NCBI RefSeq assembly: GCF_014204895.1
Contig: NZ_JACHMF010000001.1
Span: 1,116,001 to 1,180,000 of the forward strand
DNA: 64,000 nucleotides
Direction: 5' to 3'
Source of the DNA: Paractinoplanes abujensis
GTDB taxonomy: Bacteria; Actinomycetota; Actinomycetes; Mycobacteriales; Micromonosporaceae
In this document: piece by piece, positions 1-64,000 of the stretch
How the letters are laid out: every line of letters begins with the position of its first letter
Numbering within the stretch: the stretch's first letter is position 1
Position numbers and translations under genes: made by a program
Notes under the pieces: generated by a model
Databases searched by the model: none
What the model was told of the DNA's origin: nothing
What the model saw: the letters and a program-made list of their open reading frames with translations, nothing else

Positions 1-12
1 ACGGAACGTGAC

Positions 13-786
13 TCAGCGCCGTAAAGCTTCACTCACGAAGTCCATCCCGGCGGGCAGGCAACGCGACCAGTAGCCGAAGTTGTGCCGGCCGTCGGCGAAC
101 GATCCCGCGGCGGGCGGCTCGGGCAGGGCCTTCGCGAGCGCGCGCACGTCGTCGAGCAACCCGTCCTGACGACCGCACCACAGACCCACCTTCGTGCCCC
201 GGAGCCGCGGGGCCGCGGTGAAGATCTCATCCCCTTCCCGTACGGCGGGGGACAGCGCGACCACCGCCCGCGCGAAACCTGGGTCCGCCTCGGCCAGCAG
301 CAGCGAGCCGTAGCCACCCATCGACCAGCCCAGCAGCGCGATCCGCGACGTGTCGAAGCCACGCTGCGCACACCAGCGGGGGATCTCCTCGTGCACCATC
401 CGCTGCGGGTCGTCGCCGGCGTGGGGACGCCACTGCAGACGGTCGCCGGTCGCGCCGGCCAGCACGAACGGGGCCTTGCCCCGGCGTACCGCATCGGTCA
501 GGAAACGGCCCAGGCCGAGCGCGGGAAAATCGGCGGCCGTCTTGGAGGCGCCGTGCAGCACCAGGCAGACGGGCAGGCCCCGGCCGGATCCGTGACCCGC
601 CGGCACCGCCGTGTAGAAGTCGACGATCCGCCCGCGCGCGCGTGACTCACGCTTGTCGAGCCGCTCGTCACCCACCGGGGCGTACGGGATGACCGGCTCG
701 GATCCGTCCGATCGGCTGCGATATCCCACCAGTCCGGCGGCCGCCCCGACGGTTGCGCCGACCGCCAGCAATGTTCGTCGTCTCAT
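13..786 (-). CDS. Exported alpha/beta hydrolase (esterase-like)
   Basis: Predicted secreted esterase of 257 residues. The N-terminus (RRRTLLAVG, then an Ala/Gly-rich hydrophobic stretch) looks like a twin-arginine export signal. The nucleophile elbow is GWSMGG, a likely catalytic Asp lies in the GRQDG segment, and a likely catalytic His is in GRHNFGYW near the C-terminus. This resembles the putative esterase/PHB-depolymerase-like group. The ATG at 786 was chosen because it places the signal at the N-terminus; the frame stays open to 942 but that would add an unlikely Pro-rich leader and overlap the divergent gene. It is transcribed away from the exported hydrolase at 840, sharing a 53-bp promoter gap. 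The substrate cannot be read from the sequence. Confidence 0.8.
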   Translation of the reverse strand: MRRRTLLAVGATVGAAAGLVGYRSRSDGSEPVIPYAPVGDERLDKRESRARGRIVDFYTAVPAGHGSGRGLPVCLVLHGASKTAADFPALGLGRFLTDAVRRGKAPFVLAGATGDRLQWRPHAGDDPQRMVHEEIPRWCAQRGFDTSRIALLGWSMGGYGSLLLAEADPGFARAVVALSPAVREGDEIFTAAPRLRGTKVGLWCGRQDGLLDDVRALAKALPEPPAAGSFADGRHNFGYWSRCLPAGMDFVSEALRR

Positions 787-839
787 CGTCACCCACAACG
801 GCGATCGCCTGTCTTGCGTGACGTTCCTACGCTCACGAC

Positions 840-1607
840 GTGCGCAGACTCGCGGTGGTGCTGGTTCTGCTGGCCCTGCTGCTGGACGGTTTCGGTCCGG
901 TCCCGCCGGCGTCGGCGCAGGAGGCCGTGGTGACCCGGACACTCGCCCTCGCGCGCGGCTCCGACCGCCCCCTGCCGACCACGCTCTGGTATCGCGGGCA
1001 CCTCACCGGCCGGCACCCGATCATCCTGTTCAGCCACGGCCTGGGCGGGCTGCCGCGGCAGTTCGCGCCGCTGGCCGCGGGCTGGGCCGAGGCGGGCTAC
1101 GTGGTGGCCGCGCCGGCCTACCCGCACACGAACGGCCTGGTCCGTGTCGACCGGCGCGACATTCCTCAGCAGCATCTGGACGCGGCGTACGTGATCGAGG
1201 CCGTGCGGGCGCTGGACCGTGCGGCGGGCGACCCGCTGGCCGGGCGCCTCGACGTGAACCGGGTGGGCGCCGTCGGGTTCTCGGCCGGGGGCACCACCAC
1301 GCTGGGGCTGTTCGGGCCGGGGCATCCGGCCTACCTGCGGGCCGGGGTGACGATCAGCGGGCGCCGCCCGGCGACCTTCGGCGGGCCACCGGCGCCCCTG
1401 CTGTTCCTGCACGGCGATCGCGACCGGGTCGTGCCGCTGCGGGCCGGGCGGGAGGCCTACCGGCTGGCACCCCCGTCGAAACAGTTCGTGATCGTCCGCG
1501 GCGGCCGTCACGGAGAGTTCCTCCGCCCCGGTGGCCCTCAGTACGGCCGGGTGTCCGCCCAGATTCTGGCGTTCCTGCAGGCGAACGTCCCGCTCGCCGG
1601 GCTTTAG
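840..1607 (+). CDS. Secreted alpha/beta hydrolase (dienelactone/PAF-acetylhydrolase-like)
   Basis: 255-residue predicted secreted hydrolase. A GTG start gives a classic Sec signal peptide (MRRLAVVLVLLALLLDGF, with cleavage near PASA-QE). The oxyanion segment is LFSHGLGGLP, the nucleophile lies in GFSAGG, a likely acid is in HGDRDRVVPL and the likely His in GGRHGEFL. The overall layout fits the dienelactone hydrolase or platelet-activating-factor acetylhydrolase-like families. It is divergent from the exported esterase at 13-786; the pair may be co-regulated, but that is inference. The substrate is unknown. Confidence 0.82.
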   Translation: MRRLAVVLVLLALLLDGFGPVPPASAQEAVVTRTLALARGSDRPLPTTLWYRGHLTGRHPIILFSHGLGGLPRQFAPLAAGWAEAGYVVAAPAYPHTNGLVRVDRRDIPQQHLDAAYVIEAVRALDRAAGDPLAGRLDVNRVGAVGFSAGGTTTLGLFGPGHPAYLRAGVTISGRRPATFGGPPAPLLFLHGDRDRVVPLRAGREAYRLAPPSKQFVIVRGGRHGEFLRPGGPQYGRVSAQILAFLQANVPLAGL

Positions 1608-1695
1608 AACTTCTACCCGGAGTGATACGCGCGGCTGCTTTACTCGTCCGTTCGGCCAGGGTAATACTCTGAGTAATGTTGCTTAAGGTGCATCT

Positions 1696-1968
1696 GTGCG
1701 CCTCTTACATATTCCCGTGACCGCTGCTGTCACTCTCAGTATTGCTGGCTTTTCTTACTCTCAGTACGACGTGCGAGGGGCGGAGGAGAAGGCGCGAGCC
1801 GCCGCCGACAAGGCCACCTGCCGCGCGGTGAACTCCGCGATCGTGGCCTTCGCCGGCGTCAGCGGGGACGCCCCGAAGTCGATCACCGAACTCAAGGGGT
1901 ATCTGGACGGCGACATCTCGGCCTACCGGATCGTCGGCGGCAAGGCGGCTGGGCCCGGCTGCTCCTGA
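1696..1968 (+). CDS. Small exported pilin-like protein
   Basis: 90-residue protein with a GTG start. The N-terminus is short and hydrophobic (LLHIPVTAAVTLSIAGFSYS). It is followed by an amphipathic helix rich in Ala, Glu and Lys, and then a segment with Cys, a VNSAIVAFAG stretch and SITELKGYL. A Cys beside a short helix, then G.xP.S..eL..YL and a final Cys, is the layout of pilin and pseudopilin C-terminal segments. A canonical prepilin cleavage site (G followed by FxxxE) is not present, so the assignment is tentative. No pilus assembly genes are nearby. Codon use is ordinary for the window. Confidence 0.55.
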   Translation: MRLLHIPVTAAVTLSIAGFSYSQYDVRGAEEKARAAADKATCRAVNSAIVAFAGVSGDAPKSITELKGYLDGDISAYRIVGGKAAGPGCS

Positions 1969-2135
1969 AGCCTGAGGGGGCGGCGACCCGCCCGATGTGG
2001 CTGTGCATGCCAGTTCCGGATCCGGCTTCGCCGAGCTGCGGGAGGCGTACGGGAAACTTCTTCTGCCTGAGAAGCAACCCCCGACGGGTCCTGGTTGTCC
2101 TGAGAGGATGAAGGCGACCAGGGGAGACGACGGGG

Positions 2136-2636
2136 ATGGCGGGAGCGGGGTTCGACGACTTCGTGCGCAGCCGATCGACGGGGCTGCTGCGGGTCGCGTA
2201 CCTGCTGACCGGGGACCGGCACGCCGCCGAGGATCTGCTGCAGGAAGTGCTCGAGCAGATGTACGTGCGCTGGCGGCGGATCGAGGGCGCCCCGGAGGCG
2301 TACGCGCGCAAGGCCCTGGTCAACCGGGCGACGAACCGCTGGCGGTGGCGGGCCCGGCGGCCGGAGACGCCGCTGGGCGCCGAGCACGAACGGGCGGGCC
2401 GCGACCACGGGGACGTCGTGGCGATCCGGGAAGTGGTGCTCGGGGCGCTGCGTGACCTGCCGCCCCGGCAGCGGGCCGCCGTCGTGCTGCGCTACCTGGA
2501 CGATCTGCCGGTGCACGAGGTCGCGGAGGCGCTGGGCTGCAGTGAGGGCACGGTCAAGAGCAACGCGTCGCGCGGGCTCGACCGGCTCAAGCAGGTGCTC
2601 GGGCCGTCCCTGGTCACCGATGGGGGAGAGCGATGA
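2136..2636 (+). CDS. SigE-family ECF RNA polymerase sigma factor
   Basis: 166-residue ECF sigma factor. Region 2 is at about residues 8-70 (FVRSRSTGLLRVAYLLTGD, AAEDLLQEVL) and region 4 at about 100-155 (LRDLPPRQRAAVVLRYL followed by the helix-turn-helix VHEVAEALGCSEGTVKS). Length and motifs match the actinobacterial SigE-family group, which directs transcription of extracytoplasmic-stress regulons. The ATG lies 7 bp after a GGAGACGACGGGG purine run. Its stop codon overlaps the start of the next gene (ATGA), indicating co-translation with a protein that may control it. Confidence 0.9.
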   Translation: MAGAGFDDFVRSRSTGLLRVAYLLTGDRHAAEDLLQEVLEQMYVRWRRIEGAPEAYARKALVNRATNRWRWRARRPETPLGAEHERAGRDHGDVVAIREVVLGALRDLPPRQRAAVVLRYLDDLPVHEVAEALGCSEGTVKSNASRGLDRLKQVLGPSLVTDGGER

Positions 2637-3841
2637 CCGACACCGACGTCCGGGACGTGCTGGCCCGGGCCACCGACCACCTCAGCCCGGCGCCCGACCT
2701 GCTCGACCGGGTGCGTACGCGGGGTCGCCGGCGGGTCGTCCGGCGCCGGACCGTGCTGGGCGGGGCCCTGGCGGTGGTGGCCGCGGCGGGTGCGGCGCCG
2801 GCCCTGAGCGGCAACCGGACCGAGCCGCGCAGGGTGACCCGGGGTGACCTGGCCGGGGATGCGGCGCTGCTGGAACGGATGCGCGCGGCCTGGCAGGCGG
2901 CGATGCCGCACGCCACCGGCGAGATCACCGTGCGGTGGGCCGGCACGACCGCGGCCGGGCCGGTGGGTTTGCTCAGCCAGCCGTCGGAGGGCTCCGGGCT
3001 CGATCTGCAGGGCTTCGTCGAGACCGTCGACGGGCAGTTGCGAGGGCTCGGCGGCACCCGGCTCGTCGCCCGGGGCACCGTGGCGCCGGTCGCGCTGGCC
3101 ACCGGCGTCCGGCGTGATCAGCTGATCATCGTCACCGGGGACCAGGCCGTGCACCTCTCGGAGAACTACACGATCGACGCGGCCGGACGGGTCACCCGGC
3201 GGTTCGTCACGTTGCACGGCGACCTGGTCTTCCAGCGGCGGGTCCGGTCCCAGCGGTACGCGCTGCGGGTCGGCGACGAGCCGGTGCCGGTCGCCCCGTC
3301 CAGCGCGACCACGGCCCCGTCACCGGTGGTGCCGTATCCGCAGAAGGTCGAGCGGGTGATGCCCGGGGCGCCGGCCACCGCGCCCGACCGGGCCGTGTGG
3401 GATGTGTCGGAGCGTGAAGGCTACCTGGACCCGTACGGGGTGGGGGTCTGGACCGGCCCGACCGAGTGGTACCTGCGCGGCATGATCCTGGACGGCCGCC
3501 AGCTCGTGGTGCAGACGCTGGCGCTCAACGGCCGGGCCCGCGCGTTCTGCCTGGCCGCCCCGCCCGCCGACATCCCCGAGGCGCGCTATCTGGGCGACTC
3601 CGCCGCGGGGCTGACGGCCCGGCTCGACGACGGTGGCGGCAAAGTCGTGCCGGTCCTCTACCTGCGGCTGCCCTCCGGCATCGGCTGGGTCGTGGCCGCC
3701 CCCGACTGCCAGCTGCGTTACCGCGTACGGGACGGGAGCGCCCTGCCCGTCGCCGGGGACGCCGCCCTGATCCCCGCGGCCGCGACCGAGCTGGAGGTGA
3801 CGTCGCGCGCCGGCCGCTCGGCGAGCTTCGTCCTGCGCTGA
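2633..3841 (+). CDS. Membrane-anchored protein coupled to the ECF sigma factor, possible anti-sigma
   Basis: 402 residues. The N-terminal about 35 residues are soluble and acidic/basic (VRDVLARATDHLSPAPDLLDRV). An Arg-rich RRRVVRRRTVLGG segment and one hydrophobic segment (ALAVVAAAGAAPAL, about residues 43-58) follow, then a large extracytoplasmic domain of beta-rich character with a short Pro/Ser/Thr linker near residue 225. The start overlaps the sigma factor stop by 4 nt. Coupling to a SigE-type sigma factor and the cytoplasmic tail-TM-external layout are typical of membrane anti-sigma factors, but no ZAS zinc motif (HxxxCxxC) is visible. The anti-sigma role is therefore inference from position. 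Confidence 0.75.
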   Translation: MTDTDVRDVLARATDHLSPAPDLLDRVRTRGRRRVVRRRTVLGGALAVVAAAGAAPALSGNRTEPRRVTRGDLAGDAALLERMRAAWQAAMPHATGEITVRWAGTTAAGPVGLLSQPSEGSGLDLQGFVETVDGQLRGLGGTRLVARGTVAPVALATGVRRDQLIIVTGDQAVHLSENYTIDAAGRVTRRFVTLHGDLVFQRRVRSQRYALRVGDEPVPVAPSSATTAPSPVVPYPQKVERVMPGAPATAPDRAVWDVSEREGYLDPYGVGVWTGPTEWYLRGMILDGRQLVVQTLALNGRARAFCLAAPPADIPEARYLGDSAAGLTARLDDGGGKVVPVLYLRLPSGIGWVVAAPDCQLRYRVRDGSALPVAGDAALIPAAATELEVTSRAGRSASFVLR

Positions 3842-3857
3842 CCGATAGGTTTGGGTC

Positions 3858-5444
3858 ATGGACGTTGTGATCGGGATCGACACCGGGACCACCGCGACGA
3901 AGGGCATCGCCGCCGCGCCGGACGGCAGCTTGCGTGCGCAGACCAGCGTCCACTACCCGTTGAGTGTGCCCGGCTCCGGCCGCGCCGAACTCGACCCGCT
4001 CGCGCTGCGCAACGCCGCGGTCAAGGCGCTGATCGACGTGGCCGCCGCCTGCCGGGAGAACGGGGACCGGGTCGCGGCCGTCGGGCTCAGCGCGTTCCTG
4101 CACGCGGTGGTGCCGATGGACGCCGCCGGCAGCCCGCTCGGCGCGCTGGTCACGTGGGCCGACGGGCGGGCCGGGGAGCAGAGCGAGCGGATCGTGGCCG
4201 AGGGCCGGGGCAAACGGCTGCAAGCCCGTACGGGCACGCCGGTCCACCCCATGTCCCCGCTGACCAAGCTGGCCTGGTGGCGCGACAACGACCCCGAGAC
4301 CCTGCAGCGCACGCCGCGCTGGGGTGGCGTCAAGGAGCTCGTGCTGGCCGGGCTGGCCGACGCCCCGTACGCGGTGGACCTGTCGCTCGCCAGCGGCACC
4401 GGGCTGTACGACATTCACGAGCGGCGCTGGGATCCGGAAGCCCTCGACCTGGCCGGCGTGCGGGCCGAGCAGCTGGCCGAGGTGCTGCCGACCACCACGA
4501 CGCTGCGGCTGCGGCCCGACGTGGCCCGGGCCGCCGGTCTCGACCCGGGGACGCCGCTGATCATCGGGGCGGCCGACGGGCCACTGGCCAACCTGGGCGT
4601 GGGCGCCACCCCGGCCGGTGTCGCGGCGATCTCGCTGGGCACGAGCGGCGCCCTGCGGACGGTGGTCGACCGGCCCACGGCCGACAAGGCGGGCCGGCTG
4701 TTCTGTTACGCGCTGACCGAGGACCGGTGGGTGATCGGCGGCGCGGTCAACAACGCGGGTTCGGTCGTGCGCTGGGCCGGGCAGAGCTTCGCGGGCGGTT
4801 TCGAGCGGCCCGGCGCCGAAGGGGAGGACGCCGACGAGCGCGACGCCGCGCTGCTGATCGAGGCCCAAGGCGTGGGGGCGGGCAGCGACGGCCTGCTCTG
4901 CCTGCCCTACCTGCTGGGCGAACGCGCGCCCTGGTGGCGGCCTGGCCTGCGCGGCGCCTACCTGGGTCTGCGCCGCGAACACGGGCGGGCCCACCTGGTG
5001 CGCTCGGCCGTCGAGGGTGTGTGCCAGCAGCTGGCCCTGGTCAAGGACTCGTTCACGGCCGAGGGCATTGCGCTCTCCTCCGTACGGGCCACCGGCGGGG
5101 CGGTCGCGTCGGAACTCTGGGTCGGGGTGCTCGCGGCCACGCTCGACCTGCCGGTGTCGGTCGCCGACACGCCCGAGGGCACTGCGCTCGGGGCCTGCCT
5201 GCTGGCCTGGCACGCCATCGGTGAACTGCCCGACCTCGACGCCGCGGCCGAACTGGTGCCGCTGGGCGCGCGGACCGAACCCGACCCGGTGAACGCCGAG
5301 CTCTACGCCCGGCTGCGGCCGCTGGTGGAGACATCGGCGCTGGCCGTGCAGGACGTGGTGAAGGAACTCGACCGGCTCGCCCCGCAGCCCCTGCCGACCA
5401 CGGAGAAGGCCGTCGACGACGCGGTGCAGCCCACGCCGCGTTGA
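3858..5444 (+). CDS. FGGY-family carbohydrate kinase, probably gluconokinase
   Basis: 528 residues. The N-terminal phosphate-binding motif is GIDTGTTATKG and the second ATPase-domain motif is AISLGTSGALRT (about residue 255). A C-terminal adenosine motif, VRATGGAVASELW, precedes the conserved EGTALGACLLA segment. This is the FGGY (hexulose/xylulose/gluconate kinase) fold, which transfers the ATP gamma-phosphate to a sugar or polyol. The pattern is closest to my memory of FGGY gluconokinases, with xylulokinase as the alternative. It begins 16 bp after the putative anti-sigma gene. No sugar transporter or pentose-phosphate partner is adjacent to decide the substrate. Confidence 0.82.
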   Translation: MDVVIGIDTGTTATKGIAAAPDGSLRAQTSVHYPLSVPGSGRAELDPLALRNAAVKALIDVAAACRENGDRVAAVGLSAFLHAVVPMDAAGSPLGALVTWADGRAGEQSERIVAEGRGKRLQARTGTPVHPMSPLTKLAWWRDNDPETLQRTPRWGGVKELVLAGLADAPYAVDLSLASGTGLYDIHERRWDPEALDLAGVRAEQLAEVLPTTTTLRLRPDVARAAGLDPGTPLIIGAADGPLANLGVGATPAGVAAISLGTSGALRTVVDRPTADKAGRLFCYALTEDRWVIGGAVNNAGSVVRWAGQSFAGGFERPGAEGEDADERDAALLIEAQGVGAGSDGLLCLPYLLGERAPWWRPGLRGAYLGLRREHGRAHLVRSAVEGVCQQLALVKDSFTAEGIALSSVRATGGAVASELWVGVLAATLDLPVSVADTPEGTALGACLLAWHAIGELPDLDAAAELVPLGARTEPDPVNAELYARLRPLVETSALAVQDVVKELDRLAPQPLPTTEKAVDDAVQPTPR

Positions 5445-5457
5445 CGGCCCGGTCGTC

Positions 5458-5552
5458 TTTGAACGCGGCGACGGTCACCCCGCGCTCGCCTTTGAACGCG
5501 GCGATGGTCACCCCGCGCTCGCCTTTGAACGCGGCGATGGTCACCCCGCGTT
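5458..5552 (+). repeat. Three tandem copies of a 33-bp repeat
   Basis: The unit begins TTTGAACGCGGCGATGGTCA and starts at 5458, 5491 and 5524. Copies are almost identical; the first has one C/T change. Within each unit CGCGG and CCGCG can pair as a short hairpin. The array sits between the kinase stop codon and the cobalamin riboswitch. The sequence around the kinase stop (CGCGTTGACG) recurs just after the array, suggesting the duplications arose from the 3' end of the gene. It could act as a weak terminator or be neutral slippage; nothing distinguishes these by eye. Confidence 0.85.
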
Positions 5553-5560
5553 GACGCCGC

Positions 5561-5728
5561 GCTCGCCGGTGAGAAAGAGTGGCGGGCGAGCGGAAGCGGA
5601 GGAACCCGGTGCGAATCCGGGGCGGTCCCGCCACTGTGACCGGGGAGCGACCCGCGCGAACGCCACGGCCCGCACGGCCGGGCAGGCGTCGAGCAGCGAT
5701 CCGGAAGCCAGGAACTCCGGCCGCTCGT
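5561..5728 (+). promoter_or_regulatory. Cobalamin (AdoCbl) riboswitch
   Basis: Conserved elements occur in order: GAACCCGGTGCGAATCCGG (the conserved core with GGTGCGAATCC), GGCGGTCCCGCCACTGT (B12 box, GCCACTG), and downstream GATCCGGAAGCCAGGAAC (the AAGCCAGGA element). The variable P-arm sequence between them is GC-rich. It ends about 45 bp before the GTG of the chelatase gene and leads directly into cobalamin biosynthesis genes, so it should shut off the operon when adenosylcobalamin is abundant. The boundaries are approximate. Confidence 0.93.
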
Positions 5729-5774
5729 GCCATTCGCCGCGCGGGCGTGGACACCCGCGCAGAAGGAGATCCAC

Positions 5775-8021
5775 GTGACGCCGTACCCGTTCTCGGCCGT
5801 GGTCGGCCTGCCCGACCTGCGCCTCGCCCTGCTGCTGACCGCCGTCTCGCCCGCCGTGGGCGGAGTGCTCGTGCGCGGCGAGAAGGGCACCGCCAAAAGC
5901 ACCGTCGTACGGGCCCTGGCCGCGCTGCTGCCCGACGTGACCGTGGTGCGCGGCTGCCGGTTCGCCTGCGACCCGGCCGCGCCCGACCCGCTCTGCCCGG
6001 ACGGGCCGCACGCCACCGGCTCGCCCGGACTCGACCGGCCCGCCGCACTGGTGGAACTGCCGGTCGGGGCGACCGAGGACCGGGTCGTGGGCACGCTCGA
6101 CATTCAGCGGGCCCTGGCCGACGGGGTCAAGGCGTACGAGCCCGGACTGCTGGCGGCGGCGCACCGTGGGGTGCTCTACGTCGACGAGGTCAACCTGCTC
6201 CCCGACCACCTGGTCGACCTGCTGCTGGACGCGGCGGCGATGGGCCGGGCCCACGTCGAGCGGGACGGCGTGTCGGTCAAACACGCGGCCCGGTTCCTGC
6301 TGGTCGGCACGATGAACCCGGAAGAGGGCGAGCCGCGGCCCCAGCTGGTCGACCGGTTCGGCCTGGTGGTCAACGTGGCGGCGCCGCGCGACGCCCGCGA
6401 CCGGGCCGAGGTGGTGCGGCGGCGGCTGGCGTACGAGGCCGCGCCGGACACGTTCGCCGCGCGGTTCGCGGAGGACGAGGTCGCGCTGGCGGCGCGGATC
6501 GTGGCCGCGCGGGAGATGCTGCCGCGGGTGGTGCTGCCGGACGGCGAGCTCGATCGGATCGCCCGGATCAGCCTCGCGTACGGGGTCGACGGCATGCGCG
6601 CGGACATCGTGGTGGCGCGGTGCGCGGTGGCCCTGGCCGCCTGGCACGGCCGGGACCGGGTGACACCGCCGGACGTCCGCGATGCCGCCCGGCTCGCGCT
6701 GCCGCACCGGCGCCGGAAAGATCCGCTGGACCCGCCGGGCACCGACGAGCAGAAGCTCGAGGACGCCCTGAACGAGGCGGACGCGCAGCTGGAGGCCGAG
6801 CAGACGCAAGCCGAGGCGCAGGCCGGGGAGCGGGGGCCGGAGGACGACCCTGACGGGGGCGGAGCTGACGGTTCCGGGCCTGACGATTCCGGGCCCGACG
6901 GCGGCCCTCCGAGCGGCCCTCCCCGCGGCGGCCCTTCGCGCGGTGGAGCGGATCCGGGCTCACGCGACTCCTCGTTCTCGCCCGACATTTCCGAAAAATT
7001 GGGCGGTAGGGGAGACGGGGCGTCGGGCGAAGAGCCCGCGCCAACCCGGGACGAAGCGGGCGCACGCGACGAGGCGGGGCCGTCTCGGGACGGGGCAACT
7101 GGCGGCCCGGGTGCTGCTGCTGCCGCGCCCGGCGCGGCCTACCGCACCAAGACGCTGCAGATCGCCCGGCGCGGCGAGGGCGGACACGCGGGGCGCCGTT
7201 CACCGTCGTTGTCGCGGCGCGGGCGAGTGGTGGGGTCGCGGGTGCCCCGCGGCCGACTGGCCGGAGCGCCGCACCTGCCGGCGACGTTGCGCGCCGCCTT
7301 GCACCGCGGGGCGACGTCGGCCCCGGCTCGGCCGGACACATCGCATCGCGGTGCGGGAACAGCCCCGGAGACACGGGACGGCTTGCGGCGCGGTGCGGAA
7401 TCGGCCCCGGAGTTCCGGGAGGGCGTGAATCGGGGTGCGGGGTTCGGCCCGGAGGTCCGGGAGCGGCTGGTCGCTCCGCGGGATCTGCGCGAAGCCGTCC
7501 ACGTGGGACGCGAATCGAACCTGGTGCTGTTCGTCGTGGACGCGTCGGGGTCGATGGCCGCGCGGAAGCGGATGACTCTGGTCAAGACGGCCGTGTTGTC
7601 GTTGCTGCGGGACGCGTATCAGCGGCGCGACCGGATCGGGATGATCACGTTTCGGGGGCGCGACGCCGAGCAGGTGCTGCCGCCCACGTCCAGCCACGAA
7701 GTGGGGGTGCTCCGGCTGGCCGGTCTGCGCACCGGGGGGCGTACACCGCTGGCCGAAGGCCTGAAAAGGGCGGCCGCGACCATCGCCACGGAACGGCGCC
7801 GCGATCCGCGCCGGCGTCCGCTGCTCATCGTGGTCACCGACGGGCGGGCGACCAGCGGGCCCGACCCCGTACGGGTGGCTCCTGCGCTGGCCGGTGTGTC
7901 GACGGTGGTGGTCGACTGCGAGTCGGGACCGATCCGGCTCGGCCTGGTCGCCCGGCTGGCCACCGCGCTCGGCGCCGACGTGATGCCGCTGGAGAGCCTC
8001 GAGACGGGACGGGCCGCCTGA
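5775..8021 (+). CDS. Fused ChlI/ChlD-type chelatase ATPase, putative cobaltochelatase subunit
   Basis: 748 residues. The N-terminal AAA+ domain has Walker A GEKGTAKS (about residues 35-42) and Walker B VLYVDEVNLL. A long acidic Gly/Pro/Asp linker follows (about 330-440), then a basic stretch with four degenerate RGA.sAPe.R..l units (about 510-570). The C-terminal von Willebrand A domain has MIDAS residues in DASGSM, a Thr in GGRTPLAEG and VTDGRATS. Such I/D fusions insert metal with a CobN/ChlH-type large subunit, which is not in the window. The GTG at 5775 was chosen for its AGAAGGAG ribosome binding site; an in-frame ATG at 5727 would lie in the riboswitch. It lies directly under riboswitch control, so cobalt insertion is the likely role. 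Confidence 0.88.
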   Translation: MTPYPFSAVVGLPDLRLALLLTAVSPAVGGVLVRGEKGTAKSTVVRALAALLPDVTVVRGCRFACDPAAPDPLCPDGPHATGSPGLDRPAALVELPVGATEDRVVGTLDIQRALADGVKAYEPGLLAAAHRGVLYVDEVNLLPDHLVDLLLDAAAMGRAHVERDGVSVKHAARFLLVGTMNPEEGEPRPQLVDRFGLVVNVAAPRDARDRAEVVRRRLAYEAAPDTFAARFAEDEVALAARIVAAREMLPRVVLPDGELDRIARISLAYGVDGMRADIVVARCAVALAAWHGRDRVTPPDVRDAARLALPHRRRKDPLDPPGTDEQKLEDALNEADAQLEAEQTQAEAQAGERGPEDDPDGGGADGSGPDDSGPDGGPPSGPPRGGPSRGGADPGSRDSSFSPDISEKLGGRGDGASGEEPAPTRDEAGARDEAGPSRDGATGGPGAAAAAPGAAYRTKTLQIARRGEGGHAGRRSPSLSRRGRVVGSRVPRGRLAGAPHLPATLRAALHRGATSAPARPDTSHRGAGTAPETRDGLRRGAESAPEFREGVNRGAGFGPEVRERLVAPRDLREAVHVGRESNLVLFVVDASGSMAARKRMTLVKTAVLSLLRDAYQRRDRIGMITFRGRDAEQVLPPTSSHEVGVLRLAGLRTGGRTPLAEGLKRAAATIATERRRDPRRRPLLIVVTDGRATSGPDPVRVAPALAGVSTVVVDCESGPIRLGLVARLATALGADVMPLESLETGRAA

Positions 8022-8620
8022 TGCCGCAGGGCAAAGTCACGACCGTGCCGGACGACGGCCTGACGACCCGGCAGCGGCGGCGGCAGGCCGTGCTGGCCGT
8101 CCACACCGGACACGGCAAGGGCAAGTCGACGGCCGCCTTCGGCATGGCGTTGCGGGCGTGGAGCGCGGGCTGGCCGATCGGCGTGTTCCAGTTCGTCAAG
8201 TCGGAGAAGTGGCGTGTCGGCGAGGAATCCGCCCTCAAGGCGCTCGGCCAGGCCGGGGGAGCCCCCGTGACCTGGCACAAAATGGGCGAAGGGTGGTCGT
8301 GGATCCAGCGCGCGGGCACCGAACGCGACCACGCCGCCGAGGCCGCCGAAGGCTGGGCGCAGATCAAACGGGACCTGGCCGCCGAGACGTACAAGTTCCT
8401 GGTGCTCGACGAGTTCACCTATCCGATGAAGTGGGGCTGGGTCGACGTCGACGACGTGGTGGCCACGCTGACCGACCGGCCCGGCACCCAGCACGTGGTG
8501 ATCACCGGCCGGGACGCGGCGCCGGCCCTGCTCGAGGCGGCCGACCTGGTGACCGAGATGACGAAGGTGAAACATCCGATGGACGCGGGCCGCAAGGGGC
8601 AGCAGGGCATCGAATGGTGA
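8021..8620 (+). CDS. cobO: Cob(I)yrinic acid a,c-diamide adenosyltransferase
   Basis: 199 residues, the usual length for CobO/BtuR. P-loop VHTGHGKGKSTAAFG is near residue 28. Further conserved blocks are GVFQFVKSEKWRVGEE, FLVLDEFTYPMKWGW and VVITGRDAAPALLEAADLVTEM. It adenosylates the cobalt of corrin intermediates using ATP. The start overlaps the chelatase stop by one base (TGATG), and its own stop overlaps cobB, so the four genes form a translationally coupled operon. Confidence 0.95.
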   Translation: MPQGKVTTVPDDGLTTRQRRRQAVLAVHTGHGKGKSTAAFGMALRAWSAGWPIGVFQFVKSEKWRVGEESALKALGQAGGAPVTWHKMGEGWSWIQRAGTERDHAAEAAEGWAQIKRDLAAETYKFLVLDEFTYPMKWGWVDVDDVVATLTDRPGTQHVVITGRDAAPALLEAADLVTEMTKVKHPMDAGRKGQQGIEW

Positions 8621-9963
8621 CCATCCCGCGCGTCGTGATCGGCGCGCCCGCCTCGGGACACGGCAAGACGACGGTGGCGACCGGGCTGCTGGCGGCGTTC
8701 GCGCGCCGCGGGCTGGCGGTGTCGCCGTTCAAGGTCGGGCCCGACTACATCGACCCCGGCTACCACGCGCTGGCCGCGGGCCGGCCCGGCCGCAACCTCG
8801 ACCCCGTGCTGGTCGGCGAGGAACTGATCGGTCCGCTGTTCGCGCACGGCTCGGCGGGCACGTCGCTCGCCATCGTCGAGGGCGTGATGGGCCTGTACGA
8901 CGGACGCACCGGCGCCGGTGAGACCGGTTCGACGGCTCAGGTCGCCCAGCTGCTCGACGCCCCGGTGATCCTGGTCGTCGACGCGGCCGCCCAGGGCCGT
9001 TCGATCGCCGCGCTGGTGCACGGTTTCCGCAGCTTCGGCAACGTGCGTATGGCCGGCGTGATCCTCAACCGGGTCGGCTCCGAACGGCACGAGGCGATCC
9101 TGCGCGAGGCCTGCGAGGAGGTCGGCACCCCCGTGCTGGGGGCGATGCGCCGGGCCGATGCCGTGGCCGCGCCGTCGCGGCACCTGGGCCTGGTGCCGGC
9201 GGCCGAACGCCGGGCCGAGGCCCGGGAGTCGGTGGACGCGCTGGCCTCGCTGATCGAGGCCTCCGTCGACTTGGCTGAGGTGATGGCGATCGCCCGCTCG
9301 GCCCCGCCGCTGGACGCGGCGCCGTGGTCCCCGCAGGCCCCTTCACCGGTCACCGGCCGGCCGGTGGTGGCGCTGGCCGGCGGTCCCGCGTTCTCCTTCG
9401 CGTACGCCGAGACGGCCGAACTGCTGCAAGGCGCGGGCGCGGAGGTCGTCACCGTCGACCCGCTGCACGACGAGGCCCTGCCCGACGGCACCCGAGCGCT
9501 CGTGGTCGGCGGCGGTTTCCCCGAGGTGTACGCCGCGGAGCTCTCCGCCAACAAGCCCCTGCGCCGCGCTGTGACCGACCTGGCCGCGGACGGAGGCAAG
9601 ATAGTCGCCGAATGCGCGGGCCTGCTCTGGCTCTGCCACACCCTCGACGGCGCCCCCATGTGCGGCGTGATCGACGCGGAAGCCGCCATGACCCCGTCGC
9701 TGACCCTGGGCTACCGCGACGCGGTCGCCCTCACCGACAGCCCACTGGCCCCGGCAGGCACTCGCGTCACGGGCCACGAGTTCCACCGCACCACCGTCCA
9801 CCCCCGCTCGGGCCTGCTGCTCTCCCCGGCCGGCGGCGCGGCTTGGGCCTGGCGCGGCGCCGACCCCGAGGGCTTCGCCACTGCGACGCTGCACGCCTCC
9901 TACCTCCATCTGCACTGGGCCGGAAACCCCGGCTTCGCCTCCCGCCTGGTCGCGGACCTATGA
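8614..9963 (+). CDS. cobB: Cobyrinate/hydrogenobyrinate a,c-diamide synthase
   Basis: 449 residues. The N-terminal dethiobiotin-synthetase-like ATPase domain begins VVIGAPASGHGKTTVATG and continues FKVGPDYIDPGYHALAAGRPGRN. The C-terminal class I glutaminase-like domain carries GGGFPEVYA, the nucleophile Cys in AECAGLLWLC and a His in SYLHLHW. It amidates the a and c side chains of the corrin ring using glutamine and ATP. ATG 8614 overlaps the cobO stop; GTG 8617 is equally possible. It is third in the riboswitch operon. Confidence 0.95.
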   Translation: MVTIPRVVIGAPASGHGKTTVATGLLAAFARRGLAVSPFKVGPDYIDPGYHALAAGRPGRNLDPVLVGEELIGPLFAHGSAGTSLAIVEGVMGLYDGRTGAGETGSTAQVAQLLDAPVILVVDAAAQGRSIAALVHGFRSFGNVRMAGVILNRVGSERHEAILREACEEVGTPVLGAMRRADAVAAPSRHLGLVPAAERRAEARESVDALASLIEASVDLAEVMAIARSAPPLDAAPWSPQAPSPVTGRPVVALAGGPAFSFAYAETAELLQGAGAEVVTVDPLHDEALPDGTRALVVGGGFPEVYAAELSANKPLRRAVTDLAADGGKIVAECAGLLWLCHTLDGAPMCGVIDAEAAMTPSLTLGYRDAVALTDSPLAPAGTRVTGHEFHRTTVHPRSGLLLSPAGGAAWAWRGADPEGFATATLHASYLHLHWAGNPGFASRLVADL

Positions 9964-9987
9964 CAGCCGCCGCCCGCGGCGGTGCTT

Positions 9988-10131
9988 GCTCGGCCGCCCG
10001 CGGCGCTGCCGGCTCGGGTGTCCGCAGCGTTGCCGGCTCAGGTGCGCGCGGTGCTGCCCGCTCGGGTGTCCGCGGCGTGGCCAGCTCAGGTGCGGGCGGT
10101 GCTGCCTGCTCGGGTCTTCGCGGCGTCGCGC
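9988..10131 (+). repeat. Six tandem 24-bp degenerate repeats between cobB and the CobE-like gene
   Basis: Units start at 9988, 10012, 10036, 10060, 10084 and 10108. The consensus begins GCTCGGGTGTCCGCGGCG and alternates with a GCTCAGGTGCGCGCGGTG form. Because 24 is a multiple of three, all frames stay open and encode short octapeptide repeats, but no frame has a convincing start with a ribosome binding site. It is probably a slippage-expanded spacer in the operon. The rest of the 9964-10189 gap shows nothing else. Confidence 0.85.
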
Positions 10132-10189
10132 GTCCGGCCGGCCGTGGCGCGGCGCGGGTGGGTGCCCGGTCGGCCGCTCGTGTAGGCGC

Positions 10190-10594
10190 GTGACGGCGGC
10201 GGTCGGCGTCGGCGCTCGCGGCTCGGCGACCGCGGACGACCTGCGCGCCGCCGTCGGCGCAGCCCTGGTCGCGGCGGGCCTGACCCCGTCCGACGTCACG
10301 GTGCTGGCCACGCTCGATCGCCGGGGCGCCGATGCCCCGGTGCGAGCGCTGGCGTCCCGGCACGGCTGGCGGCTCGTCCTCTTCACCGCCGCCGAGCTGT
10401 CCACCCGTCGGGTCCCGACCCCCAGCAGCGCGGTGGCAGCTGCGGTCGGCACCCCGAGCGTCGCCGAGGCCGCCGCCCTGTGCGCAACCGGCCCGGACGG
10501 CCTGCTCGTCCTCCCCAAACAGGTCTCCCCAGCAGTGACCGTGGCGATAGCCGCCACCCCGGCAGCTGTCAGGCCCTCCCGGGCGGGGCGTTAG
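10190..10594 (+). CDS. CbiG C-terminal/CobE-like cobalamin biosynthesis protein
   Basis: 134 residues, matching a stand-alone CbiG_C/CobE domain. It begins VTAAVGVGARGSATADDLRA, has a central LATLDRRGADAPVRALA block, then FTAAELSTRRVPTPSSAVAAAVGTPSVAEAAAL and a LLVLPKQVS segment, the family pattern. CobE has no firmly assigned catalytic role, while CbiG opens the delta-lactone of cobalt-precorrin-5A. The GTG at 10190 is chosen because homology begins there; the frame is open further upstream only through low-complexity repeat sequence. It ends the cobalamin operon. Confidence 0.8.
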   Translation: MTAAVGVGARGSATADDLRAAVGAALVAAGLTPSDVTVLATLDRRGADAPVRALASRHGWRLVLFTAAELSTRRVPTPSSAVAAAVGTPSVAEAAALCATGPDGLLVLPKQVSPAVTVAIAATPAAVRPSRAGR

Positions 10595-10808
10595 CGTCGA
10601 TGGCGTGGGCGCGGCGAGCGTCAGGTGGCCCGTGGCGACAGCCGCGATCTCGCAGCTGTCAGGCCCTCCCGGGCGGCGCGTTAGCGTCGATGGCGTGGGT
10701 GCGGCGAGCGTCAGGTGGCCCGTGGCGACAGCCGCGACCCCGGGATTGGCCGTTCTGCCCTTCCCGGCGGCGCATTAGCGTCGATCGCATGAGCGCAGCG
10801 AGCGTCAA
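10562..10808 (+). repeat. Tandem triplication of the hydrolase promoter/start region
   Basis: A 90-bp unit beginning GCAGCTGTCAGGCCCTCCCG lies at 10562 and 10652 (almost identical). A third diverged copy (from about 10745) runs into the hydrolase gene. The TTAGCGTCGAT element appears at 10591, 10681 and 10775. In each copy it is followed by a start-like codon and codons for (M/V)-(S/G)-A-A-S-V; the first two copies carry GTG, the third the ATG at 10789. The copies therefore duplicate the upstream region plus the first codons of the gene. Confidence 0.85.
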
Positions 10809-11583
10809 CGGGATCACGATCGACTACGACGACAGTGGGGCCGGGCGGCCGCTGGTGCTGGTGCACGGGCATCCTTTCGATCGCTCGATGTGGCGGCCGC
10901 AGGTTGCGGCGCTGGCCGGGTCGGAGTGGCGCGTGATCACTGCCGACCTGCGTGGCTACGGCGCATCGACGGTGGTGCCGGGCAAGACGCCGCTGTCCGT
11001 TTTCGCCGCGGACGTGGCGGGGCTGGCCGACCATCTCGGGATCGGCGACTTCGTGCTGGGCGGGCTGTCGATGGGCGGGCAGATCGTCATGGAGTGCTAC
11101 CGCCGGTTCCCGGAGCGGATCACCGGGCTGATCCTGGCCGACACCTTCCCCCGGACCGACACGGCCGAGGGCCGCGAGGCTCGCCGGGCGGCGGCGGACC
11201 GCTTCGAGGCCGAGGGCAGCGGGTGGTATGCCCGGGAGAACCTGGCCAAGATGCTGGCGGCCTACAACGTCGAGGCCCTGCCGGCCGTGGCCGGCCACGT
11301 CACGACGATGATGACCGGCGCCCCGCCTGCGGGCGCGGCAGCCGCCCTGCGAGGCCGGGCCGAGCGCGACGACTACCGCGAGCTGCTCACCACTGTCACT
11401 GTCCCGACCCTGGTCGTGGTGGGGCGGGACGACGAGTTCACCCCCGTGGCCGACGCGGAGGAGATGCACGCCCTGATCCCGGATTCCGCCCTGGTCATCG
11501 TCGACGGTGCCGGGCATCTGCCCAACCTCGAGCAGCCCGCCGTGTTCGACGAGGCGCTGGCGTCTTTCCTGGCGAAGCTGTGA
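10789..11583 (+). CDS. Alpha/beta hydrolase
   Basis: 264-residue soluble hydrolase. The oxyanion-hole region is LVLVHGHPFDRSMW, the nucleophile elbow GGLSMGGQ (Ser about residue 98), a likely acid in VVGRDDEFTP and the His in DGAGHLPNLEQP. The length and motif order match the single-domain alpha/beta-hydrolase family (esterases, haloperoxidase-like and lactonase-like enzymes). The ATG at 10789 is supported by the start of homology (VNGITIDYDDSG). Its upstream region is triplicated. The substrate is unknown. Confidence 0.85.
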   Translation: MSAASVNGITIDYDDSGAGRPLVLVHGHPFDRSMWRPQVAALAGSEWRVITADLRGYGASTVVPGKTPLSVFAADVAGLADHLGIGDFVLGGLSMGGQIVMECYRRFPERITGLILADTFPRTDTAEGREARRAAADRFEAEGSGWYARENLAKMLAAYNVEALPAVAGHVTTMMTGAPPAGAAAALRGRAERDDYRELLTTVTVPTLVVVGRDDEFTPVADAEEMHALIPDSALVIVDGAGHLPNLEQPAVFDEALASFLAKL

Positions 11584-11639
11584 GGTTCATGCCGGGACAA
11601 GGAGGCGTGCGAGCCCTCGCGGCGGCCGACCCGCACGCG

Positions 11640-12020
11640 GACATCACTTTCCGTAGTCGTTTCGACGACGACCCGCCCGCCGGCGCCCTTGCGGGGCCCA
11701 TCCGTGCCGGTCAGATGTCCCTCGCCGCCGGAGTCCGTCAGCGCGCCCGGGTTCAGGGTCGAGCCGCGCCGGTCGGGGCGAAGTCCCGATCGAAGACACA
11801 CTGAAGGAGAGGGTGCGCTGTCGATGGCCGCGTCCTCGCTGACATTGAGCGAGTTCGACGTGCGCCCCATCAGCTTGGCCGGCGATCCGGCCGGGCTGAA
11901 ACCGGGCGGCTTGGTGACGGTGTAGTCGTGGGCGGGGGCTCCTGCGGCCGCTGTCATCCCCATCAGCAGGGCCGTGGCCGTGGTTAATGTCCGACGATTT
12001 ACGGTATCGACATGCTTCAC
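11640..12020 (-). pseudogene. Possible decayed gene for a small secreted protein
   Basis: A GTG at 12020 is preceded directly by CAGAGG. It opens a frame with a convincing signal peptide (VNRRTLTTATALLMGMTAAAGAPAHD) and continues TVTKPPGFSPAGSPAKLMGR and SNSLNVSEDAAID. After this the protein-like sequence seems to jump frames (RTLSFSV, then FDRDFAPTGAARP followed by a stop), while the original frame runs on into the antisense strand of the hydrolase gene down to 11373. That pattern suggests frameshifts in a former secreted protein. An intact gene of unusual composition is the alternative. The rest of 11584-12399 holds no convincing gene. Confidence 0.3.
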
Positions 12021-12399
12021 CCTCTGAGAAACCGCCGAAATCGTGCTCCGGAAGGTCGTTCTTAGCGCCTCGGAGGAGAGTGAAATCTGCATGGGCACTC
12101 CACATCGTTCGCCATCTATCGATGGCGGAAAGCAACCGAAAACGTTGCGGTGTAAGGCGTGGAGGCGTTTTCCGCTCTGCCTGCGGTGTGCCCGCGCGCA
12201 CGCGGCGGCCTGCCCGCGCGTTCCATTGAGGACGCGGCGGGCCGGACGGACGGACGGCCGGTTCCGGCGTCACGGAAGTGGCCGTTGAGATAAGTGTGAA
12301 AAATGAGGCGAATAAATCCGCCGAGAATGCATCGGAGGGTTTGTCGAAAGGTGGCGAAAACGAAGGACATTTGCACCGGGGCACGATGAAAATCGACTC
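12021..12399 (+). other. Intergenic region upstream of the giant surface protein gene
   Basis: This roughly 380-bp stretch is visibly less GC-rich than its surroundings, especially 12285-12400, where TTGAGATAAGTGTG and GAATAAATCC are found. This is the likely promoter and leader of the surface protein gene and perhaps of the divergent remnant. The GTG at 12400 has no strong ribosome binding site; nearby purines (GAAGGAC, 12362-12368) lie too far away. No hairpin terminator or RNA family was recognised. Confidence 0.5.
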
Positions 12400-15300
12400 G
12401 TGCTCAGCCTTCGGTCTATTCCGGTCAAGCGTTTCGCCGCGGTGATCGTGCTCGCGCTCGCGCTGACCGTGCTGTGGAATCCCTCCTCCGCGCGGGCGGC
12501 GGCGGGGCCGATCACCACCTCGGCGCAGGGCGCCCGGGTGAACATCGGCCTGCTCGGCATCCTCGGTGTGCCGTCGATCACCTTGGGGCTGCCGGCTCAG
12601 CAGAGCTGGACGACCGGAGGCAGCACCGCCACCAAGACGGATCTCGGCGTCGACCTGCTTCCGGGCGTCAACATCATCAAGGTCGGGGCGATCACGGCGA
12701 CGGCCCAGCCGGCCACCGGCGGCGGGCGGGCCCAGGCCGACGTGGCCGGGCTCAACCTGCTCGGCGTGGCCGGCCCGGCCGACGCCCTCAATCTCGGCGC
12801 CATCAAGACCCAGTGCCAGATGACGTCGACCGGGATCACCGGGCAGACCGACATCGCCAGCCTCAAGGTCCTCGGCGCCACGGTCAATCCGGACGTCAAC
12901 CTCGACCTGGGCAACCTCCTGTCGGGCATCGCCACCGGGTGGATCGACCACCGCACCGCGGACTGGAACAGCAGCAGCGGCCGGCTCGACTACACGATCC
13001 GGGCCGTCGACCTGAAGCTGCTCAAGGGCCAGGGTCCGCTCAACATGATCGCCAACGGCGACGTGGTGATCGCCGAGTCGGTCTGCTCCGGCATCGTGAA
13101 GCTGGGCTCGGTGGCGACCAAGCCGGTGAACCTGGTTCCCGGCAACACGGCGACCCCGCAGGTGACCGTGCAGAACACCGGCGACATCGCCGCGCCGAAC
13201 ACCACGATCACGATCCCGGCCCCGCCGGCCGGCTACACCGTGGGAACGCCGACCGTCACGGGCAGTAACGGGACGGGCTCCTGCTCGGTCGGGGCGAACG
13301 GCGTCGTGACATGCACCAACGTGACTGTCCCGGGCGGCGGCACGGTGACGGTGAACCTGCCCGTCACCCTGGGCGCGACAGCGACGAACGCCGCTGACTG
13401 GTCGCCCACCGCGGGCACCATCACCGCGGTCAGCACGCCGGTCACCGGATCGTCGACGGTCATTCCCGCCTCCGGGTCGGGCTCGCTGGTCGCCGCGCAG
13501 CCCGCGGCCAGCACCGGCGGCTCGATCACGGTCGGCACCCCGTCCGTGCTGACGGCGGGCAAGACCGCCACAACCGCGATCACCGTCGCCAACCAGGGCC
13601 CGTCCACCGCGACCACCACGGTGACCGTGCCGATCGGCAACGCGCCGGCCGGGGTCACGGTCACCTCGGCCAAGGTCGGCTCGACCCCCTGCAGCGTCAC
13701 CACCTCGGCCATCACCTGCTCCGGGGTCAGCGTCCCGGCCGGCGGCACGGCGACCATCAATGTCGCCACCGCGGCCACCCTGGCCGCGGTGCCGGGCACG
13801 GTCTGGACCCTGCAGGGCATGACGGCCAACCTCAACGGCACCCCGATCGGCGGCCAGGGCAAGTTCCTCACGGTCGGCGACCCGGACGTCAACCTGGCCG
13901 GCGGGGTCAGCATCACCCCGGCCAACGGCATCCCGGGCGGCGGCACGGCCACGGCGACCGTACGGGTGGCCAACAGCGGCGGAATCGCAGCCAATCCGAC
14001 CACCATCACCCTGCCCGCCCCGCCCGCCGGCTACACCGTCGGCACCGTGACCACCAGCAACGGCACCGGCACCTGCACGACGACCACCGTCGTCCGGTGC
14101 ACGGGTGTGAACATCCCGTCCGGCAGCGCCAACGCAGTGACCCTCTCGATACCGCTCACCCTGGCCGCCGACGTGACCGCCAACTGGGCCGCCGCGGCGG
14201 GCTCCGAGATCAGCGCGGCCTTCACCGACGCGTCGGGCACCGCGACCGGCACCGCGACCGGCACGATCATCAACGTCACCCCGCGGTCGGCCCTGGGCAT
14301 CACGGCCACCGGCCCGGCCGGCAACACGGTCAACCCCGGCCAGACCACCTCGATGGCGGTCAACGTCTACAACCAGGGCCCGTCCGACGCCCGTAATTCC
14401 GACTTCGTCGTGGTGGCCCCGCCGAACACCACGTTCGGCACGCTGACCGCGCCGACCTCGAACCTGTGCACCAACCTGACCTCGACCACGCTCCAGTGCC
14501 GGATCAGCATGGGCGCCGGCGACCCGGCCGTGGGCCTCACCCTGCCGCTGGTCGTGTCGGCCGCGGCCGCTCCGGCCACCCCGATCACCGGTGGCTGCGT
14601 CAGCCTCGACAACGACAGCGCCTGCGACGGCCCGACCGACAAGGCTCTGCCGGCGATCAACCTGCGCACGCCGCTGTCGTCCCGGCTGACCACCGGCACC
14701 GACGCCGCCACCATCACCCCCGGCACCTCCGGCACCGGCAAGCTGACCCTGACCTCTACCCAGGCCGAGACCGGCGTCACCGTCACGATTCCGACCACCG
14801 GCCTGCCCACGGGCTTCAGCGCCGGGCAGGCGACGGTCGCAGGCGGCGCCGGCACCTGTACGACCGGTGCCGGCGCCATCACCTGCACCGGCGTGACCTT
14901 GACGGCCGGCCAGGCCAAGGACATCTCGGTGCCGATCACCGTGGCCTCCGGCGTGATCCCGCCGCAGGCCTGGACCCCGTCCGGCATCGTCATCGCCACC
15001 GGCGACGAGCAGGTCACCCGTTCCGGCTCGCTGGCCGGCACCGGCACCGGCGACTACACCCTGGTCGCGCCGGCTCTGATCGTGCCCACCGACGGCACCG
15101 TCGAGCCCGGCGGCACCACGTCGATGCAGGTGGCGGTGAAGAACAACGGCCCGTCCGACGCCACCAACGCCACGTTCAGCGTGCGCGCCCCGGCCGGCAC
15201 GACCTTCGGCACCCTGAGCGCCCCGGCCACGCCCATGTGCACCCTGGCCAGCAGCACGGTGGTGACCTGTACGACCACGCTGGCCGCGAACGCCGTCACA

Positions 15301-18300
15301 CCCACGCTGACCCTGCCCCTGCAGGTGGGGGCCAACACCGACCCCGACAAGACCGTCACCGGCGGCTGCGTCGACCTCGACGGCACCCCGGGCTGCGCGG
15401 CGTCCGACACCTCGATCCCGTCGTTCCAGCTCAAGGTGCCGTTCTCGGTGCAGGCCACCGTCACCGCCGACCGCGCCGACGTCACTCCCGGCTCCACCGC
15501 GACCGCCACCCTGCGCGTCGCCGCCCCGCACAACGACCTCTCCGGGGTCAAAGTCACGATCCCGCTCGCCGCGCTGCCGGCCGGCCTGACCGTCACGGGC
15601 CAGACGCCCGCCGGCTGCACCCGCAACGCCACCGCGGTGACCTGCACCGGTCTCGCCATCACCAAGGGCACCACGGCGGACATCGGGCTCACCGTGGCCG
15701 CGACGTCGTCCTCCACAGCCGGCACCGCCTGGACCGCGAGCGGCATCAAGGTCGAGTCGGGCCCCGATTCGATCACCTCGAACCAGGAGCTGGCCCGGGT
15801 CGGCGCGGCCCAGCCGGTGCTCACCGCGGCGATCACCCTGCCGCCGGGCACCCTGCTGCCGGGCGGCACCGGCAACCTCGACGTCGCGGTGAGCAACACC
15901 GGCTTCTCGGACGCCAAGGGCGCCCCGGTCACCGTGACCGCCCCGCTCGGCGCCCACTTCAACCCGCTCAACGGGGCCACCGCCACGACCTGCACCCTGA
16001 GCTCGGACTCGCGCACCGCCACCTGCTCGGTGGATCTGGCCGCGGGCGCCCCGGCGGTGGGTCTCAGCTTCCCGCTGCGCGTCGACGCCACGGCCGCTCC
16101 GGGCTCGACCCTGACCGGCGGCTGTGTCGACCTCGACGGCCAGCCCGGTTGCTCGGCCACCGCCGACAAGGCGATCGCGAGCATCACCGTCGGCACGCCG
16201 CTGCAGCGCCGGCTCACCGTGACCACCACACCGGCCGCCCTGACGCCCGGCCAGAACGACACCGCTCAGCTCACCATCAAGTCGACGACGACGGAGAGCG
16301 GGCTGACCGTCACCATCCCGACCACCGACCTGCCCGCCGGCGTCACCGCGAGCTCGGCCACCGTGCCCGGCGGCACCTGCACGGTCAACGCCTCGGTGAT
16401 CGTCTGCTCGCCGGTGAACCTGCCGACCGCGGGTCAGACCGTCAGCGTCACACTGAACACCGCGTCGTTGCCGTCGACGCTCCCCGGCACCTGGACCGCG
16501 GCCGGCATCACGGTGGCCAAGGGCACTGACACGGCGACCGCCAGCGGCGACCTGGCCGTGGTGGGCCAGCCGCAAGCCGCCGTCACGGCCGACGCCACCG
16601 TGCCGGCCGACGGCACGGTCAGCGCGGGCGGCAACGCCGACATCACGGTCAAGGTGTCCAACGGCGGTCCGTCCAACGCCACGCCGGCCACGTTCGTCGT
16701 GCGGGCGCCCACCGGCACCACGTTCGCCGCGCTGCCGCCGAACACGGCCAGCGTCTGCATCGTGGGCCCGGCCACGGTGGCGTCCTGCACGGTCAACCTG
16801 GCCGCCAACGCGGACACCGGCAACCTGATCTTCCCGGTCGTCGTACCGGCCTCCGCCGACCCGTTCGCCACGATCAGCGGCGGCTGCGTCGACCTCGACG
16901 GCACCGCGGCGTGCGCCGCCAACGACAAGGTGATCCCGGCCATCACGCTGAAGGTGCCGTTCGACCGCCGGGCCGCGATCAGCGCCACGCCGGCCACCGT
17001 CACCCCGGGCGCCTCCGCGACCGTGAAGGTGCGGGCGACCGCCCTCAACCCGGGCGACGACCTGAGCACCGTGACCCTGACCGTGCCGCTGGCCGGCCTG
17101 CCCGCCGGCCTGACCGTGGGCACGCCGTCCCCGGGCGGCTGCGCCAAGAGCGGCGCCAGCCCCGACACCGTGGTGTGCTCCGTCCCCACCATCAGCAGCG
17201 GAACCCCCTTCGAGGTCAGCCTGCCCGTCAGCGCGGCGGCCTCCATGCCCGCCGGGACGACCTGGACCGCCACCGGCATCCGGCTGGCCTCGGGCGGCGA
17301 GAGCGTCACCGCGAACCGGGCGCTCGCCACGACCGGCGCGGGCACGTTCGCGCTGAATCCGACAGTGACGATGCCGAGCGGGTCGATCGAGCCCGGCGGT
17401 GCGGCGTCGATCGGTATCTCGCTGAACAACCCCGGCCCGTCCAACGCGACCAGTGCCAAGATCGCCTACATCGCGCCCGACGGCACCACCTTCGGCACGC
17501 CGACCGGCCCCCTGGCCGCGGGCTGCACCCTGGTCAGCCCCACCCGGATCAGCTGCGACACCAATCTGGCCGGGGGCGCCACCAGTACCCTGACCCTGCC
17601 GATCGTGATCGACCCCAGCGCCGACCCGTCGAAGCCGGTCACCGGCGGGTGCGTGGACGGCAACGCCGACGGCTACTGCACCTCCGACCCGGCTGACCAG
17701 GCGTTCGGCTCGTTCGCGCTGACCGTCCCGTTCACCCAGCGGGTCACGGTGACGACGACACCGGCCACCGTCGCGCCGGGCGCGGCCAGCGGCACCACGG
17801 ACATCCTGGTCAGCAACTCCGGCAACACCGCGCTGAACGGCCTCACGGTGACCGTGCCGCTCCCGCCCGTGGGCAGCGGCGTGACGCTCACCCCGCCCGT
17901 CACCTGCACCATCAGCGGCTCGGACATCACCTGTACGAACGTCTCAGTCACGGGCAGCGGGACCACCACGATCCCGATCACCGTCGACGTCGCGGCCGGC
18001 ACCCCGGTGACCACGGCCTACGCGGCCACCGTGTCGGTCTCCGACGGCACCGCCGCCAACACCGTCAGCACGCGCCGTGTGCTGGCCGGCGCGGGCGCCC
18101 CGGCCTACACCCTGGCGGCCCAGCTGACCGGCCCGCCCGCCGACACGGTGCTGCCCGGGACCACGGCGGAGTTCACCGCGGTGATCACCAACGGGGGCAA
18201 CCCGGCGGCGCTCACGGCACCGGTGACGATCACCGCGCCGACCGGCACCACCTTCGGCACGCTGACCGGCGCGGCCGCCACCGCCTGCACCGCCGTCAAC

Positions 18301-21300
18301 CCGACGACCCTCTCGTGCGGCGTCGACGTCTCGGTCACCCCGGCCTCGTCGCTGGCCGTCACCTGGACGCTGCCGGTCACCGTGCCCGCGGGCACCACGG
18401 CCCCCAGCCTCACCGGCGGCTGCATCGACCTCGACGACGACGGAACCTGCGCCACCGCCGAGCGGCTCCCGGCGATCGCGATGCGCAAGGCGCTGTCGGC
18501 GGTGCTGGCCCTGAGCGGCACCCCGCCGACGATCGTCCCCGGCAACACCGGCAGCGCGACGATGACCCTGGCCGCGTCCGAGACCCGTACGGGTCTGGTG
18601 ATCGGTCTCGACCCGGCCGGCCTGCCCGCCGGCACCACCGTGACCGGCGCCGTCCTGGGCACCATCGACTGCCAGGTCACCGCGAGCGCCGTCACCTGCC
18701 CGGCCACCACGATCGCGGCCGGTGCCACGGCCGCGCTGACCGTCGCCCTGCGGACCGGCCCGTCCTCGCCGGTCTCGGCGGGCGCCGGCTGGTCGCAACC
18801 GCTCACCGTGACCCAGGGCACCGAGACCCTGACGCTGCACCCGACCGTGGCCAAGATCGGCACCCCGGTCAGCTCCCTGACCGTCGCCCTGGTCGTGCCG
18901 GACGCGGGCACGCTCAAGCCGGGCACCACGGGCGACATGGACGTGACGCTGACCAACCCGGGCCCGTCGGCCAACCCGAACGCGCGGGCCCGGTTCACGG
19001 CGCCGACCGGCACCACGTTCGCCGCCCTGACCGGCGCGGCCGCCACCCTCTGCACGCTCGACTCGCCGACCGAGGTGTCCTGCGGGGCTGCGCTGGGCGT
19101 GGAGTCCAAGAGCTTCACCCTGGGGATCAACGTGCCCGCCAACGCGGACACGGACAACCCGCTGACCGGCGGCTGCGTCGACGCCAACGGGGACGGGTCC
19201 TGCACGGGCGGCGCCGGCGACCGCACCATCCCGGACATCACCCTGGCCAAGCCGTTCGCCAAGCAGGTCCAGCTGGGCATCAACCCGCTGACCGTCGTGC
19301 CGGGCACCTCGGGCACGGCCACCCTGACCGTCGCGCCCGACCGGCCCCTGACCGGCATCAGCGCCACCGTCCCGCTCACCACGCTGCCGCAGGGCCTGAC
19401 CGTGGTCTCGGTGACGGGGCCGGCCGGCTCGGCGGCCACTTGCACCTGGGTCGGCGCGATCACCTGCACCGGCGTCGACGCGACGACGAGCACGACGAAC
19501 CTGGTCACCGTCACGGTCCGGGCCGCGGCCTCGATGACCGCCGGCACGGTCTGGGCGCCCAACCCGGTGACGCTGACCAGCGCGAGCGGGGAGACCGCCC
19601 AGGTGACCGGCACCCTCGTGCGTACGGGGGCCCCGATCACCGGCCTCTCCTTCGACCTGACCGCGCCGGCCGCTCCGGTCGCACCGGGCTCCACGGCGAC
19701 CATCACCGCGACCGCCGCCAACGCCGGCCCGTCCGACGCCTCCGGCCTGGTGGCCCGGCTCCTCGCGCCGACCGGCACCATCTTCGGGCCGCTGACCGGC
19801 CGGGCCGCCACCGACTGCACGCCGGTCGGCACCACTCAGCTCGACTGCCGCACCGACCTGCCCGTGAGCGCGGCCGCGGCCCAGTGGACGGTGCCGGTGC
19901 GCATCCCGGCCAACGCCAGCCCGAACGCCACGATCGGCGGTGGGTGCATCGACCTGAACCGGGACGGCGCCTGCGCCGCCGCCCCGGCGGACTACCCGCT
20001 GCCCGGCATCGCCGTGCGGGCCACCCTGGATCAGGCGGTCACCGCCACGGCCGACAGCCCGGCCATCGTGCCCGGCCGGCACGGCAACGTGACCGTCACC
20101 CTGTCGGCGACCCGGGCCGCCTCCGGCGTCACCGTGACGATCCCGGTCAGCGGTCTGCCGTCCGGGGTCACGGTCGCGCCGGCCCAGTCGACCAGCGGCA
20201 CCTGCGCGGCCGCGGTGGCGGGCGCGATCACCTGCACCGGCGTCAGCGTGGCGTCCGGCGGCACCACCACGATCACGCTGGGCGCCGACGTCGCGGCGGG
20301 CGCCACGCCCGGCCAGCCGCCCTGGAAGCCCACGCTGACCCTCGTCGAGGCCGGGGTGACCGCGGCCAAGGCGGTCACCTCCACACTGGTCGGTGCGGCC
20401 GACGCCAAGCCGGTCGTGTCGTTCACCGTTCCGGCCGCCCAGTCGCTGCGGCCCGGTGACTCCGGTGCGGTCCAGGTGACCGTGACCAACCAGGGCACCT
20501 CGGTGGCCAAGGACGTGCACTACATGTTCCGCGCGCCGTCCGGCACGACGTTCCAGCCGCCGACCGGCACGACCGCGAGCCTGTGCACCCGCAACGTGGC
20601 CGGCACCGTGGCCGACTGCACCGTCACCGTCGGCGGCAGCGCGAAGGTGCAGTTCCCGCTCCCGCTGCTGGTGTCGCCGACCGCGGACCCGGCCAGCCCG
20701 GTCACCGGCGGCTGCGCCGACGTCAACCTCGACAACAGCTGCGGCGGCGGCTCGGACGTCGCGGTCCCGGCCATCCAGCTCGGTCAGCCGGCCGGTCAGC
20801 TGGTCATCTCGGGCACGCCGGGCACGGTCACGCCGGGCAGCACGGCGACGGGTCAGGTGCGGGTCACCTCGGCCGGCCCGATCACCGGGGCCACGGTCGT
20901 CGTGCCGCTGAGCAGCCTGCCGACCGGCTTCACGGTCACCGGCGCGACCGGACCGGGCAGCGCCTTCTGCACGGTCAGCACGACCGAGGTCCGCTGCACG
21001 GGCGTCGCCCTGAGCACCGGCACCACGACCGCCGTCACGATCACGACCCGCGTCGCGGCCACCGTCGCGCCCGGCGTGGCCTGGCGGGCCACCGGCGTCA
21101 CGGTGACGGCCGGGTCGGACTCGGCCACCGGGGCCGCCGACATCGCCACCAGCGGCGCCCGCGTCGCGGCGGTGACGTTCCGTACGACCAACGCCGGCGC
21201 CACGGTCAAGCCCGGCGAGACGACCTCGATGTCGGTGGTGGCCACCAACGCCGGGCCGTCCGACGCGGTCCGCAAGACGGTGACCGTGACGGCGCCCGCC

Positions 21301-23067
21301 AACACCACGTTCGGCCCGCTCACCGGCACCGCGGCCCAGGACTGCGTGATCTCCGGCTCGACCGCGACCTGCACCTACGACTTGGACGCCAACCGGTCCA
21401 GGACGTACACCGTGCCGCTGGTGGTCTCGAGCTCCGTCAAGAACGGCGACACGCTGACCGGTGCCTGCACGACGGCCGACGGCACCAGGACCTGCGGGCC
21501 CGACCTGACCGTGTCGGTCGACAACACGCCGGCCAACCCGTCGATCAGCCGGACCGGCACGCTGTCGCTGGACAGCGCGGTCGTCGCGGCCGGCGCGTCC
21601 GGCGCCGCGACCGTCCGGTTCTCGGCGACCACCGCGCACACCGGCCTCACCCTGACGGTGCCGCTGGGCTCGCTGCCCGACACCTTCACCGTCAGGACGG
21701 CCACGGTCGACGGCGCCGCCTGCACGGTGGACGCGTCCGCGATCACCTGCACCGGCGTCGACCTGGTGGCCGGGCAGCCCAAGACGCTCTCGATCGGCGT
21801 CGACGTGGCGGCCACGGCGGCGGCCACCGCGGCCTGGACGGCCACCGGCATCACGCTGGCCGACCCCAAGGACGCCGACGACAAGCTGACCGCGAGCGGG
21901 CTGCTGGTCAGCGCCTCCCGCAAGTCGTACTCGGTCGGGGTCACGTTCGGCAGCCCGTCGAACACCGCGCCGCTGCCGGGCCAGACCACGACGCTGCCGA
22001 TCACGTTCACCAACGCCGGGCCGGACGATGCGGCCGAGTACTCGACGACCATCAAACTGCCCGCCAACTCCACCGCGGGCACGCTGCCGGCCGGTTGTGC
22101 GGCCGGGACCGACGTCCGGACGATCGTCTGCACGGTCACGCTGAAGGCCGGTGAGTCCCGGCTGATCCAGGTGCCCATCGTGGTCGGTGGCGACCTCAAC
22201 GGCGGCGAGACGCTCACCGGCGGCTGCATCGACGGGGTGCTCGGCACCGATCCGACGCCCGACGGGGAGTGCGGCGGCGACGCCGACGTGTCGATCCCGG
22301 AGTTCACGCTGGGCCGCTACAAGGTCAACCTGGCCGTCACGTACAACGAGCCGGCCGTGACCGTGGGCCCGGACGCCACCGGCGTCGTCGTGCGGATCCC
22401 GTACACCAACGAGGGCACCGACACCGCCGACAACGTGCAGTTCACCATCGTGCCGCCGCCCGGCGTGGTGGTGCGGGCGGCCGCGATCGAGCTCGAGGAC
22501 ACCACGGTCTCCGAGGGCGTCGTCCAGGCCGCGGACGAGGCCCAGGCCATCGCGGCCGAATGCGTCGCGGCCGGGGGGAACGCCGCTTCCAACGCGGTCG
22601 TCTGCACGGCACCCGACGCGGCCGGCCTCGACGGCAACAGCCTGCTGCTGACCATCGACGGGTCGAACAGCAAGAAGTCGGGCACCCAGGCCATGCAGGT
22701 CACGATCAGCACGACCAGCGCCGACGGCAACGCGCAGGACAACACGGTGTCCGTCATGCTCAAGCTGACCGCCAAGGCCGCGAGTGGTGGCACCGACGGC
22801 GGCAACGGTGACGGCGGCAACGGTGACGGCGACGACGGCAAGAAGCCCGGCGGTGGCAAGCTGCCCACCACCGGCGCCCAGATCGCCGGCACCGCCCTGG
22901 TCTCGCTCATGCTGATCGTCGCCGGCGCCACCCTGCTGCTGGCGATGCGGGAGAGCCGGCCCGCGGGCGCCGGGCCGGTCCGGATTCCCGTACGGATCCC
23001 GGACCACACGCCGCGGCACGAGCGGCCCGGGATCCTCCGCCGCCGGCGGCGCCGGCCACCCGCATAG
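12400..23067 (+). CDS. Giant repeat-built cell-wall-anchored surface protein
   Basis: 3,555 residues. A Sec signal peptide (VKRFAAVIVLALALTVLW, cleavage near ARA-AAG) precedes a roughly 200-residue N-terminal domain reminiscent of choice-of-anchor-type modules. About eleven units of about 255 residues follow. Each pairs a Thr/Ala-rich beta domain (GPSDA..., GTTFGTL) ending in a TGGCVDLDGTPGC-like loop with a second one (VTPGS, TIPLAALPAGLTV, ITCTGV, WTASGI). The C-terminus has a Gly/Asp linker, LPTTG (residues 3488-3492), a hydrophobic segment and an unusually long basic tail of about 40 residues. This is the sortase sorting-signal layout, so it is probably an adhesin or stalk on the cell surface. 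No sortase gene is adjacent. The start is GTG. Confidence 0.9.
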   Translation: MLSLRSIPVKRFAAVIVLALALTVLWNPSSARAAAGPITTSAQGARVNIGLLGILGVPSITLGLPAQQSWTTGGSTATKTDLGVDLLPGVNIIKVGAITATAQPATGGGRAQADVAGLNLLGVAGPADALNLGAIKTQCQMTSTGITGQTDIASLKVLGATVNPDVNLDLGNLLSGIATGWIDHRTADWNSSSGRLDYTIRAVDLKLLKGQGPLNMIANGDVVIAESVCSGIVKLGSVATKPVNLVPGNTATPQVTVQNTGDIAAPNTTITIPAPPAGYTVGTPTVTGSNGTGSCSVGANGVVTCTNVTVPGGGTVTVNLPVTLGATATNAADWSPTAGTITAVSTPVTGSSTVIPASGSGSLVAAQPAASTGGSITVGTPSVLTAGKTATTAITVANQGPSTATTTVTVPIGNAPAGVTVTSAKVGSTPCSVTTSAITCSGVSVPAGGTATINVATAATLAAVPGTVWTLQGMTANLNGTPIGGQGKFLTVGDPDVNLAGGVSITPANGIPGGGTATATVRVANSGGIAANPTTITLPAPPAGYTVGTVTTSNGTGTCTTTTVVRCTGVNIPSGSANAVTLSIPLTLAADVTANWAAAAGSEISAAFTDASGTATGTATGTIINVTPRSALGITATGPAGNTVNPGQTTSMAVNVYNQGPSDARNSDFVVVAPPNTTFGTLTAPTSNLCTNLTSTTLQCRISMGAGDPAVGLTLPLVVSAAAAPATPITGGCVSLDNDSACDGPTDKALPAINLRTPLSSRLTTGTDAATITPGTSGTGKLTLTSTQAETGVTVTIPTTGLPTGFSAGQATVAGGAGTCTTGAGAITCTGVTLTAGQAKDISVPITVASGVIPPQAWTPSGIVIATGDEQVTRSGSLAGTGTGDYTLVAPALIVPTDGTVEPGGTTSMQVAVKNNGPSDATNATFSVRAPAGTTFGTLSAPATPMCTLASSTVVTCTTTLAANAVTPTLTLPLQVGANTDPDKTVTGGCVDLDGTPGCAASDTSIPSFQLKVPFSVQATVTADRADVTPGSTATATLRVAAPHNDLSGVKVTIPLAALPAGLTVTGQTPAGCTRNATAVTCTGLAITKGTTADIGLTVAATSSSTAGTAWTASGIKVESGPDSITSNQELARVGAAQPVLTAAITLPPGTLLPGGTGNLDVAVSNTGFSDAKGAPVTVTAPLGAHFNPLNGATATTCTLSSDSRTATCSVDLAAGAPAVGLSFPLRVDATAAPGSTLTGGCVDLDGQPGCSATADKAIASITVGTPLQRRLTVTTTPAALTPGQNDTAQLTIKSTTTESGLTVTIPTTDLPAGVTASSATVPGGTCTVNASVIVCSPVNLPTAGQTVSVTLNTASLPSTLPGTWTAAGITVAKGTDTATASGDLAVVGQPQAAVTADATVPADGTVSAGGNADITVKVSNGGPSNATPATFVVRAPTGTTFAALPPNTASVCIVGPATVASCTVNLAANADTGNLIFPVVVPASADPFATISGGCVDLDGTAACAANDKVIPAITLKVPFDRRAAISATPATVTPGASATVKVRATALNPGDDLSTVTLTVPLAGLPAGLTVGTPSPGGCAKSGASPDTVVCSVPTISSGTPFEVSLPVSAAASMPAGTTWTATGIRLASGGESVTANRALATTGAGTFALNPTVTMPSGSIEPGGAASIGISLNNPGPSNATSAKIAYIAPDGTTFGTPTGPLAAGCTLVSPTRISCDTNLAGGATSTLTLPIVIDPSADPSKPVTGGCVDGNADGYCTSDPADQAFGSFALTVPFTQRVTVTTTPATVAPGAASGTTDILVSNSGNTALNGLTVTVPLPPVGSGVTLTPPVTCTISGSDITCTNVSVTGSGTTTIPITVDVAAGTPVTTAYAATVSVSDGTAANTVSTRRVLAGAGAPAYTLAAQLTGPPADTVLPGTTAEFTAVITNGGNPAALTAPVTITAPTGTTFGTLTGAAATACTAVNPTTLSCGVDVSVTPASSLAVTWTLPVTVPAGTTAPSLTGGCIDLDDDGTCATAERLPAIAMRKALSAVLALSGTPPTIVPGNTGSATMTLAASETRTGLVIGLDPAGLPAGTTVTGAVLGTIDCQVTASAVTCPATTIAAGATAALTVALRTGPSSPVSAGAGWSQPLTVTQGTETLTLHPTVAKIGTPVSSLTVALVVPDAGTLKPGTTGDMDVTLTNPGPSANPNARARFTAPTGTTFAALTGAAATLCTLDSPTEVSCGAALGVESKSFTLGINVPANADTDNPLTGGCVDANGDGSCTGGAGDRTIPDITLAKPFAKQVQLGINPLTVVPGTSGTATLTVAPDRPLTGISATVPLTTLPQGLTVVSVTGPAGSAATCTWVGAITCTGVDATTSTTNLVTVTVRAAASMTAGTVWAPNPVTLTSASGETAQVTGTLVRTGAPITGLSFDLTAPAAPVAPGSTATITATAANAGPSDASGLVARLLAPTGTIFGPLTGRAATDCTPVGTTQLDCRTDLPVSAAAAQWTVPVRIPANASPNATIGGGCIDLNRDGACAAAPADYPLPGIAVRATLDQAVTATADSPAIVPGRHGNVTVTLSATRAASGVTVTIPVSGLPSGVTVAPAQSTSGTCAAAVAGAITCTGVSVASGGTTTITLGADVAAGATPGQPPWKPTLTLVEAGVTAAKAVTSTLVGAADAKPVVSFTVPAAQSLRPGDSGAVQVTVTNQGTSVAKDVHYMFRAPSGTTFQPPTGTTASLCTRNVAGTVADCTVTVGGSAKVQFPLPLLVSPTADPASPVTGGCADVNLDNSCGGGSDVAVPAIQLGQPAGQLVISGTPGTVTPGSTATGQVRVTSAGPITGATVVVPLSSLPTGFTVTGATGPGSAFCTVSTTEVRCTGVALSTGTTTAVTITTRVAATVAPGVAWRATGVTVTAGSDSATGAADIATSGARVAAVTFRTTNAGATVKPGETTSMSVVATNAGPSDAVRKTVTVTAPANTTFGPLTGTAAQDCVISGSTATCTYDLDANRSRTYTVPLVVSSSVKNGDTLTGACTTADGTRTCGPDLTVSVDNTPANPSISRTGTLSLDSAVVAAGASGAATVRFSATTAHTGLTLTVPLGSLPDTFTVRTATVDGAACTVDASAITCTGVDLVAGQPKTLSIGVDVAATAAATAAWTATGITLADPKDADDKLTASGLLVSASRKSYSVGVTFGSPSNTAPLPGQTTTLPITFTNAGPDDAAEYSTTIKLPANSTAGTLPAGCAAGTDVRTIVCTVTLKAGESRLIQVPIVVGGDLNGGETLTGGCIDGVLGTDPTPDGECGGDADVSIPEFTLGRYKVNLAVTYNEPAVTVGPDATGVVVRIPYTNEGTDTADNVQFTIVPPPGVVVRAAAIELEDTTVSEGVVQAADEAQAIAAECVAAGGNAASNAVVCTAPDAAGLDGNSLLLTIDGSNSKKSGTQAMQVTISTTSADGNAQDNTVSVMLKLTAKAASGGTDGGNGDGGNGDGDDGKKPGGGKLPTTGAQIAGTALVSLMLIVAGATLLLAMRESRPAGAGPVRIPVRIPDHTPRHERPGILRRRRRRPPA
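14587..22260 (+). repeat. Eleven ~765-bp coding repeats in the surface protein gene
   Basis: The Gly-Gly-Cys (once Gly-Ala-Cys) landmark of each unit occurs near 14587, 15355, 16111, 16873, 17638, 18409, 19162, 19933, 20701, 21457 and 22213, a spacing of 753-771 bp. Each landmark is followed within 7-14 residues by a second Cys, and the loop between is often Asp/Asn/Gly-rich (for example DLDDDGTC, DANGDGSC, DLNRDGAC). Units are diverged rather than identical, so the array is old. Confidence 0.85.
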
Positions 23068-23076
23068 TCGTCACGC

Positions 23077-23118
23077 CACGAACGGCCGTGCCCGTCAGCT
23101 CGGGTACGGCCATTCGTG
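23077..23118. terminator. Bidirectional terminator between convergent genes
   Basis: An 18-bp inverted repeat: CACGAACGGCCGTGCCCG (23077-23094) pairs with CGGGTACGGCCATTCGTG (23101-23118), with two mismatches or wobbles and a 6-nt loop. It lies between the surface protein stop and the end of the convergent ligase gene, and overlaps the last codons of that gene. There is no clear U-tract. Confidence 0.75.
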
Positions 23119-24573
23119 CACGGGCCGGTTCTCGTGCATCAACGGCAGGTAGCGCCGCAGCATCTCGTGCAGCGCGGCCTGCCGGTCCAGGCCGTCGGCC
23201 TCCAGCGCGTGCAGGGTCTTCACCTGCCAGTCGGCGCCGTTGCGATGGGTCAGGCAGCGCTGCTCGATGATGCCGAGCAGGCGGTCCCGTTCGCCCTGCG
23301 AGACGCCCCACCGTTCGAGCCCCTGATGGGCCATCGGCAGCAGCCGCCGCAGCACCAGCTCGGTGACCTGAATGAACCCCATGCCGGGCCAGAACACCGT
23401 GGCGTCGATGCCGTGCCGGGCGCCGGCGTGGAAGTTCTCCTCGGCCGCGCTGAAACTCATCTGCGTCCACAACGGACGCTCCGCTTCGGCCAGCGTACGG
23501 ATGAGCCCGTAGTAGAACGCCGCGTTGGCCATCGTGTCCACCACGGTCGGCCCGGCCGGCAGCACCCGGTTCTCCACCCGCAGGTGCGGCCGGCCCTTGA
23601 CGACGTCATAGATCGGCCGGTTCCAGCGATACACCGTGCCGTTGTGCAGCCGCAGCTCGCTCAGCTGCGGGATCTCACCCCGCTCGAGCAGTTCGGCCGG
23701 GTCGGCGTCGTCGCAGATCGGCAACAGTGCGGGGAAATAGCGAACGTTCTCCTCGAACAGGTCGAAGACGCTCGTGATCCAGCGTTCCCCGAACCACACC
23801 CGAGGCCGTACGCCCTGCGCCCTGATCTCCTCCGAGCGGGTGTCGGTGGCCTGCTCGAACAGCGGGATCCGGGTCTCGCGCCACAACTCGCGGCCGAACA
23901 GCAGCGGCGAGTTCGCCCCCAGGGCCACCTGCACGCCCGCGATCACTTGGGCCGCGTTCCAGTACGCGGCGAACTGGGCCGGGCTGACCTGGAGGTGGAA
24001 CTGGGTGCTGGTGCAGGCCGACTCGGGTGCGATCGTGTCGGTCGTGACAGCCAGCCGGTCCACGCCGTCGATGCGGATGTCGAGGTCCTCGCCCCGGGCC
24101 GCGAAGATCTGCTCATTGAGCAGCTTGTAGCGCGGGTTGGCCGAGAGCGCCTCGTCGGTCATGTGCTCGCGCCGCAACGTGGGCAGGATGCCGATCATGA
24201 CCGTGTGCGCGCCGACCGTACGGGAATGCTTTTCGGCGTTGTTGAGACTGGCCCGCAGGGTGCGCTCGAGGTCGGCGTTCTCGTCGCCGGCCAGCCGCCG
24301 TGGCGGCACATTGATCTCGATGTTGAACTGTCCCAGCTCGGTCTGAAAATCGGGATCGGCGATCGCGCCCAGCACCTCCGCGTTGCGCATCGCCGGATCG
24401 CAGTTCTCGTCGACCAAGTTGAGCTCGATCTCCATGCCGGTCAGCGGCCGTTCGAAGTCGAACCGCGACTCGCGCAACATCGCCGCGAACACGTCCAGGC
24501 TCCGGCGGATCTTGTGCCGATACCTGGCGCGGTCCTCGCGGGTGAAGTTGGCCTGCTCGACGTCCTCGCCCAC
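23095..24573 (-). CDS. Glutamate-cysteine ligase family protein (GCS2 type)
   Basis: 492 residues. Family blocks include LTGMEIELNLVD near residue 45, FNIEINVPPR, HTVMIGILPTL, SACTSTQFHLQVSP, ALGANSPLLFGRELWRETR, EENVRYFPALLP, GTVYRWNRPIYD and HLRVENRVLPAGPTVVDTMAN. This matches ATP-dependent carboxylate-amine ligases that make gamma-glutamylcysteine or similar amides. Actinomycetes use mycothiol as main thiol, so the product here is uncertain; an ergothioneine-type or other gamma-glutamyl role is possible, but no egt genes are adjacent. GTG 24573 is preferred because AGAGGTGG lies 8 nt upstream. Confidence 0.85.
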   Translation of the reverse strand: MGEDVEQANFTREDRARYRHKIRRSLDVFAAMLRESRFDFERPLTGMEIELNLVDENCDPAMRNAEVLGAIADPDFQTELGQFNIEINVPPRRLAGDENADLERTLRASLNNAEKHSRTVGAHTVMIGILPTLRREHMTDEALSANPRYKLLNEQIFAARGEDLDIRIDGVDRLAVTTDTIAPESACTSTQFHLQVSPAQFAAYWNAAQVIAGVQVALGANSPLLFGRELWRETRIPLFEQATDTRSEEIRAQGVRPRVWFGERWITSVFDLFEENVRYFPALLPICDDADPAELLERGEIPQLSELRLHNGTVYRWNRPIYDVVKGRPHLRVENRVLPAGPTVVDTMANAAFYYGLIRTLAEAERPLWTQMSFSAAEENFHAGARHGIDATVFWPGMGFIQVTELVLRRLLPMAHQGLERWGVSQGERDRLLGIIEQRCLTHRNGADWQVKTLHALEADGLDRQAALHEMLRRYLPLMHENRPVHEWPYPS

Positions 24574-24779
24574 GGCACACCACCTCTCAGATCTGGTTCT
24601 CAAACTCGCACAGCCCGGCGTGTCGCGCCAGACGACCCCAAAGCCTGAGATCGCACGTGGTGTGTCTCTCAAGTCTGTCGATATAGGCCAGGGTGACGCC
24701 GGCGAACACGATCGCAGCGGTACCCTGCCGTACCGGATTTCATCCGGATCGGCACCCTGGGGAGGGCAAGATCTTGAAC

Positions 24780-26111
24780 ATGCGGCGCTTGCTGATCGGC
24801 GTCGTGGTGGCTGCGGTCCTGTCCACGGTCCTGACGGTGACGTGGATGGCGCTCGGCCCGCTGCGATCGTCCACGCCGTCGCCGCAAGCCTCCGCGCAGG
24901 CCGCGCCGGCGTTCGCGGGCACCGCCCCCGTGGCGTCCGGCCCCGAGTGGTCGACCGCGTGGGCGGCCGCGCCCGCGGCGGCGAACTTCCAGCGCCCGTT
25001 GGGTCACACGGTTCGCAACATCGTGCACACCACGATCGGCGGCCCCCACGTCCGCATCCGGCTGAGCAACCGCTTCGGTGCCGCGCCGGTCCGGTTCGGC
25101 CACGTCACCGTCGCGCTCTCGGCCCACTCGGGCGGCCGCCGCGACGGCACCAACAACCCCTCCGACGGTACGGCGGTGCAGGGCACGCTACGCGACGTGA
25201 CCTTCGGCGGCCGGGGCGACGCCACCGTGCCGCCCGGCGGCGACGTCCTGAGCGACTCCCTGGCCCTCGACATCCCGGCCGACGCCGACCTGCTGGTCTC
25301 GGTCTGGACCCCGGTCAAACCGGCCGCCTCCACCTACCACGCCGACGCCAAGCAGCTCTCCTTCGTCAGCCCCGACACGCTGGACCGCGCCGGCGATCTG
25401 GCCAGTACTGCCTTCACGCGGGGCGCCACGGCCTGGTTCTACGTCACCGCCGTCGAAGTGACCGGCGCGCCCGGCACCATCGTGACCCTGGGCGACTCGA
25501 TCACCGACGGCGCGCGGTCCACGGCCGGGCTCAACCACCGCTGGCCCGACCTGCTGGCCGCCCGGCTGGCCGCGAACGGGGCCCCGGCCTACGGCGTGGC
25601 CAACGCGGGGCTCGCGGGCAACCGGATCCTGCTCGACGCCCAGTACCCGCGATACCGGGTCAACTCGGTGGCCGGCCGGTCGGCGCAGGCCCGGTTCGCC
25701 GAGGACGTGCTCGAACGGGCCGGGGCGCGCACGCTGATCGTGTTCGCCGGCATCAACGACATCATGCAGCCGCCCCGCCAGACCGACGCCAAACAGATCA
25801 CGGCCGGGCTGACCCACCTGGCCACCCGGGCCCGGGCCCAGGGTCTGCGCGTGATCGTCTGCACGATCACCCCGTGGAAGGGCTACCCGGCCTACACCCC
25901 CGCCCTCGACCAGGTGCGGCTGCGGGTCAACACCTGGATTCGCGGTGGTGGCGGCGGTGCCTTCGACGCGATGGCCGATTTCGACCAGGCGCTGCGCGAC
26001 CCGGCCGACCCGCTGCGCCTCAACCCGCAGTTCGACGGCGGCGACCACCTGCACCCCAACGACGGCGGCATGCTGGCCTTGGCCAACGCCGTGCCGCTGG
26101 ACAAGCTCTAA
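24780..26111 (+). CDS. Exported SGNH/GDSL-family esterase
   Basis: 443 residues. The N-terminal RRLLIGVVVAAVLSTVLTVTW is a signal peptide or anchor. A jelly-roll-like stretch (about residues 55-225) precedes the SGNH domain, which has block I VTLGDSITDG (nucleophile Ser), block III FAGINDIMQP and block V GDHLHPNDGG. Similar actinobacterial enzymes are secreted lipases or carbohydrate esterases. The ATG at 24780 was taken by convention, but the GGGAGG run at 24760-24765 sits 8 nt from an in-frame TTG at 24774, so TTG may be the true start. Its stop overlaps the convergent gene at 26108. Confidence 0.85.
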   Translation: MRRLLIGVVVAAVLSTVLTVTWMALGPLRSSTPSPQASAQAAPAFAGTAPVASGPEWSTAWAAAPAAANFQRPLGHTVRNIVHTTIGGPHVRIRLSNRFGAAPVRFGHVTVALSAHSGGRRDGTNNPSDGTAVQGTLRDVTFGGRGDATVPPGGDVLSDSLALDIPADADLLVSVWTPVKPAASTYHADAKQLSFVSPDTLDRAGDLASTAFTRGATAWFYVTAVEVTGAPGTIVTLGDSITDGARSTAGLNHRWPDLLAARLAANGAPAYGVANAGLAGNRILLDAQYPRYRVNSVAGRSAQARFAEDVLERAGARTLIVFAGINDIMQPPRQTDAKQITAGLTHLATRARAQGLRVIVCTITPWKGYPAYTPALDQVRLRVNTWIRGGGGGAFDAMADFDQALRDPADPLRLNPQFDGGDHLHPNDGGMLALANAVPLDKL

Positions 26112-26629
26112 CGCATCACCGCGCCGGCCAGCGCGATCACGATGGCCACGCCGAGCGCGGCCTGCAGGAGCAGGGCCGGGCCGAGGTGCGACCACATGGT
26201 CGGGATGCGCGGGGTGAGCGGCTGCATGGTCGTCAGGTTGACCAGGCTGACCAGCCGCACCGGCAGCGTGACGTCCTTCTGCGGTACGGTCCTGAGCTGC
26301 ACGAGGTCGCCGCGGTGCAGGGCCGACTGGGGTAACTGCCCGTGCATCTCGACCTCGTAGGTCTGGCCCAGGTCGTCGCGCACCCGCACCGGCGTCACGA
26401 GGAACTCGGGACCCTTCTTGAGCTCCTTGAAGCTGCGCCGGCCGGGCTTCATGCGCAGCATCGCGGCGATCAGCTGAAGCACACCGGCGGCCAGGAAGAC
26501 GGCCATGACCAGCGGTTGCCCGATGCGGACCTCGCGCGTGTACGAGGTCTGGTAACCGGCGAACCGCCCGGTGATGACAGGGCCGACGTGCCGGAGGATC
26601 TGCTCGCGGTGCAGGTCGACGTCATCCAT
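26108..26629 (-). CDS. Small membrane protein of unknown function with two TM segments
   Basis: 173 residues. One membrane segment lies near residues 39-58 (PLVMAVFLAAGVLQLIAAML) and one at the C-terminus (LGPALLLQAALGVAIVIALAG). Between them is a roughly 80-residue soluble domain rich in beta-prone segments (PEFLVTPVRVRDDLGQTYEV, HRGDLVQLRTVPQKDV), possibly OB-like. The start has a near-perfect ribosome binding site (GGAGGTGATT 3 nt before ATG). I do not recognise the family. It ends tail to tail with the esterase gene. Confidence 0.75.
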   Translation of the reverse strand: MDDVDLHREQILRHVGPVITGRFAGYQTSYTREVRIGQPLVMAVFLAAGVLQLIAAMLRMKPGRRSFKELKKGPEFLVTPVRVRDDLGQTYEVEMHGQLPQSALHRGDLVQLRTVPQKDVTLPVRLVSLVNLTTMQPLTPRIPTMWSHLGPALLLQAALGVAIVIALAGAVMR

Positions 26630-26956
26630 GCGAATCACCTCCATGAGGGGTTCTCACATCGTACGGAGAGTCATGTCCTACGCACCGTGAGTGAATATGT
26701 GAGAACGGTAAGCGGGCGCCCGGCCTGCGGAGACGGGTTTGCCGGTTCTTCCCCTCCGTGCCGATCCTCACCGCACGGCACGTCCCCGTTAACCCCAGAT
26801 TCACCAGCCCGTACGGGATAGGGGGTCGGTGCAGGTTGCTCGTTAGCCACCCCTGTCGCCGAAAAGCTGAAAAGCGCGCGAATAGGCACCAATCGGCGGT
26901 GAACTTGTTTCGGGTCCCGCGCGGCGGTCGCACGGCGAACTGAGGGGGCGGTCGAG
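26630..26956. other. Divergent promoter region upstream of the disordered-protein gene
   Basis: 327 bp between divergent starts, with reduced GC at 26640-26710 and 26860-26920. It must hold promoters for both genes. I looked for SigB-type (GTTT-N14-16-GGGTA) promoters and for c-di-AMP and c-di-GMP riboswitch cores on both strands and saw none convincing. The minus strand carries GGTGAATC and CCGGCAAACCCG fragments, but not the rest of either aptamer. Confidence 0.4.
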
Positions 26957-29900
26957 GTGGCACCGAGCAAGGCGTTCGTGGATCCGGACAGCGTGCTGGC
27001 CCGAACCGCCCGGGAGATGCTTCTGGCCCACGCCCGGGGCCGCGGCCCCGAGGACGGCGTGACCGTGTGCCCCAGCTGCGGCGAACCCCTGCCCTGCGCG
27101 GCCGGCCGCGCCGCCGCCGAAGTCGTCGAAGCGGCCGGGCTGGCCGAGGAATCCGGCCTGATCGCGGCCTCGCGCCGAGGACTGGGGGAGCCGTACGGGG
27201 AACCGGGCTCCGGCTTCGACTTCAGCGGCGGCCCGGTGTCGGCCCCGGCCGGACCCCCGCCGTCCGGCTTCACCGCGCCGGCGGCCTTCGGTGCCGCTGA
27301 CGCCGCGGTGCCGCAGTCGCCGACGGCGTTCGGGTCCACCGATCCACTGACCGCCACTGCTTTCGGGACCTCCGCGTCGCAGCCGGCCGGACACGGGTCG
27401 CCCCTGGCTTTCGGGTCGCCCATCGACATCGCGGCCGAGGACGAGTCACGCCGGGCCGACGGCGAGAACCCCGCCACGGGCGCGGCGTACCGGAACTCGC
27501 TGTCCGGCGGCGGCCCGGTGGACCTGTCGTTCGGGACCGAGCCGGCGTCGGCCGCCCCGCCGCCGGCCCGGCTCCCCGACGACGAGCCGAGCGGCCCGCG
27601 GCTGGACTTCAGCTTCAACGGCAACAACATTCCGGCCGACGAGCCCGGCCCGCGCCCCGGCGAGCCGTCAGGTCCGAACCCGGCCGGGCCGTCGAACGCG
27701 GGCCGGGGTGCATCGTCGGGCCCTGCGTCGCCGGGGCCGAATGCGGAGTCCTCGGGCTCCGATCCGGCCGGGCCGGCGGGCTCGGGTCCGGCTGAGCCGT
27801 CGGGTTTGACGTCGGCTGGGCTGTCGGGTTCGGACCCAGGTGGGCCGTCCGGTCTGAGCTCGGCTGGGTTGCCGGGTTTGGATGCGGCTGGGTCGTCCGG
27901 TCTGAGCTCGGTTGGGTTGTCGGGTTCGGACCTGGCCGGGCCGTCTGCTCCGAACTCGGCCGGGTTGTCGGGTCCGGGGGCGGCTGGGCCGTCCGGACTC
28001 AGCTCGGCTGGGTTGTCGGGTCTGGGGGCGGCTAGGTCCTCGGGATTGGGCTCGGCGGGGTCGTCCGGTTTGGGCACGGCTGGCCAACCGGGTTCAAGCT
28101 CATCTGCGGTGCCGGGTTTGAAGGCTGCTGGGCCGTCAGGATTAGGCTCGGCCGGGGTGTCCGGTTTGGATCAGGCCGGGCACGGTGGTGTGAGTCCGGC
28201 TGGGTCGTCGGGTGCGGGGCCGGCTCGGTCGTCGGGACCGGGTGAGGCTGGGCTTTCGGACTCAAATACGGCGGGGCCGTCGGGCTTGGGTCAGGGTGGG
28301 CCGTCGGGGCTTGATCAGGCAGATGCGTCCGGTCTTGGCCAGGCTCAGGTTTCGCGGCTGGGCCTGGGCGAGCCTTCGGGTTTTCCGGGCGGGCCTGCGG
28401 GCCTGAACGAGACCGGGCCGGCCGCGATCGCCCCGGCCGGGGATTCGGAATCGGGCCCGGGTGAGCCATCGAGCCTGCGACCCGGGCCGAAGGCCGGCCC
28501 GCACGGAGCCTTGAGCCCGGGCGGTGCCACCGGCGTTTCCTCCGGGCCCGGTGGGGAACTGGGCGGCGCCGACCCGGGCGACCTTCGAGGCGAGCCGAGT
28601 CCTCCCCGCGCGGAGCCGCCCGCAGTCACCAAGCCGCCGGCGCCGCCCCTGCCGCCGGACTGGCACCAGAACCGGCCGCTGGACGCGCCCAAGTTCACCC
28701 CGGCCCGTCCCGTGGCGCGCGCCAACGGGACGAACGGGATCAACGGTGTCAACGGCGTGCCGGTGTCGCCCGCGGGTGCCCGGCCTTCCGCCGGGCCTTC
28801 CGCCGGGCCTTCGGCCGTGAACCCCGCGCCGCACCAGCCGACCGCACTCAACCAGCCGCCGCAGGCCCCGCCCGCCATCAACCAGCCCCCGCAGCCCCCG
28901 TCCGCGGTCAACCCGCCGCTGCCTCCGACACCGTTCGGCCAGTCGCCGTCGGCCGGCCAATCCGGAGGCCAGTCGCTGTCGCCCGGCCAGCCCGGGAGTC
29001 AGTCGCCGTTGGGCGGCCAGCCGGGGAGCCAGTTGCCGTCGACAGGCAACTCAGCGGGCGGGCCACTGCCGGGTAGCCAACTCGGCAGTCTCGGCCCGAC
29101 GGCCGGTCAGTCGCCCGCGGCTGGCCAGTCCGGTGGTCAGGGATCCTCGTTCGGTCACTCCGGGGCTCAGTCGCCTGTGGCCGGAGCGCTCGGGGGTCAG
29201 GGGCTCTCGGCCGGTCAGGCGCCTGCGGTCGGGGCGCTCGGCGGTCAGGGGCTCTCGGCCGGTCAGTCGCCTGTGGCCGGGGCGCTCGGGGGTCAGGGGC
29301 TCTCGGCCGGTCAGTCGCCTGTGGCCGGGGCGCTCGGCGGTCAGGGGCTCTCGAACGGTCAGTCGCCTGCGGGCGGCCACTTCGGTGGTCTGGGGCCCGC
29401 CTTGGGTCAGTCCGGGGGGCAATCGCCATCGGCCGGTCCGCAGCCGGGCCTCGGCCGTAACGCTGGTCACGAGCCGGCGGGGCCGTTCGCCTCGCAGCCG
29501 GGCCAGGGCCCGTCGGGCCTCGGCGTGTCGCAGGCTGGAGGCGCGTCGCAGGCTGGAGGCGTGTCGCAGGCTGGAGGCGCGTCGCAGGTCGGAGGGGTGT
29601 CGGAGGCGGGGGGTGTGTCGCAGGTCGGAACGGGGTCGCAAACGGGGATGGCTCCGCAAGCCATGGCCGGCTCGCATGCCGGGACGGGGCCGCAAGCCAT
29701 GACCGGCCCGCAAACCGGGGCGGCGCCGCAACCCGGCACCGAGCTGCAGGCCGGGACCGGGCCGCATGTCGGCACCGGGCCGCAATCCGGCGGCGGGCCG
29801 CAACCCGGCGGCGGGCCGCAACCCGGCGGCGGGCTGCAGGCCGGCGCCGGACCGCAGGCTGGCGGACAAAACGGATACATGCCTCACGCCGGCAATCTGG

Positions 29901-30802
29901 CCCAGCCCACCGGAGCCGGGCATGCACCGCAGGCGGGGAACGGGCTCGCGGGCGGCCCGGGGGCCGGGAGCATGACGCCGCCCGCCGGTGACGAACCGTC
30001 CGGTTTGGCCGGTCTCAGGCCGCCGGCCGGGCATCAGCCCGCGAGCAGCGGACCGTCCAGTTTGCCGTCCGGTCAGGAGCCGTCCGGTCTCGGGCAGGCC
30101 CCGAGCTATTCGGGTCGGCCGCCGGCCGGTCCGGCTGCCCCCGCCGTCCCGTCCGGTCAGGAGCCGTCCGGGCTGCCGGGCCGACCGGCGCCGAGCATGC
30201 CGGGCCAACCCGCCGACGCACTGGGGGGCCCGCAGACCGGCGGGCCGCAGACCAGCGGGCCGCAAGCCGGTGGGTCGCAAGCGGGTGGGCCGCAAGCCGG
30301 TGTGCCGCAGATCGGGGGAGCGCAGACCGGTGGGTCGCAAGCGGGTGGGCCGCAGATCGGGGGAGCGCAGATCGGTGGGTCGCAAGCGGGTGGGCCGCAA
30401 GCCGGTGGGCCGCAGACCGGCGGAGCGCAGACCGGCGGTGAGCAGGCCGGGTCCGGGCGGACCGGGGGCATCCAAAATCAGGGTGCCGCGCCTCAGGGCT
30501 CCGGCCCGAGCGGTCTGCCCGGCTTGGGCAACAGCTCGCCCCGTTTCGGTGCGGCCGGCCCCGAGCAGAACGGCGCCCCCCGTGCCGCGATGAGGACGCC
30601 GCTGGAAGCGCCCAACATGGGGCAGGTCAACCGTCCGCCCTCTGCCGGCATGTCGCCCGGCCCGGCTTCCGCCCACCACGAAAGCCCGGGTTCGGGTCCG
30701 CGTCCGGCGCGACCCAAGTTGGAGGCTCCCAACATGGGTCAGCTCAACAAGCCGCTCCACGATCGTGACCAGCCGGGTTCGCCGCATCAGCCGGAGCGGT
30801 GA
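26957..30802 (+). CDS. Giant intrinsically disordered Gly/Pro/Ser/Gln-rich protein with N-terminal Cys motif
   Basis: 1,281 residues with a GTG start. The first about 80 residues look folded: a helix (SVLARTAREMLLAHARG), then CPSCGEPLPC (Cys 38, 41, 47), which could bind zinc, then an Ala/Glu helix. The rest is low complexity. It contains 11-13-residue units around GLSSAGLSG (27800-28350), a Pro-rich stretch (28600-28950), 16-residue units around SPVAGALGGQGLSAGQ (29165-29360), and QAGG-S and GGPQ units (29530-29860, 30230-30460). The last 68 residues contain two copies of LEAPNMGQ(V/L)N(R/K)P. No signal peptide or membrane segment is visible. It lies 132 bp upstream of a SigB-type sigma factor. 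I do not recognise it; a scaffold or condensate role is only a guess. Confidence 0.8.
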   Translation: MAPSKAFVDPDSVLARTAREMLLAHARGRGPEDGVTVCPSCGEPLPCAAGRAAAEVVEAAGLAEESGLIAASRRGLGEPYGEPGSGFDFSGGPVSAPAGPPPSGFTAPAAFGAADAAVPQSPTAFGSTDPLTATAFGTSASQPAGHGSPLAFGSPIDIAAEDESRRADGENPATGAAYRNSLSGGGPVDLSFGTEPASAAPPPARLPDDEPSGPRLDFSFNGNNIPADEPGPRPGEPSGPNPAGPSNAGRGASSGPASPGPNAESSGSDPAGPAGSGPAEPSGLTSAGLSGSDPGGPSGLSSAGLPGLDAAGSSGLSSVGLSGSDLAGPSAPNSAGLSGPGAAGPSGLSSAGLSGLGAARSSGLGSAGSSGLGTAGQPGSSSSAVPGLKAAGPSGLGSAGVSGLDQAGHGGVSPAGSSGAGPARSSGPGEAGLSDSNTAGPSGLGQGGPSGLDQADASGLGQAQVSRLGLGEPSGFPGGPAGLNETGPAAIAPAGDSESGPGEPSSLRPGPKAGPHGALSPGGATGVSSGPGGELGGADPGDLRGEPSPPRAEPPAVTKPPAPPLPPDWHQNRPLDAPKFTPARPVARANGTNGINGVNGVPVSPAGARPSAGPSAGPSAVNPAPHQPTALNQPPQAPPAINQPPQPPSAVNPPLPPTPFGQSPSAGQSGGQSLSPGQPGSQSPLGGQPGSQLPSTGNSAGGPLPGSQLGSLGPTAGQSPAAGQSGGQGSSFGHSGAQSPVAGALGGQGLSAGQAPAVGALGGQGLSAGQSPVAGALGGQGLSAGQSPVAGALGGQGLSNGQSPAGGHFGGLGPALGQSGGQSPSAGPQPGLGRNAGHEPAGPFASQPGQGPSGLGVSQAGGASQAGGVSQAGGASQVGGVSEAGGVSQVGTGSQTGMAPQAMAGSHAGTGPQAMTGPQTGAAPQPGTELQAGTGPHVGTGPQSGGGPQPGGGPQPGGGLQAGAGPQAGGQNGYMPHAGNLAQPTGAGHAPQAGNGLAGGPGAGSMTPPAGDEPSGLAGLRPPAGHQPASSGPSSLPSGQEPSGLGQAPSYSGRPPAGPAAPAVPSGQEPSGLPGRPAPSMPGQPADALGGPQTGGPQTSGPQAGGSQAGGPQAGVPQIGGAQTGGSQAGGPQIGGAQIGGSQAGGPQAGGPQTGGAQTGGEQAGSGRTGGIQNQGAAPQGSGPSGLPGLGNSSPRFGAAGPEQNGAPRAAMRTPLEAPNMGQVNRPPSAGMSPGPASAHHESPGSGPRPARPKLEAPNMGQLNKPLHDRDQPGSPHQPER
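29165..29360 (+). repeat. Tandem 48-bp coding repeats in the disordered protein
   Basis: About four copies of a 48-bp unit encoding SPVAGALGGQGLSAGQ (variant APAVGALGGQGLSAGQ). The copies are close to identical at DNA level, so this block expanded recently compared with the diverged repeats elsewhere in the gene. Confidence 0.85.
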
Positions 30803-30934
30803 ATCCCGGCGGGGGTTGTTTGAGCGGCGGTCGCCTCGGGCAGTACGGTCTTGATGGACGATGCGGGCACCGTCCGGTCGTCCCCAAGACCTCGACGTCA
30901 GTGACGTCGGCCCGGGTTGGTGAGGGGAGCTTCG

Positions 30935-32110
30935 ATGTCCGACGAACGCCCGGCCCTGTCCTCTGTGGAGGAGCTGGTCCGGGCGGCCGCTCCGGCCACC
31001 GAGGGCGGCCTGGAAGATCTGGACGCCGCCGCTGTCGCGTTCTCCGAGCGTGGCCGAGCCGCCTCCGACTCCGAGCGGGCTGCTCTGCGTGACGCCCTGA
31101 CCCGGTTGTGTCTGCCGTTCGCGGGTCGTCTGGCCCGGCGTTACCGGGGCCGCGGCGAGTCCTCGGAGGACATCGAGCAGGTGGCGCGGCTCGGTCTGGT
31201 CAAGGCGATCGATCGCTACGACCCGGCTCGGGGTTCCTTCACGGCGTACGCGGTCATCACCATCTCGGGTGAGATCAAGCGGCATTTCCGCGACAAGACG
31301 TGGGGCGTGCACGTGCCGCGCCGCGTGCAGGATCTCAGCCTTGAGGTGGGGCACGCCACCATCGTCCTGACCAGCATGTTGTCGCGCACGCCGACCGCGG
31401 CGGAGATCGCCGGGCGGCTCGGGTTGACGCCGGAGGCCGTGCGGGAGGCTCAGGAGTCGGCCGCCGGGTATTCGCCGGCCTCGTTGAACGCCCCGATCGG
31501 GGGCGCCGGTGACGACGGCGCGGAGTTCGGTGATCTGCTCGGTTCCCCCGACGCCGACCTCGATCTGGTCGACGACCGGGTCACTGTGGCCGATCTGCTG
31601 TTGCGGCTGCCGGCGCGGGAGCGGCGGATGCTGGCGTTGCGGTTCTACGGCAACCGCACTCAGGCCGACATCGCCGCGGAGCTGGGCATTTCTCAGATGC
31701 ACGTGTCGCGGCTGCTGACCCGGGCCCTGTCCTGGCTGCGCGAGGCGATGCTGAGCGACGTCCCGCCGCGCTGGGAGGGCGCCGACGACCGCGCCGAGCA
31801 TCACCCGGTGCAGGTCGAGGCGGTGCGCGAGGGTGACACGGTCGTCGCCCGGGTGCGCGGTGAGGTCGACCGCGACACCGCCGAGCGGCTGCGGATCGGG
31901 CTGCGGCACGCGATCGCCCTGGGCGGCAAGGAGCGGGTGGTGATCGACTTGTCCGGGGTGCCGCTGCTCGACGCGGCCGGAGTCGCCGTGCTGGTCGACG
32001 CCGCGTCGGCGGCTGCGGTGGCCGAGGTGCCGCTGACCTTGACCGGCGCCCGCCCGTATGTGGCGGGCATCCTCAAGGTGACCGGCCTGGCCCGCCTGAT
32101 GACCGCGTAA
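30935..32110 (+). CDS. SigB/SigF-type sigma factor with fused C-terminal STAS domain
   Basis: 391 residues. Regions 2-4 of a SigB-family sigma factor span about residues 40-265: EDIEQVARLGLVKAIDRYDP (region 2), GEIKRHFRDKTWGVHVPRR (2.4/3), and VADLLLRLPARERRMLALRF with a helix-turn-helix QADIAAELGISQMHVSRLLT (region 4). From about residue 288 a STAS (anti-anti-sigma) domain follows, with VIDLSGVPLLDAAGVAVLVD. Where SpoIIAA/RsbV have D-S-S-G, with the phosphorylated Ser, this has D-A-A-G. The fusion could let the protein modulate its own interaction with an anti-sigma kinase. ATG 30935 has GAGGGGAGC upstream. Convergent with the STAS-kinase fusion 12 bp away. Confidence 0.9.
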   Translation: MSDERPALSSVEELVRAAAPATEGGLEDLDAAAVAFSERGRAASDSERAALRDALTRLCLPFAGRLARRYRGRGESSEDIEQVARLGLVKAIDRYDPARGSFTAYAVITISGEIKRHFRDKTWGVHVPRRVQDLSLEVGHATIVLTSMLSRTPTAAEIAGRLGLTPEAVREAQESAAGYSPASLNAPIGGAGDDGAEFGDLLGSPDADLDLVDDRVTVADLLLRLPARERRMLALRFYGNRTQADIAAELGISQMHVSRLLTRALSWLREAMLSDVPPRWEGADDRAEHHPVQVEAVREGDTVVARVRGEVDRDTAERLRIGLRHAIALGGKERVVIDLSGVPLLDAAGVAVLVDAASAAAVAEVPLTLTGARPYVAGILKVTGLARLMTA

Positions 32111-32121
32111 GGGCGTAAAGC

Positions 32122-32856
32122 CTAGACGGCCCGCCGCAGCGAGGCCCAGACCACCTTGCCGTCAGCTGTGGGCACGCAGCCCCACGTGTGCGCTGTCGCG
32201 TCGACCATGATCAGGCCGCGGCCCCGGCCGAACTCGGGTGGCGGCCCGACTGGCGGCCCCACCTCGTCGGGCGACCCGTCCCGGACGGCGACGTGCAGGT
32301 AGCGCGGGTGCAGTGTCAACCGCAACGTCATCATCGTGTGCGCGTGGTCGACGACGTTGCTGACCAGCTCGTTGGCGATGAGCCCGGCTGGGCCGACCAG
32401 ATGCGGCAGGTCCCAGCGCAGGCAGGCGTCGGTGGCCAGGTCGCGGGCGTGCCGGGCGGCGCCGCTGATCGGCAGCAGTTCGTCGGTGATGGCGGGCACC
32501 GCCGCCGCGGGGTCGCCGGCCAGCCGCTCGCGGGCCGCGTCGAGGCTGCTGACCACGCTGAGCCGGCGGAAGGCGTACCCCTCGAGCAGTTTCCGGGTGG
32601 CCGACGGGGGTGCGCACAACACGATCGGGATGCTGGGCCATCGAGCGGCCTGCCGGCTGGCCGCGGTGAACACAGCGAGTGCCAGCGCGTCGGTCACGAT
32701 CAGCCCGGCCAGGTCGAGCAGCAGGGCATCGGGTTGCTCGGCAAGCGATTTGAGCATGTTCGTGTGCAGCCGCGAAACCTCGCCGAGGTCGAGGGATCCG
32801 GACACGGTCGCGATCAGGTACCGGCCGTCGAATGCGGCCTCGTACGTGATCGCCAT
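32122..32856 (-). CDS. STAS domain fused to RsbW-like anti-sigma kinase domain
   Basis: 244 residues. The N-terminal STAS-like domain (about 1-110: VSGSLDLGEVSRLHTNML, LLLDLAGLIVTDALALAVF) lacks the Ser normally phosphorylated. The C-terminal GHKL ATPase domain (about 120-244) has the N box IANELVSNVVDHA, a G1-like VRDGSPD and a G2-like GRGRGLIMVD. RsbW/SpoIIAB-type domains bind sigma factors and phosphorylate STAS partners. Having both in one chain, tail to tail with a sigma-STAS fusion, suggests a modified partner-switching pathway. The targets are inferred. Confidence 0.88.
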   Translation of the reverse strand: MAITYEAAFDGRYLIATVSGSLDLGEVSRLHTNMLKSLAEQPDALLLDLAGLIVTDALALAVFTAASRQAARWPSIPIVLCAPPSATRKLLEGYAFRRLSVVSSLDAARERLAGDPAAAVPAITDELLPISGAARHARDLATDACLRWDLPHLVGPAGLIANELVSNVVDHAHTMMTLRLTLHPRYLHVAVRDGSPDEVGPPVGPPPEFGRGRGLIMVDATAHTWGCVPTADGKVVWASLRRAV

Positions 32857-32922
32857 CTCCCAGCCCTTCGAGAGTCCGACAAGTAAGGCCGGTTACCCCC
32901 GCTTGGCCGGCCCTAAACCGAG

Positions 32923-34773
32923 TCAGCCGGGATCGACCGCTCCTGTCTCCATCACAATGATGGCACCCTCGGGTTGGGTGCCGCCCTCGCGGCGGCGCAG
33001 CGGAGTGCAGGCCACCCGCACCGAGATCGTGCGGCCACGCCGGTTCACTGCGTCGACCTGCAGTTCCCCGCCGCTGGCCTCGTTGCCCAGGGCGGACCGC
33101 AGGATCGGCCGCAGCCGCTCGATGGGCAGCCCGATGTCGAGGTTGAGGAAGTGCTGGCCGATCACTTCGCTCGACCGCAGGCCCCACAGGTCCTCGGCGC
33201 GGCGGTTCCACATCCGGATGCGCAGGTCGGGGTCGACCACCGCGACGCCGGCCTCCATACTGGTCAGCACCGTCTCGAGGAAGTCGTTGGCCTCGTCGAG
33301 CTGAGTGCTCGAGATGCGCAGCTGGTCGTTGATGCTCTGCAGCTCGTCGTTGGTGGACTGGAGCTCCTCGTTCATCGTCTCCAGTTCCTCGTTGGTCGAC
33401 TGGAGCTCCTCGTTGGTGGTCTCCAGCTCCTCGACCGTCGACTGCAGTTCCTCGTTGGTGGTCTCCAGTTCCTCGTTGGTCGACTGCAGTTCCTCGTACG
33501 CCGCCTCGAGCTGCTGGTTGGCGTGCTCCAGCTCGTCCTTGAGGCGCCGGGAGGCGGTCACGTCGTGGAAGATCAGGTTGACCCCGAGCAGGCTGCCGTC
33601 CATGCCGGCCAGCGGGCTGATCTGCACCTCGAGGTTGATCTGCTCGCCGCCGCGCTGGTAGTCGACGTCGGGGATGCGCAGCGTGCGCCGTTCGAGCTGG
33701 GCCTGTTCGATGTAACGCCGCAGCTCGACGGGCCGGTAGGACAGGTCGAGGTCGCGGAACGGACGGCCGATGTCGCGGGAGGACACCCCGAACAGCTTCT
33801 CCAGCTGCCGGTTGGAGAGCGCCACGTGGCCGTCGGCGGTCAGCGTGAGCTGGGCCAGCGGGTTGGCCGCGAACGCCTCGTTGCGCAGCTCGTCGAGGCC
33901 GGTGACCGGGGCGCCGCTGTTGGCCGGCGGCTCGGCGAAGGCGATGCCGGGCCGGGCGTAGAGGCGCGGCACCCGGCGGAACACGCGGCGCTTGAGGTCG
34001 ATCGGGGTGAACAGGCTGGCGTGGCTGAGCAGCATCTCGGCTTTGCCGAGGAACAGCACGCCCTCGTCGCGCAGCGCGAAGTGGAACCGGCCGAGGATCT
34101 TGGCCTGGGTCTCGGCGTTGAAGTACATCAGGGTGTTGCGGCAGGTCAGCAGGTCGATGCGGGAGATCGGGGCGTCCTGCACCAGGTCGTTGCGGCCGAA
34201 GATGACCGAGCGGCGCATGTCCTTGCGGAACGCCTGCCGGCCGTTGACCGGCTCGAAGTAGCGCTCGGCCAGTTCGGGCGGCACGGCCTCCATCTCGCGA
34301 TCCCCGTACGTCGCCTGGCGCGCGTCGTTGAGCTGCTCCTCGTCGACGTCAGTAGCGTAGATCTTGACCCGGTCCTTGAACGCCTCCAGCCCGATCAGCT
34401 CGGCCAGCACCATCGCCAGCGTGTACGCCTCCTCGCCCGAGGCGCAACCGGCGCACCAGATCCGGATCGGCGCGTCGGCCGGTTTGGCCGCCAGCATCGG
34501 GCCCAGCACGTCCTTGGCCAGGTAGTCCCAGGCGTCGGGGTCGCGGAAGAAGGCGGTGACGTTGATCAGGATGGTGTTGAACAGCGTGGTGAACTCGTCC
34601 GGATGGACCTGCAGGTAGTCCACGTACTCCTGGTAGTCGGCCGCGCCGACCTGACTCATCCGCCGGTCGACCCGCCGGATCAGGCTGGATCTCTTGTAGC
34701 CCGTGAAGTCGAAGCCGCGCGACTCTTTCAGATAGACGAGCAGCGCTTCGAAGTGAGGGTCGGCGGGTTGCAC
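32923..34773 (-). CDS. CheR-type methyltransferase with PAS domains and heptad coiled coil
   Basis: 616 residues. A CheR methyltransferase domain (about 1-265) has FFRDPDAWDYL, the SAM motif IWCAGCASGEEAYTLAM, and LLTCRNTLMYF. A PAS-like domain (about 285-410) is followed by a regular coiled coil of alternating ELQSTNE and ELETTNE heptads (about 410-490) and a second PAS domain (about 490-600; DFLETVLTSMEAGVAVVDPD). There is no histidine kinase domain and no visible chemoreceptor, CheB or CheA gene in the window. CheR-PAS proteins of this kind occur beside Rsb-type regulators, so it may be a sensor or adaptor for the neighbouring STAS/kinase proteins rather than for chemotaxis. That role is inference. 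Confidence 0.88.
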   Translation of the reverse strand: MQPADPHFEALLVYLKESRGFDFTGYKRSSLIRRVDRRMSQVGAADYQEYVDYLQVHPDEFTTLFNTILINVTAFFRDPDAWDYLAKDVLGPMLAAKPADAPIRIWCAGCASGEEAYTLAMVLAELIGLEAFKDRVKIYATDVDEEQLNDARQATYGDREMEAVPPELAERYFEPVNGRQAFRKDMRRSVIFGRNDLVQDAPISRIDLLTCRNTLMYFNAETQAKILGRFHFALRDEGVLFLGKAEMLLSHASLFTPIDLKRRVFRRVPRLYARPGIAFAEPPANSGAPVTGLDELRNEAFAANPLAQLTLTADGHVALSNRQLEKLFGVSSRDIGRPFRDLDLSYRPVELRRYIEQAQLERRTLRIPDVDYQRGGEQINLEVQISPLAGMDGSLLGVNLIFHDVTASRRLKDELEHANQQLEAAYEELQSTNEELETTNEELQSTVEELETTNEELQSTNEELETMNEELQSTNDELQSINDQLRISSTQLDEANDFLETVLTSMEAGVAVVDPDLRIRMWNRRAEDLWGLRSSEVIGQHFLNLDIGLPIERLRPILRSALGNEASGGELQVDAVNRRGRTISVRVACTPLRRREGGTQPEGAIIVMETGAVDPG

Positions 34774-34830
34774 AGGCAGACGCTACCGCACGTCACGTCG
34801 CGGGTACGCGCACAGCCCCGCGCGCGTGTG

Positions 34831-35571
34831 TCAGATCGTGCCGGCGCGCATCCGGGTCCACACGACCTTTCCGTCGGTCACCGGCAGCACACCCCAGGCA
34901 TCGGTGAGATCCCGTACGAGCCGCAGCCCGCGCCCGCCGGGGTCGGACAGCCCGGCGTCGGTCGGCTTGGGCATCCGGCGGCTGCGGTCGCGCACGGTCA
35001 TGCCGAGCCGGTCACCGCTGAGCGGCCGCAGGGTGAACTCCATGCTGGTGCGCGCGTGCCGCACGACGTTGGCCACGAGTTCGGTCGCGATCAGGGTGGC
35101 GGCCGGCGTGACACCGGTCCGTTGCCACGCCGCGCAGGCCTGGGCCACCAGGTGCCGCACCTGCCGGCAGGCTTCGGGCACGGGTCGCATGCGGACCCGG
35201 ATGCGCGGCGGCACGGTCGCGGCACGGGCCGCGGCCAGCGCGCCCGCGAAGTCGCCGGCGAACCCGAGGCCGGCGCAGTCGGGCACGTCCGAGATCAGCG
35301 CCATGGTCCGCGGCCCGGCTCCGCACAGCACGACCGGCACGTCGGGCCATTCGGCGGCCTGGCACACGATCGCGCTCAGCGCGGACAGGCCGACCGGGTC
35401 GCCGATCCGCAGACCGGACACATCGAGCAGCAACACTGTCGGCTGGTCGGCCAGCCGCAGCCGGACCGCCTGCTGAAGCGAGTCGCCGGTGACCTGATCG
35501 AGGGTGCCGCTGACGCGCAGCGCGGCGACCGGGAACCCCCGTTCCGGCCGGCACACGAGCTGACTCGGCAC
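34831..35571 (-). CDS. Second STAS-plus-RsbW-like kinase fusion
   Basis: 246 residues, a paralogue of the gene at 32122. The STAS half has LRVSGTLDQVTGDSLQQAV and LLLDVSGLRIGDPVGLSAL, again without the phosphorylatable Ser (D-P-V-G). The kinase half has the N box IATELVANVVRHA, G1-like VRDRSRR and G2-like GGRGLRLVRDL. GTG 35571 is preferred, with GGAGG 4 nt upstream; a TTG at 35607 is in frame but lacks a site. It lies upstream of the CheR-PAS gene on the same strand, 57 bp away, so the three minus-strand genes may form one unit. Confidence 0.87.
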   Translation of the reverse strand: MPSQLVCRPERGFPVAALRVSGTLDQVTGDSLQQAVRLRLADQPTVLLLDVSGLRIGDPVGLSALSAIVCQAAEWPDVPVVLCGAGPRTMALISDVPDCAGLGFAGDFAGALAAARAATVPPRIRVRMRPVPEACRQVRHLVAQACAAWQRTGVTPAATLIATELVANVVRHARTSMEFTLRPLSGDRLGMTVRDRSRRMPKPTDAGLSDPGGRGLRLVRDLTDAWGVLPVTDGKVVWTRMRAGTI

Positions 35572-35682
35572 CCTGCCTCCCCTGGAACGACGGACCTGCC
35601 GAGACAAGGTGCCCAGAACGGGGTGTTTACAAACGGACGGTCGTCACCAAGCTTCCAGGAAAATGAAGTACCGTAGCCCGCC

Positions 35683-37980
35683 ATGGGTGTGTCGCAGCGG
35701 CTGAAGAGCCGGTTTCGCAAGTTCCTGCAGCGTCCGGGCACAACGGTCGACCTCGCACCGTTCTCGAAGCGCCTGCCGGCCATCGACGCTCGTGAAGAGG
35801 CGTTGCGGGAGCTCGACGACGAGGCGCTCACCGCCGCCGCCCGCGAGGCCACCGATTTCACCGAGCTGTGCGCGATCGGCCGTGAGGCCGCGTTCCGGGC
35901 GATCGAGCAGCGGCCGTACGACGTGCAGCTGCTCGGTGTGATGGCGCTGCTCTCCGGCAAGGTCGCCGAGATGGCCACCGGTGAGGGCAAGACGCTGACC
36001 GCCACCATCGCGGCGTACGGACACGTCCGTCTGGGCCACGGCCCGGTGCACGTGCTCACCGTCAACGACTATCTGGCCCGTCGCGACGCCGAGTGGATGG
36101 CGCCGATCTACAAGCTGCTCGGCCTGACCGTCGGCTGGGTCACCGAGGCGTCGACCCACGAGGAACGCCGCGAGGCCTACCTGGCCGACGTGACCTACGT
36201 GTCGGTCAGCGAGGCCGGCTTCGACTACCTGCGCGACCAGCTCGTCACCGACGTGGAGGACCGGGTGCAGCGCGAGCTGGCCACGGGCATCGTCGACGAG
36301 GCCGACTCGATCCTGATCGACGAGGCCCGCGTGCCGATGGTGCTGGCCGGCAGCATCTCCACCGAGAGCGACCCGGTGCACGAGGCGGCGGGCCTGGTGC
36401 GCGAGCTGCGGGCGGGCAAGGACTACGAGGTGGCCGAGGACGGCCGCAGCGTGGCGTTCACCGACGCCGGCCTCAAGAAGATCGAGGAGCAGCTCGGCGG
36501 CGTCGACCTCTACGCCGACGACCAGGTCCAGCAGCTCTCCGCGGTCAACGTGGCGCTGCACGCGCATGCCCTGTTGCGCCGCGACATCGACTACATCGTG
36601 CGCAACGGCTCCGTCGAGCTGATCGACGAGATGCGCGGCCGCGTGGCCCAGCGCCGTCGCTGGCCCGACGGTCTGCAGGCCGCGGTCGAGGCGAAGGAGG
36701 GCCTGAGCGCGACCGCCGAGGGCGAGGTGCTCAACACGATCACCGTGCAGGCCTACATCGCGCTCTACAAGACGGTCTGCGGCATGACCGCCACCGCCGT
36801 GCACGTCGGCGAGCAGCTCCGGGAGTATTTCAAGCTCGAGGTCGCGGTCATCCCGTCCAACGCCCCCAACATCCGCGAGGACGAGCCCGACCGTATCTAC
36901 TCCGCGCACGAGACGCGCGACGAGGCGCTGGTCGAGGAGATCAAGCTGGCCCACGAGAAGGGCCGCCCGGTGCTGGTCGGCACGCTCGATGTGAAGGCGT
37001 CCGAGCTGCTGGCCAAGCAGCTGGCCGCGGTCGGGGTGCCGTCGAACGTGCTCAACGCCAAGAACGACGCCGAGGAAGCGGGGATCATCGCCGAGGCGGG
37101 CGCCAAGGGCGCGGTCACCGTCTCGACCCAGATGGCCGGCCGCGGCGTCGACATCCGGCTCGGCGGCAGCGACGAGGCCGACCGCGACGAGGTCGTCGAG
37201 CTGGGCGGCCTCTATGTGATCGGGGCCGGCCGGCACGACAGCCGTCGCGTCGACGATCAGCTGCGCGGCCGGGCCGGCCGGCAGGGCGACCCGGGTGGCT
37301 CGGTCTTCTTCGTCAGCCTCGAGGACGAGCTGGTCACCCGGCACGCCGGCGACATCCTGCCCGCCTCGCCGCGGATGGACATGGACGGTGTCGTCCACGA
37401 CGAGCAGGTGGAGTACGCGGTCGAGCACGCCCAGCGGGTCGCCGAGGGCGTCAACCACGAGATCCATCGCAACACCTGGCGTTACAGCGTCGTCATCGAG
37501 CAGCAGCGGGTGGCCCTGGCCGAGCGGCGCGAACGCCTGCTCACCTCCGAGGTGGCCGCGATCATGCTGCTCGAGCGTTCGCCCGAGAAGGCCAAGGAGA
37601 CCGACGAGGACGTCCTGTCCGACGCCGCCCGGGCCATCGCGCTCTATCATCTGGACCGGCTCTGGGTCGACCACCTGGCCGAGCTGAGCGAGGTGCGCGA
37701 GGGTGTGCACCTGCGCGCGCTGGGCAAGCTCGACCCGCTCGACGAGTTCCACCGGGCGGCCGTCCCGGCCTTCCAGAAGCTGCTGCTCGACGTGGAGGCG
37801 CGCACCATCGAGGCCTTCGAGGAGGTCGACCTCAGCGAGGGCTGGGAGCCCGACCGCGCCAAGATCGTGCGGCCGAGCGCCACCTGGACGTATCTGGTGC
37901 ACGACAACCCGTTCGGCTCGGAGCTCGACCGGCTCATCGCGGCCGTGGGCCGGCGTCTCATCTCGGGCGGCAACAACTAA
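35683..37980 (+). CDS. secA2: Accessory preprotein translocase ATPase SecA2
   Basis: 765 residues, shorter than housekeeping SecA and typical of actinobacterial SecA2. The nucleotide-binding site has GKVAEMATGEGKTLTA (Walker A), HVLTVNDYLARRDAEWM, and the DEAD-type box IVDEADSILIDEAR. The second motor domain has VSTQMAGRGVDIRLGG and DDQLRGRAGRQGDPG. The C-terminal zinc-binding tail of SecA1 is missing. SecA2 exports a subset of proteins with the SecYEG channel. It is divergent from the STAS-kinase gene and followed by a strong terminator. Confidence 0.93.
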   Translation: MGVSQRLKSRFRKFLQRPGTTVDLAPFSKRLPAIDAREEALRELDDEALTAAAREATDFTELCAIGREAAFRAIEQRPYDVQLLGVMALLSGKVAEMATGEGKTLTATIAAYGHVRLGHGPVHVLTVNDYLARRDAEWMAPIYKLLGLTVGWVTEASTHEERREAYLADVTYVSVSEAGFDYLRDQLVTDVEDRVQRELATGIVDEADSILIDEARVPMVLAGSISTESDPVHEAAGLVRELRAGKDYEVAEDGRSVAFTDAGLKKIEEQLGGVDLYADDQVQQLSAVNVALHAHALLRRDIDYIVRNGSVELIDEMRGRVAQRRRWPDGLQAAVEAKEGLSATAEGEVLNTITVQAYIALYKTVCGMTATAVHVGEQLREYFKLEVAVIPSNAPNIREDEPDRIYSAHETRDEALVEEIKLAHEKGRPVLVGTLDVKASELLAKQLAAVGVPSNVLNAKNDAEEAGIIAEAGAKGAVTVSTQMAGRGVDIRLGGSDEADRDEVVELGGLYVIGAGRHDSRRVDDQLRGRAGRQGDPGGSVFFVSLEDELVTRHAGDILPASPRMDMDGVVHDEQVEYAVEHAQRVAEGVNHEIHRNTWRYSVVIEQQRVALAERRERLLTSEVAAIMLLERSPEKAKETDEDVLSDAARAIALYHLDRLWVDHLAELSEVREGVHLRALGKLDPLDEFHRAAVPAFQKLLLDVEARTIEAFEEVDLSEGWEPDRAKIVRPSATWTYLVHDNPFGSELDRLIAAVGRRLISGGNN

Positions 37981-37985
37981 TTGCA

Positions 37986-38031
37986 CGAAGAAGAACCCGG
38001 GCGTTCCCCTCGCGGGACGTCCGGGTTTCTT
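37986..38031 (+). terminator. Intrinsic terminator after secA2
   Basis: A stem formed by AAGAACCCGGGCGTTCCC and GGGACGTCCGGGTTTCTT, with a one-base bulge and a short CTCGC loop, ends in a T-containing run (TTTCTTATT). It starts a few bases after the secA2 stop codon. Confidence 0.85.
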
Positions 38032-38388
38032 ATTGCACCGAGTACGAAGAATGCATCGTGATCGGTGTGTGTTGCGTCTCAGAGATATGCCCGAACGGGC
38101 CGCGCGCGATGGGCATCCGCGCACGCTTTGGCCAGCGCAAACACAGGCGGTCCAGGTGGTGTGCCGAGTTACCCCAGCCAGATGCGCGTTCGGCAATGCT
38201 TAATCAGTCTGACAGAATCTGTTGGGGAAATGCATTTTCCGCAGTCAAGGCGGACGTGGAACGATTTTCCCACAGTGTGGTTGGCGGGTTGACCGGCCAA
38301 CGGCGCTGGCGGAAATATCGTCCGCGGCTTTACGGAGGGTGATCGGTCGTATTCGGTTGCCAAGACGTATTTCAGGGGGATCAACTAA
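38032..38388 (+). other. Long intergenic leader before the orphan winged-helix gene
   Basis: About 357 bp with no convincing gene. GC is clearly lower than in flanking genes, especially 38190-38390 (AATGCTTAATCAGTCTGACA, GGAACGATTTTCCCACAG). A TTGGC/GCCAA inverted repeat lies near 38281-38300. It probably contains the promoter and operator of the regulator gene. No known RNA motif was recognised. Confidence 0.5.
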
Positions 38389-38949
38389 ATGCCGGCCAGT
38401 GCGCTTTCACCACGGCTCGCCCGCCATGCCACCGGACCGGGCCGCGGTTCCACCGCCGTCCGCCGGCCGTCGGAACCCGCCCTGACCGTCACGGTCGCCA
38501 TCCCGCTGACCGGTGACACCATCTCTCCGCAGGCCCACAAGCTCATCGAGGCCGTCCGCGAGCTCGTCGAGGTCAGCCAGGGCACCGTGCAGCTCGAGCC
38601 GGCCGTCGCGCCCGCCCCCGAGCCCGAGCCCGAGCCGGCCGCGGGGCCCGAGGTGCGCCTGCTCACCGGCACCCGGCAGGTCGTCGTCGACGGCGAGCCG
38701 CTGCCGCTGACCCGCCTCGAGTTCGACCTGCTGCTGTTCCTGGCCGAGCGGCCGCGCCGGGTCTTCACCCGCGCCCAGCTGCTGACCGGCGTCTGGGGCT
38801 ACGACCACACCGGCGAGCGCACGGTCGACGTGCACGTGCGGCGGCTGCGCCTCAAGCTCGGCGGCGCCGTACCGCTGATCACCACGGTCTACGGGGTGGG
38901 TTACCGGCTCAGCGACGACGCCCACGTCTTGATCAAGCCGAACGAGTAG
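38389..38949 (+). CDS. Orphan OmpR/PhoB-type winged-helix transcriptional regulator without receiver domain
   Basis: 186 residues. The N-terminal roughly 80 residues contain no receiver domain: a basic start, a short beta/helix segment ([34 protein letters not shown]) and a Pro/Glu linker (EPEPEPEPA). The C-terminal winged helix (about 90-178) has [30 protein letters not shown] and [15 protein letters not shown], then TVYGVGYRL. These are diagnostic of Trans_reg_C DNA-binding domains. The ATG follows AGGGGGATC. The signal it senses is not evident. A similar layout occurs in actinobacterial regulators with a short N-terminal extension. Confidence 0.88.
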
Positions 38950-38971
38950 GGCGCGGGTAGCCTTCGACGGC

Positions 38972-39604
38972 GTGCGCGTCCGTCCGATTTCGGCCGAGGT
39001 TCTGGTCGAAGAACTTGCCGATCTGTTGATATGTCGGGAACCCGACAGTTACCTCCGGGTCGCCCTCGACGGCGCCCCGGCGGCCCGCCCCGATGCGTTG
39101 GCCGACGCCCTGGTCGACCCGTTGCGGGCCCGCGGCCGTCCCACCGTACGGATCGATACCGCCGACTTCCTGCGACCTGCCTCACTGCGGCTGGAGTTCG
39201 GCCGGGACAACTCCGACTCGTACTACCTGGGCTGGTTCGACGAGGCCGGGCTGGCCCGCGAGGTGCTCGGCCCGGCCGGCCCGGGCGGCTCCGGGCGCGT
39301 ACTCACCCGGCTCTGGGACGCGCACACCGACCGGTCCGCCCGCGAGCCCTACCGGACGCTCGCGCCCGGCGCGATCCTGCTGGTCAGCGGTCCTCTGCTG
39401 CTCGGCGGCGGCCTGACCTTCGACGTCACCGTGCACCTGGAGATGTCGGCTCCGGCGCTGGCCCGGCGCACCCCCGGCGACATCGCCTGGACCCTGCCCG
39501 CGTTCCAGCGGTACGCGGACGAGGTTTCCCCGGCCTCGTTCGCCGACGTCGTCGTCCGCGTCGATGATCCACGGCATCCCGCAATGGTCCTCGAACGTTC
39601 ATGA
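38972..39604 (+). CDS. Uridine-kinase-like protein lacking the P-loop
   Basis: 210 residues with a GTG start, 22 bp after the regulator. The layout resembles actinobacterial uridine-kinase-like proteins: an early LRVALDGAPAARPDALADAL where functional relatives have G-x-x-x-x-G-K-T, then RIDTADFLRPASLRLEFGRD, SDSYYLGWFDEAGL and ALARRTPGD near the C-terminus. The Lys and Ser/Thr of the Walker A motif are absent, so ATP binding in the usual way is unlikely. Family assignment is by motif order only. Confidence 0.65.
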   Translation: MRVRPISAEVLVEELADLLICREPDSYLRVALDGAPAARPDALADALVDPLRARGRPTVRIDTADFLRPASLRLEFGRDNSDSYYLGWFDEAGLAREVLGPAGPGGSGRVLTRLWDAHTDRSAREPYRTLAPGAILLVSGPLLLGGGLTFDVTVHLEMSAPALARRTPGDIAWTLPAFQRYADEVSPASFADVVVRVDDPRHPAMVLERS

Positions 39605-39770
39605 CGCGAGTCTGTGGCGGATCCGAACACCGACAGTTATGCTCCGGTTACTTTTTTAGCGGAGGCCCCGTTTGGGATCTTCGGCGGCGGGTATCAGCCC
39701 GGCTCCACGGTGCGATGGGGTCGAGCCTCGGGGGACCGCCGGCAGGGGCAGAGGAAGGCAGGGGGAGCAC

Positions 39771-40187
39771 ATGCTCGTCAATGGAGCGGTAATCACGGGC
39801 AAGGGCGCCGCCAAGGGCCGGACGGCGGAGGAGATCGACCAGATCCGCACGGTCCTGCGGGGCCGGTTCGACGACCTGAGCGCCGAGTACGAGGAGGCTC
39901 TCGCCGAGAACCAGAAGCTCCGGCTGGCCGAGATGGGCGACTCCGCCGGGGACGACCAGGCCGACAGCGGTTCCAAGACCGCCGAGCGCGACGCCGCCTC
40001 GTCACTGCTGCGGACCCTGAGCGACCGGCGCACCCAGGCCGAGCACGCGATGCAGCGGCTCGAGGAGGGCACCTACGGCAACTGTGAGGGCTGCTCGAAC
40101 CCGATCCCCTGGGAGCGGCTCGAGATCTTCCCCTCGGCCACCACGTGCGTGCACTGCAAGCAGAACCGCGAGCGCCGGGCCGGCTAG
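39771..40187 (+). CDS. DksA/TraR-family zinc-finger protein
   Basis: 138 residues. An N-terminal helical hairpin (EEIDQIRTVLRGRFDDLSAE, YEEALAENQKLR) is followed by LEEGTYGNCEGC and a second pair TTCVHC, forming a C-x2-C, x17, C-x2-C zinc site, the DksA/TraR signature. Proteins of this family act on the RNA polymerase secondary channel; the actinobacterial members are less well studied. The ATG at 39771 has GGGGGAGC 3 nt upstream; the open frame extends to 39672 without support. Confidence 0.88.
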   Translation: MLVNGAVITGKGAAKGRTAEEIDQIRTVLRGRFDDLSAEYEEALAENQKLRLAEMGDSAGDDQADSGSKTAERDAASSLLRTLSDRRTQAEHAMQRLEEGTYGNCEGCSNPIPWERLEIFPSATTCVHCKQNRERRAG

Positions 40188-40205
40188 CCGCGGGACGATG
40201 CATCC

Positions 40206-40233
40206 GGGTCCGCCGCCCTGTCGCGGCGGACCC
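40206..40233. terminator. Hairpin terminator after the DksA/TraR gene
   Basis: A perfect 11-bp inverted repeat, GGGTCCGCCGC and GCGGCGGACCC, with a 6-nt loop, 18 bp after the stop. No T-run follows, as is common for high-GC actinobacterial terminators. Confidence 0.75.
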
Positions 40234-40259
40234 GCTGTATCCGGGGTTACCGTGAGCGC

Positions 40260-41141
40260 ATGGGCACGATCCAGATCGGCACCGCCTCGTGGACCGACCG
40301 GACGCTGCTGGCCTCGGGGTGGTATCCGGCGAGCGCCGACACCCCCGAGAAGCGACTGGCCTACTACGCCGGCCAGTTCCCGGTGGTCGAGGTCGACTCG
40401 ACGTATTACGGACCGCCGGCCGAGCAGACGAGCCGGCTCTGGGCGCAGCGCACCCCCGACGGCTTCACCTTCAATATCAAGGCGTTCAGCCTGCTGACCG
40501 GTCATCCGACCAAGGTGTCGGCGATCTACAAGGACCTGCGGCCCGAGACGGACAAGAAGAACATCTACCCCGGTGATCTGCCGGCTCAGGCATACGAGGA
40601 AGTCTGGTCCCGGTTCCTGTCGGCCCTCGACCCGCTGGCCGAGGCGGGCAAGCTGGGCGCGGTGCTCTTCCAGTTCCCGCCGTGGTTCGGCATCCGCAAG
40701 TCCAACAAGGAATACCTTCTCGAGGTCGCCGCCCGCTGCCGGCCGATCCGGCCGGTGTTCGAGTTCCGCAACGCCAGCTGGTTCGACGGCGCCAACCAGA
40801 ACGAGACCCTCGACTTTCTGCGCGCCCACAAGCTGGCCTTCGTCGGCGTCGACATGCCTCAGGGGCACAAGAGTTCGGTGCCGCCGGTGCTGGCCGCCAC
40901 CGCGGGCCTGGCCGTGGTGCGCTTCCACGGCCACAGCGACAAATGGACCAGCAAGGACATCCACGAGAAATTCGGCTACGAGTACTCGCGCCAGGAACTG
41001 GCCGCGTGGGCGCCGCGCCTGAGATCGCTGGCCGCCGAGGCCGACACGACCCAGGTCTTCATGAACAACTGCTACTCGGACTACGCCCAGCGCAACGCCA
41101 CCGAGCTGATCGAGCTGCTAGATGGCGTCGAAGGGGACTGA
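40260..41141 (+). CDS. DUF72-family protein (first copy)
   Basis: 293 residues. DUF72 TIM-barrel features include IGTASWTD at the N-terminus, FPVVEVDSTYYGPP, PDGFTFNIKAFSLLTGH, LGAVLFQFPPWF, RPVFEFRNASWF, VDMPQGH and VVRFHGHS, with FMNNCYSDYAQRNA at the end. The function of the family is unproven. It ends convergently, overlapping the aminotransferase gene by 24 bp. A second, shorter DUF72 gene lies beyond that aminotransferase on the opposite strand. Confidence 0.9.
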   Translation: MGTIQIGTASWTDRTLLASGWYPASADTPEKRLAYYAGQFPVVEVDSTYYGPPAEQTSRLWAQRTPDGFTFNIKAFSLLTGHPTKVSAIYKDLRPETDKKNIYPGDLPAQAYEEVWSRFLSALDPLAEAGKLGAVLFQFPPWFGIRKSNKEYLLEVAARCRPIRPVFEFRNASWFDGANQNETLDFLRAHKLAFVGVDMPQGHKSSVPPVLAATAGLAVVRFHGHSDKWTSKDIHEKFGYEYSRQELAAWAPRLRSLAAEADTTQVFMNNCYSDYAQRNATELIELLDGVEGD

Positions 41142-41909
41142 GGCCCACGTCTCGGTCATGATCGCGGCCAGTTTGTCGCCGGCCGGGTACTTCAGGTCGT
41201 CGATCGAGGCGATCTCCTGCCGCACGGTGCGCGAGTTGACGGCGACGGCCCCGGTGAAGTCGGGCAGCTCCGACGCCGGCACCGGGCGGATCGTCCACGG
41301 CACCCCCTGCATCGTCATGGCGATCTGCAGCAGCACCATCGTGACGCCCTTGAGCATCGGCGCCTGCGGCCACACCACCTCGTCGCCCTTGAGGAACGCC
41401 ACGTTCCACGTCGTGCCCTCGCGCACCAGCCCGTCCGGGCCGACCGAGAGCGCGTCGTCGAACCCGGCCGCCACGGCCAGCCGCTGCGCCCGCCACTGGG
41501 CCATCGTGGCCGCGTGCTTGTGCTCGGGCCAGTCGCGCCGGTACGCCGGGTCGATGCGCACCCGGATCGGCGGCTGCGGCTCGTCGCTCCCCGGGTCGCC
41601 CACCGCCACCACCACGTCGGGCGGCCCGACGAGGTCGGCCCCGGGCACGTAGGAGACGCGGACCGAGGCGTCCGTCGCGCCGTCCAGCGCATGCAGGATG
41701 AGCTCACGCAGCCGGTGCTCGTCGTCGAGGCCGGGCCGCCACCCGAAGAACTCCTCGTTGCCGTCGGCCAGCCGGGCGAAATGCAGGGCCAGACCCCGTA
41801 CGCCCCCCGCCCGCACCTGCATCGAGGTGAAGTGGCCGTAGTTGAGCGTGGCCATGCGGAGCGTGTCGGCGGTGTCCGGGGCCCGGCCGTTCAGTTCGAG
41901 GAAGCGCAC
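41118..41909 (-). CDS. Class IV PLP-dependent aminotransferase-like protein
   Basis: 263 residues. It resembles branched-chain aminotransferase/aminodeoxychorismate lyase family proteins. It has LNYGHFTSMQVRAGGVRGLA and HFARLADGNEEFFG near the N-terminus, a Lys in WPEHKHAATMAQWRAQ as the likely PLP Schiff-base residue, GLVREGTTWNVAFLKG and GVTMVLLQIAM. The substrate is not clear; pabC-like activity is one possibility. It overlaps the second DUF72 gene upstream by 19 bp, so the two are probably co-transcribed. Confidence 0.85.
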   Translation of the reverse strand: MRFLELNGRAPDTADTLRMATLNYGHFTSMQVRAGGVRGLALHFARLADGNEEFFGWRPGLDDEHRLRELILHALDGATDASVRVSYVPGADLVGPPDVVVAVGDPGSDEPQPPIRVRIDPAYRRDWPEHKHAATMAQWRAQRLAVAAGFDDALSVGPDGLVREGTTWNVAFLKGDEVVWPQAPMLKGVTMVLLQIAMTMQGVPWTIRPVPASELPDFTGAVAVNSRTVRQEIASIDDLKYPAGDKLAAIMTETWASVPFDAI

Positions 41910-42637
41910 GTCATCACCTTAAGGCCCCGCCTCACCGCCATAGCGGACATCGTGTCGGCATCGGTCACGGCCGCCCCGCCGGGATCGTTGTTGAAATACA
42001 CGAAATTGTCCCGTACGGGGGGAAGCCGCTCCAGCCACGACGCGAGCGCGCCCCGCCCGTAGCGCGGCCACGGTTCGGCCCGCCCCTCGTGCAGGCGCAG
42101 ATAGCCGAAATCGGCGGTCGTCCACAGCGGAGTGATCGGGCGGCCCTTCCGGTCGGCCCAGCACAGCGCCGCGTTGTGCCCTTCCAGCAGCCGGCGGCAG
42201 TCGTCGGTCCACCACGTGTCGTGCCGCGGCTCGACCGCCACCCGCGTCCCGGCCGGGATCAGCGACAGCGTCTCGTCCAGCGCGTCCAGGTCGGCCTTCA
42301 TCGTGGGCGGCAGCTGCAGCAGTACCGGGCCGAGCTTGTCGCCCAGCGCACTCGCCCGCTCGAAGAACCGGGACACCGGCTCGGCCGGCTCGCGCAGCCG
42401 CTTGATGTGGGTCAGGTAGCGGCTCATCTTCACCGCGACGCAGAACCCATCCGGGGTGCGCTGACGCCACTGCTCGAACGTCGACCGCTCGGGCAGCCGG
42501 TAGAACGCGTTGTTGACCTCGACGGTGGGGAAGTGCCCGGCGAAGTGCTCCAGCCACAGCCGCTGCGGCAGCTTCGGCGGATAGAGCCGGCCCTTCCAGT
42601 CCCGGTACTGCCAGCCGGAGGTTCCGATCCACAGCAT
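41891..42637 (-). CDS. DUF72-family protein (second copy)
   Basis: 248 residues. Family blocks: LWIGTSGWQYRDWKGRLYPP, FPTVEVNNAFYRLP, RTPDGFCVAVKMSRYLTHI, LGPVLLQLPPTMK, RVAVEPRHDTWW and DNFVYFNNDPGG. It differs clearly from the copy at 40260, so this is not a recent duplication. It is the first gene of a minus-strand pair with the class IV aminotransferase. Confidence 0.9.
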   Translation of the reverse strand: MLWIGTSGWQYRDWKGRLYPPKLPQRLWLEHFAGHFPTVEVNNAFYRLPERSTFEQWRQRTPDGFCVAVKMSRYLTHIKRLREPAEPVSRFFERASALGDKLGPVLLQLPPTMKADLDALDETLSLIPAGTRVAVEPRHDTWWTDDCRRLLEGHNAALCWADRKGRPITPLWTTADFGYLRLHEGRAEPWPRYGRGALASWLERLPPVRDNFVYFNNDPGGAAVTDADTMSAMAVRRGLKVMTCASSN

Positions 42638-42729
42638 CCGGGCCGGATACCCCGGTCACAGGCCGGTTAGACCTGATGATCACGGGGTACCTCGCCGGTG
42701 CTGTCACGTCCACCGAACAAGGAGTTCCC

Positions 42730-42984
42730 ATGGCACTGAACGACGACGACATCACTTCGGCCTCGGGCACCGGCGCGGGCGAGGGTCCGGCCGACGGTGG
42801 CGCGAACCCGGGCGGTCACGACGGCGGCGCGGACGGGTCGGCGGGCGAGGGTCCGGCCGACGGCGGCGCGAACCCGGACGGTCACGACGGCGGCGCGGAC
42901 GGCAGCGCCGACGGCGAGGGCCCGGCCGACGGTGGCGCCAACCCCGGCGGTCACGACGGCGGCGCCGACGGCTCCGCGAACTGA
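42730..42984 (+). CDS. Small triple-repeat peptide, candidate substrate of the adjacent JmjC oxygenase
   Basis: 84 residues. The N-terminal 18 or so residues (MALNDDDITSASGTGAG) are followed by three copies of a 22-23-residue unit whose core is GGANPGGHDGGADGS, each with a single His in GGH or DGH. DNA repeat starts are at 42781, 42847 and 42916. The gene has a good GGAG site upstream and ends 2 bp before the ATG of a JmjC-type oxygenase gene. It has no Cys, Lys or Arg, no signal peptide and no membrane segment. The layout of a short leader plus repeated core beside a modifying enzyme looks like a ribosomally made, modified peptide. Alternatively it may simply be a disordered acidic protein. 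Confidence 0.75.
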   Translation: MALNDDDITSASGTGAGEGPADGGANPGGHDGGADGSAGEGPADGGANPDGHDGGADGSADGEGPADGGANPGGHDGGADGSAN

Positions 42985-42986
42985 CA

Positions 42987-44234
42987 ATGCCCGGAACCAC
43001 GAACGACGCGCCGGGCGGCTCCCGCCCGGCGCTGTCGCGCGCCGTGGCCGTCGAGCCGGGCAAGTTCGCCGCCGCGTACTGGGGGCGGGCCCCGCTGCTC
43101 TCCCGGGCCGGTGAGCTGGCCGGGCCGGACGGCTTCGCCGACCTGCTCTCCCCGGCCGCGGTCGATGAACTCCTCAGCCGGCGCGGGCTGCGCACTCCCT
43201 TCCTGCGCGTCGCCCAGCAGGGCAAGGTGCTGCCGGCCGGCCGCTTCACCGGCGGCGGCGGGGCGGGCGCCGAGATCGGTGATCAGGTCGTCGACGACCA
43301 GGTGATGCGGATCTACGCGGAGGGCGCCACCCTTGTCCTCCAGGGCCTGCACCGCCTGTGGCCGCCGCTGATCGACTACAGCCGCCGCCTGGGCGCCGAG
43401 CTGCGCCGGCCGCTGCAGGTCAACGCCTATCTGACCCCGCCCGGCAGCCAGGGTTTCAGCACCCACTACGACACGCACGACGTGTTCGTGCTGCAGGTCG
43501 ACGGGACCAAGCGCTGGCGGCTGCACGAGCCGGTGCTGGCCGACCCGCTGGAGAAGCAGGCCTGGGGCGGGCACGCCGACGAGGTGGCCGCGACCGCGCA
43601 GGGCGAACCCGCGATGGACATCGTGCTCTCCCCGGGTGACGCGCTCTACCTGCCGCGCGGCTGGCTGCACTCGGCCGAGGCGCTCGGTCACCGGTCGCTG
43701 CACCTGACCATCGGCGTACGGGCCCTCACCCGCTACGCCGTGGTCGAGGAGCTGCTGGCGCTGGCCGCCGCGGACGGGCGTTTGCGGGCCACCCTGCCGT
43801 ACGGGGTGGATGTCGCCGACCCCGACGCGATCGAGCCTGAACTGACCGAGACCGTCGAAGCGCTGCGGGACTGGCTCACCGGTGTCGAACCGGCCGAGGT
43901 GGCCGCGCGGCTGCGGGCCCGGGACTGGCCCTCGGCCCGGCCCGAACCGGTCAGCCCGCTGGCCCAGCTGGACTTCGCAGCCGGGCTCGGCGCCGACGAC
44001 CGGGTGCGGATGCGCGAAGGGCTGCGCTGGCAGCTCGCCGGCGACGGGCCCGAGCACGTGGTGCTGCGCCTGGTCGGGCGCACGATGCGGTTCCCGGCCT
44101 ACTGCGCGCCGGCTCTGCGGGCAGCGTTCGGCCCCGACCCCGTACGGGTGGGGGATCTGCCCTTGGAGGACGACGCCGACAAGCTGGTGCTGGCCCGGCG
44201 GCTGCTCCACGAGGCCCTGGTCGTGCCCGCCTAG
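42987..44234 (+). CDS. JmjC-type (cupin_4) 2-oxoglutarate oxygenase
   Basis: 415 residues. It belongs to the ribosomal-oxygenase-like cupin_4 family. Predicted iron ligands are His160 and Asp162 in FSTHYDTHDVF and His228 in LPRGWLHSAEA; the substrate-side segment VDGTKRWRLHEP lies between. A C-terminal helical/winged region follows. Known relatives include E. coli YcfD (arginine hydroxylation of uL16) and human MINA53 and NO66 (histidine hydroxylation of ribosomal proteins). Coupling to the repeat peptide gene, 2 bp upstream, makes that peptide the likely partner. Substrate and residue are inference. Confidence 0.88.
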   Translation: MPGTTNDAPGGSRPALSRAVAVEPGKFAAAYWGRAPLLSRAGELAGPDGFADLLSPAAVDELLSRRGLRTPFLRVAQQGKVLPAGRFTGGGGAGAEIGDQVVDDQVMRIYAEGATLVLQGLHRLWPPLIDYSRRLGAELRRPLQVNAYLTPPGSQGFSTHYDTHDVFVLQVDGTKRWRLHEPVLADPLEKQAWGGHADEVAATAQGEPAMDIVLSPGDALYLPRGWLHSAEALGHRSLHLTIGVRALTRYAVVEELLALAAADGRLRATLPYGVDVADPDAIEPELTETVEALRDWLTGVEPAEVAARLRARDWPSARPEPVSPLAQLDFAAGLGADDRVRMREGLRWQLAGDGPEHVVLRLVGRTMRFPAYCAPALRAAFGPDPVRVGDLPLEDDADKLVLARRLLHEALVVPA

Positions 44235-44941
44235 GTGGTGCGCAGCAGGGCCACCAGCACACCGGCCGTGACCAGGCCGGTGATCAGCACAGTGGCCACC
44301 GTCGCGGCGTCCAGTCCGGCCCCGCGGCGGTCGGCCACCCGCTTGGCCCCGACCACTGCCAGCACCGGGCAGGCCAGCAGCACGAGCAGCGCCACCACGG
44401 GCAACGCGTCCTTCCACGTGCCGTCCGTCGCGCCGCCGCCGTTCTCGCGCAGCACGTGGTTGCCGATCGCGCCGGCCACTCCGCCCAGGAACCCGAACAC
44501 CGCGAACAGCATCTTGACGCCGCTGTTGATCGGGCGGGCCGGGGCCGAGTACTTCACCTTCGTGGCCACCTCGTCGAGGTAGTCGCCGGCCTCCCGATCG
44601 CTGCGCTGCCGGGGGATGGCGGCCGGGGGCACCGTACGCCCGTAGCGCTCCGCCACCGGCCCCACCTTGTGCACGTATTCCGACCACAAGCCCGCGGCCC
44701 GCGCGTCGACCTCCTCCAGGCGGCGCTGCGCGAACGACACGGCTTGCTTGGCCTCCGCGACGGCCTGCTCGGCGCCCTGCACGGCCTCGTCGGCCGCGGC
44801 CAGCCGGCCCTCGTGCCACTGCTCGGCCTCGGCCCGCAGCACGGCCGCCTCCTCGTCGAGCGTGGTCAACCGGCGCAGCACGCTGCGGTAGTCGGCGGTC
44901 TCGAAGTCGGCCGGCTGCAGTCCCCCCTGCGCGTGCGTCAC
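44231..44941 (-). CDS. Membrane protein with N-terminal coiled coil, last gene of the FtsK-like operon
   Basis: 236 residues. The N-terminal about 95 residues form an Ala/Glu-rich coiled coil (RLTTLDEEAAVLRAEAEQW, QAVAEAKQAVSFAQRRLEEV). Then come a soluble segment, a first membrane pass (MLFAVFGFLGGVAGAIG), and two more near the C-terminus (ALPVVALLVLLACPVLAVVG, VATVLITGLVTAGVLVALL). The GTG start overlaps the stop of the repeat-protein gene (GTGA) and has GGAGG 8 nt upstream. I do not recognise the family. As the only membrane protein in the operon it may anchor the ATPase complex. Confidence 0.78.
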   Translation of the reverse strand: MTHAQGGLQPADFETADYRSVLRRLTTLDEEAAVLRAEAEQWHEGRLAAADEAVQGAEQAVAEAKQAVSFAQRRLEEVDARAAGLWSEYVHKVGPVAERYGRTVPPAAIPRQRSDREAGDYLDEVATKVKYSAPARPINSGVKMLFAVFGFLGGVAGAIGNHVLRENGGGATDGTWKDALPVVALLVLLACPVLAVVGAKRVADRRGAGLDAATVATVLITGLVTAGVLVALLRTT

Positions 44942-45291
44942 GATCTGAGCCTCCTGGGCATGCCCTCCTGGCCCTCACGGGCGAGGCCGTCCGGATGTGC
45001 GGCTGCGTGAGGCTCGGTGCGGTCGGTCATGCTGGGCCTCCTGGGCATGCCCTCCTGGCCCTCACGGGCGAGGCCGTCCGCGCGTCCGGCTGCGTGAAGC
45101 TCGGTGCAGTCGGTCATGCTGAGCCCCCTGGGCATGCCCTCCTGGCCCTCACGGGCGAGGCCGTCCGCGCGTCCGGCTGCGTGAAGCTCGGTGCAGTCGG
45201 TCATGCTGGGCCTCCTGGGCATGCCCTCCTGGCCCTCACGGGCGAGGCCGTCCGCGCGTCCGGCTGCGTGAAGCTCGGTGCAGTCGGTCAT
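44938..45291 (-). CDS. Repeat protein of four 29-residue units
   Basis: 117 residues made of four tandem units, each starting MTDCTELHAAGRADGLAREG and ending QEGMPRRPS or similar. The last unit is more diverged (MTDRTEPHAAAHPDG). The ATG overlaps the FtsK-like stop (ATGA) and the TGA overlaps the next gene's GTG, so it reads as a coupled operon member. Each unit also ends in a Shine-Dalgarno-like sequence (AGGAGG or AGGGGG) followed 6 nt later by the next unit's ATG. Translation could therefore restart at 45204, 45117 and 45030. Alternatively the repeats may be only an expanded intergenic element that happens to be open. Confidence 0.6.
   Translation of the reverse strand: MTDCTELHAAGRADGLAREGQEGMPRRPSMTDCTELHAAGRADGLAREGQEGMPRGLSMTDCTELHAAGRADGLAREGQEGMPRRPSMTDRTEPHAAAHPDGLAREGQEGMPRRLRS
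44951..45291 (-). repeat. Four near-identical 87-bp tandem repeats
   Basis: The landmark CTGGGCATGCCCTCCTGGCC lies at 44954, 45041, 45128 and 45215 on the plus strand, exactly 87 bp apart. The three units nearest the FtsK-like gene are nearly identical, while the one nearest the membrane protein gene differs more. The period is a multiple of three. Confidence 0.92.
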
Positions 45292-47918
45292 GCCACACCG
45301 TACGGGATGATGACCTCCGCGCCGCGGTGCACCGAGCGGTCGAAATGCAGGGCGCGCCAAGGCCGGGGGTACCAGGCGGGGGCGCCGGTGCCCGGGTAGA
45401 ACGGCGCGAGCTCGCTGCCGTGCACGTCGAGCGCGACCCAGGCGCCGATCGCGTCGGTACGTGAGCCGGGGCCGCCCAGCGCGTCACGCAGCAGGCCCGC
45501 CCCGCGCCACCAGCCCGCCACGTGGATGCGCCGCTCCGGGCCCTGCCGCAGGATCGTGCGCAGCTGCTCGGCCGCGCCCTTGCCGCCGGGCAGCGCGTCG
45601 GCCGCGTAGATGAACAGGAAGTGGTGCCGGTCGGCGGGCCAGGACGCCGCTGCCTCGGCCGCCGCCTCCTCCAGGATCCAGTCGGCGTTCTCCTGCTCGT
45701 ACCACCCGCAGTCGGGCAGCGTCTCGCACAGCGCCTTGGCCGCCGGGCGGGCGTCCGGGTCGAGGCACAGGATCGAGAAGCGGGCGCTCTCCTTCGGGAA
45801 CTGCGCGGCCAGCGACAGGGCGGCCGTGGCCAGCACCGCGCACGCCTCCTCCAGGCGGGTGCCGAGCACGGCCAGGTTGCGTCCGGGTGCGCGCCGCAAC
45901 ACCGTACGGGCGGATCGGGCCTCGACGTCGATCGTCTCGCCCAGCAGCACCACCGGCGCCGGGTTGGCCTCAGCCGGGCCCAGCCGCCGGAAGTCGGGGC
46001 TGTCGGCCAGCCGGGGCACCACGTCACCGTCGAACAGCCGCGGCGGGCCCAGGTCGGCCGGGCGGCGCCGCCACAGCCGGTGCTGCAGCGCGTTCCACCG
46101 TTCCCGGTCGCCCGCGGCGGGCACCCGCACGACCCGGTTGGCCTCGACCGCGCCCGAGTCGGCGTTGACCACCGCGTGGTAGCGGGGCAGCGACTCGGCC
46201 GCGGTGTTCTGCTCGGCCAGCACCCGCCGGGCCCGGGGCAGCGCGATGCGCAGCGAGAACTGCGCGACCAGCGCCGGCCGGCCCCACAGCGCCTCGATGC
46301 CGGACACGTCCTGGCTGGCCAGGATCAGGTGAATGCCCTGCGAGCGGCCGCGGCGGGCCAGGTCTTCGAGCAGGTCGACGGCCTCCTTCTCGACCGCGTC
46401 GCGCCCGGACAGCAGCACCTGGAACTCGTCGATCACGGCCACGATCCGCGGCCACGAACCCTGCGGATCCTCGGCCCGCAGCTCGGCCAGGTTGGTGACC
46501 TCGTGCCGTTTCGCCGCGTCGGCCCGCCGGCGCAGCTCGTCGCCCAGGAACCGCAGCAGGGCCAGCCCGAACTCGCGGTCGGTGTTGACGTTGACCCCGA
46601 CCAGGCGCACGTGCGGCAGCCAGGTCTGGTCGCGCCGGCCCGGGGCGAACCGCGCGAACGACACGCCCTCCTTGAAGTCGAGCAGATAGAAGGCCAGCTC
46701 GGCGGGGGAGTAGCGGGCGGCCAGGGCGCCCATCCAGGCGTAGATCAGGTTGGTCTTGCCGGTGCCCGACGGGCCGGCGATCAGGGCGTGCGGCGGATAG
46801 TCGGACAGGGTCACCGGCACGGGCATGCCCTGCGGGCTGTCACCGAGCGGCGCGGTCAGCCCGGTGGCCGCGCTCTCCTGCCACTCCACCTGGGGCAACA
46901 GGCTGTCCAGGGCTACCGGTGCGGGGCCGGCCGCGACTGCCTCGGCGATCCGGCGGCACGTCGCCGCCACCACCGCCTGCGGCGGGCCGGGATCCAGCCG
47001 TACGGGCAGAGCGCCCGCGCTGCTCATCCGGGCGCGGTCGCCCGGCTGCGCGGTGATGAACTCGACGCCGTCGGTGGCCGCCACCGGCATGCCCTGGATG
47101 ACCAGGTGCACGCCGCAGGCCGCCCCCGTGCGCAGCAGGCGCTGCAGCTGAGCCTGCTCGGCCCGGCTGAGCTCGCCCGCACCGAGCAGCACGGCGATCC
47201 GCCACGGCTCGGGCCGCCGGTGGGTGGCCGCGTTCAACTCGCGCAGCGACGTGTATTCGCCGGCCAGCACCGTCTCGTTGATCCGGCGCACCTGATCGGT
47301 CAGGTCGTCGAGCAGCGCGCCCAGCCCGCCCGGCCCGACGAAGGTGAGCACGTTGGCCGGTGCCAGCGGGGCAAACCGGGCCAGCCCGCCGCCCAGATGC
47401 TCGGGGTCGTAGCCGATCAGCTGCACCGCCCCCGGCGGCGCGGTGCCCAGCGCGCGCAGCAGCAGCCCGGCCACCACCTCGTCGCCCAGCGTGCGGTCGC
47501 CGCGCACCACGACGTGGCCGCGGTCGAGCAGGGGGACGAGCGCCGGCACGTCCTCCGGGTGCGGCAGCAGCAGCCGGCCGACGCGCAGCTCGGCGGCCCG
47601 GTCGAGCGGGGTCGCCTGCCAGTCGTCCCACGGGTCACCGGCGGCGCCGGGGGCGGCCCGGTCGGCGGCCGCGGCGGCCGCGCCCGCGTAGGCGGCCAGG
47701 TCGGTCTTGTGCTGATGGTCGATCTCGGCCATCCGGGTCTCCAGCGCCCCGGCCAGCTTGGCCCGCCGGGCCTGGGCCGCCTCGACCACCCGGCGGCGGC
47801 GTTCGACGGCCCGGCCGTATTCGTAGCGGGCGGCCTCGAGGGCGTTCGCGGCGGCGCCGAGCGCGTGCGACAGCCCGGCCCGGATGTCCATCACCTGCTG
47901 CGCGGTCGAGTCAGACAT
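45288..47918 (-). CDS. FtsK/SpoIIIE-type P-loop ATPase
   Basis: 876 residues, fully soluble. The N-terminal about 75 residues are a coiled coil (ANALEAARYEYGRAVERRRR). An early Rossmann-like domain follows. The central FtsK/SpoIIIE domain has Walker A AGPSGTGKTNLIYAW (about residue 380), LLDFKEGVSFARF, Walker B VAVIDEFQVLLSG (about 493) and ILASQDVSG. A degenerate third domain (VLLGETIDVEA, AVLGTRLEEACAVLATAALS) lacks a clear P-loop. There are no transmembrane segments and no gamma-type DNA-recognition domain. Multi-domain FtsK-like ATPases drive type VII secretion (EccC) or DNA pumping. The small helical gene upstream recalls type VII clusters, but no WXG motif is present. Confidence 0.88.
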   Translation of the reverse strand: MSDSTAQQVMDIRAGLSHALGAAANALEAARYEYGRAVERRRRVVEAAQARRAKLAGALETRMAEIDHQHKTDLAAYAGAAAAAADRAAPGAAGDPWDDWQATPLDRAAELRVGRLLLPHPEDVPALVPLLDRGHVVVRGDRTLGDEVVAGLLLRALGTAPPGAVQLIGYDPEHLGGGLARFAPLAPANVLTFVGPGGLGALLDDLTDQVRRINETVLAGEYTSLRELNAATHRRPEPWRIAVLLGAGELSRAEQAQLQRLLRTGAACGVHLVIQGMPVAATDGVEFITAQPGDRARMSSAGALPVRLDPGPPQAVVAATCRRIAEAVAAGPAPVALDSLLPQVEWQESAATGLTAPLGDSPQGMPVPVTLSDYPPHALIAGPSGTGKTNLIYAWMGALAARYSPAELAFYLLDFKEGVSFARFAPGRRDQTWLPHVRLVGVNVNTDREFGLALLRFLGDELRRRADAAKRHEVTNLAELRAEDPQGSWPRIVAVIDEFQVLLSGRDAVEKEAVDLLEDLARRGRSQGIHLILASQDVSGIEALWGRPALVAQFSLRIALPRARRVLAEQNTAAESLPRYHAVVNADSGAVEANRVVRVPAAGDRERWNALQHRLWRRRPADLGPPRLFDGDVVPRLADSPDFRRLGPAEANPAPVVLLGETIDVEARSARTVLRRAPGRNLAVLGTRLEEACAVLATAALSLAAQFPKESARFSILCLDPDARPAAKALCETLPDCGWYEQENADWILEEAAAEAAASWPADRHHFLFIYAADALPGGKGAAEQLRTILRQGPERRIHVAGWWRGAGLLRDALGGPGSRTDAIGAWVALDVHGSELAPFYPGTGAPAWYPRPWRALHFDRSVHRGAEVIIPYGVA

Positions 47919-48798
47919 GGGTGCCCCGACCGGTGTCGGGAGTGGGCCGCGGCACGGGATCGGGGGCAGACGGGTCCAGCGAGCCGGCGTCGCGGCCCAG
48001 GCGGGCCAGCAGCACGCCGGTCAGCACGCCGGCCGTGACCGCGCTGTCGGCCGGGTGGTTGGGGGCCTTCGGCTGCCCGCTCGCAGGCACCCGGCAGATG
48101 CGTTCGATCAGCGTCTCCAGGACGGCCGGGGAGGTGCCCGGCAGCAGCGACTTGACCCGGCCCTCGGCGGCCGAGCGCAGCTTGGGCACATCCTCGGGGC
48201 GGGGCTCGTGGCCGAGTAGATCGCCGGCCAGGCGGTGCAGTACGGGGGAGCTGACCGCGGACAGGGCGAGCCCGGTCGAGGCGTTGACTCCGTGCAGGTC
48301 GCGCCCGAGGCGGGCGCGGTCGCCGGCCCGTACCCCGTTCGCCACTCGGCGCAGCAGCTCGGCCGTGTCCGTGCCCTCAGGCTTGTCCGGTTCATCGGGC
48401 GCGGGCTCGCCGGTCAGTTGAGTGACTCTCTTCTGCCACCAGGGGCCCAGCTGCTCGGTCTGCTCCCGGGCCTCCTCCGGCTGCCGGTCGGGCTTCTGCT
48501 CGAGGCCGGCCTTCCAGTCCCGGTCGGGTGGCGCGGCGCCCTCGCCTGCGAGGCCGATGCTCGCGAGGTAGCGCGCGATCGAATCCTGCGCGAGACGCAG
48601 CGCGGCCGCGGCCTGCTCGGCGTGCTCGGTCGCGTTGCCCAGCTGCGGCACCCCCATCGGGTCCTGCGACGTCTCCCGCACCCACGTCAACAGCTCCGTG
48701 GCGCTGCGCAGCTTCTCCAGCGCGACCGTGATCTGACCGGTGGGCAGCTCGTCCGAGGTCGCGCGGAGCCGGGCGCCGAGGTCCTGGATCAGAGACAT
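47911..48798 (-). CDS. Helical protein of unknown function in the FtsK-like operon
   Basis: 295 residues. The first 85 or so residues are helical (QITVALEKLRSATELLTWVR, HAEQAAAALRLAQDSIARYL) and resemble the whole of the 86-residue protein encoded just upstream. A charged linker (QKPDRQPEEAREQTEQLG) and a helical C-terminal domain (ELLRRVANGVRAGDRARLGR, LLPGTSPAVLETLIERI) follow. The ATG lies 4 bp after the upstream gene's stop, and its stop overlaps the FtsK-like start by 8 bp. Not recognised; the position suggests a partner of the ATPase. Confidence 0.75.
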   Translation of the reverse strand: MSLIQDLGARLRATSDELPTGQITVALEKLRSATELLTWVRETSQDPMGVPQLGNATEHAEQAAAALRLAQDSIARYLASIGLAGEGAAPPDRDWKAGLEQKPDRQPEEAREQTEQLGPWWQKRVTQLTGEPAPDEPDKPEGTDTAELLRRVANGVRAGDRARLGRDLHGVNASTGLALSAVSSPVLHRLAGDLLGHEPRPEDVPKLRSAAEGRVKSLLPGTSPAVLETLIERICRVPASGQPKAPNHPADSAVTAGVLTGVLLARLGRDAGSLDPSAPDPVPRPTPDTGRGTHV

Positions 48799-48802
48799 CT
48801 CG

Positions 48803-49063
48803 TCAGAGGGTCGCCGTGTACTGCTGGGCCTGCTCGACCGCGACCAGCGTGGCGCCCAGGCACTCCTCGAGGGACTGATCGGCCTGTGACAGCTGGGCGT
48901 GCGCGGCGCCCACGGCGTCGTTGCCGCTGCCGTCGAGCGCGGCGGCCAGGCTCTGCTGGGCCTCACCGAGCTTCTCGCGGGCCGCCTGTATCGCCTGCTG
49001 GCCCTCGGTTACCTGCTGCAACGCAGCATCGACAGCCGCTTTGACCTCGGCGACACTGGCCAC
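48803..49063 (-). CDS. Small helical (WXG100-sized) protein, first gene of the FtsK-like operon
   Basis: 86 residues, predicted as a helical hairpin: AEVKAAVDAALQQVTEGQQ and AIQAAREKLGEAQQSLAAAL, a short GSGND turn, then AHAQLSQADQSLEECLGATL. The size and hairpin shape recall ESAT-6-like proteins, but there is no W-x-G in the turn. The sequence resembles the N-terminal domain of the next protein. GTG 49063 is supported by GGAGG 8 nt upstream. The 225-bp gap to the MFS gene should hold the operon promoter. Confidence 0.75.
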   Translation of the reverse strand: MASVAEVKAAVDAALQQVTEGQQAIQAAREKLGEAQQSLAAALDGSGNDAVGAAHAQLSQADQSLEECLGATLVAVEQAQQYTATL

Positions 49064-49288
49064 CCGTGGAGCCTCCTGCTGTACGGAACCCGACTGTCGA
49101 ACCCAGACTACTGCCCTGTCCCTGGCCGCCGATGGGGGCCGCCCCTCGGAGCGTCCCTGTTGGACAGCCACTCCAGGGCTGGGATCCGGAGCTGCGAACC
49201 CGACCCTGAATGAACAGGAATGAATCCTGAGAGTGACAGTCCGGCGGCACCTGCGGGAAGAGTACGCCCGCCTTGCGAGCCCTCACAT

Positions 49289-50488
49289 TCACCCCCGGGC
49301 GTGGATCTCACCACCCCCTGGTGATCTTTGGTGCGCCACCGCGAGCATCGCGACGATCGCCGGCACGGCCACCGCCGGGGCGAAGGCGAACCCCGCCCGC
49401 ACGCCCATATCGGTCAGCGGCCCCGCCACCGCCGCCCCCAGCGCGCTGCCCACGCTGAACGCCGTCATGATCCAGGCGAACGCCTCCACTGCCGTGCCCG
49501 CCGGGGCCAGCCGGTCCGCGGCCAGGAACACGGCGGTCAGCACGGGCGGCAGCATCAGCCCGCTCAGGATCAGCAGCACGGTCATAGCCGCCGTGCCCGG
49601 GGCGATGAGCAACGGCAGATAGCCGACGGTGAAGATTGCGGTCAGCACGGGCAGGCGCCGGGGCCCGCCGGGCGTGACGCGCGTGTAGATCAGGCCGCCC
49701 ACCAAGGCGCCCCCGGCCTGCGCGGCCAGCAGCCAGCCGCTCAGCGACCGGTCGCCCGCGGCCTCGGCGTAGCCGGTGAGCACGACCGGGATGCTGCCCA
49801 CCGCCGCGCCCACGAACGCCACCCCGCCGACCATGGTGGCCAGCCGTCCCGACCGCAACGGGCCCGCCCAGTGGCGCCGAGCCGGAGTTCCCCGCCATTC
49901 CCGTACGGCCGGGGCGCGCACGAAAGCGACCACGCCGATCAGTTGGAGCAGGGCCGCGGCGTACAGGCCCGCGGCGGTCCCGCCGACGGCCACGGCCCCG
50001 AGGGTGACGAGCGGCCCGGCCACGAAGATGACCTCCTGCACGGCGATGTCGAGCGCGTACGCGGCGTGGACCGTGTTCGGCGGGACCAGCGCGGGCCAGA
50101 GGGCGCGCAGGCACGCCTCCATCGGCGGGGTGCCCAGCCCGGCCAGCGCGGCCCCGGCGGCGATCACGAGCGGGCGGCCGGGCGCGGAAGCGGCGATCAG
50201 GTAGCCGGCCGTGGAGAGGGCGGCCGAGCCGTACAGGACGGGTGGCTGACGCCGGCGGTCTACGGCGCGGGCCAGCACGGGGGCGCCGACGGCCATGCCC
50301 GCGGTGAAGACGGCGACCAGCGCGCCCGCGACGGCCAGGCTGAGCGAATCGCGGGCGAACAGCAGCAGGGCCAAGGGTGAGGCGGCCAGGGGGAGGCGGC
50401 CGACCTGACTGGCGGTGAGGACCAGGGGGACGTACGGGCGGCGCAGGACTGCGCGGGCGCCGATGCGCTCGGCGGGTGGCGTGGACAT
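49289..50488 (-). CDS. Major facilitator superfamily transporter
   Basis: 399 residues with about twelve hydrophobic segments. The motif between TM2 and TM3 (GAPVLARAVDRRRQPPVLYG) fits the MFS G-x-x-x-D-R-x-x-R-R pattern. Further segments include AAGAALAGLGTPPMEACLRALWPALVP and AVEAFAWIMTAFSVGSALGA. It is probably a drug or metabolite exporter; the substrate is not readable. ATG 50488 has GGAGT 6 nt upstream. It stands alone, with no regulator beside it. Confidence 0.87.
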   Translation of the reverse strand: MSTPPAERIGARAVLRRPYVPLVLTASQVGRLPLAASPLALLLFARDSLSLAVAGALVAVFTAGMAVGAPVLARAVDRRRQPPVLYGSAALSTAGYLIAASAPGRPLVIAAGAALAGLGTPPMEACLRALWPALVPPNTVHAAYALDIAVQEVIFVAGPLVTLGAVAVGGTAAGLYAAALLQLIGVVAFVRAPAVREWRGTPARRHWAGPLRSGRLATMVGGVAFVGAAVGSIPVVLTGYAEAAGDRSLSGWLLAAQAGGALVGGLIYTRVTPGGPRRLPVLTAIFTVGYLPLLIAPGTAAMTVLLILSGLMLPPVLTAVFLAADRLAPAGTAVEAFAWIMTAFSVGSALGAAVAGPLTDMGVRAGFAFAPAVAVPAIVAMLAVAHQRSPGGGEIHARG

Positions 50489-50716
50489 GAGCGGACTCCG
50501 TTTTCCGACTGTGCGACAAACGGCGAACCCGGGCCCTGTGGACAACCCGTTCCCGATCACTGCGAGGGCGTGGCGCCGGGCCCGCTGCCCCTGGTGGCGG
50601 GGTTCGGGCTGGCGCCAACAGCAAGATCGCGCGCATGGGCAGGATCGGGCCGGCGGCAGGATCGCGCGGGGCAGGGTATTGGCTCGCGCGGAGGCGCTGG
50701 GCCTCACCAGGAGTTG

Positions 50717-50890
50717 TCAGCCGTGCTGGAGGGCCCACGGGGGCCAGAGCGGCGGGGGCGTCCAGAGCGGCATCGTGCGGCCCGATGCCGAGGGCGCGAA
50801 GTCGCGGCGCTCGTGGTCGTTGCCGTAGAGGGGCAGCGAGGGCGTGATCCAGTCCGGAGCGGGGGCCCAGAATCCTGCGATCACGCTCAC
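50717..50890 (-). CDS. Small Trp/Pro-rich protein downstream of the NYN-domain gene
   Basis: 57 residues from a GTG at 50890, 3 bp after the stop of the NYN-domain gene. The sequence begins VSVIAGFWAPAPDWITPSLP, continues LYGNDHERRDFAPSASGRT and ends MPLWTPPPLWPPWALQHG. The dense Trp/Pro content and tight spacing suggest a real gene read by re-initiation, since no Shine-Dalgarno sequence precedes the GTG. I do not recognise it. The rest of 50489-50716 shows no gene. Confidence 0.55.
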   Translation of the reverse strand: MSVIAGFWAPAPDWITPSLPLYGNDHERRDFAPSASGRTMPLWTPPPLWPPWALQHG

Positions 50891-50893
50891 AGC

Positions 50894-51274
50894 TTAGCGG
50901 CGCGGGACGCTGGAGGGACCCCGCACTTCGGCCCCGTGCGCCGTGACGCGGTCGCGCAGGCCGCGGTCGGCGGTGATCACCACGACGCGCCGCGGGCCGG
51001 CCTCGGCCCGGACGAGATCGGCGATGGTGTCGTCGCCCGAGCCGCTCGCCCGCACCACGTCGACGCCCTGCTCGGAGGCGGGGATGTCGCGCGCCTGACC
51101 CTCCACGACCAGCGCCACCGCCACCGGGCCGGGCAGGCCGGGCAGCCCGGCCGCCAGCACCGGGACGAGCGCATCGCGCAGCCGGACGGCCGCACCGGCG
51201 CGGTCGCGCCACCACCCATCGGGTACGGAACCGACGACGTTGGCCCCGTCGACGATCACGAGAGGTACGGTCAT
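50894..51274 (-). CDS. NYN-domain (YacP-like) putative ribonuclease
   Basis: 126 residues. It begins MTVPLVIVDGANVVGSVPDG, the NYN/PIN-like signature with an early Asp-x-x-Asn. A central VVRASGSGDDTIADLV and a late VVVITADRGLRDRVTAHG supply the further acidic residues expected for a metal-dependent nuclease. YacP/NYN proteins are thought to act on RNA. ATG 51274 was chosen because homology starts there. It is divergent from the Clp ATPase gene across a 131-bp region with a palindrome. Confidence 0.82.
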   Translation of the reverse strand: MTVPLVIVDGANVVGSVPDGWWRDRAGAAVRLRDALVPVLAAGLPGLPGPVAVALVVEGQARDIPASEQGVDVVRASGSGDDTIADLVRAEAGPRRVVVITADRGLRDRVTAHGAEVRGPSSVPRR

Positions 51275-51275
51275 G

Positions 51276-51300
51276 AAGTTGAGCCTACCCGAGTCAACTT
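51276..51300. promoter_or_regulatory. Palindromic operator candidate upstream of the Clp ATPase
   Basis: AAGTTGA (51276-51282) and TCAACTT (51294-51300) form a perfect inverted repeat with an 11-bp spacer. The half-sites partly resemble the HspR operator (HAIR, CTTGAGT-N7-ACTCAAG), but not exactly. It lies between the divergent NYN gene and the Clp ATPase gene, a sensible place for a stress-response operator. Confidence 0.5.
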
Positions 51301-51405
51301 TCTTCGAGAACGGGGAATGGTTGGGCGGGGCACAGCGCTGATACGGGGCGTGCGCGGTGGGTATGCCCGCCGGCACGACGGACACGTAAAGAAGAGAGAA
51401 GACGT

Positions 51406-53934
<2,529 letters not shown>

Positions 53935-53941
53935 TCACCAC

Positions 53942-53976
53942 GAGGAAGGGCCCGGCATCACGCCGGGCCCTTCCTC
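53942..53976. terminator. Bidirectional terminator after the Clp ATPase
   Basis: A perfect 15-bp inverted repeat: GAGGAAGGGCCCGGC and GCCGGGCCCTTCCTC around a 5-nt loop. It serves the Clp gene and the convergent LysR gene. Confidence 0.9.
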
Positions 53977-54964
53977 ACTTCTCAGCGGCGGCCGCGAGGC
54001 TGCCGACCACACCGAGCTGCGGGTAGTCGGCCATCCAGTCGACGAAGTCGGGGTTGCGCTCCACGACCTCCTGATACGCCTCCTGGGCCATCTCCATCAG
54101 CTTGCCCGAGCTGTTGGCGGCCTGCGAATCCGGATGCCAGCCCAGCACGAGCCGCCACCGCAGCGGGGCCCCGCGCAGCGGCCGCGACGTCAGCCCGGCC
54201 GGTGGGCGGAACGTGCCCTGGCAGAGCGCGAGCGCCAAGCCCGACTCGACCATGTCGATGCATCCGCGGACGTCGCTCTCGAGCATGCGTCGCGGGGTGA
54301 AACCGGCCCGGGCGCAGGCGGCCGCGAAACAGTCGCCGAAGCAGCCGTCACCGGTGGCCGCCACCCACGACTCCGAGGCCAGCTCGGCCAGGTCGACATC
54401 GGCGTTCTTGCTGCCCGGATGGTCCTCGGGCATCAGCGCGCAGATGCCGTCGATGGCGATCGTCTGCCACACCAGCCCGTAGTCGGCCGACGGGAAGGCG
54501 TCGCCGCACACCCCGACCTGGGCGTAGTCGAGCTTGCCGGCCAGCACCATGTTGGCCAGGTCGTCCGTGTAGTAGGAGGCGTGCGTGGTGATCTGGGCGT
54601 CGGGCTGGGCCTGGGCGAGCCGGGACACCATGCCGCCGATGATCGGGCCGCCCAGGGCTCCGATCCGATAGCGGCTCATCGTGTCGAGGCCGCTCGCGCC
54701 GGCCAATCGGGCCGCCTCGTCCTGCAGGCCTTTCATGGCCGGCAGCAGCACCCGGGCCCGGGCGAGCACCAGCTCGCCGAGCGCCGTGGGCCGGGCGCCG
54801 CGACGGTCCCGCTCGAACAGCGGGCCGCCCAGGGTGCGTTCGATGCGCTGCAGCTGCGCGGTCAGGGCCGGCTGGGCCAGCCCCAGTTGCGAGGCCGCCT
54901 TGGTCACGCTGCCTGTCTCCGCGATGGCGCAGACCACCTTGAGATGCCGCAGCTCCAGGTTCAT
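53975..54964 (-). CDS. LysR-family transcriptional regulator
   Basis: 329 residues. The N-terminal helix-turn-helix (LRHLKVVCAIAETGSVTKAA, SQLGLAQPALTAQLQRIERT) is typical of LysR. The effector-binding domain begins near residue 90 (RYRIGALGGPIIGGMVSRLA), and a Cys-rich stretch follows (GDGCFGDCFAAACARAG). Its target is not obvious: the divergently placed gene, at 55065, is on the same strand, and the promoter region 54965-55064 is AT-richer than average. It could regulate itself or a distant locus. Confidence 0.9.
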   Translation of the reverse strand: MNLELRHLKVVCAIAETGSVTKAASQLGLAQPALTAQLQRIERTLGGPLFERDRRGARPTALGELVLARARVLLPAMKGLQDEAARLAGASGLDTMSRYRIGALGGPIIGGMVSRLAQAQPDAQITTHASYYTDDLANMVLAGKLDYAQVGVCGDAFPSADYGLVWQTIAIDGICALMPEDHPGSKNADVDLAELASESWVAATGDGCFGDCFAAACARAGFTPRRMLESDVRGCIDMVESGLALALCQGTFRPPAGLTSRPLRGAPLRWRLVLGWHPDSQAANSSGKLMEMAQEAYQEVVERNPDFVDWMADYPQLGVVGSLAAAAEK

Positions 54965-55064
54965 AACGTGACGTTAGGACCAACAAGACATCGAAGGCTA
55001 GACCTATAGACGGATGAAAGATCCCCCACATGTGACAAATCGGTTAACGAATCCGGTGATTTAC

Positions 55065-55652
55065 CTACAAATCCTTGGCGTACGTCGTGCGGCCGGTGAC
55101 AGCATCGCGCAGTTTGTCCACGACGGCGACGGCCGGGTCGACGACCTTGTTCCAGGGCGGCGTCGAAGGTGTGCCCGGGTGGGGACGGGTCGGCGCGGCC
55201 TCCTCGGCGGTCTCGAACCGGTTGCCGACCCGGATCAGATCCTCGATCGGCACCATCTGCACAAGAACGGGCAGCAACTCCTCGGCGTCGGCGTCCACGT
55301 GCCGCCGTACGGCATCGGAAACGTTTTTGATCGTCTCGGGGGAGCGGCTCTTCTGCAGTTGTTGCAAAGTGACCAACAGCTGGCGGTCCTCGGCCAGCTC
55401 GCGCGCGGCCAGCTCCTCGCCGCCCGGCACCGTCCGGCGTACGGCGGGGTAAAGGTATTGCTCCTCGGCGCTCAGATGCCGTGACAGCTCGGCGATCACG
55501 ACCCCGGCCAGGCGTTTGTCCTCGGGGTCGGCGGTGAGCCGGTCACACAGCTCGAGCAGCTCGCGGTGCTCCTCGGTGACCACGTCAACGACATTGCGCC
55601 CGGTGGTCTCGCCACCCACGGGCGGCAGCGGGGGAAGATTCAAGGAAGACAC
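55065..55652 (-). CDS. Hemerythrin (HHE) domain protein
   Basis: 195 residues. The hemerythrin-like helices carry likely metal ligands in VTEEHRELLELCD, ELSRHLSAEEQYLYPA and VRRHVDADAEELLP, the H...H-x-x-x-E...H-x-x-x-E spacing of HHE domains. The C-terminal about 50 residues are a Pro/Thr-rich tail (APTRPHPGTPSTPPWNKVVD). Such proteins bind di-iron and may sense or store oxygen or NO. GTG 55652 is chosen as the first sensible start; no strong ribosome site is seen (AAAGG about 9 nt upstream). Confidence 0.85.
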   Translation of the reverse strand: MSSLNLPPLPPVGGETTGRNVVDVVTEEHRELLELCDRLTADPEDKRLAGVVIAELSRHLSAEEQYLYPAVRRTVPGGEELAARELAEDRQLLVTLQQLQKSRSPETIKNVSDAVRRHVDADAEELLPVLVQMVPIEDLIRVGNRFETAEEAAPTRPHPGTPSTPPWNKVVDPAVAVVDKLRDAVTGRTTYAKDL

Positions 55653-55707
55653 GGGTCGGCCTTTACCCCGGGCGGTAGCTGTCACAAACCCCTGGTAAGA
55701 AGGGCAG

Positions 55708-57015
55708 ATGGAGACCACCCCCGCCGACGAGGTCGTGGGCATCTGCCGCGACCTGCTGCGCATCGACACCACCAACACCGGCGACCCGCGGACCACCGTG
55801 GGTGAACGCGTCGCGGCGGAATACGTCGCGGAGAAGCTGAGCGACGCCGGCATCGAGGTCGAGCTGCACGAGTCGGCCCCCACCCGGGCCAACCTGGTCG
55901 CCCGCATCCCCGGCGCCGACCGCAGCCGCGGGGCCCTGCTCGTGCACGGCCACCTCGACGTCGTGCCGGCCGACGCGAGCGAATGGTCGGTCGACCCCTT
56001 CTCGGGCGAGGAGAAGGACGGCTACCTCTGGGGCCGCGGCGCGATCGACATGAAGGACTTCGACGCGATGATGCTCGCCGTGGTCCGCGACTGGTCCCGC
56101 ACGGGTTACGTGCCCCCGCGCGACATCGTGCTCGCCTACACGGCCGACGAAGAGGCCGGCATGCAGTACGGCTCGCAGTGGCTGGTGGAGAACCACCGCG
56201 ACAAGTTCGACGGCTGCACCGAGGCGATCGGTGAGGTCGGTGGCTACTCCTACACGGTGAACGACGACCTGCGCCTCTACCTCGTGCAAACCGCCGAGAA
56301 GGGCCTGGACTGGCTGCGCGTGCACGCCACCGGCCGCCCCGGGCACGGCTCCTTCATCCACGACGACAACGCGGTCACCACCCTGGCCGAGGCCGTCGCG
56401 CGGGTCGGCCGGCACCGCTTCCCGACCGTGGTCACCCCGACCGTACGGGCGTTCCTCGAGCAGGTGGGGGACGCGCTGCAGATCGACATCGACCCGGAGA
56501 ACCCGGAAGTGGCGATCGCCAAGCTGGGCCCGATCGCCAACCTGATCGGCGCCACGATCCGCAACACCGCCAACCCCACCCGTCTCGAAGCCGGCTACAA
56601 GGACAACGTGATCCCGGGCCGGGCCTCGGCGACCATCGACTGCCGCACTCTTCCGGGTGAGGCCGACCGGTTCCTGGCCGAGCTCAAGGAGCTGATCGGG
56701 CCCGACGTCGAGATCGAGCACGTGCACCAGCAGCCGGCTGTGGAGACCGAGTTCGGTGGCGAGCTCGTCGACGCGATGGGGGCCGCGCTGCGCGCCGAGG
56801 ATCCGGGTGCGCGTACTGTGCCGTACCTGATGTCCGGGGGCACCGACGCGAAGGCCTTCTCGACGCTCGGCATCCGTTGCTTCGGGTTCGCCCCGCTGCG
56901 GCTTCCGGCCGACCTGAACTTCGCCTCGTTGTTCCACGGCATCGACGAGCGCGTCCCGGTGGAGGGACTAAAGTTCGGCGTGCGTGTGCTCGACCGTCTG
57001 CTCCGGAACAGCTGA
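55708..57015 (+). CDS. M20-family metallopeptidase
   Basis: 435 residues. Zinc-site motifs LLVHGHLDVVPAD and LWGRGAIDMKDFDAMML (bridging Asp) and the catalytic pair in YTADEEAGMQYG are intact. A dimerisation (lid) domain with GRPGHGSFIHDDNAVT follows, and the last zinc ligand is probably the His near FASLFHGIDERVP. It is an ArgE/DapE/carboxypeptidase-type amidohydrolase or dipeptidase; the substrate is uncertain. It is divergent from the hemerythrin gene and 21 bp ahead of the next gene, so probably co-transcribed with it. Confidence 0.9.
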   Translation: METTPADEVVGICRDLLRIDTTNTGDPRTTVGERVAAEYVAEKLSDAGIEVELHESAPTRANLVARIPGADRSRGALLVHGHLDVVPADASEWSVDPFSGEEKDGYLWGRGAIDMKDFDAMMLAVVRDWSRTGYVPPRDIVLAYTADEEAGMQYGSQWLVENHRDKFDGCTEAIGEVGGYSYTVNDDLRLYLVQTAEKGLDWLRVHATGRPGHGSFIHDDNAVTTLAEAVARVGRHRFPTVVTPTVRAFLEQVGDALQIDIDPENPEVAIAKLGPIANLIGATIRNTANPTRLEAGYKDNVIPGRASATIDCRTLPGEADRFLAELKELIGPDVEIEHVHQQPAVETEFGGELVDAMGAALRAEDPGARTVPYLMSGGTDAKAFSTLGIRCFGFAPLRLPADLNFASLFHGIDERVPVEGLKFGVRVLDRLLRNS

Positions 57016-57036
57016 CCTGCGGAAGGACCCAAACCG

Positions 57037-57717
57037 ATGACCGACCAGAACGCGGAACTCGACGCCGCCCTCGAGCGAGTGATCGAGGCCTCCCGGGCGC
57101 ATCTCGCGGCGGTCAAGGCGGCCGAGGGCCGTGTCGACGACGACGGCGTGTGGCAGGCCTACGTCGACTTGAACAACGCCTCTTTCGCGTACGACGAGAA
57201 GCTGCTCGACGCGTACGGGGAAGTCACGCCGTGGGACGTCGAGTCGATCGACCCCAACGAGGCCGACCAGCGCTTCGGCCTGGGCGTCGACGGCTTCGCG
57301 GCCGGTGACGGCGCCGACCCCTACCCGCAGGTGCTCTCGGTGCGCCAGCGCCGCGACTACCGGGTGCCCAGCGTGTCGGCCCTGCTGCGCCGGGCCGAGG
57401 ACGCCCGCCGCCAGTCGGTGCCGGAGGACGAGGACGCGGGCCCGGTCGAGAGCGTCGGCGAGGCCGTGCTCGAGCTGCTGCAGGCGGGCGACGGGTCGCT
57501 CTCCTCGCTCGACGTGCCCGAACTGGAGCCGCTCGACGGCCTGCTCACCGTCAGCGAGATCGCCACGCCGCTCGACCTCGACGAGTTCGAGGACTCCGAC
57601 GGCGACGGCCCGTTCGCGCCCAAGGAGGGCGACCTGCTGGTGGGCCGGCTCGACGAGCACCCGTTCCTGCCCGACGAGGACGAGCACGATCACGACCACG
57701 CCGGTCACCAGCACTGA
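57037..57717 (+). CDS. Acidic conserved protein with His-rich tail
   Basis: 226 residues. The N-terminal half is helical (AALERVIEASRAHLAAVKAA, VWQAYVDLNNASFAYDEKLL), with a conserved-looking GEVTPWDVESIDP. The C-terminal half is very acidic and ends DEHDHDHAGHQH, a possible metal-binding tail. The GGAAGGACC site precedes the ATG. Similar short acidic proteins are common downstream of M20 peptidase genes in actinomycetes as far as I recall, but no function is known to me. A strong terminator follows. Confidence 0.75.
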   Translation: MTDQNAELDAALERVIEASRAHLAAVKAAEGRVDDDGVWQAYVDLNNASFAYDEKLLDAYGEVTPWDVESIDPNEADQRFGLGVDGFAAGDGADPYPQVLSVRQRRDYRVPSVSALLRRAEDARRQSVPEDEDAGPVESVGEAVLELLQAGDGSLSSLDVPELEPLDGLLTVSEIATPLDLDEFEDSDGDGPFAPKEGDLLVGRLDEHPFLPDEDEHDHDHAGHQH

Positions 57718-57735
57718 GTCTCTTCATCTGTGACC

Positions 57736-57769
57736 GAAGAAGGCCCGTCCACCTGGACGGGCCTTCTTC
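57736..57769. terminator. Terminator after the acidic protein gene
   Basis: A perfect 15-bp stem: GAAGAAGGCCCGTCC and GGACGGGCCTTCTTC with a 4-nt ACCT loop. It lies between the acidic protein gene and the convergent DUF5703 gene. Confidence 0.92.
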
Positions 57770-57959
57770 AGTAGCTCAGCCCCGGCTGCGGGCTGGGCTG
57801 GATGCGCCGGCGGAGCATCACCTTGCGGCTGCCGTCGGCGAAGAGCTGCACCCGGGCTAGCTCCCACCCCGAGAACTCCGCCTGAATGGCGAGTCTCGCC
57901 GCCGCGGTCAACCGATCGACATTCGAGGGCAACCGCAGCGGCGCGTATTCGTAGTCCAT
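57768..57959 (-). CDS. DUF5703-family small protein
   Basis: 63 residues. MDYEYAPLRLPSNVDRLTAA, AEFSGWELARVQLFADGSRK and VMLRRRI match the small actinobacterial DUF5703 family as I remember it. The function is unknown. ATG 57959 is used; the frame stays open to 57995 without support. The 117-bp gap to the aldo/keto reductase shows nothing further. Confidence 0.85.
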   Translation of the reverse strand: MDYEYAPLRLPSNVDRLTAAARLAIQAEFSGWELARVQLFADGSRKVMLRRRIQPSPQPGLSY

Positions 57960-58076
57960 GCAAGCTAGAGTGCACCGCTTCGAGGCACCCGACAAGCATT
58001 GACGCCGGGTGCGCGGCCGCTGCGGTGACGATCACAGAACGGTGCCCGTCCGCCCGGCCGTCCGGGCCGGAACAGC

Positions 58077-59072
58077 TCAGTCCTCGCCGTCCGGGTAGCC
58101 GACCCCTTCGCGCTCGGGATAGCCGACGTCGATCGCCGACACGTCGTCCAGCGCGTGCGCGATCTCGATCGGCAGCACCAGCTCCTCGCTGAGCAGCGCG
58201 CCCTGCAGCTGCCCGGCCGTGCGGGCCCCCAGGATCGGGGCGGCCACGCCGGGGCGGTCGCGGATCCAGGCCAGCGCGACCTCGACCGGGGTCACGCCCA
58301 GCCCGGCCGAGGCGGTGACGACCGCTTGCACGATGCTGGAGCTGCGCGGCTCCAGGTAGGTCTGCACGAACGGGGCCAGATGCTCGGTGGCGGCCCGCGA
58401 GTCGAGCGGGCGGCCGTTGCGGTATTTGCCGGTGAGCACGCCCCGGCCCAGCGGCGACCAGGCCAGCACCCCGAAGCCCAGGGCCTGCGAGGCGGGCATC
58501 AACTCGCGCTCGATGCCCCGTTCGAGCAGCGAATACTCCATCTGGGCGGCCACGATCGGGGCCCGGCCCGGGTAGGCCGACTGCCAGGTCGCGGCGCGTG
58601 CCGCCTGCCAGGCCGCGAAGTTCGAGACGCCCACGTAACGCACGCGGCCGCTGTTCACGGCGTGGTCGAGGGCGGCCAGGGTCTCCTCCAGCGGGGTCTG
58701 CGGGTCGTTGCCGTGCACCTGCCACAGGTCGACGTAGTCGGTACCGAGCCGCCGCAGCGACGCGTCGAGCGAGCGCAGCAGGTTGCCGCGGGAGCCGTCG
58801 CGGCGGCGGTAACCGTGCGGGGTCAGACCGGCCTTGGTGGCGATCACCACCTCGTCGCGCGGCACGAGATGGTCGAGCAGTGAGCCGATCACCGACTCCG
58901 CGTCGCCGTCGCCGTACACGTCGGCCGTGTCGAGGAGCGTGCCACCGGCCTCGAGGAAGAGCTTGAGCTGCGCCGCCGCGTCGTCCGGGTCGGTGTCGCG
59001 GCCCCAGGTCATGGTGCCCAGAGCGAGCCGGGAGACCGCCAGCCCGCTTCGGCCTAGCGGTCGTTGCAGCAT
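58077..59072 (-). CDS. Aldo/keto reductase
   Basis: 331 residues. The N-terminus RPLGRSGLAVSRLALGTMTWG, the catalytic Asp and Tyr in LLDTADVYGDGDAES, Lys in VVIATKAG, the His in YVDLWQVHGNDPQTP and the NADPH segment LAWIRDRPGVAAPILGARTA are all present. It reduces aldehydes or ketones using NADPH. The C-terminal 20 or so residues repeat VGYPEREGVGYPDGED, a short tail not part of the fold. Divergent from the LLM oxidoreductase gene. Confidence 0.92.
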   Translation of the reverse strand: MLQRPLGRSGLAVSRLALGTMTWGRDTDPDDAAAQLKLFLEAGGTLLDTADVYGDGDAESVIGSLLDHLVPRDEVVIATKAGLTPHGYRRRDGSRGNLLRSLDASLRRLGTDYVDLWQVHGNDPQTPLEETLAALDHAVNSGRVRYVGVSNFAAWQAARAATWQSAYPGRAPIVAAQMEYSLLERGIERELMPASQALGFGVLAWSPLGRGVLTGKYRNGRPLDSRAATEHLAPFVQTYLEPRSSSIVQAVVTASAGLGVTPVEVALAWIRDRPGVAAPILGARTAGQLQGALLSEELVLPIEIAHALDDVSAIDVGYPEREGVGYPDGED

Positions 59073-59205
59073 GAGTGAACCTTATTCAGAGTCTGTCAAT
59101 AGCGAAATGCCGCTGCCCACGTCAACCCCGTCGGTTACCTGACCGAGATCACCTGGCGGAGGTCAGTAGGCTTCGGGGGACGTCGTCGTCAGTGGGAGGC
59201 AGATC

Positions 59206-60258
59206 GTGCGGCTCGGACTCAACCTGGGTTATCAGGCGGCGTGGACCACGCCCGCCGATCACTTGGCGATGGCGCAGGAGGCCGACCGGCTCGGCTACGC
59301 GGTGGTGTGGTCGGCCGAGGCGTACGGGTCCGACACGGTCAGCATGCTGGCCTGGATCGCCGGCCAGACGCAGCAGATCGACCTGGGCGCGGCGGTCATG
59401 CAGATCCCCGCCCGCACGCCCGCGATGACGGCCATGACCGCGGCCACGATCGACACGCTGTCCGGCGGCCGGTTCCGGCTGGGCCTGGGCGTCTCCGGCC
59501 CGCAGGTCTCCGAGGGGTGGCACGGCGTCCGTTTCGCCAAACCCCTTTCCCGTACGAGGGAGTACGTGGAGATCGTCAAGATGGCGATCGCCCGGCAACC
59601 CGTGTCCTATCAGGGCGAGCACCACACGTTGCCCCTGCCCGGCGGTCCCGGCAAGGCGTTGCGGCTCGGTTTCCGTCCGCCCCGCGAGGCCGTCCCGATC
59701 TACCTGGCCGCCGTCGGCCCCAAGAATCTGGAGCTCGCCGGTGAGATCGCCGACGGGTGGCTGGCGATCTTCTTCGCGCCCGACGCGGCGGGGGAGTATC
59801 TGCAGCACATCGAGCGGGGCCGGGCCAAGAAGGGCCTCGGGCTGACCGGCTTCGACGTGGCACCCAGCGTGCCGGTCGTGGTGGGCGACAACGTGGCCTG
59901 GTGCGCCGACGTCATCCGGCCCTACGCGTCGCTCTACGTCGGCGGCATGGGCAGCCGCGAACAGAACTTCTACAACCAGCTCGCCGTACGCATGGGTTAC
60001 GCCGACGCCGCGGCCAAGGTGCAGGATCTCTACCTCAGTGGTCAGAAGGCGGAGGCGGCCGAGGCCGTGCCGCAGGAGTTCATCGAGCGCACCTCGCTGC
60101 TGGGCAACAAGATCCAGATCAAGGAACGGATCAAGCAGTACGCCGCGGCGGGCGTGGGCACGCTCTCGATCAGCCCGTACGTCGGCGACCTGAAGAGCGG
60201 CCTCGACTCGCTGCGGATCGTTGCCGAGGCGTTCGACGAGTCCGGCGTGGCCGAGTAG
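59206..60258 (+). CDS. LLM-class F420-dependent oxidoreductase
   Basis: 350 residues with a GTG start. A bacterial luciferase-like fold is indicated by LGLNLGYQAAW, AQEADRLGYAVVWSAEAYGS, LGAAVMQIPARTPAMTAMTA and GGRFRLGLGVSGPQVSEGWHG, then YLAAVGPKNLELAGEIADGW. Actinobacterial members of this group use coenzyme F420. It overlaps the next gene by one base (TAGTG), forming the head of a gene run that ends at mshC. The substrate is unknown. Confidence 0.9.
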   Translation: MRLGLNLGYQAAWTTPADHLAMAQEADRLGYAVVWSAEAYGSDTVSMLAWIAGQTQQIDLGAAVMQIPARTPAMTAMTAATIDTLSGGRFRLGLGVSGPQVSEGWHGVRFAKPLSRTREYVEIVKMAIARQPVSYQGEHHTLPLPGGPGKALRLGFRPPREAVPIYLAAVGPKNLELAGEIADGWLAIFFAPDAAGEYLQHIERGRAKKGLGLTGFDVAPSVPVVVGDNVAWCADVIRPYASLYVGGMGSREQNFYNQLAVRMGYADAAAKVQDLYLSGQKAEAAEAVPQEFIERTSLLGNKIQIKERIKQYAAAGVGTLSISPYVGDLKSGLDSLRIVAEAFDESGVAE

Positions 60259-60941
60259 TGGCCACCGTTCTGCTGCTCCGGCACGGGCGCACCACGGCCA
60301 ACGCCACCGGCGAGCTGGCCGGCCGTCGCCCCGTGGAGCTCGACGACACCGGGCGTGCCCAGGCCACGCGGGCCGGCGAGCGGTTGCGCCCGCTGCCGCT
60401 GACCGCCGTGGTGACCAGCCCGCTGATCCGTTGCCGCACGACCGTCGAGCTGGCCCTGCCCGCGGCCGAGCCGGTGATCGACGAGGGCCTGACCGAGTGC
60501 GGTTACGGCGACTGGGAGGGCCGGCCGCTCAAGGAACTGGCCAAGGAGCCGTTGTGGCCGGTCGTGCAGCAGCACCCGAGCGCGGCGGTCTTCCCCGGCG
60601 GCGAGGCCATGGCGGCCATGTCGGCCCGCGCGGTGGCCACGATCCGCCGCTGGGACGCGCGGATCACGGAGTCGCACGGCCCCGACGCGCTCTGGCTGGC
60701 CTGCAGCCACGGCGATGTGATCAAGGCCATCGTGGCCGACGCGATGGGTCTGCACCTCGACCAGTTCCAGCGCATCGTGGCCGACCCGGCCTCGATCAGC
60801 GTGATCCGCTACACGCCGACCCGGCCCTTCCTCGTACGGCTGAACGACACGTCCGACCTGGCGTCGCTGATCCCGCCCCCGTCGCAGGACGGCGCCCGCT
60901 CCGACGCGGCCGTCGGCGGGGGTGCCGGAGCCGGGGCCTGA
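60258..60941 (+). CDS. Histidine phosphatase superfamily protein (MSMEG_4193-like)
   Basis: 227 residues with a GTG start overlapping the previous stop. The phosphoglycerate-mutase-like signature LLLRHGRTTANATGE holds the catalytic His. Arg and Glu contributors lie in TSPLIRCRTTVELA and GYGDWEGRPLKEL, and the second His is in WLACSHGDVIKA. The position before DUF3090, SCO1664-family and mshC genes matches a conserved actinobacterial neighbourhood. The substrate is not known. Confidence 0.9.
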   Translation: MATVLLLRHGRTTANATGELAGRRPVELDDTGRAQATRAGERLRPLPLTAVVTSPLIRCRTTVELALPAAEPVIDEGLTECGYGDWEGRPLKELAKEPLWPVVQQHPSAAVFPGGEAMAAMSARAVATIRRWDARITESHGPDALWLACSHGDVIKAIVADAMGLHLDQFQRIVADPASISVIRYTPTRPFLVRLNDTSDLASLIPPPSQDGARSDAAVGGGAGAGA

Positions 60942-61051
60942 CTTCCCTCTGTGACTGGTGAGTCACCGCATGTGGATGGGTGTTGCGCCCTCGGCGAACC
61001 CGGGCCGATCGGGATGCGCGGGGTGGTCCGGTCGTGGATAGGGTTGTCGGC

Positions 61052-61645
61052 ATGACCCACCAGGTGCACTCGTTCGAGCCGCCGGAGCGGTTCGTCGCCG
61101 GGACGGTGGGCGAGCCCGGCGACCGGACGTTCTTCCTCCAGGCGCGTGGCGGCGGCCGGGTCGTCAGCGTCGCGCTGGAGAAGGTCCAGGTGTCGCTGCT
61201 CGCCGAGAAGCTCGAGGAGCTGCTGACCGAGGCCAACAAGCGCTTCGGCGTCTCCCTGCCCGAGCTGCCGGTGCTGGCCACGCACGACAACGAGCCGCTC
61301 GACACCCCCGTCGACGAGGAGTTCCGGGTCGGCACGCTGGGCCTGGCCTTCGACGTCGACACGAGCACCGTGGTCATCGAGGCGATCGAGGCCGGCGAGA
61401 CCGAGGTCGAGATCGAGCTGGGCGACGACGAGCCCACCGTCACCGACGAGGACGACGACGAGGACGACGAGCCCGACGACGACCTCGACCGCCTCCGGGT
61501 GCGGCTGACCCCCGAGGCGACCCGCGCGTTCATCGACCGCGCGCGCCGTGTGGTGGCCGCCGGCCGGCCGCCCTGCCCGCTCTGCGGCCAGCCGCTCGAC
61601 CCGGCCGGTCACCTCTGCCCCCGGCACAACGGCTACCACCGGTGA
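61052..61645 (+). CDS. DUF3090-family protein
   Basis: 197 residues. The N-terminal part (HSFEPPERFVAGTVGEPGDR, TFFLQARGGGRVVSVALEK) matches DUF3090. An acidic stretch (DEDDDEDDEPDDDLD) precedes a short C-terminal module with CPLCGQPLDPAGHLCPRHNG, a probable Cys/His metal site. Its stop overlaps the next start (GTGA). The function is unknown, though the genomic link with SCO1664-type kinase-like genes and mshC is widespread in actinomycetes. Confidence 0.9.
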   Translation: MTHQVHSFEPPERFVAGTVGEPGDRTFFLQARGGGRVVSVALEKVQVSLLAEKLEELLTEANKRFGVSLPELPVLATHDNEPLDTPVDEEFRVGTLGLAFDVDTSTVVIEAIEAGETEVEIELGDDEPTVTDEDDDEDDEPDDDLDRLRVRLTPEATRAFIDRARRVVAAGRPPCPLCGQPLDPAGHLCPRHNGYHR

Positions 61646-62457
61646 CCACCGAGCCCGCCGCCGCGCTGGCCGAGGCCGACGCCCTCGTCCTGCTGCAACG
61701 GGGCCGGCTCGAGATCGAGGGCAGGCTGGTCGACGCCTCCAACACCACGCTGCGGGCCGAGATCACCCTCGACGGGCTGACCCGCCGCTGCGTCTACAAG
61801 CCGGTGCAGGGTGAACGCCCGCTGTGGGACTTCCCGGACGGCACGCTGGCCGGCCGCGAGGTCTCGGCCTACCTGGTCTCCCAGGCCACCGGGTGGGATC
61901 TGGTGCCGCCCACGATCCTGCGGGACGGCCCGCTCGGCTCGGGCGCCCTGCAGCTCTGGATCGACGAGCCGGAGACGGCCGAGTCGCTGATCGGCTTCGT
62001 CCCGGCGTGGGACGTGCCCGAGGGGTGGCTGCCGGTGGCCAACGCCCGCGACGAGGACGGCGACGCGTACGCGCTGGCCCACGCCGACGACCCCCGGCTG
62101 GCCCGGCTGGCCGTCTTCGACGCGGTCATCAACAACGCCGACCGCAAGGGCGGCCACGTGCTCTACCCGGCGACGGGTTCGATCCACGGGGTCGACCACG
62201 GCGTCAGCTTCCACGTGGAGAACAAACTGCGTACGGTGCTCTGGGGCTGGACCGGTCAGCAGCTGATCCCGGAGGCCTCCGACGTGCTCAACGGCCTGCT
62301 CAGCCGGCTCGACGGCCCGCTCGGCGCCGCCCTTGAGGAACACCTCACGATCACCGAGGTGCAGCACGTGCGCAAACGGACCCGGCGCCTGCTGCGGGGC
62401 GGCCGCTTCCCGAACCCGCCCGAGGACTGGCCCGCCATTCCCTGGCCGCCGGTCTGA
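61642..62457 (+). CDS. SCO1664-family PI3/4-kinase-like protein
   Basis: 271 residues. A protein-kinase/HipA-like core is suggested by [17 protein letters not shown] (the Lys of the ATP site), [20 protein letters not shown], the catalytic-loop-like [19 protein letters not shown] and the metal-binding [12 protein letters not shown]. It resembles the SCO1664 family found with DUF3090 and mshC. Whether it phosphorylates a protein or a small molecule is not known. GTG 61642 overlaps the DUF3090 stop by 4 nt. Confidence 0.88.
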
Positions 62458-62515
62458 CTGTCGTTTTAGCCACGCTCTCGGGCGTGTCTCAGGTGCCCTG
62501 GCTAGGCTCCTGACC

Positions 62516-63754
62516 ATGGATACCTGGACCGGGCACGACGTGCCGACCCTGCCGGGCGAGGCGCCGTCGCCGCGCCTTTACGACTCGGCCCGCCGCGAGG
62601 TCGCCGCCACAGCCCCCGGTTCCACCGCCACGATGTACGTCTGCGGCATCACGCCGTACGACGCGACCCACCTCGGGCACGCCGCCACCATGATCACGTT
62701 CGATCTGGTCAACCGGCTCTGGCGCGACGCCGGCCACGACGTCAACTACGTGCAGAACGTGACCGACATCGACGACCCGCTGCTCGAACGGGCCGAGCGC
62801 GACGGGGAGGACTGGATCGTCCTCGGCATGCGCGAGACGGCCCTGTTCCGCGAGGACATGGAGGCGTTGCGGATCATCCCGCCGGCGCATTACGTGGGCG
62901 CGGTCGAGTCCATCCCGGCGATCGTCGAGCACGTGCTCGAGCTGCTGGCCTCCGGCGCGGCGTACACGCTCGCCGACGGCACCGGCGACGTCTACTACTC
63001 GATTGCCGCGGCCCCCCGCTTCGGCTACGAGTCCAACCTGTCCCGCGACGAGATGCGGGTGCTCTCGGCCGAGCGGGGCGGAGACCCCGACCGCGAGGGC
63101 AAGCGCGACCCGCTCGACCCGCTGCTGTGGCGCGGCGCCCGCGACGGCGAGCCCGCGTGGGAGGGCGGCGACCTCGGCCCCGGCCGCCCCGGCTGGCACA
63201 TCGAGTGCACGACGATCGCCCTGGGCCGGCTGGGCGACACGATCGACGTGCAGGGCGGGGGCAGCGACCTGCTCTACCCGCACCACGAATGCTCGGCCGC
63301 GCACGCCGAGACGCTGACCGGGCAGGCGCCGTTCGCCGCGCACTACGTGCACGCGGGCATGATCGGGCTCGAGGGCGAGAAGATGTCGAAGTCCAAGGGC
63401 AACCTGGTCTTCGTGTCGCGGCTGCGCGCCGACGGGGTCGACCCGATGGCCGTGCGGCTGGGACTGCTCTCGGGCCACTACCGCAGCGACCGCGAGTGGA
63501 CCGACGACGTGCTCAAGACGGGGGAGGAGCGGCTCGCACGCTGGCGTTCGGCCGCCGCCGCCCCGGCCGGTCCGTCGGGGGACGGGCTGCTCTCCGCCGT
63601 ACGGGAGGCTCTGCACAACGACCTGGACTCGCCGGCGGCGCTGGCTGTGGTGGACGCGTGGGCCGAGGCCGCCCTCACGAATGTGGGAGAGGACGATCAG
63701 GCGCCCGCGCTGATGGCCCGTACGGTCGACGCCCTGCTCGGAATCCGCCTCTGA
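62516..63754 (+). CDS. mshC: L-cysteine:glucosaminyl-inositol ligase (mycothiol biosynthesis)
   Basis: 412 residues, the usual MshC length. Class I aminoacyl-tRNA-synthetase-like motifs are the HIGH-type [14 protein letters not shown] and KMSKSKGN. MshC-type features include [10 protein letters not shown] with a zinc-site Cys, and GWHIECTT and [10 protein letters not shown]. It joins cysteine to GlcN-Ins in mycothiol synthesis using ATP. This points to an actinomycete. ATG 62516 is chosen because [14 protein letters not shown] starts the family homology. Confidence 0.95.
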
Positions 63755-63828
63755 GCAGACTTCTGAGCGGACTTCTGCCACGGGCGACCCTAATGGTCCG
63801 TGCCGCGTTACGGACGGGTTTTCGAGTT

Positions 63829-63913
63829 TACGACCGAATTGGTCGTACTTGCTGCAAAACCGGCACATTTCCCGGACGAAAGGACGAGACTTTCGGTCGT
63901 CCTACTTTCGTCC
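63829..63913. promoter_or_regulatory. Two inverted repeats upstream of the last gene
   Basis: TACGACC (63829-63835) and GGTCGTA (63841-63847) form a 7-bp palindrome with a 5-bp spacer. GGACGAAAG (63874-63882) and CTTTCGTCC (63905-63913) form a 9-bp repeat with a 22-bp spacer. Both lie in an AT-richer stretch before the ATG at 63927 and could be operator or leader hairpin sequences. Confidence 0.5.
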
Positions 63914-63926
63914 GAAAGGAACCATC

Positions 63927-64000
63927 ATGCGTCGTCCGGTCATGTACCTCGCCGGTCTGCTCCTGGCCTCCGGTGCGAGCCTCGCCCTCGCGGGTCCCGC
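63927..64000 (+). CDS. Start of a secreted protein, cut by window end
   Basis: Only the first 24 codons are visible: MRRPVMYLAGLLLASGASLA, then LAGP, a clear Sec signal peptide. GAAAGGAACC gives a ribosome binding site. The mature protein is outside the window. The hydrophobic core is compatible with a small secreted or chaplin-like protein, but this cannot be decided. Confidence 0.7.
   Translation, partial: MRRPVMYLAGLLLASGASLALAGP

Follow-up and report, generated by a model that had tools for sequence, protein, structure and literature searches.

NO66 and MINA53, dimeric proteins with C-terminal domains, share with the enzyme described here a PF08007 catalytic domain, the HxD...H triad and equivalents of its residues K175 and Y148. 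They differ from it in that the position of NO66 Ser421 is occupied by Gly here and that the partner here is an adjacent repeat peptide, a kind of partner that, to our knowledge, has not been described for NO66 or MINA53. The uL16 arginine hydroxylase YcfD/RoxA shares the fold family and the iron triad but is very distant in the tree, has Ile and Arg at the Y148 and K175 positions in its E. coli version, and targets arginine, a residue missing from the peptide encoded here.

PesHI, of nitrilobacillin biosynthesis, is an MNIO and belongs to a different enzyme system. As proposed below for our pair, it acts on Asp of a precursor, albeit on one only: excerpts of its description report stereoselective hydroxylation at the single site Asp21 (PMC13060819). 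The available parts of the work on biphenomycin-like RiPP pathways describe BipG and PbsQ as JmjC/cupin enzymes that hydroxylate a precursor ornithine (PMC12707348, PMC12257519), which resembles our proposal in that a JmjC/cupin oxygenase acts on a residue of a ribosomal precursor. These pathways are multi-enzyme clusters with radical SAM and MNIO enzymes and a protease, whereas here a single enzyme accompanies a multi-repeat peptide.

Layout of the locus and the oxygenase

The window, that is, the whole stretch of DNA analysed, comprises 64,000 nucleotides from the soil actinomycete Paractinoplanes abujensis. In it, a peptide gene is followed by an oxygenase gene, with 2 bp between the stop codon of the former and the ATG of the latter:

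42666..42690, + strand: sigma-B-type promoter-like element GTTAGA-N13-GGGTAC (sequence match)
42719..42724, + strand: AAGGAG, likely ribosome-binding site of the peptide gene (from sequence; ATG 5 nt further on)
42730..42984, + strand: peptide gene, 84 aa, proposed substrate/precursor (ATG at 42730, stop at 42982-42984)
42730..42780, + strand: leader-like N-terminal segment, residues 1-17, MALNDDDITSASGTGAG (acidic DDD(I/M)-like start)
42781..42846, + strand: repeat unit 1, 22 residues (tandem array)
42847..42915, + strand: repeat unit 2, 23 residues
42916..42981, + strand: repeat unit 3, 22 residues
42987..44234, + strand: JmjC/cupin_4 (PF08007) Fe(II)/2-oxoglutarate-type oxygenase, 415 aa (ATG at 42987; PF08007 profile)

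Coordinates and translation confirm the first-pass annotation in its description of an 84-residue peptide that consists largely of three units of 22-23 residues, lacks Arg and ends 2 bp before a cupin_4 gene. A scan of the four flanking genes bears out its statement that no peptidase is nearby and revealed neither a leader protease nor an exporter among them; distant cousins of the locus (type C, below) have a prolyl oligopeptidase gene upstream. With a precursor gene made up of leader-like and core segments beside the gene for a modifying enzyme, the pair is a candidate RiPP system, in which a JmjC protein would serve as the one tailoring enzyme.

We propose, with a probability of roughly 0.6, that the locus encodes a one-operon modified peptide and that the oxygenase hydroxylates the beta carbons of Asp residues in D-G-G-A elements. 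Both genes would be transcribed as one unit and specify a ribosomal peptide that is modified after translation; the enzyme would recognise this peptide, perhaps via the acidic DDD(I/M) leader, and turn it into a chain of beta-hydroxyaspartates, with extra units providing extra hydroxylation sites. If this proposal is true, such peptides would be a family frequent in actinomycetes, with one JmjC enzyme per multi-repeat peptide, and would supply a natural substrate for bacterial PF08007 proteins, which some sources name NO66-type demethylase/hydroxylase or L16 hydroxylase. Because only two small genes are involved, the proposal is directly testable.

The enzyme matches PF08007 at 103.9 bits (cut-off 22), including the HxD...H triad, and is the sole PF08007 match in the P. 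abujensis genome. Its iron ligands H160, D162 and H228, earlier described as intact, are kept in all 55 aligned relatives, E. coli YcfD among them, and K175, which we take to be the 2OG lysine position, is present in 54 of the 55, with Arg in YcfD. The nearest solved structure is NO66. Profile E-values are 3.6e-35 for NO66, 6.1e-28 for MINA53 and 4.6e-10 to 1.1e-9 for L16 arginine hydroxylases, and the match pairs residues 22-409 of the enzyme with 38-445 of NO66, reaching the NO66 C terminus. In the enzyme tree, the end branch of YcfD is 4.24 long, against a median of 0.29; this distance and the weaker E-values of the L16 arginine hydroxylases dispose of the earlier reservation that the enzyme might cluster with YcfD-type uL16 hydroxylases.

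The units of the peptide begin at residues 18, 40 and 63, with spacings of 22 and 23, and Tandem Repeats Finder places a 66-bp array (3.0 copies) at 42775-42978. The peptide is more than a chance feature: comparison of the three units yielded 13.5 synonymous differences over 46.7 sites versus 6.5 nonsynonymous differences over 133.3 sites, and the pooled pN/pS was 0.27 (55 non-independent pairs from 11 orthologous peptides). The protein collection contains 151 homologues of the peptide, for which no Pfam or NCBIfam family was found at E-values up to 1; the literature searched (open-licence PMC) likewise contained, among the matches listed, neither a description of the family nor a match to its repeat strings. 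The counts below refer to 132 distinct peptides, which should not be read as independent events; there is overlap between the relative, named and class samples. This set excludes remote and class loci examined separately (e.g. L196, L199, L202, L205, L210 and L213). Three loci were dropped beforehand (the partial L139 and L080, and L134 with its run of N), L142 and L181, with a misread start, were entered once as L142x, and the starts of L071, L072, L166 and L184 were set by eye. The DDD(I/M)-like acidic start is found in most of the 132 peptides (the pattern used fails in four), and 1264 of the 1570 core Asp residues fall within D(G/S)(G/S)A. The peptides of L153, L173, L175 and L205 are largely runs of DGGA.

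Several other features of the window may be recorded here. Adjoining the pair, at 40260-42637, a gene for a class IV aminotransferase is flanked by two DUF72 (PF01904) genes on opposite strands. The interval that separates the gene after the pair from the next large ORF contains, at 44945-45293, an 87-bp sequence in four near-identical tandem copies (95% matches), with more than one frame open. At 27753-30438, tandem repeats rich in GC and with many different periods (12-96 bp) form a dense cluster, perhaps in a gene for a repetitive protein, and a 21/42 bp tandem repeat is present in several copies at 33318-33521.

Joint occurrence of enzyme and peptide

Within the genus (36 genomes, including that of the window), the orthologous enzyme is present in 32 genomes, all of which have the peptide, and both are absent from the other four (G019, G021, G026 and G029), G021 and G029 having remote enzyme homologues only. 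In 24 genomes that represent other families of the order, the enzyme was found 13 times, in each case with an Asp-rich or repetitive ORF directly upstream, as judged by eye from translated frames. A single-sequence peptide search recovered just three of these 13 loci (G042, G047 and G052) because the repeats diverge. A composition rule, applied with starts placed by homology, finds a peptide upstream in 77 of 80 named loci, the exceptions being L111, L157 and L161, with only 73, 175 and 117 nt of upstream sequence. In a control on the named loci, the rule fired for none of 466 further large ORFs and for 55 of 72 enzyme ORFs, the latter count being limited because the mechanically longest start often falls upstream of the peptide.

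A class sample of 296 genomes contained 50 enzyme matches at E 1e-108 or better, the window included (the truncated enzyme of G154 and further remote homologues were left out), and 48 of these have an Asp-rich upstream peptide. When the window peptide was searched against the same sample, 19 genomes were positive, all within the 96 that are enzyme-positive and none among the 200 that are enzyme-negative. The two exceptions, L208 and L209 of a single genus, fall within the DGGA clade and have an acidic, non-repetitive upstream ORF and no Suc_Fer-like gene, which we count against Asp hydroxylation; the two ORFs share a C-terminal stretch. Taken over the genus, order, named and class samples, these counts bear out the expectation that the oxygenase normally occurs with such a peptide gene.

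Enzyme clade and peptide type agree. The type labels change six times on the enzyme tree, against a mean of 24.1 after shuffling, and as low a number was obtained in 0 of 200 shuffles; this tree includes 28 DGGA-type enzymes, 17 of its 52 inner branches are open, its bootstrap is not settled, and L233 and L234 were labelled partnerless despite a short upstream ORF with SDSDGSDG. As judged from sequence, the enzyme-peptide cassette is real, conserved and co-diversifying, and the pair, recurring as it does in many actinomycetes, has the look of a modified-peptide family that has been overlooked. The SDSDGSDG ORFs upstream of the remote PF08007 enzymes of L233 and L234 are perhaps a further Asp-rich partner type.

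The same pattern bears on the possibility that the enzyme is a ribosomal oxygenase acting on uL2, uL15 or uL16, with the peptide as a regulator or bystander. Such a role would be in keeping with the nearest characterised relatives, which are ribosomal oxygenases, and with the enzyme being the only PF08007 match in its genome, but it leaves the joint absence from 4 of 36 genomes unexplained, and YcfD is remote in the tree. We consider this explanation highly unlikely.

Neighbouring genes may be regulated together even when they do not encode an enzyme and its substrate, a point that we also count against Asp hydroxylation. The peptide could be an unmodified, acidic and disordered stress peptide (hydrophilin-like or metal-buffering), with the oxygenase acting elsewhere. 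Its simple D/G/A composition, with Cys and Trp absent from all 132 cores, is compatible with such a role, as are the putative sigma-B-type promoter and a second peptide copy in G023 (L076, near 4000), which lies about 19 kb away from the pair and in whose 8.7-kb locus no enzyme homologue was found. However, joint presence and absence, conserved adjacency and the agreement of enzyme clade with peptide type all argue against this alternative, which we deem improbable. Another second copy (L081, in G032) ends 75 nt from the contig end.

The promoter-like element GTTAGA-N13-GGGTAC at 42666-42690 is the sole + strand match in the window. By sequence match, it conforms to the sigma-B-type promoter as given in excerpts of PMC8346170 (-35 GTTT or GNNT, -10 GGG-A), where Table 2 lists SCO5555p, a Streptomyces sigma-B-type promoter with identical hexamers and N13, as SigG/K/M-dependent; a similar motif appears in the available part of a report on sigma-H promoters of Actinoplanes SE50/110 (PMC11205660). 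Elements of the form GTT(A/T) or GGTT to GGGTA stand in front of the peptide gene in 24 of 37 Actinoplanes-clade regions (shuffle mean 0.19) and 35 of 38 Micromonospora-clade regions (shuffle mean 0.29), but in only 7 of 57 regions elsewhere (shuffle mean 0.1), and GTTAGA-N12-15-GGGTAC is found in 40 of 83 Micromonosporaceae regions. The evidence for a putative sigma-B-type promoter covers the Micromonosporaceae, not the whole group of pair-bearing bacteria. A scan of 42500-44500 found no sigma-70 promoter or terminator, and the main text of the M. smegmatis SigF paper (PMC4694148) mentions neither cupin nor sucrase. An IdeR/DmdR iron box was considered and rejected, the best matches to the 19-mer having 7-11 mismatches, no better than shuffled sequence.

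The likeliest target residue

Repeat units were gathered at up to five mismatches to the window consensus, with the tested His column exempt (308 units from 96 peptides). The three Asp columns hold Asp in 308, 308 and 307 of the 308 units, and the His column holds His in 195, the others having Q, R, V, T, E, A, N or S; with seven mismatches allowed (315 units, His in 196), the picture was unchanged. The expectation that repeat number would vary while the His stayed fixed was borne out in its first half only. Asp is present in all 132 cores; His is absent from 19, Asn from 62 and both from 10. Because Gly and Ala are also present in every core and Pro and Ser are each absent from just one, being universal is not enough to set Asp apart. 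The side chains on which JmjC hydroxylases act include those of Asn, Asp, His, Lys and Arg, and we prefer Asp because it is the only one of these residues that is universal. We take Asp to be the likeliest acceptor, and Asp beta-hydroxylation appears to be a better inference than His hydroxylation. The first-pass annotation had proposed the repeated His, or alternatively Asp or Asn, as the hydroxylated residue; the counts do not bear out His as the fixed target, and the earlier interpretation is supported in part. In favour of Asp hydroxylation we count co-presence, upstream adjacency, the agreement of tree and type, Asp in all cores, the intact triad, the conserved K175, Asp-rich partners even outside the DGGA group, and the precedent of BipG and PbsQ.

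If the enzyme were instead a His hydroxylase, it would act in this lineage on the single His of each unit. NO66 and MINA53, the nearest solved relatives, hydroxylate His, and His outnumbers every other residue at its column and occurs in all three units of the window. However, that column drifts to Q, R and V, and beyond the 19 His-free cores there are further His-free partners outside the set of 132 (L196, L199, L202, L205, L210 and L213, among others). L125, of Micromonospora avicenniae, is a natural pair free of His, and in the Blastococcus peptide of L153 His is confined to the spacers. According to the excerpts of PMC9994133, NO66 and MINA53 are narrow in target residue, Arg, Asn or Gln replacing His not being efficiently hydroxylated by the human enzymes (Asp is absent from the quoted panel), and Tyr328 and Ser421 of NO66 hold the substrate His. 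The equivalent of Tyr328 is Y148, kept in 54 of 55 aligned sequences (Ile in E. coli YcfD), a conservation that favours His and that, together with NO66 being the nearest solved structure, we count against Asp. At the position of Ser421 the enzyme has G243 (Gly in 54 of the 55 sequences and Thr in the other), so that the Tyr is present but not the Ser; Gly is also found at this position in YcfD and other paralogues. As read from the alignment, G243 argues against NO66-type contacts but gives nothing in favour of Asp. On balance, we regard His hydroxylation as unlikely.

A resemblance of NPxGHDGG to the uL2 motif NPxxHPHGGG (NPIDHPHGGG in this genome) was considered as mimicry and rejected: under the Rpl8 205-224 numbering in the excerpt available, His216 is not the histidine of NPVEH.

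Third genes and partners of other design

The cassette also has a wider form with three genes: outside the Micromonosporaceae the enzyme gene is usually followed by one for a Suc_Fer-like protein (PF06999), with a 4-bp overlap in many loci; L152, of Modestobacter, is an example. A regular expression for the Suc_Fer cluster motif, which matched 11 of 24 non-Micromonosporaceae loci, missed Pfam-confirmed members and was replaced by a small profile. This profile, built from eight proteins whose own loci are among those counted, detects the gene in 12 of 13 named and 10 of 11 order-level loci (L063-L073) outside the Micromonosporaceae; among class loci the gene follows the enzyme in 21 of 30 and 17 of 20. 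Beside the pair in Micromonosporaceae it is absent (0 of 67 named loci), and PF06999 occurs anywhere in the genome in only 2 of the 36 genomes of the genus.

Enzymes that branch outside the DGGA clade have Asp-rich partners of different design (L072, L073, L210 and L213; types B and C). Among 20 remote homologues, seven loci have a DGDATD-like type B partner, and exactly these seven have the Suc_Fer-like gene; another six lack an Asp-rich partner by the composition rule. The wider enzyme family is not always accompanied by an Asp-rich partner, and we count these six against Asp hydroxylation. The type C peptide, which is short and ends in DSDGTDSSSDFI, was found in all 16 genomes searched; in 15 of them it shares a contig with the enzyme and immediately precedes it. 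A FhuF-like gene is located on the contig and strand of the enzyme, within 6.4 kb, in 15 of the 16 genomes (all but G178), with other genes intervening in about half. The FhuF-like protein matches FhuF_C at 29.3 bits (cut-off 20.5), while PF06276 and the NCBIfam equivalog are below their cut-offs.

Suc_Fer-like proteins are known from yeast Apd1 to bind [2Fe-2S], and FhuF_C is a 2Fe-2S domain according to its Pfam title. Such proteins might act as reductants of a ferric product or maintain the iron of the oxygenase in its reduced state. A doubtful extension of our proposal is that the product is a gene-encoded, Fe(III)-chelating polymer of beta-hydroxyaspartate, made under stress and served by a [2Fe-2S] protein as reductase, namely the Suc_Fer-like one in types A and B and the FhuF-like one in type C. 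Such a product would either store iron or be the ribosomal equivalent of siderophores that contain beta-hydroxyaspartate. If iron chemistry is what the recurrent [2Fe-2S] partner reflects, this would be an unusual route to a metal-binding polymer.

In type C, a prolyl oligopeptidase-like gene lies upstream in the five loci inspected of 11 and was checked against Pfam in one. Type C loci including L237, L238, L239, L241 and L246 contain this gene, the peptide and the PF08007 enzyme, with the FhuF-like gene nearby. From its gene content, this distant cluster looks like a RiPP cluster of its own.
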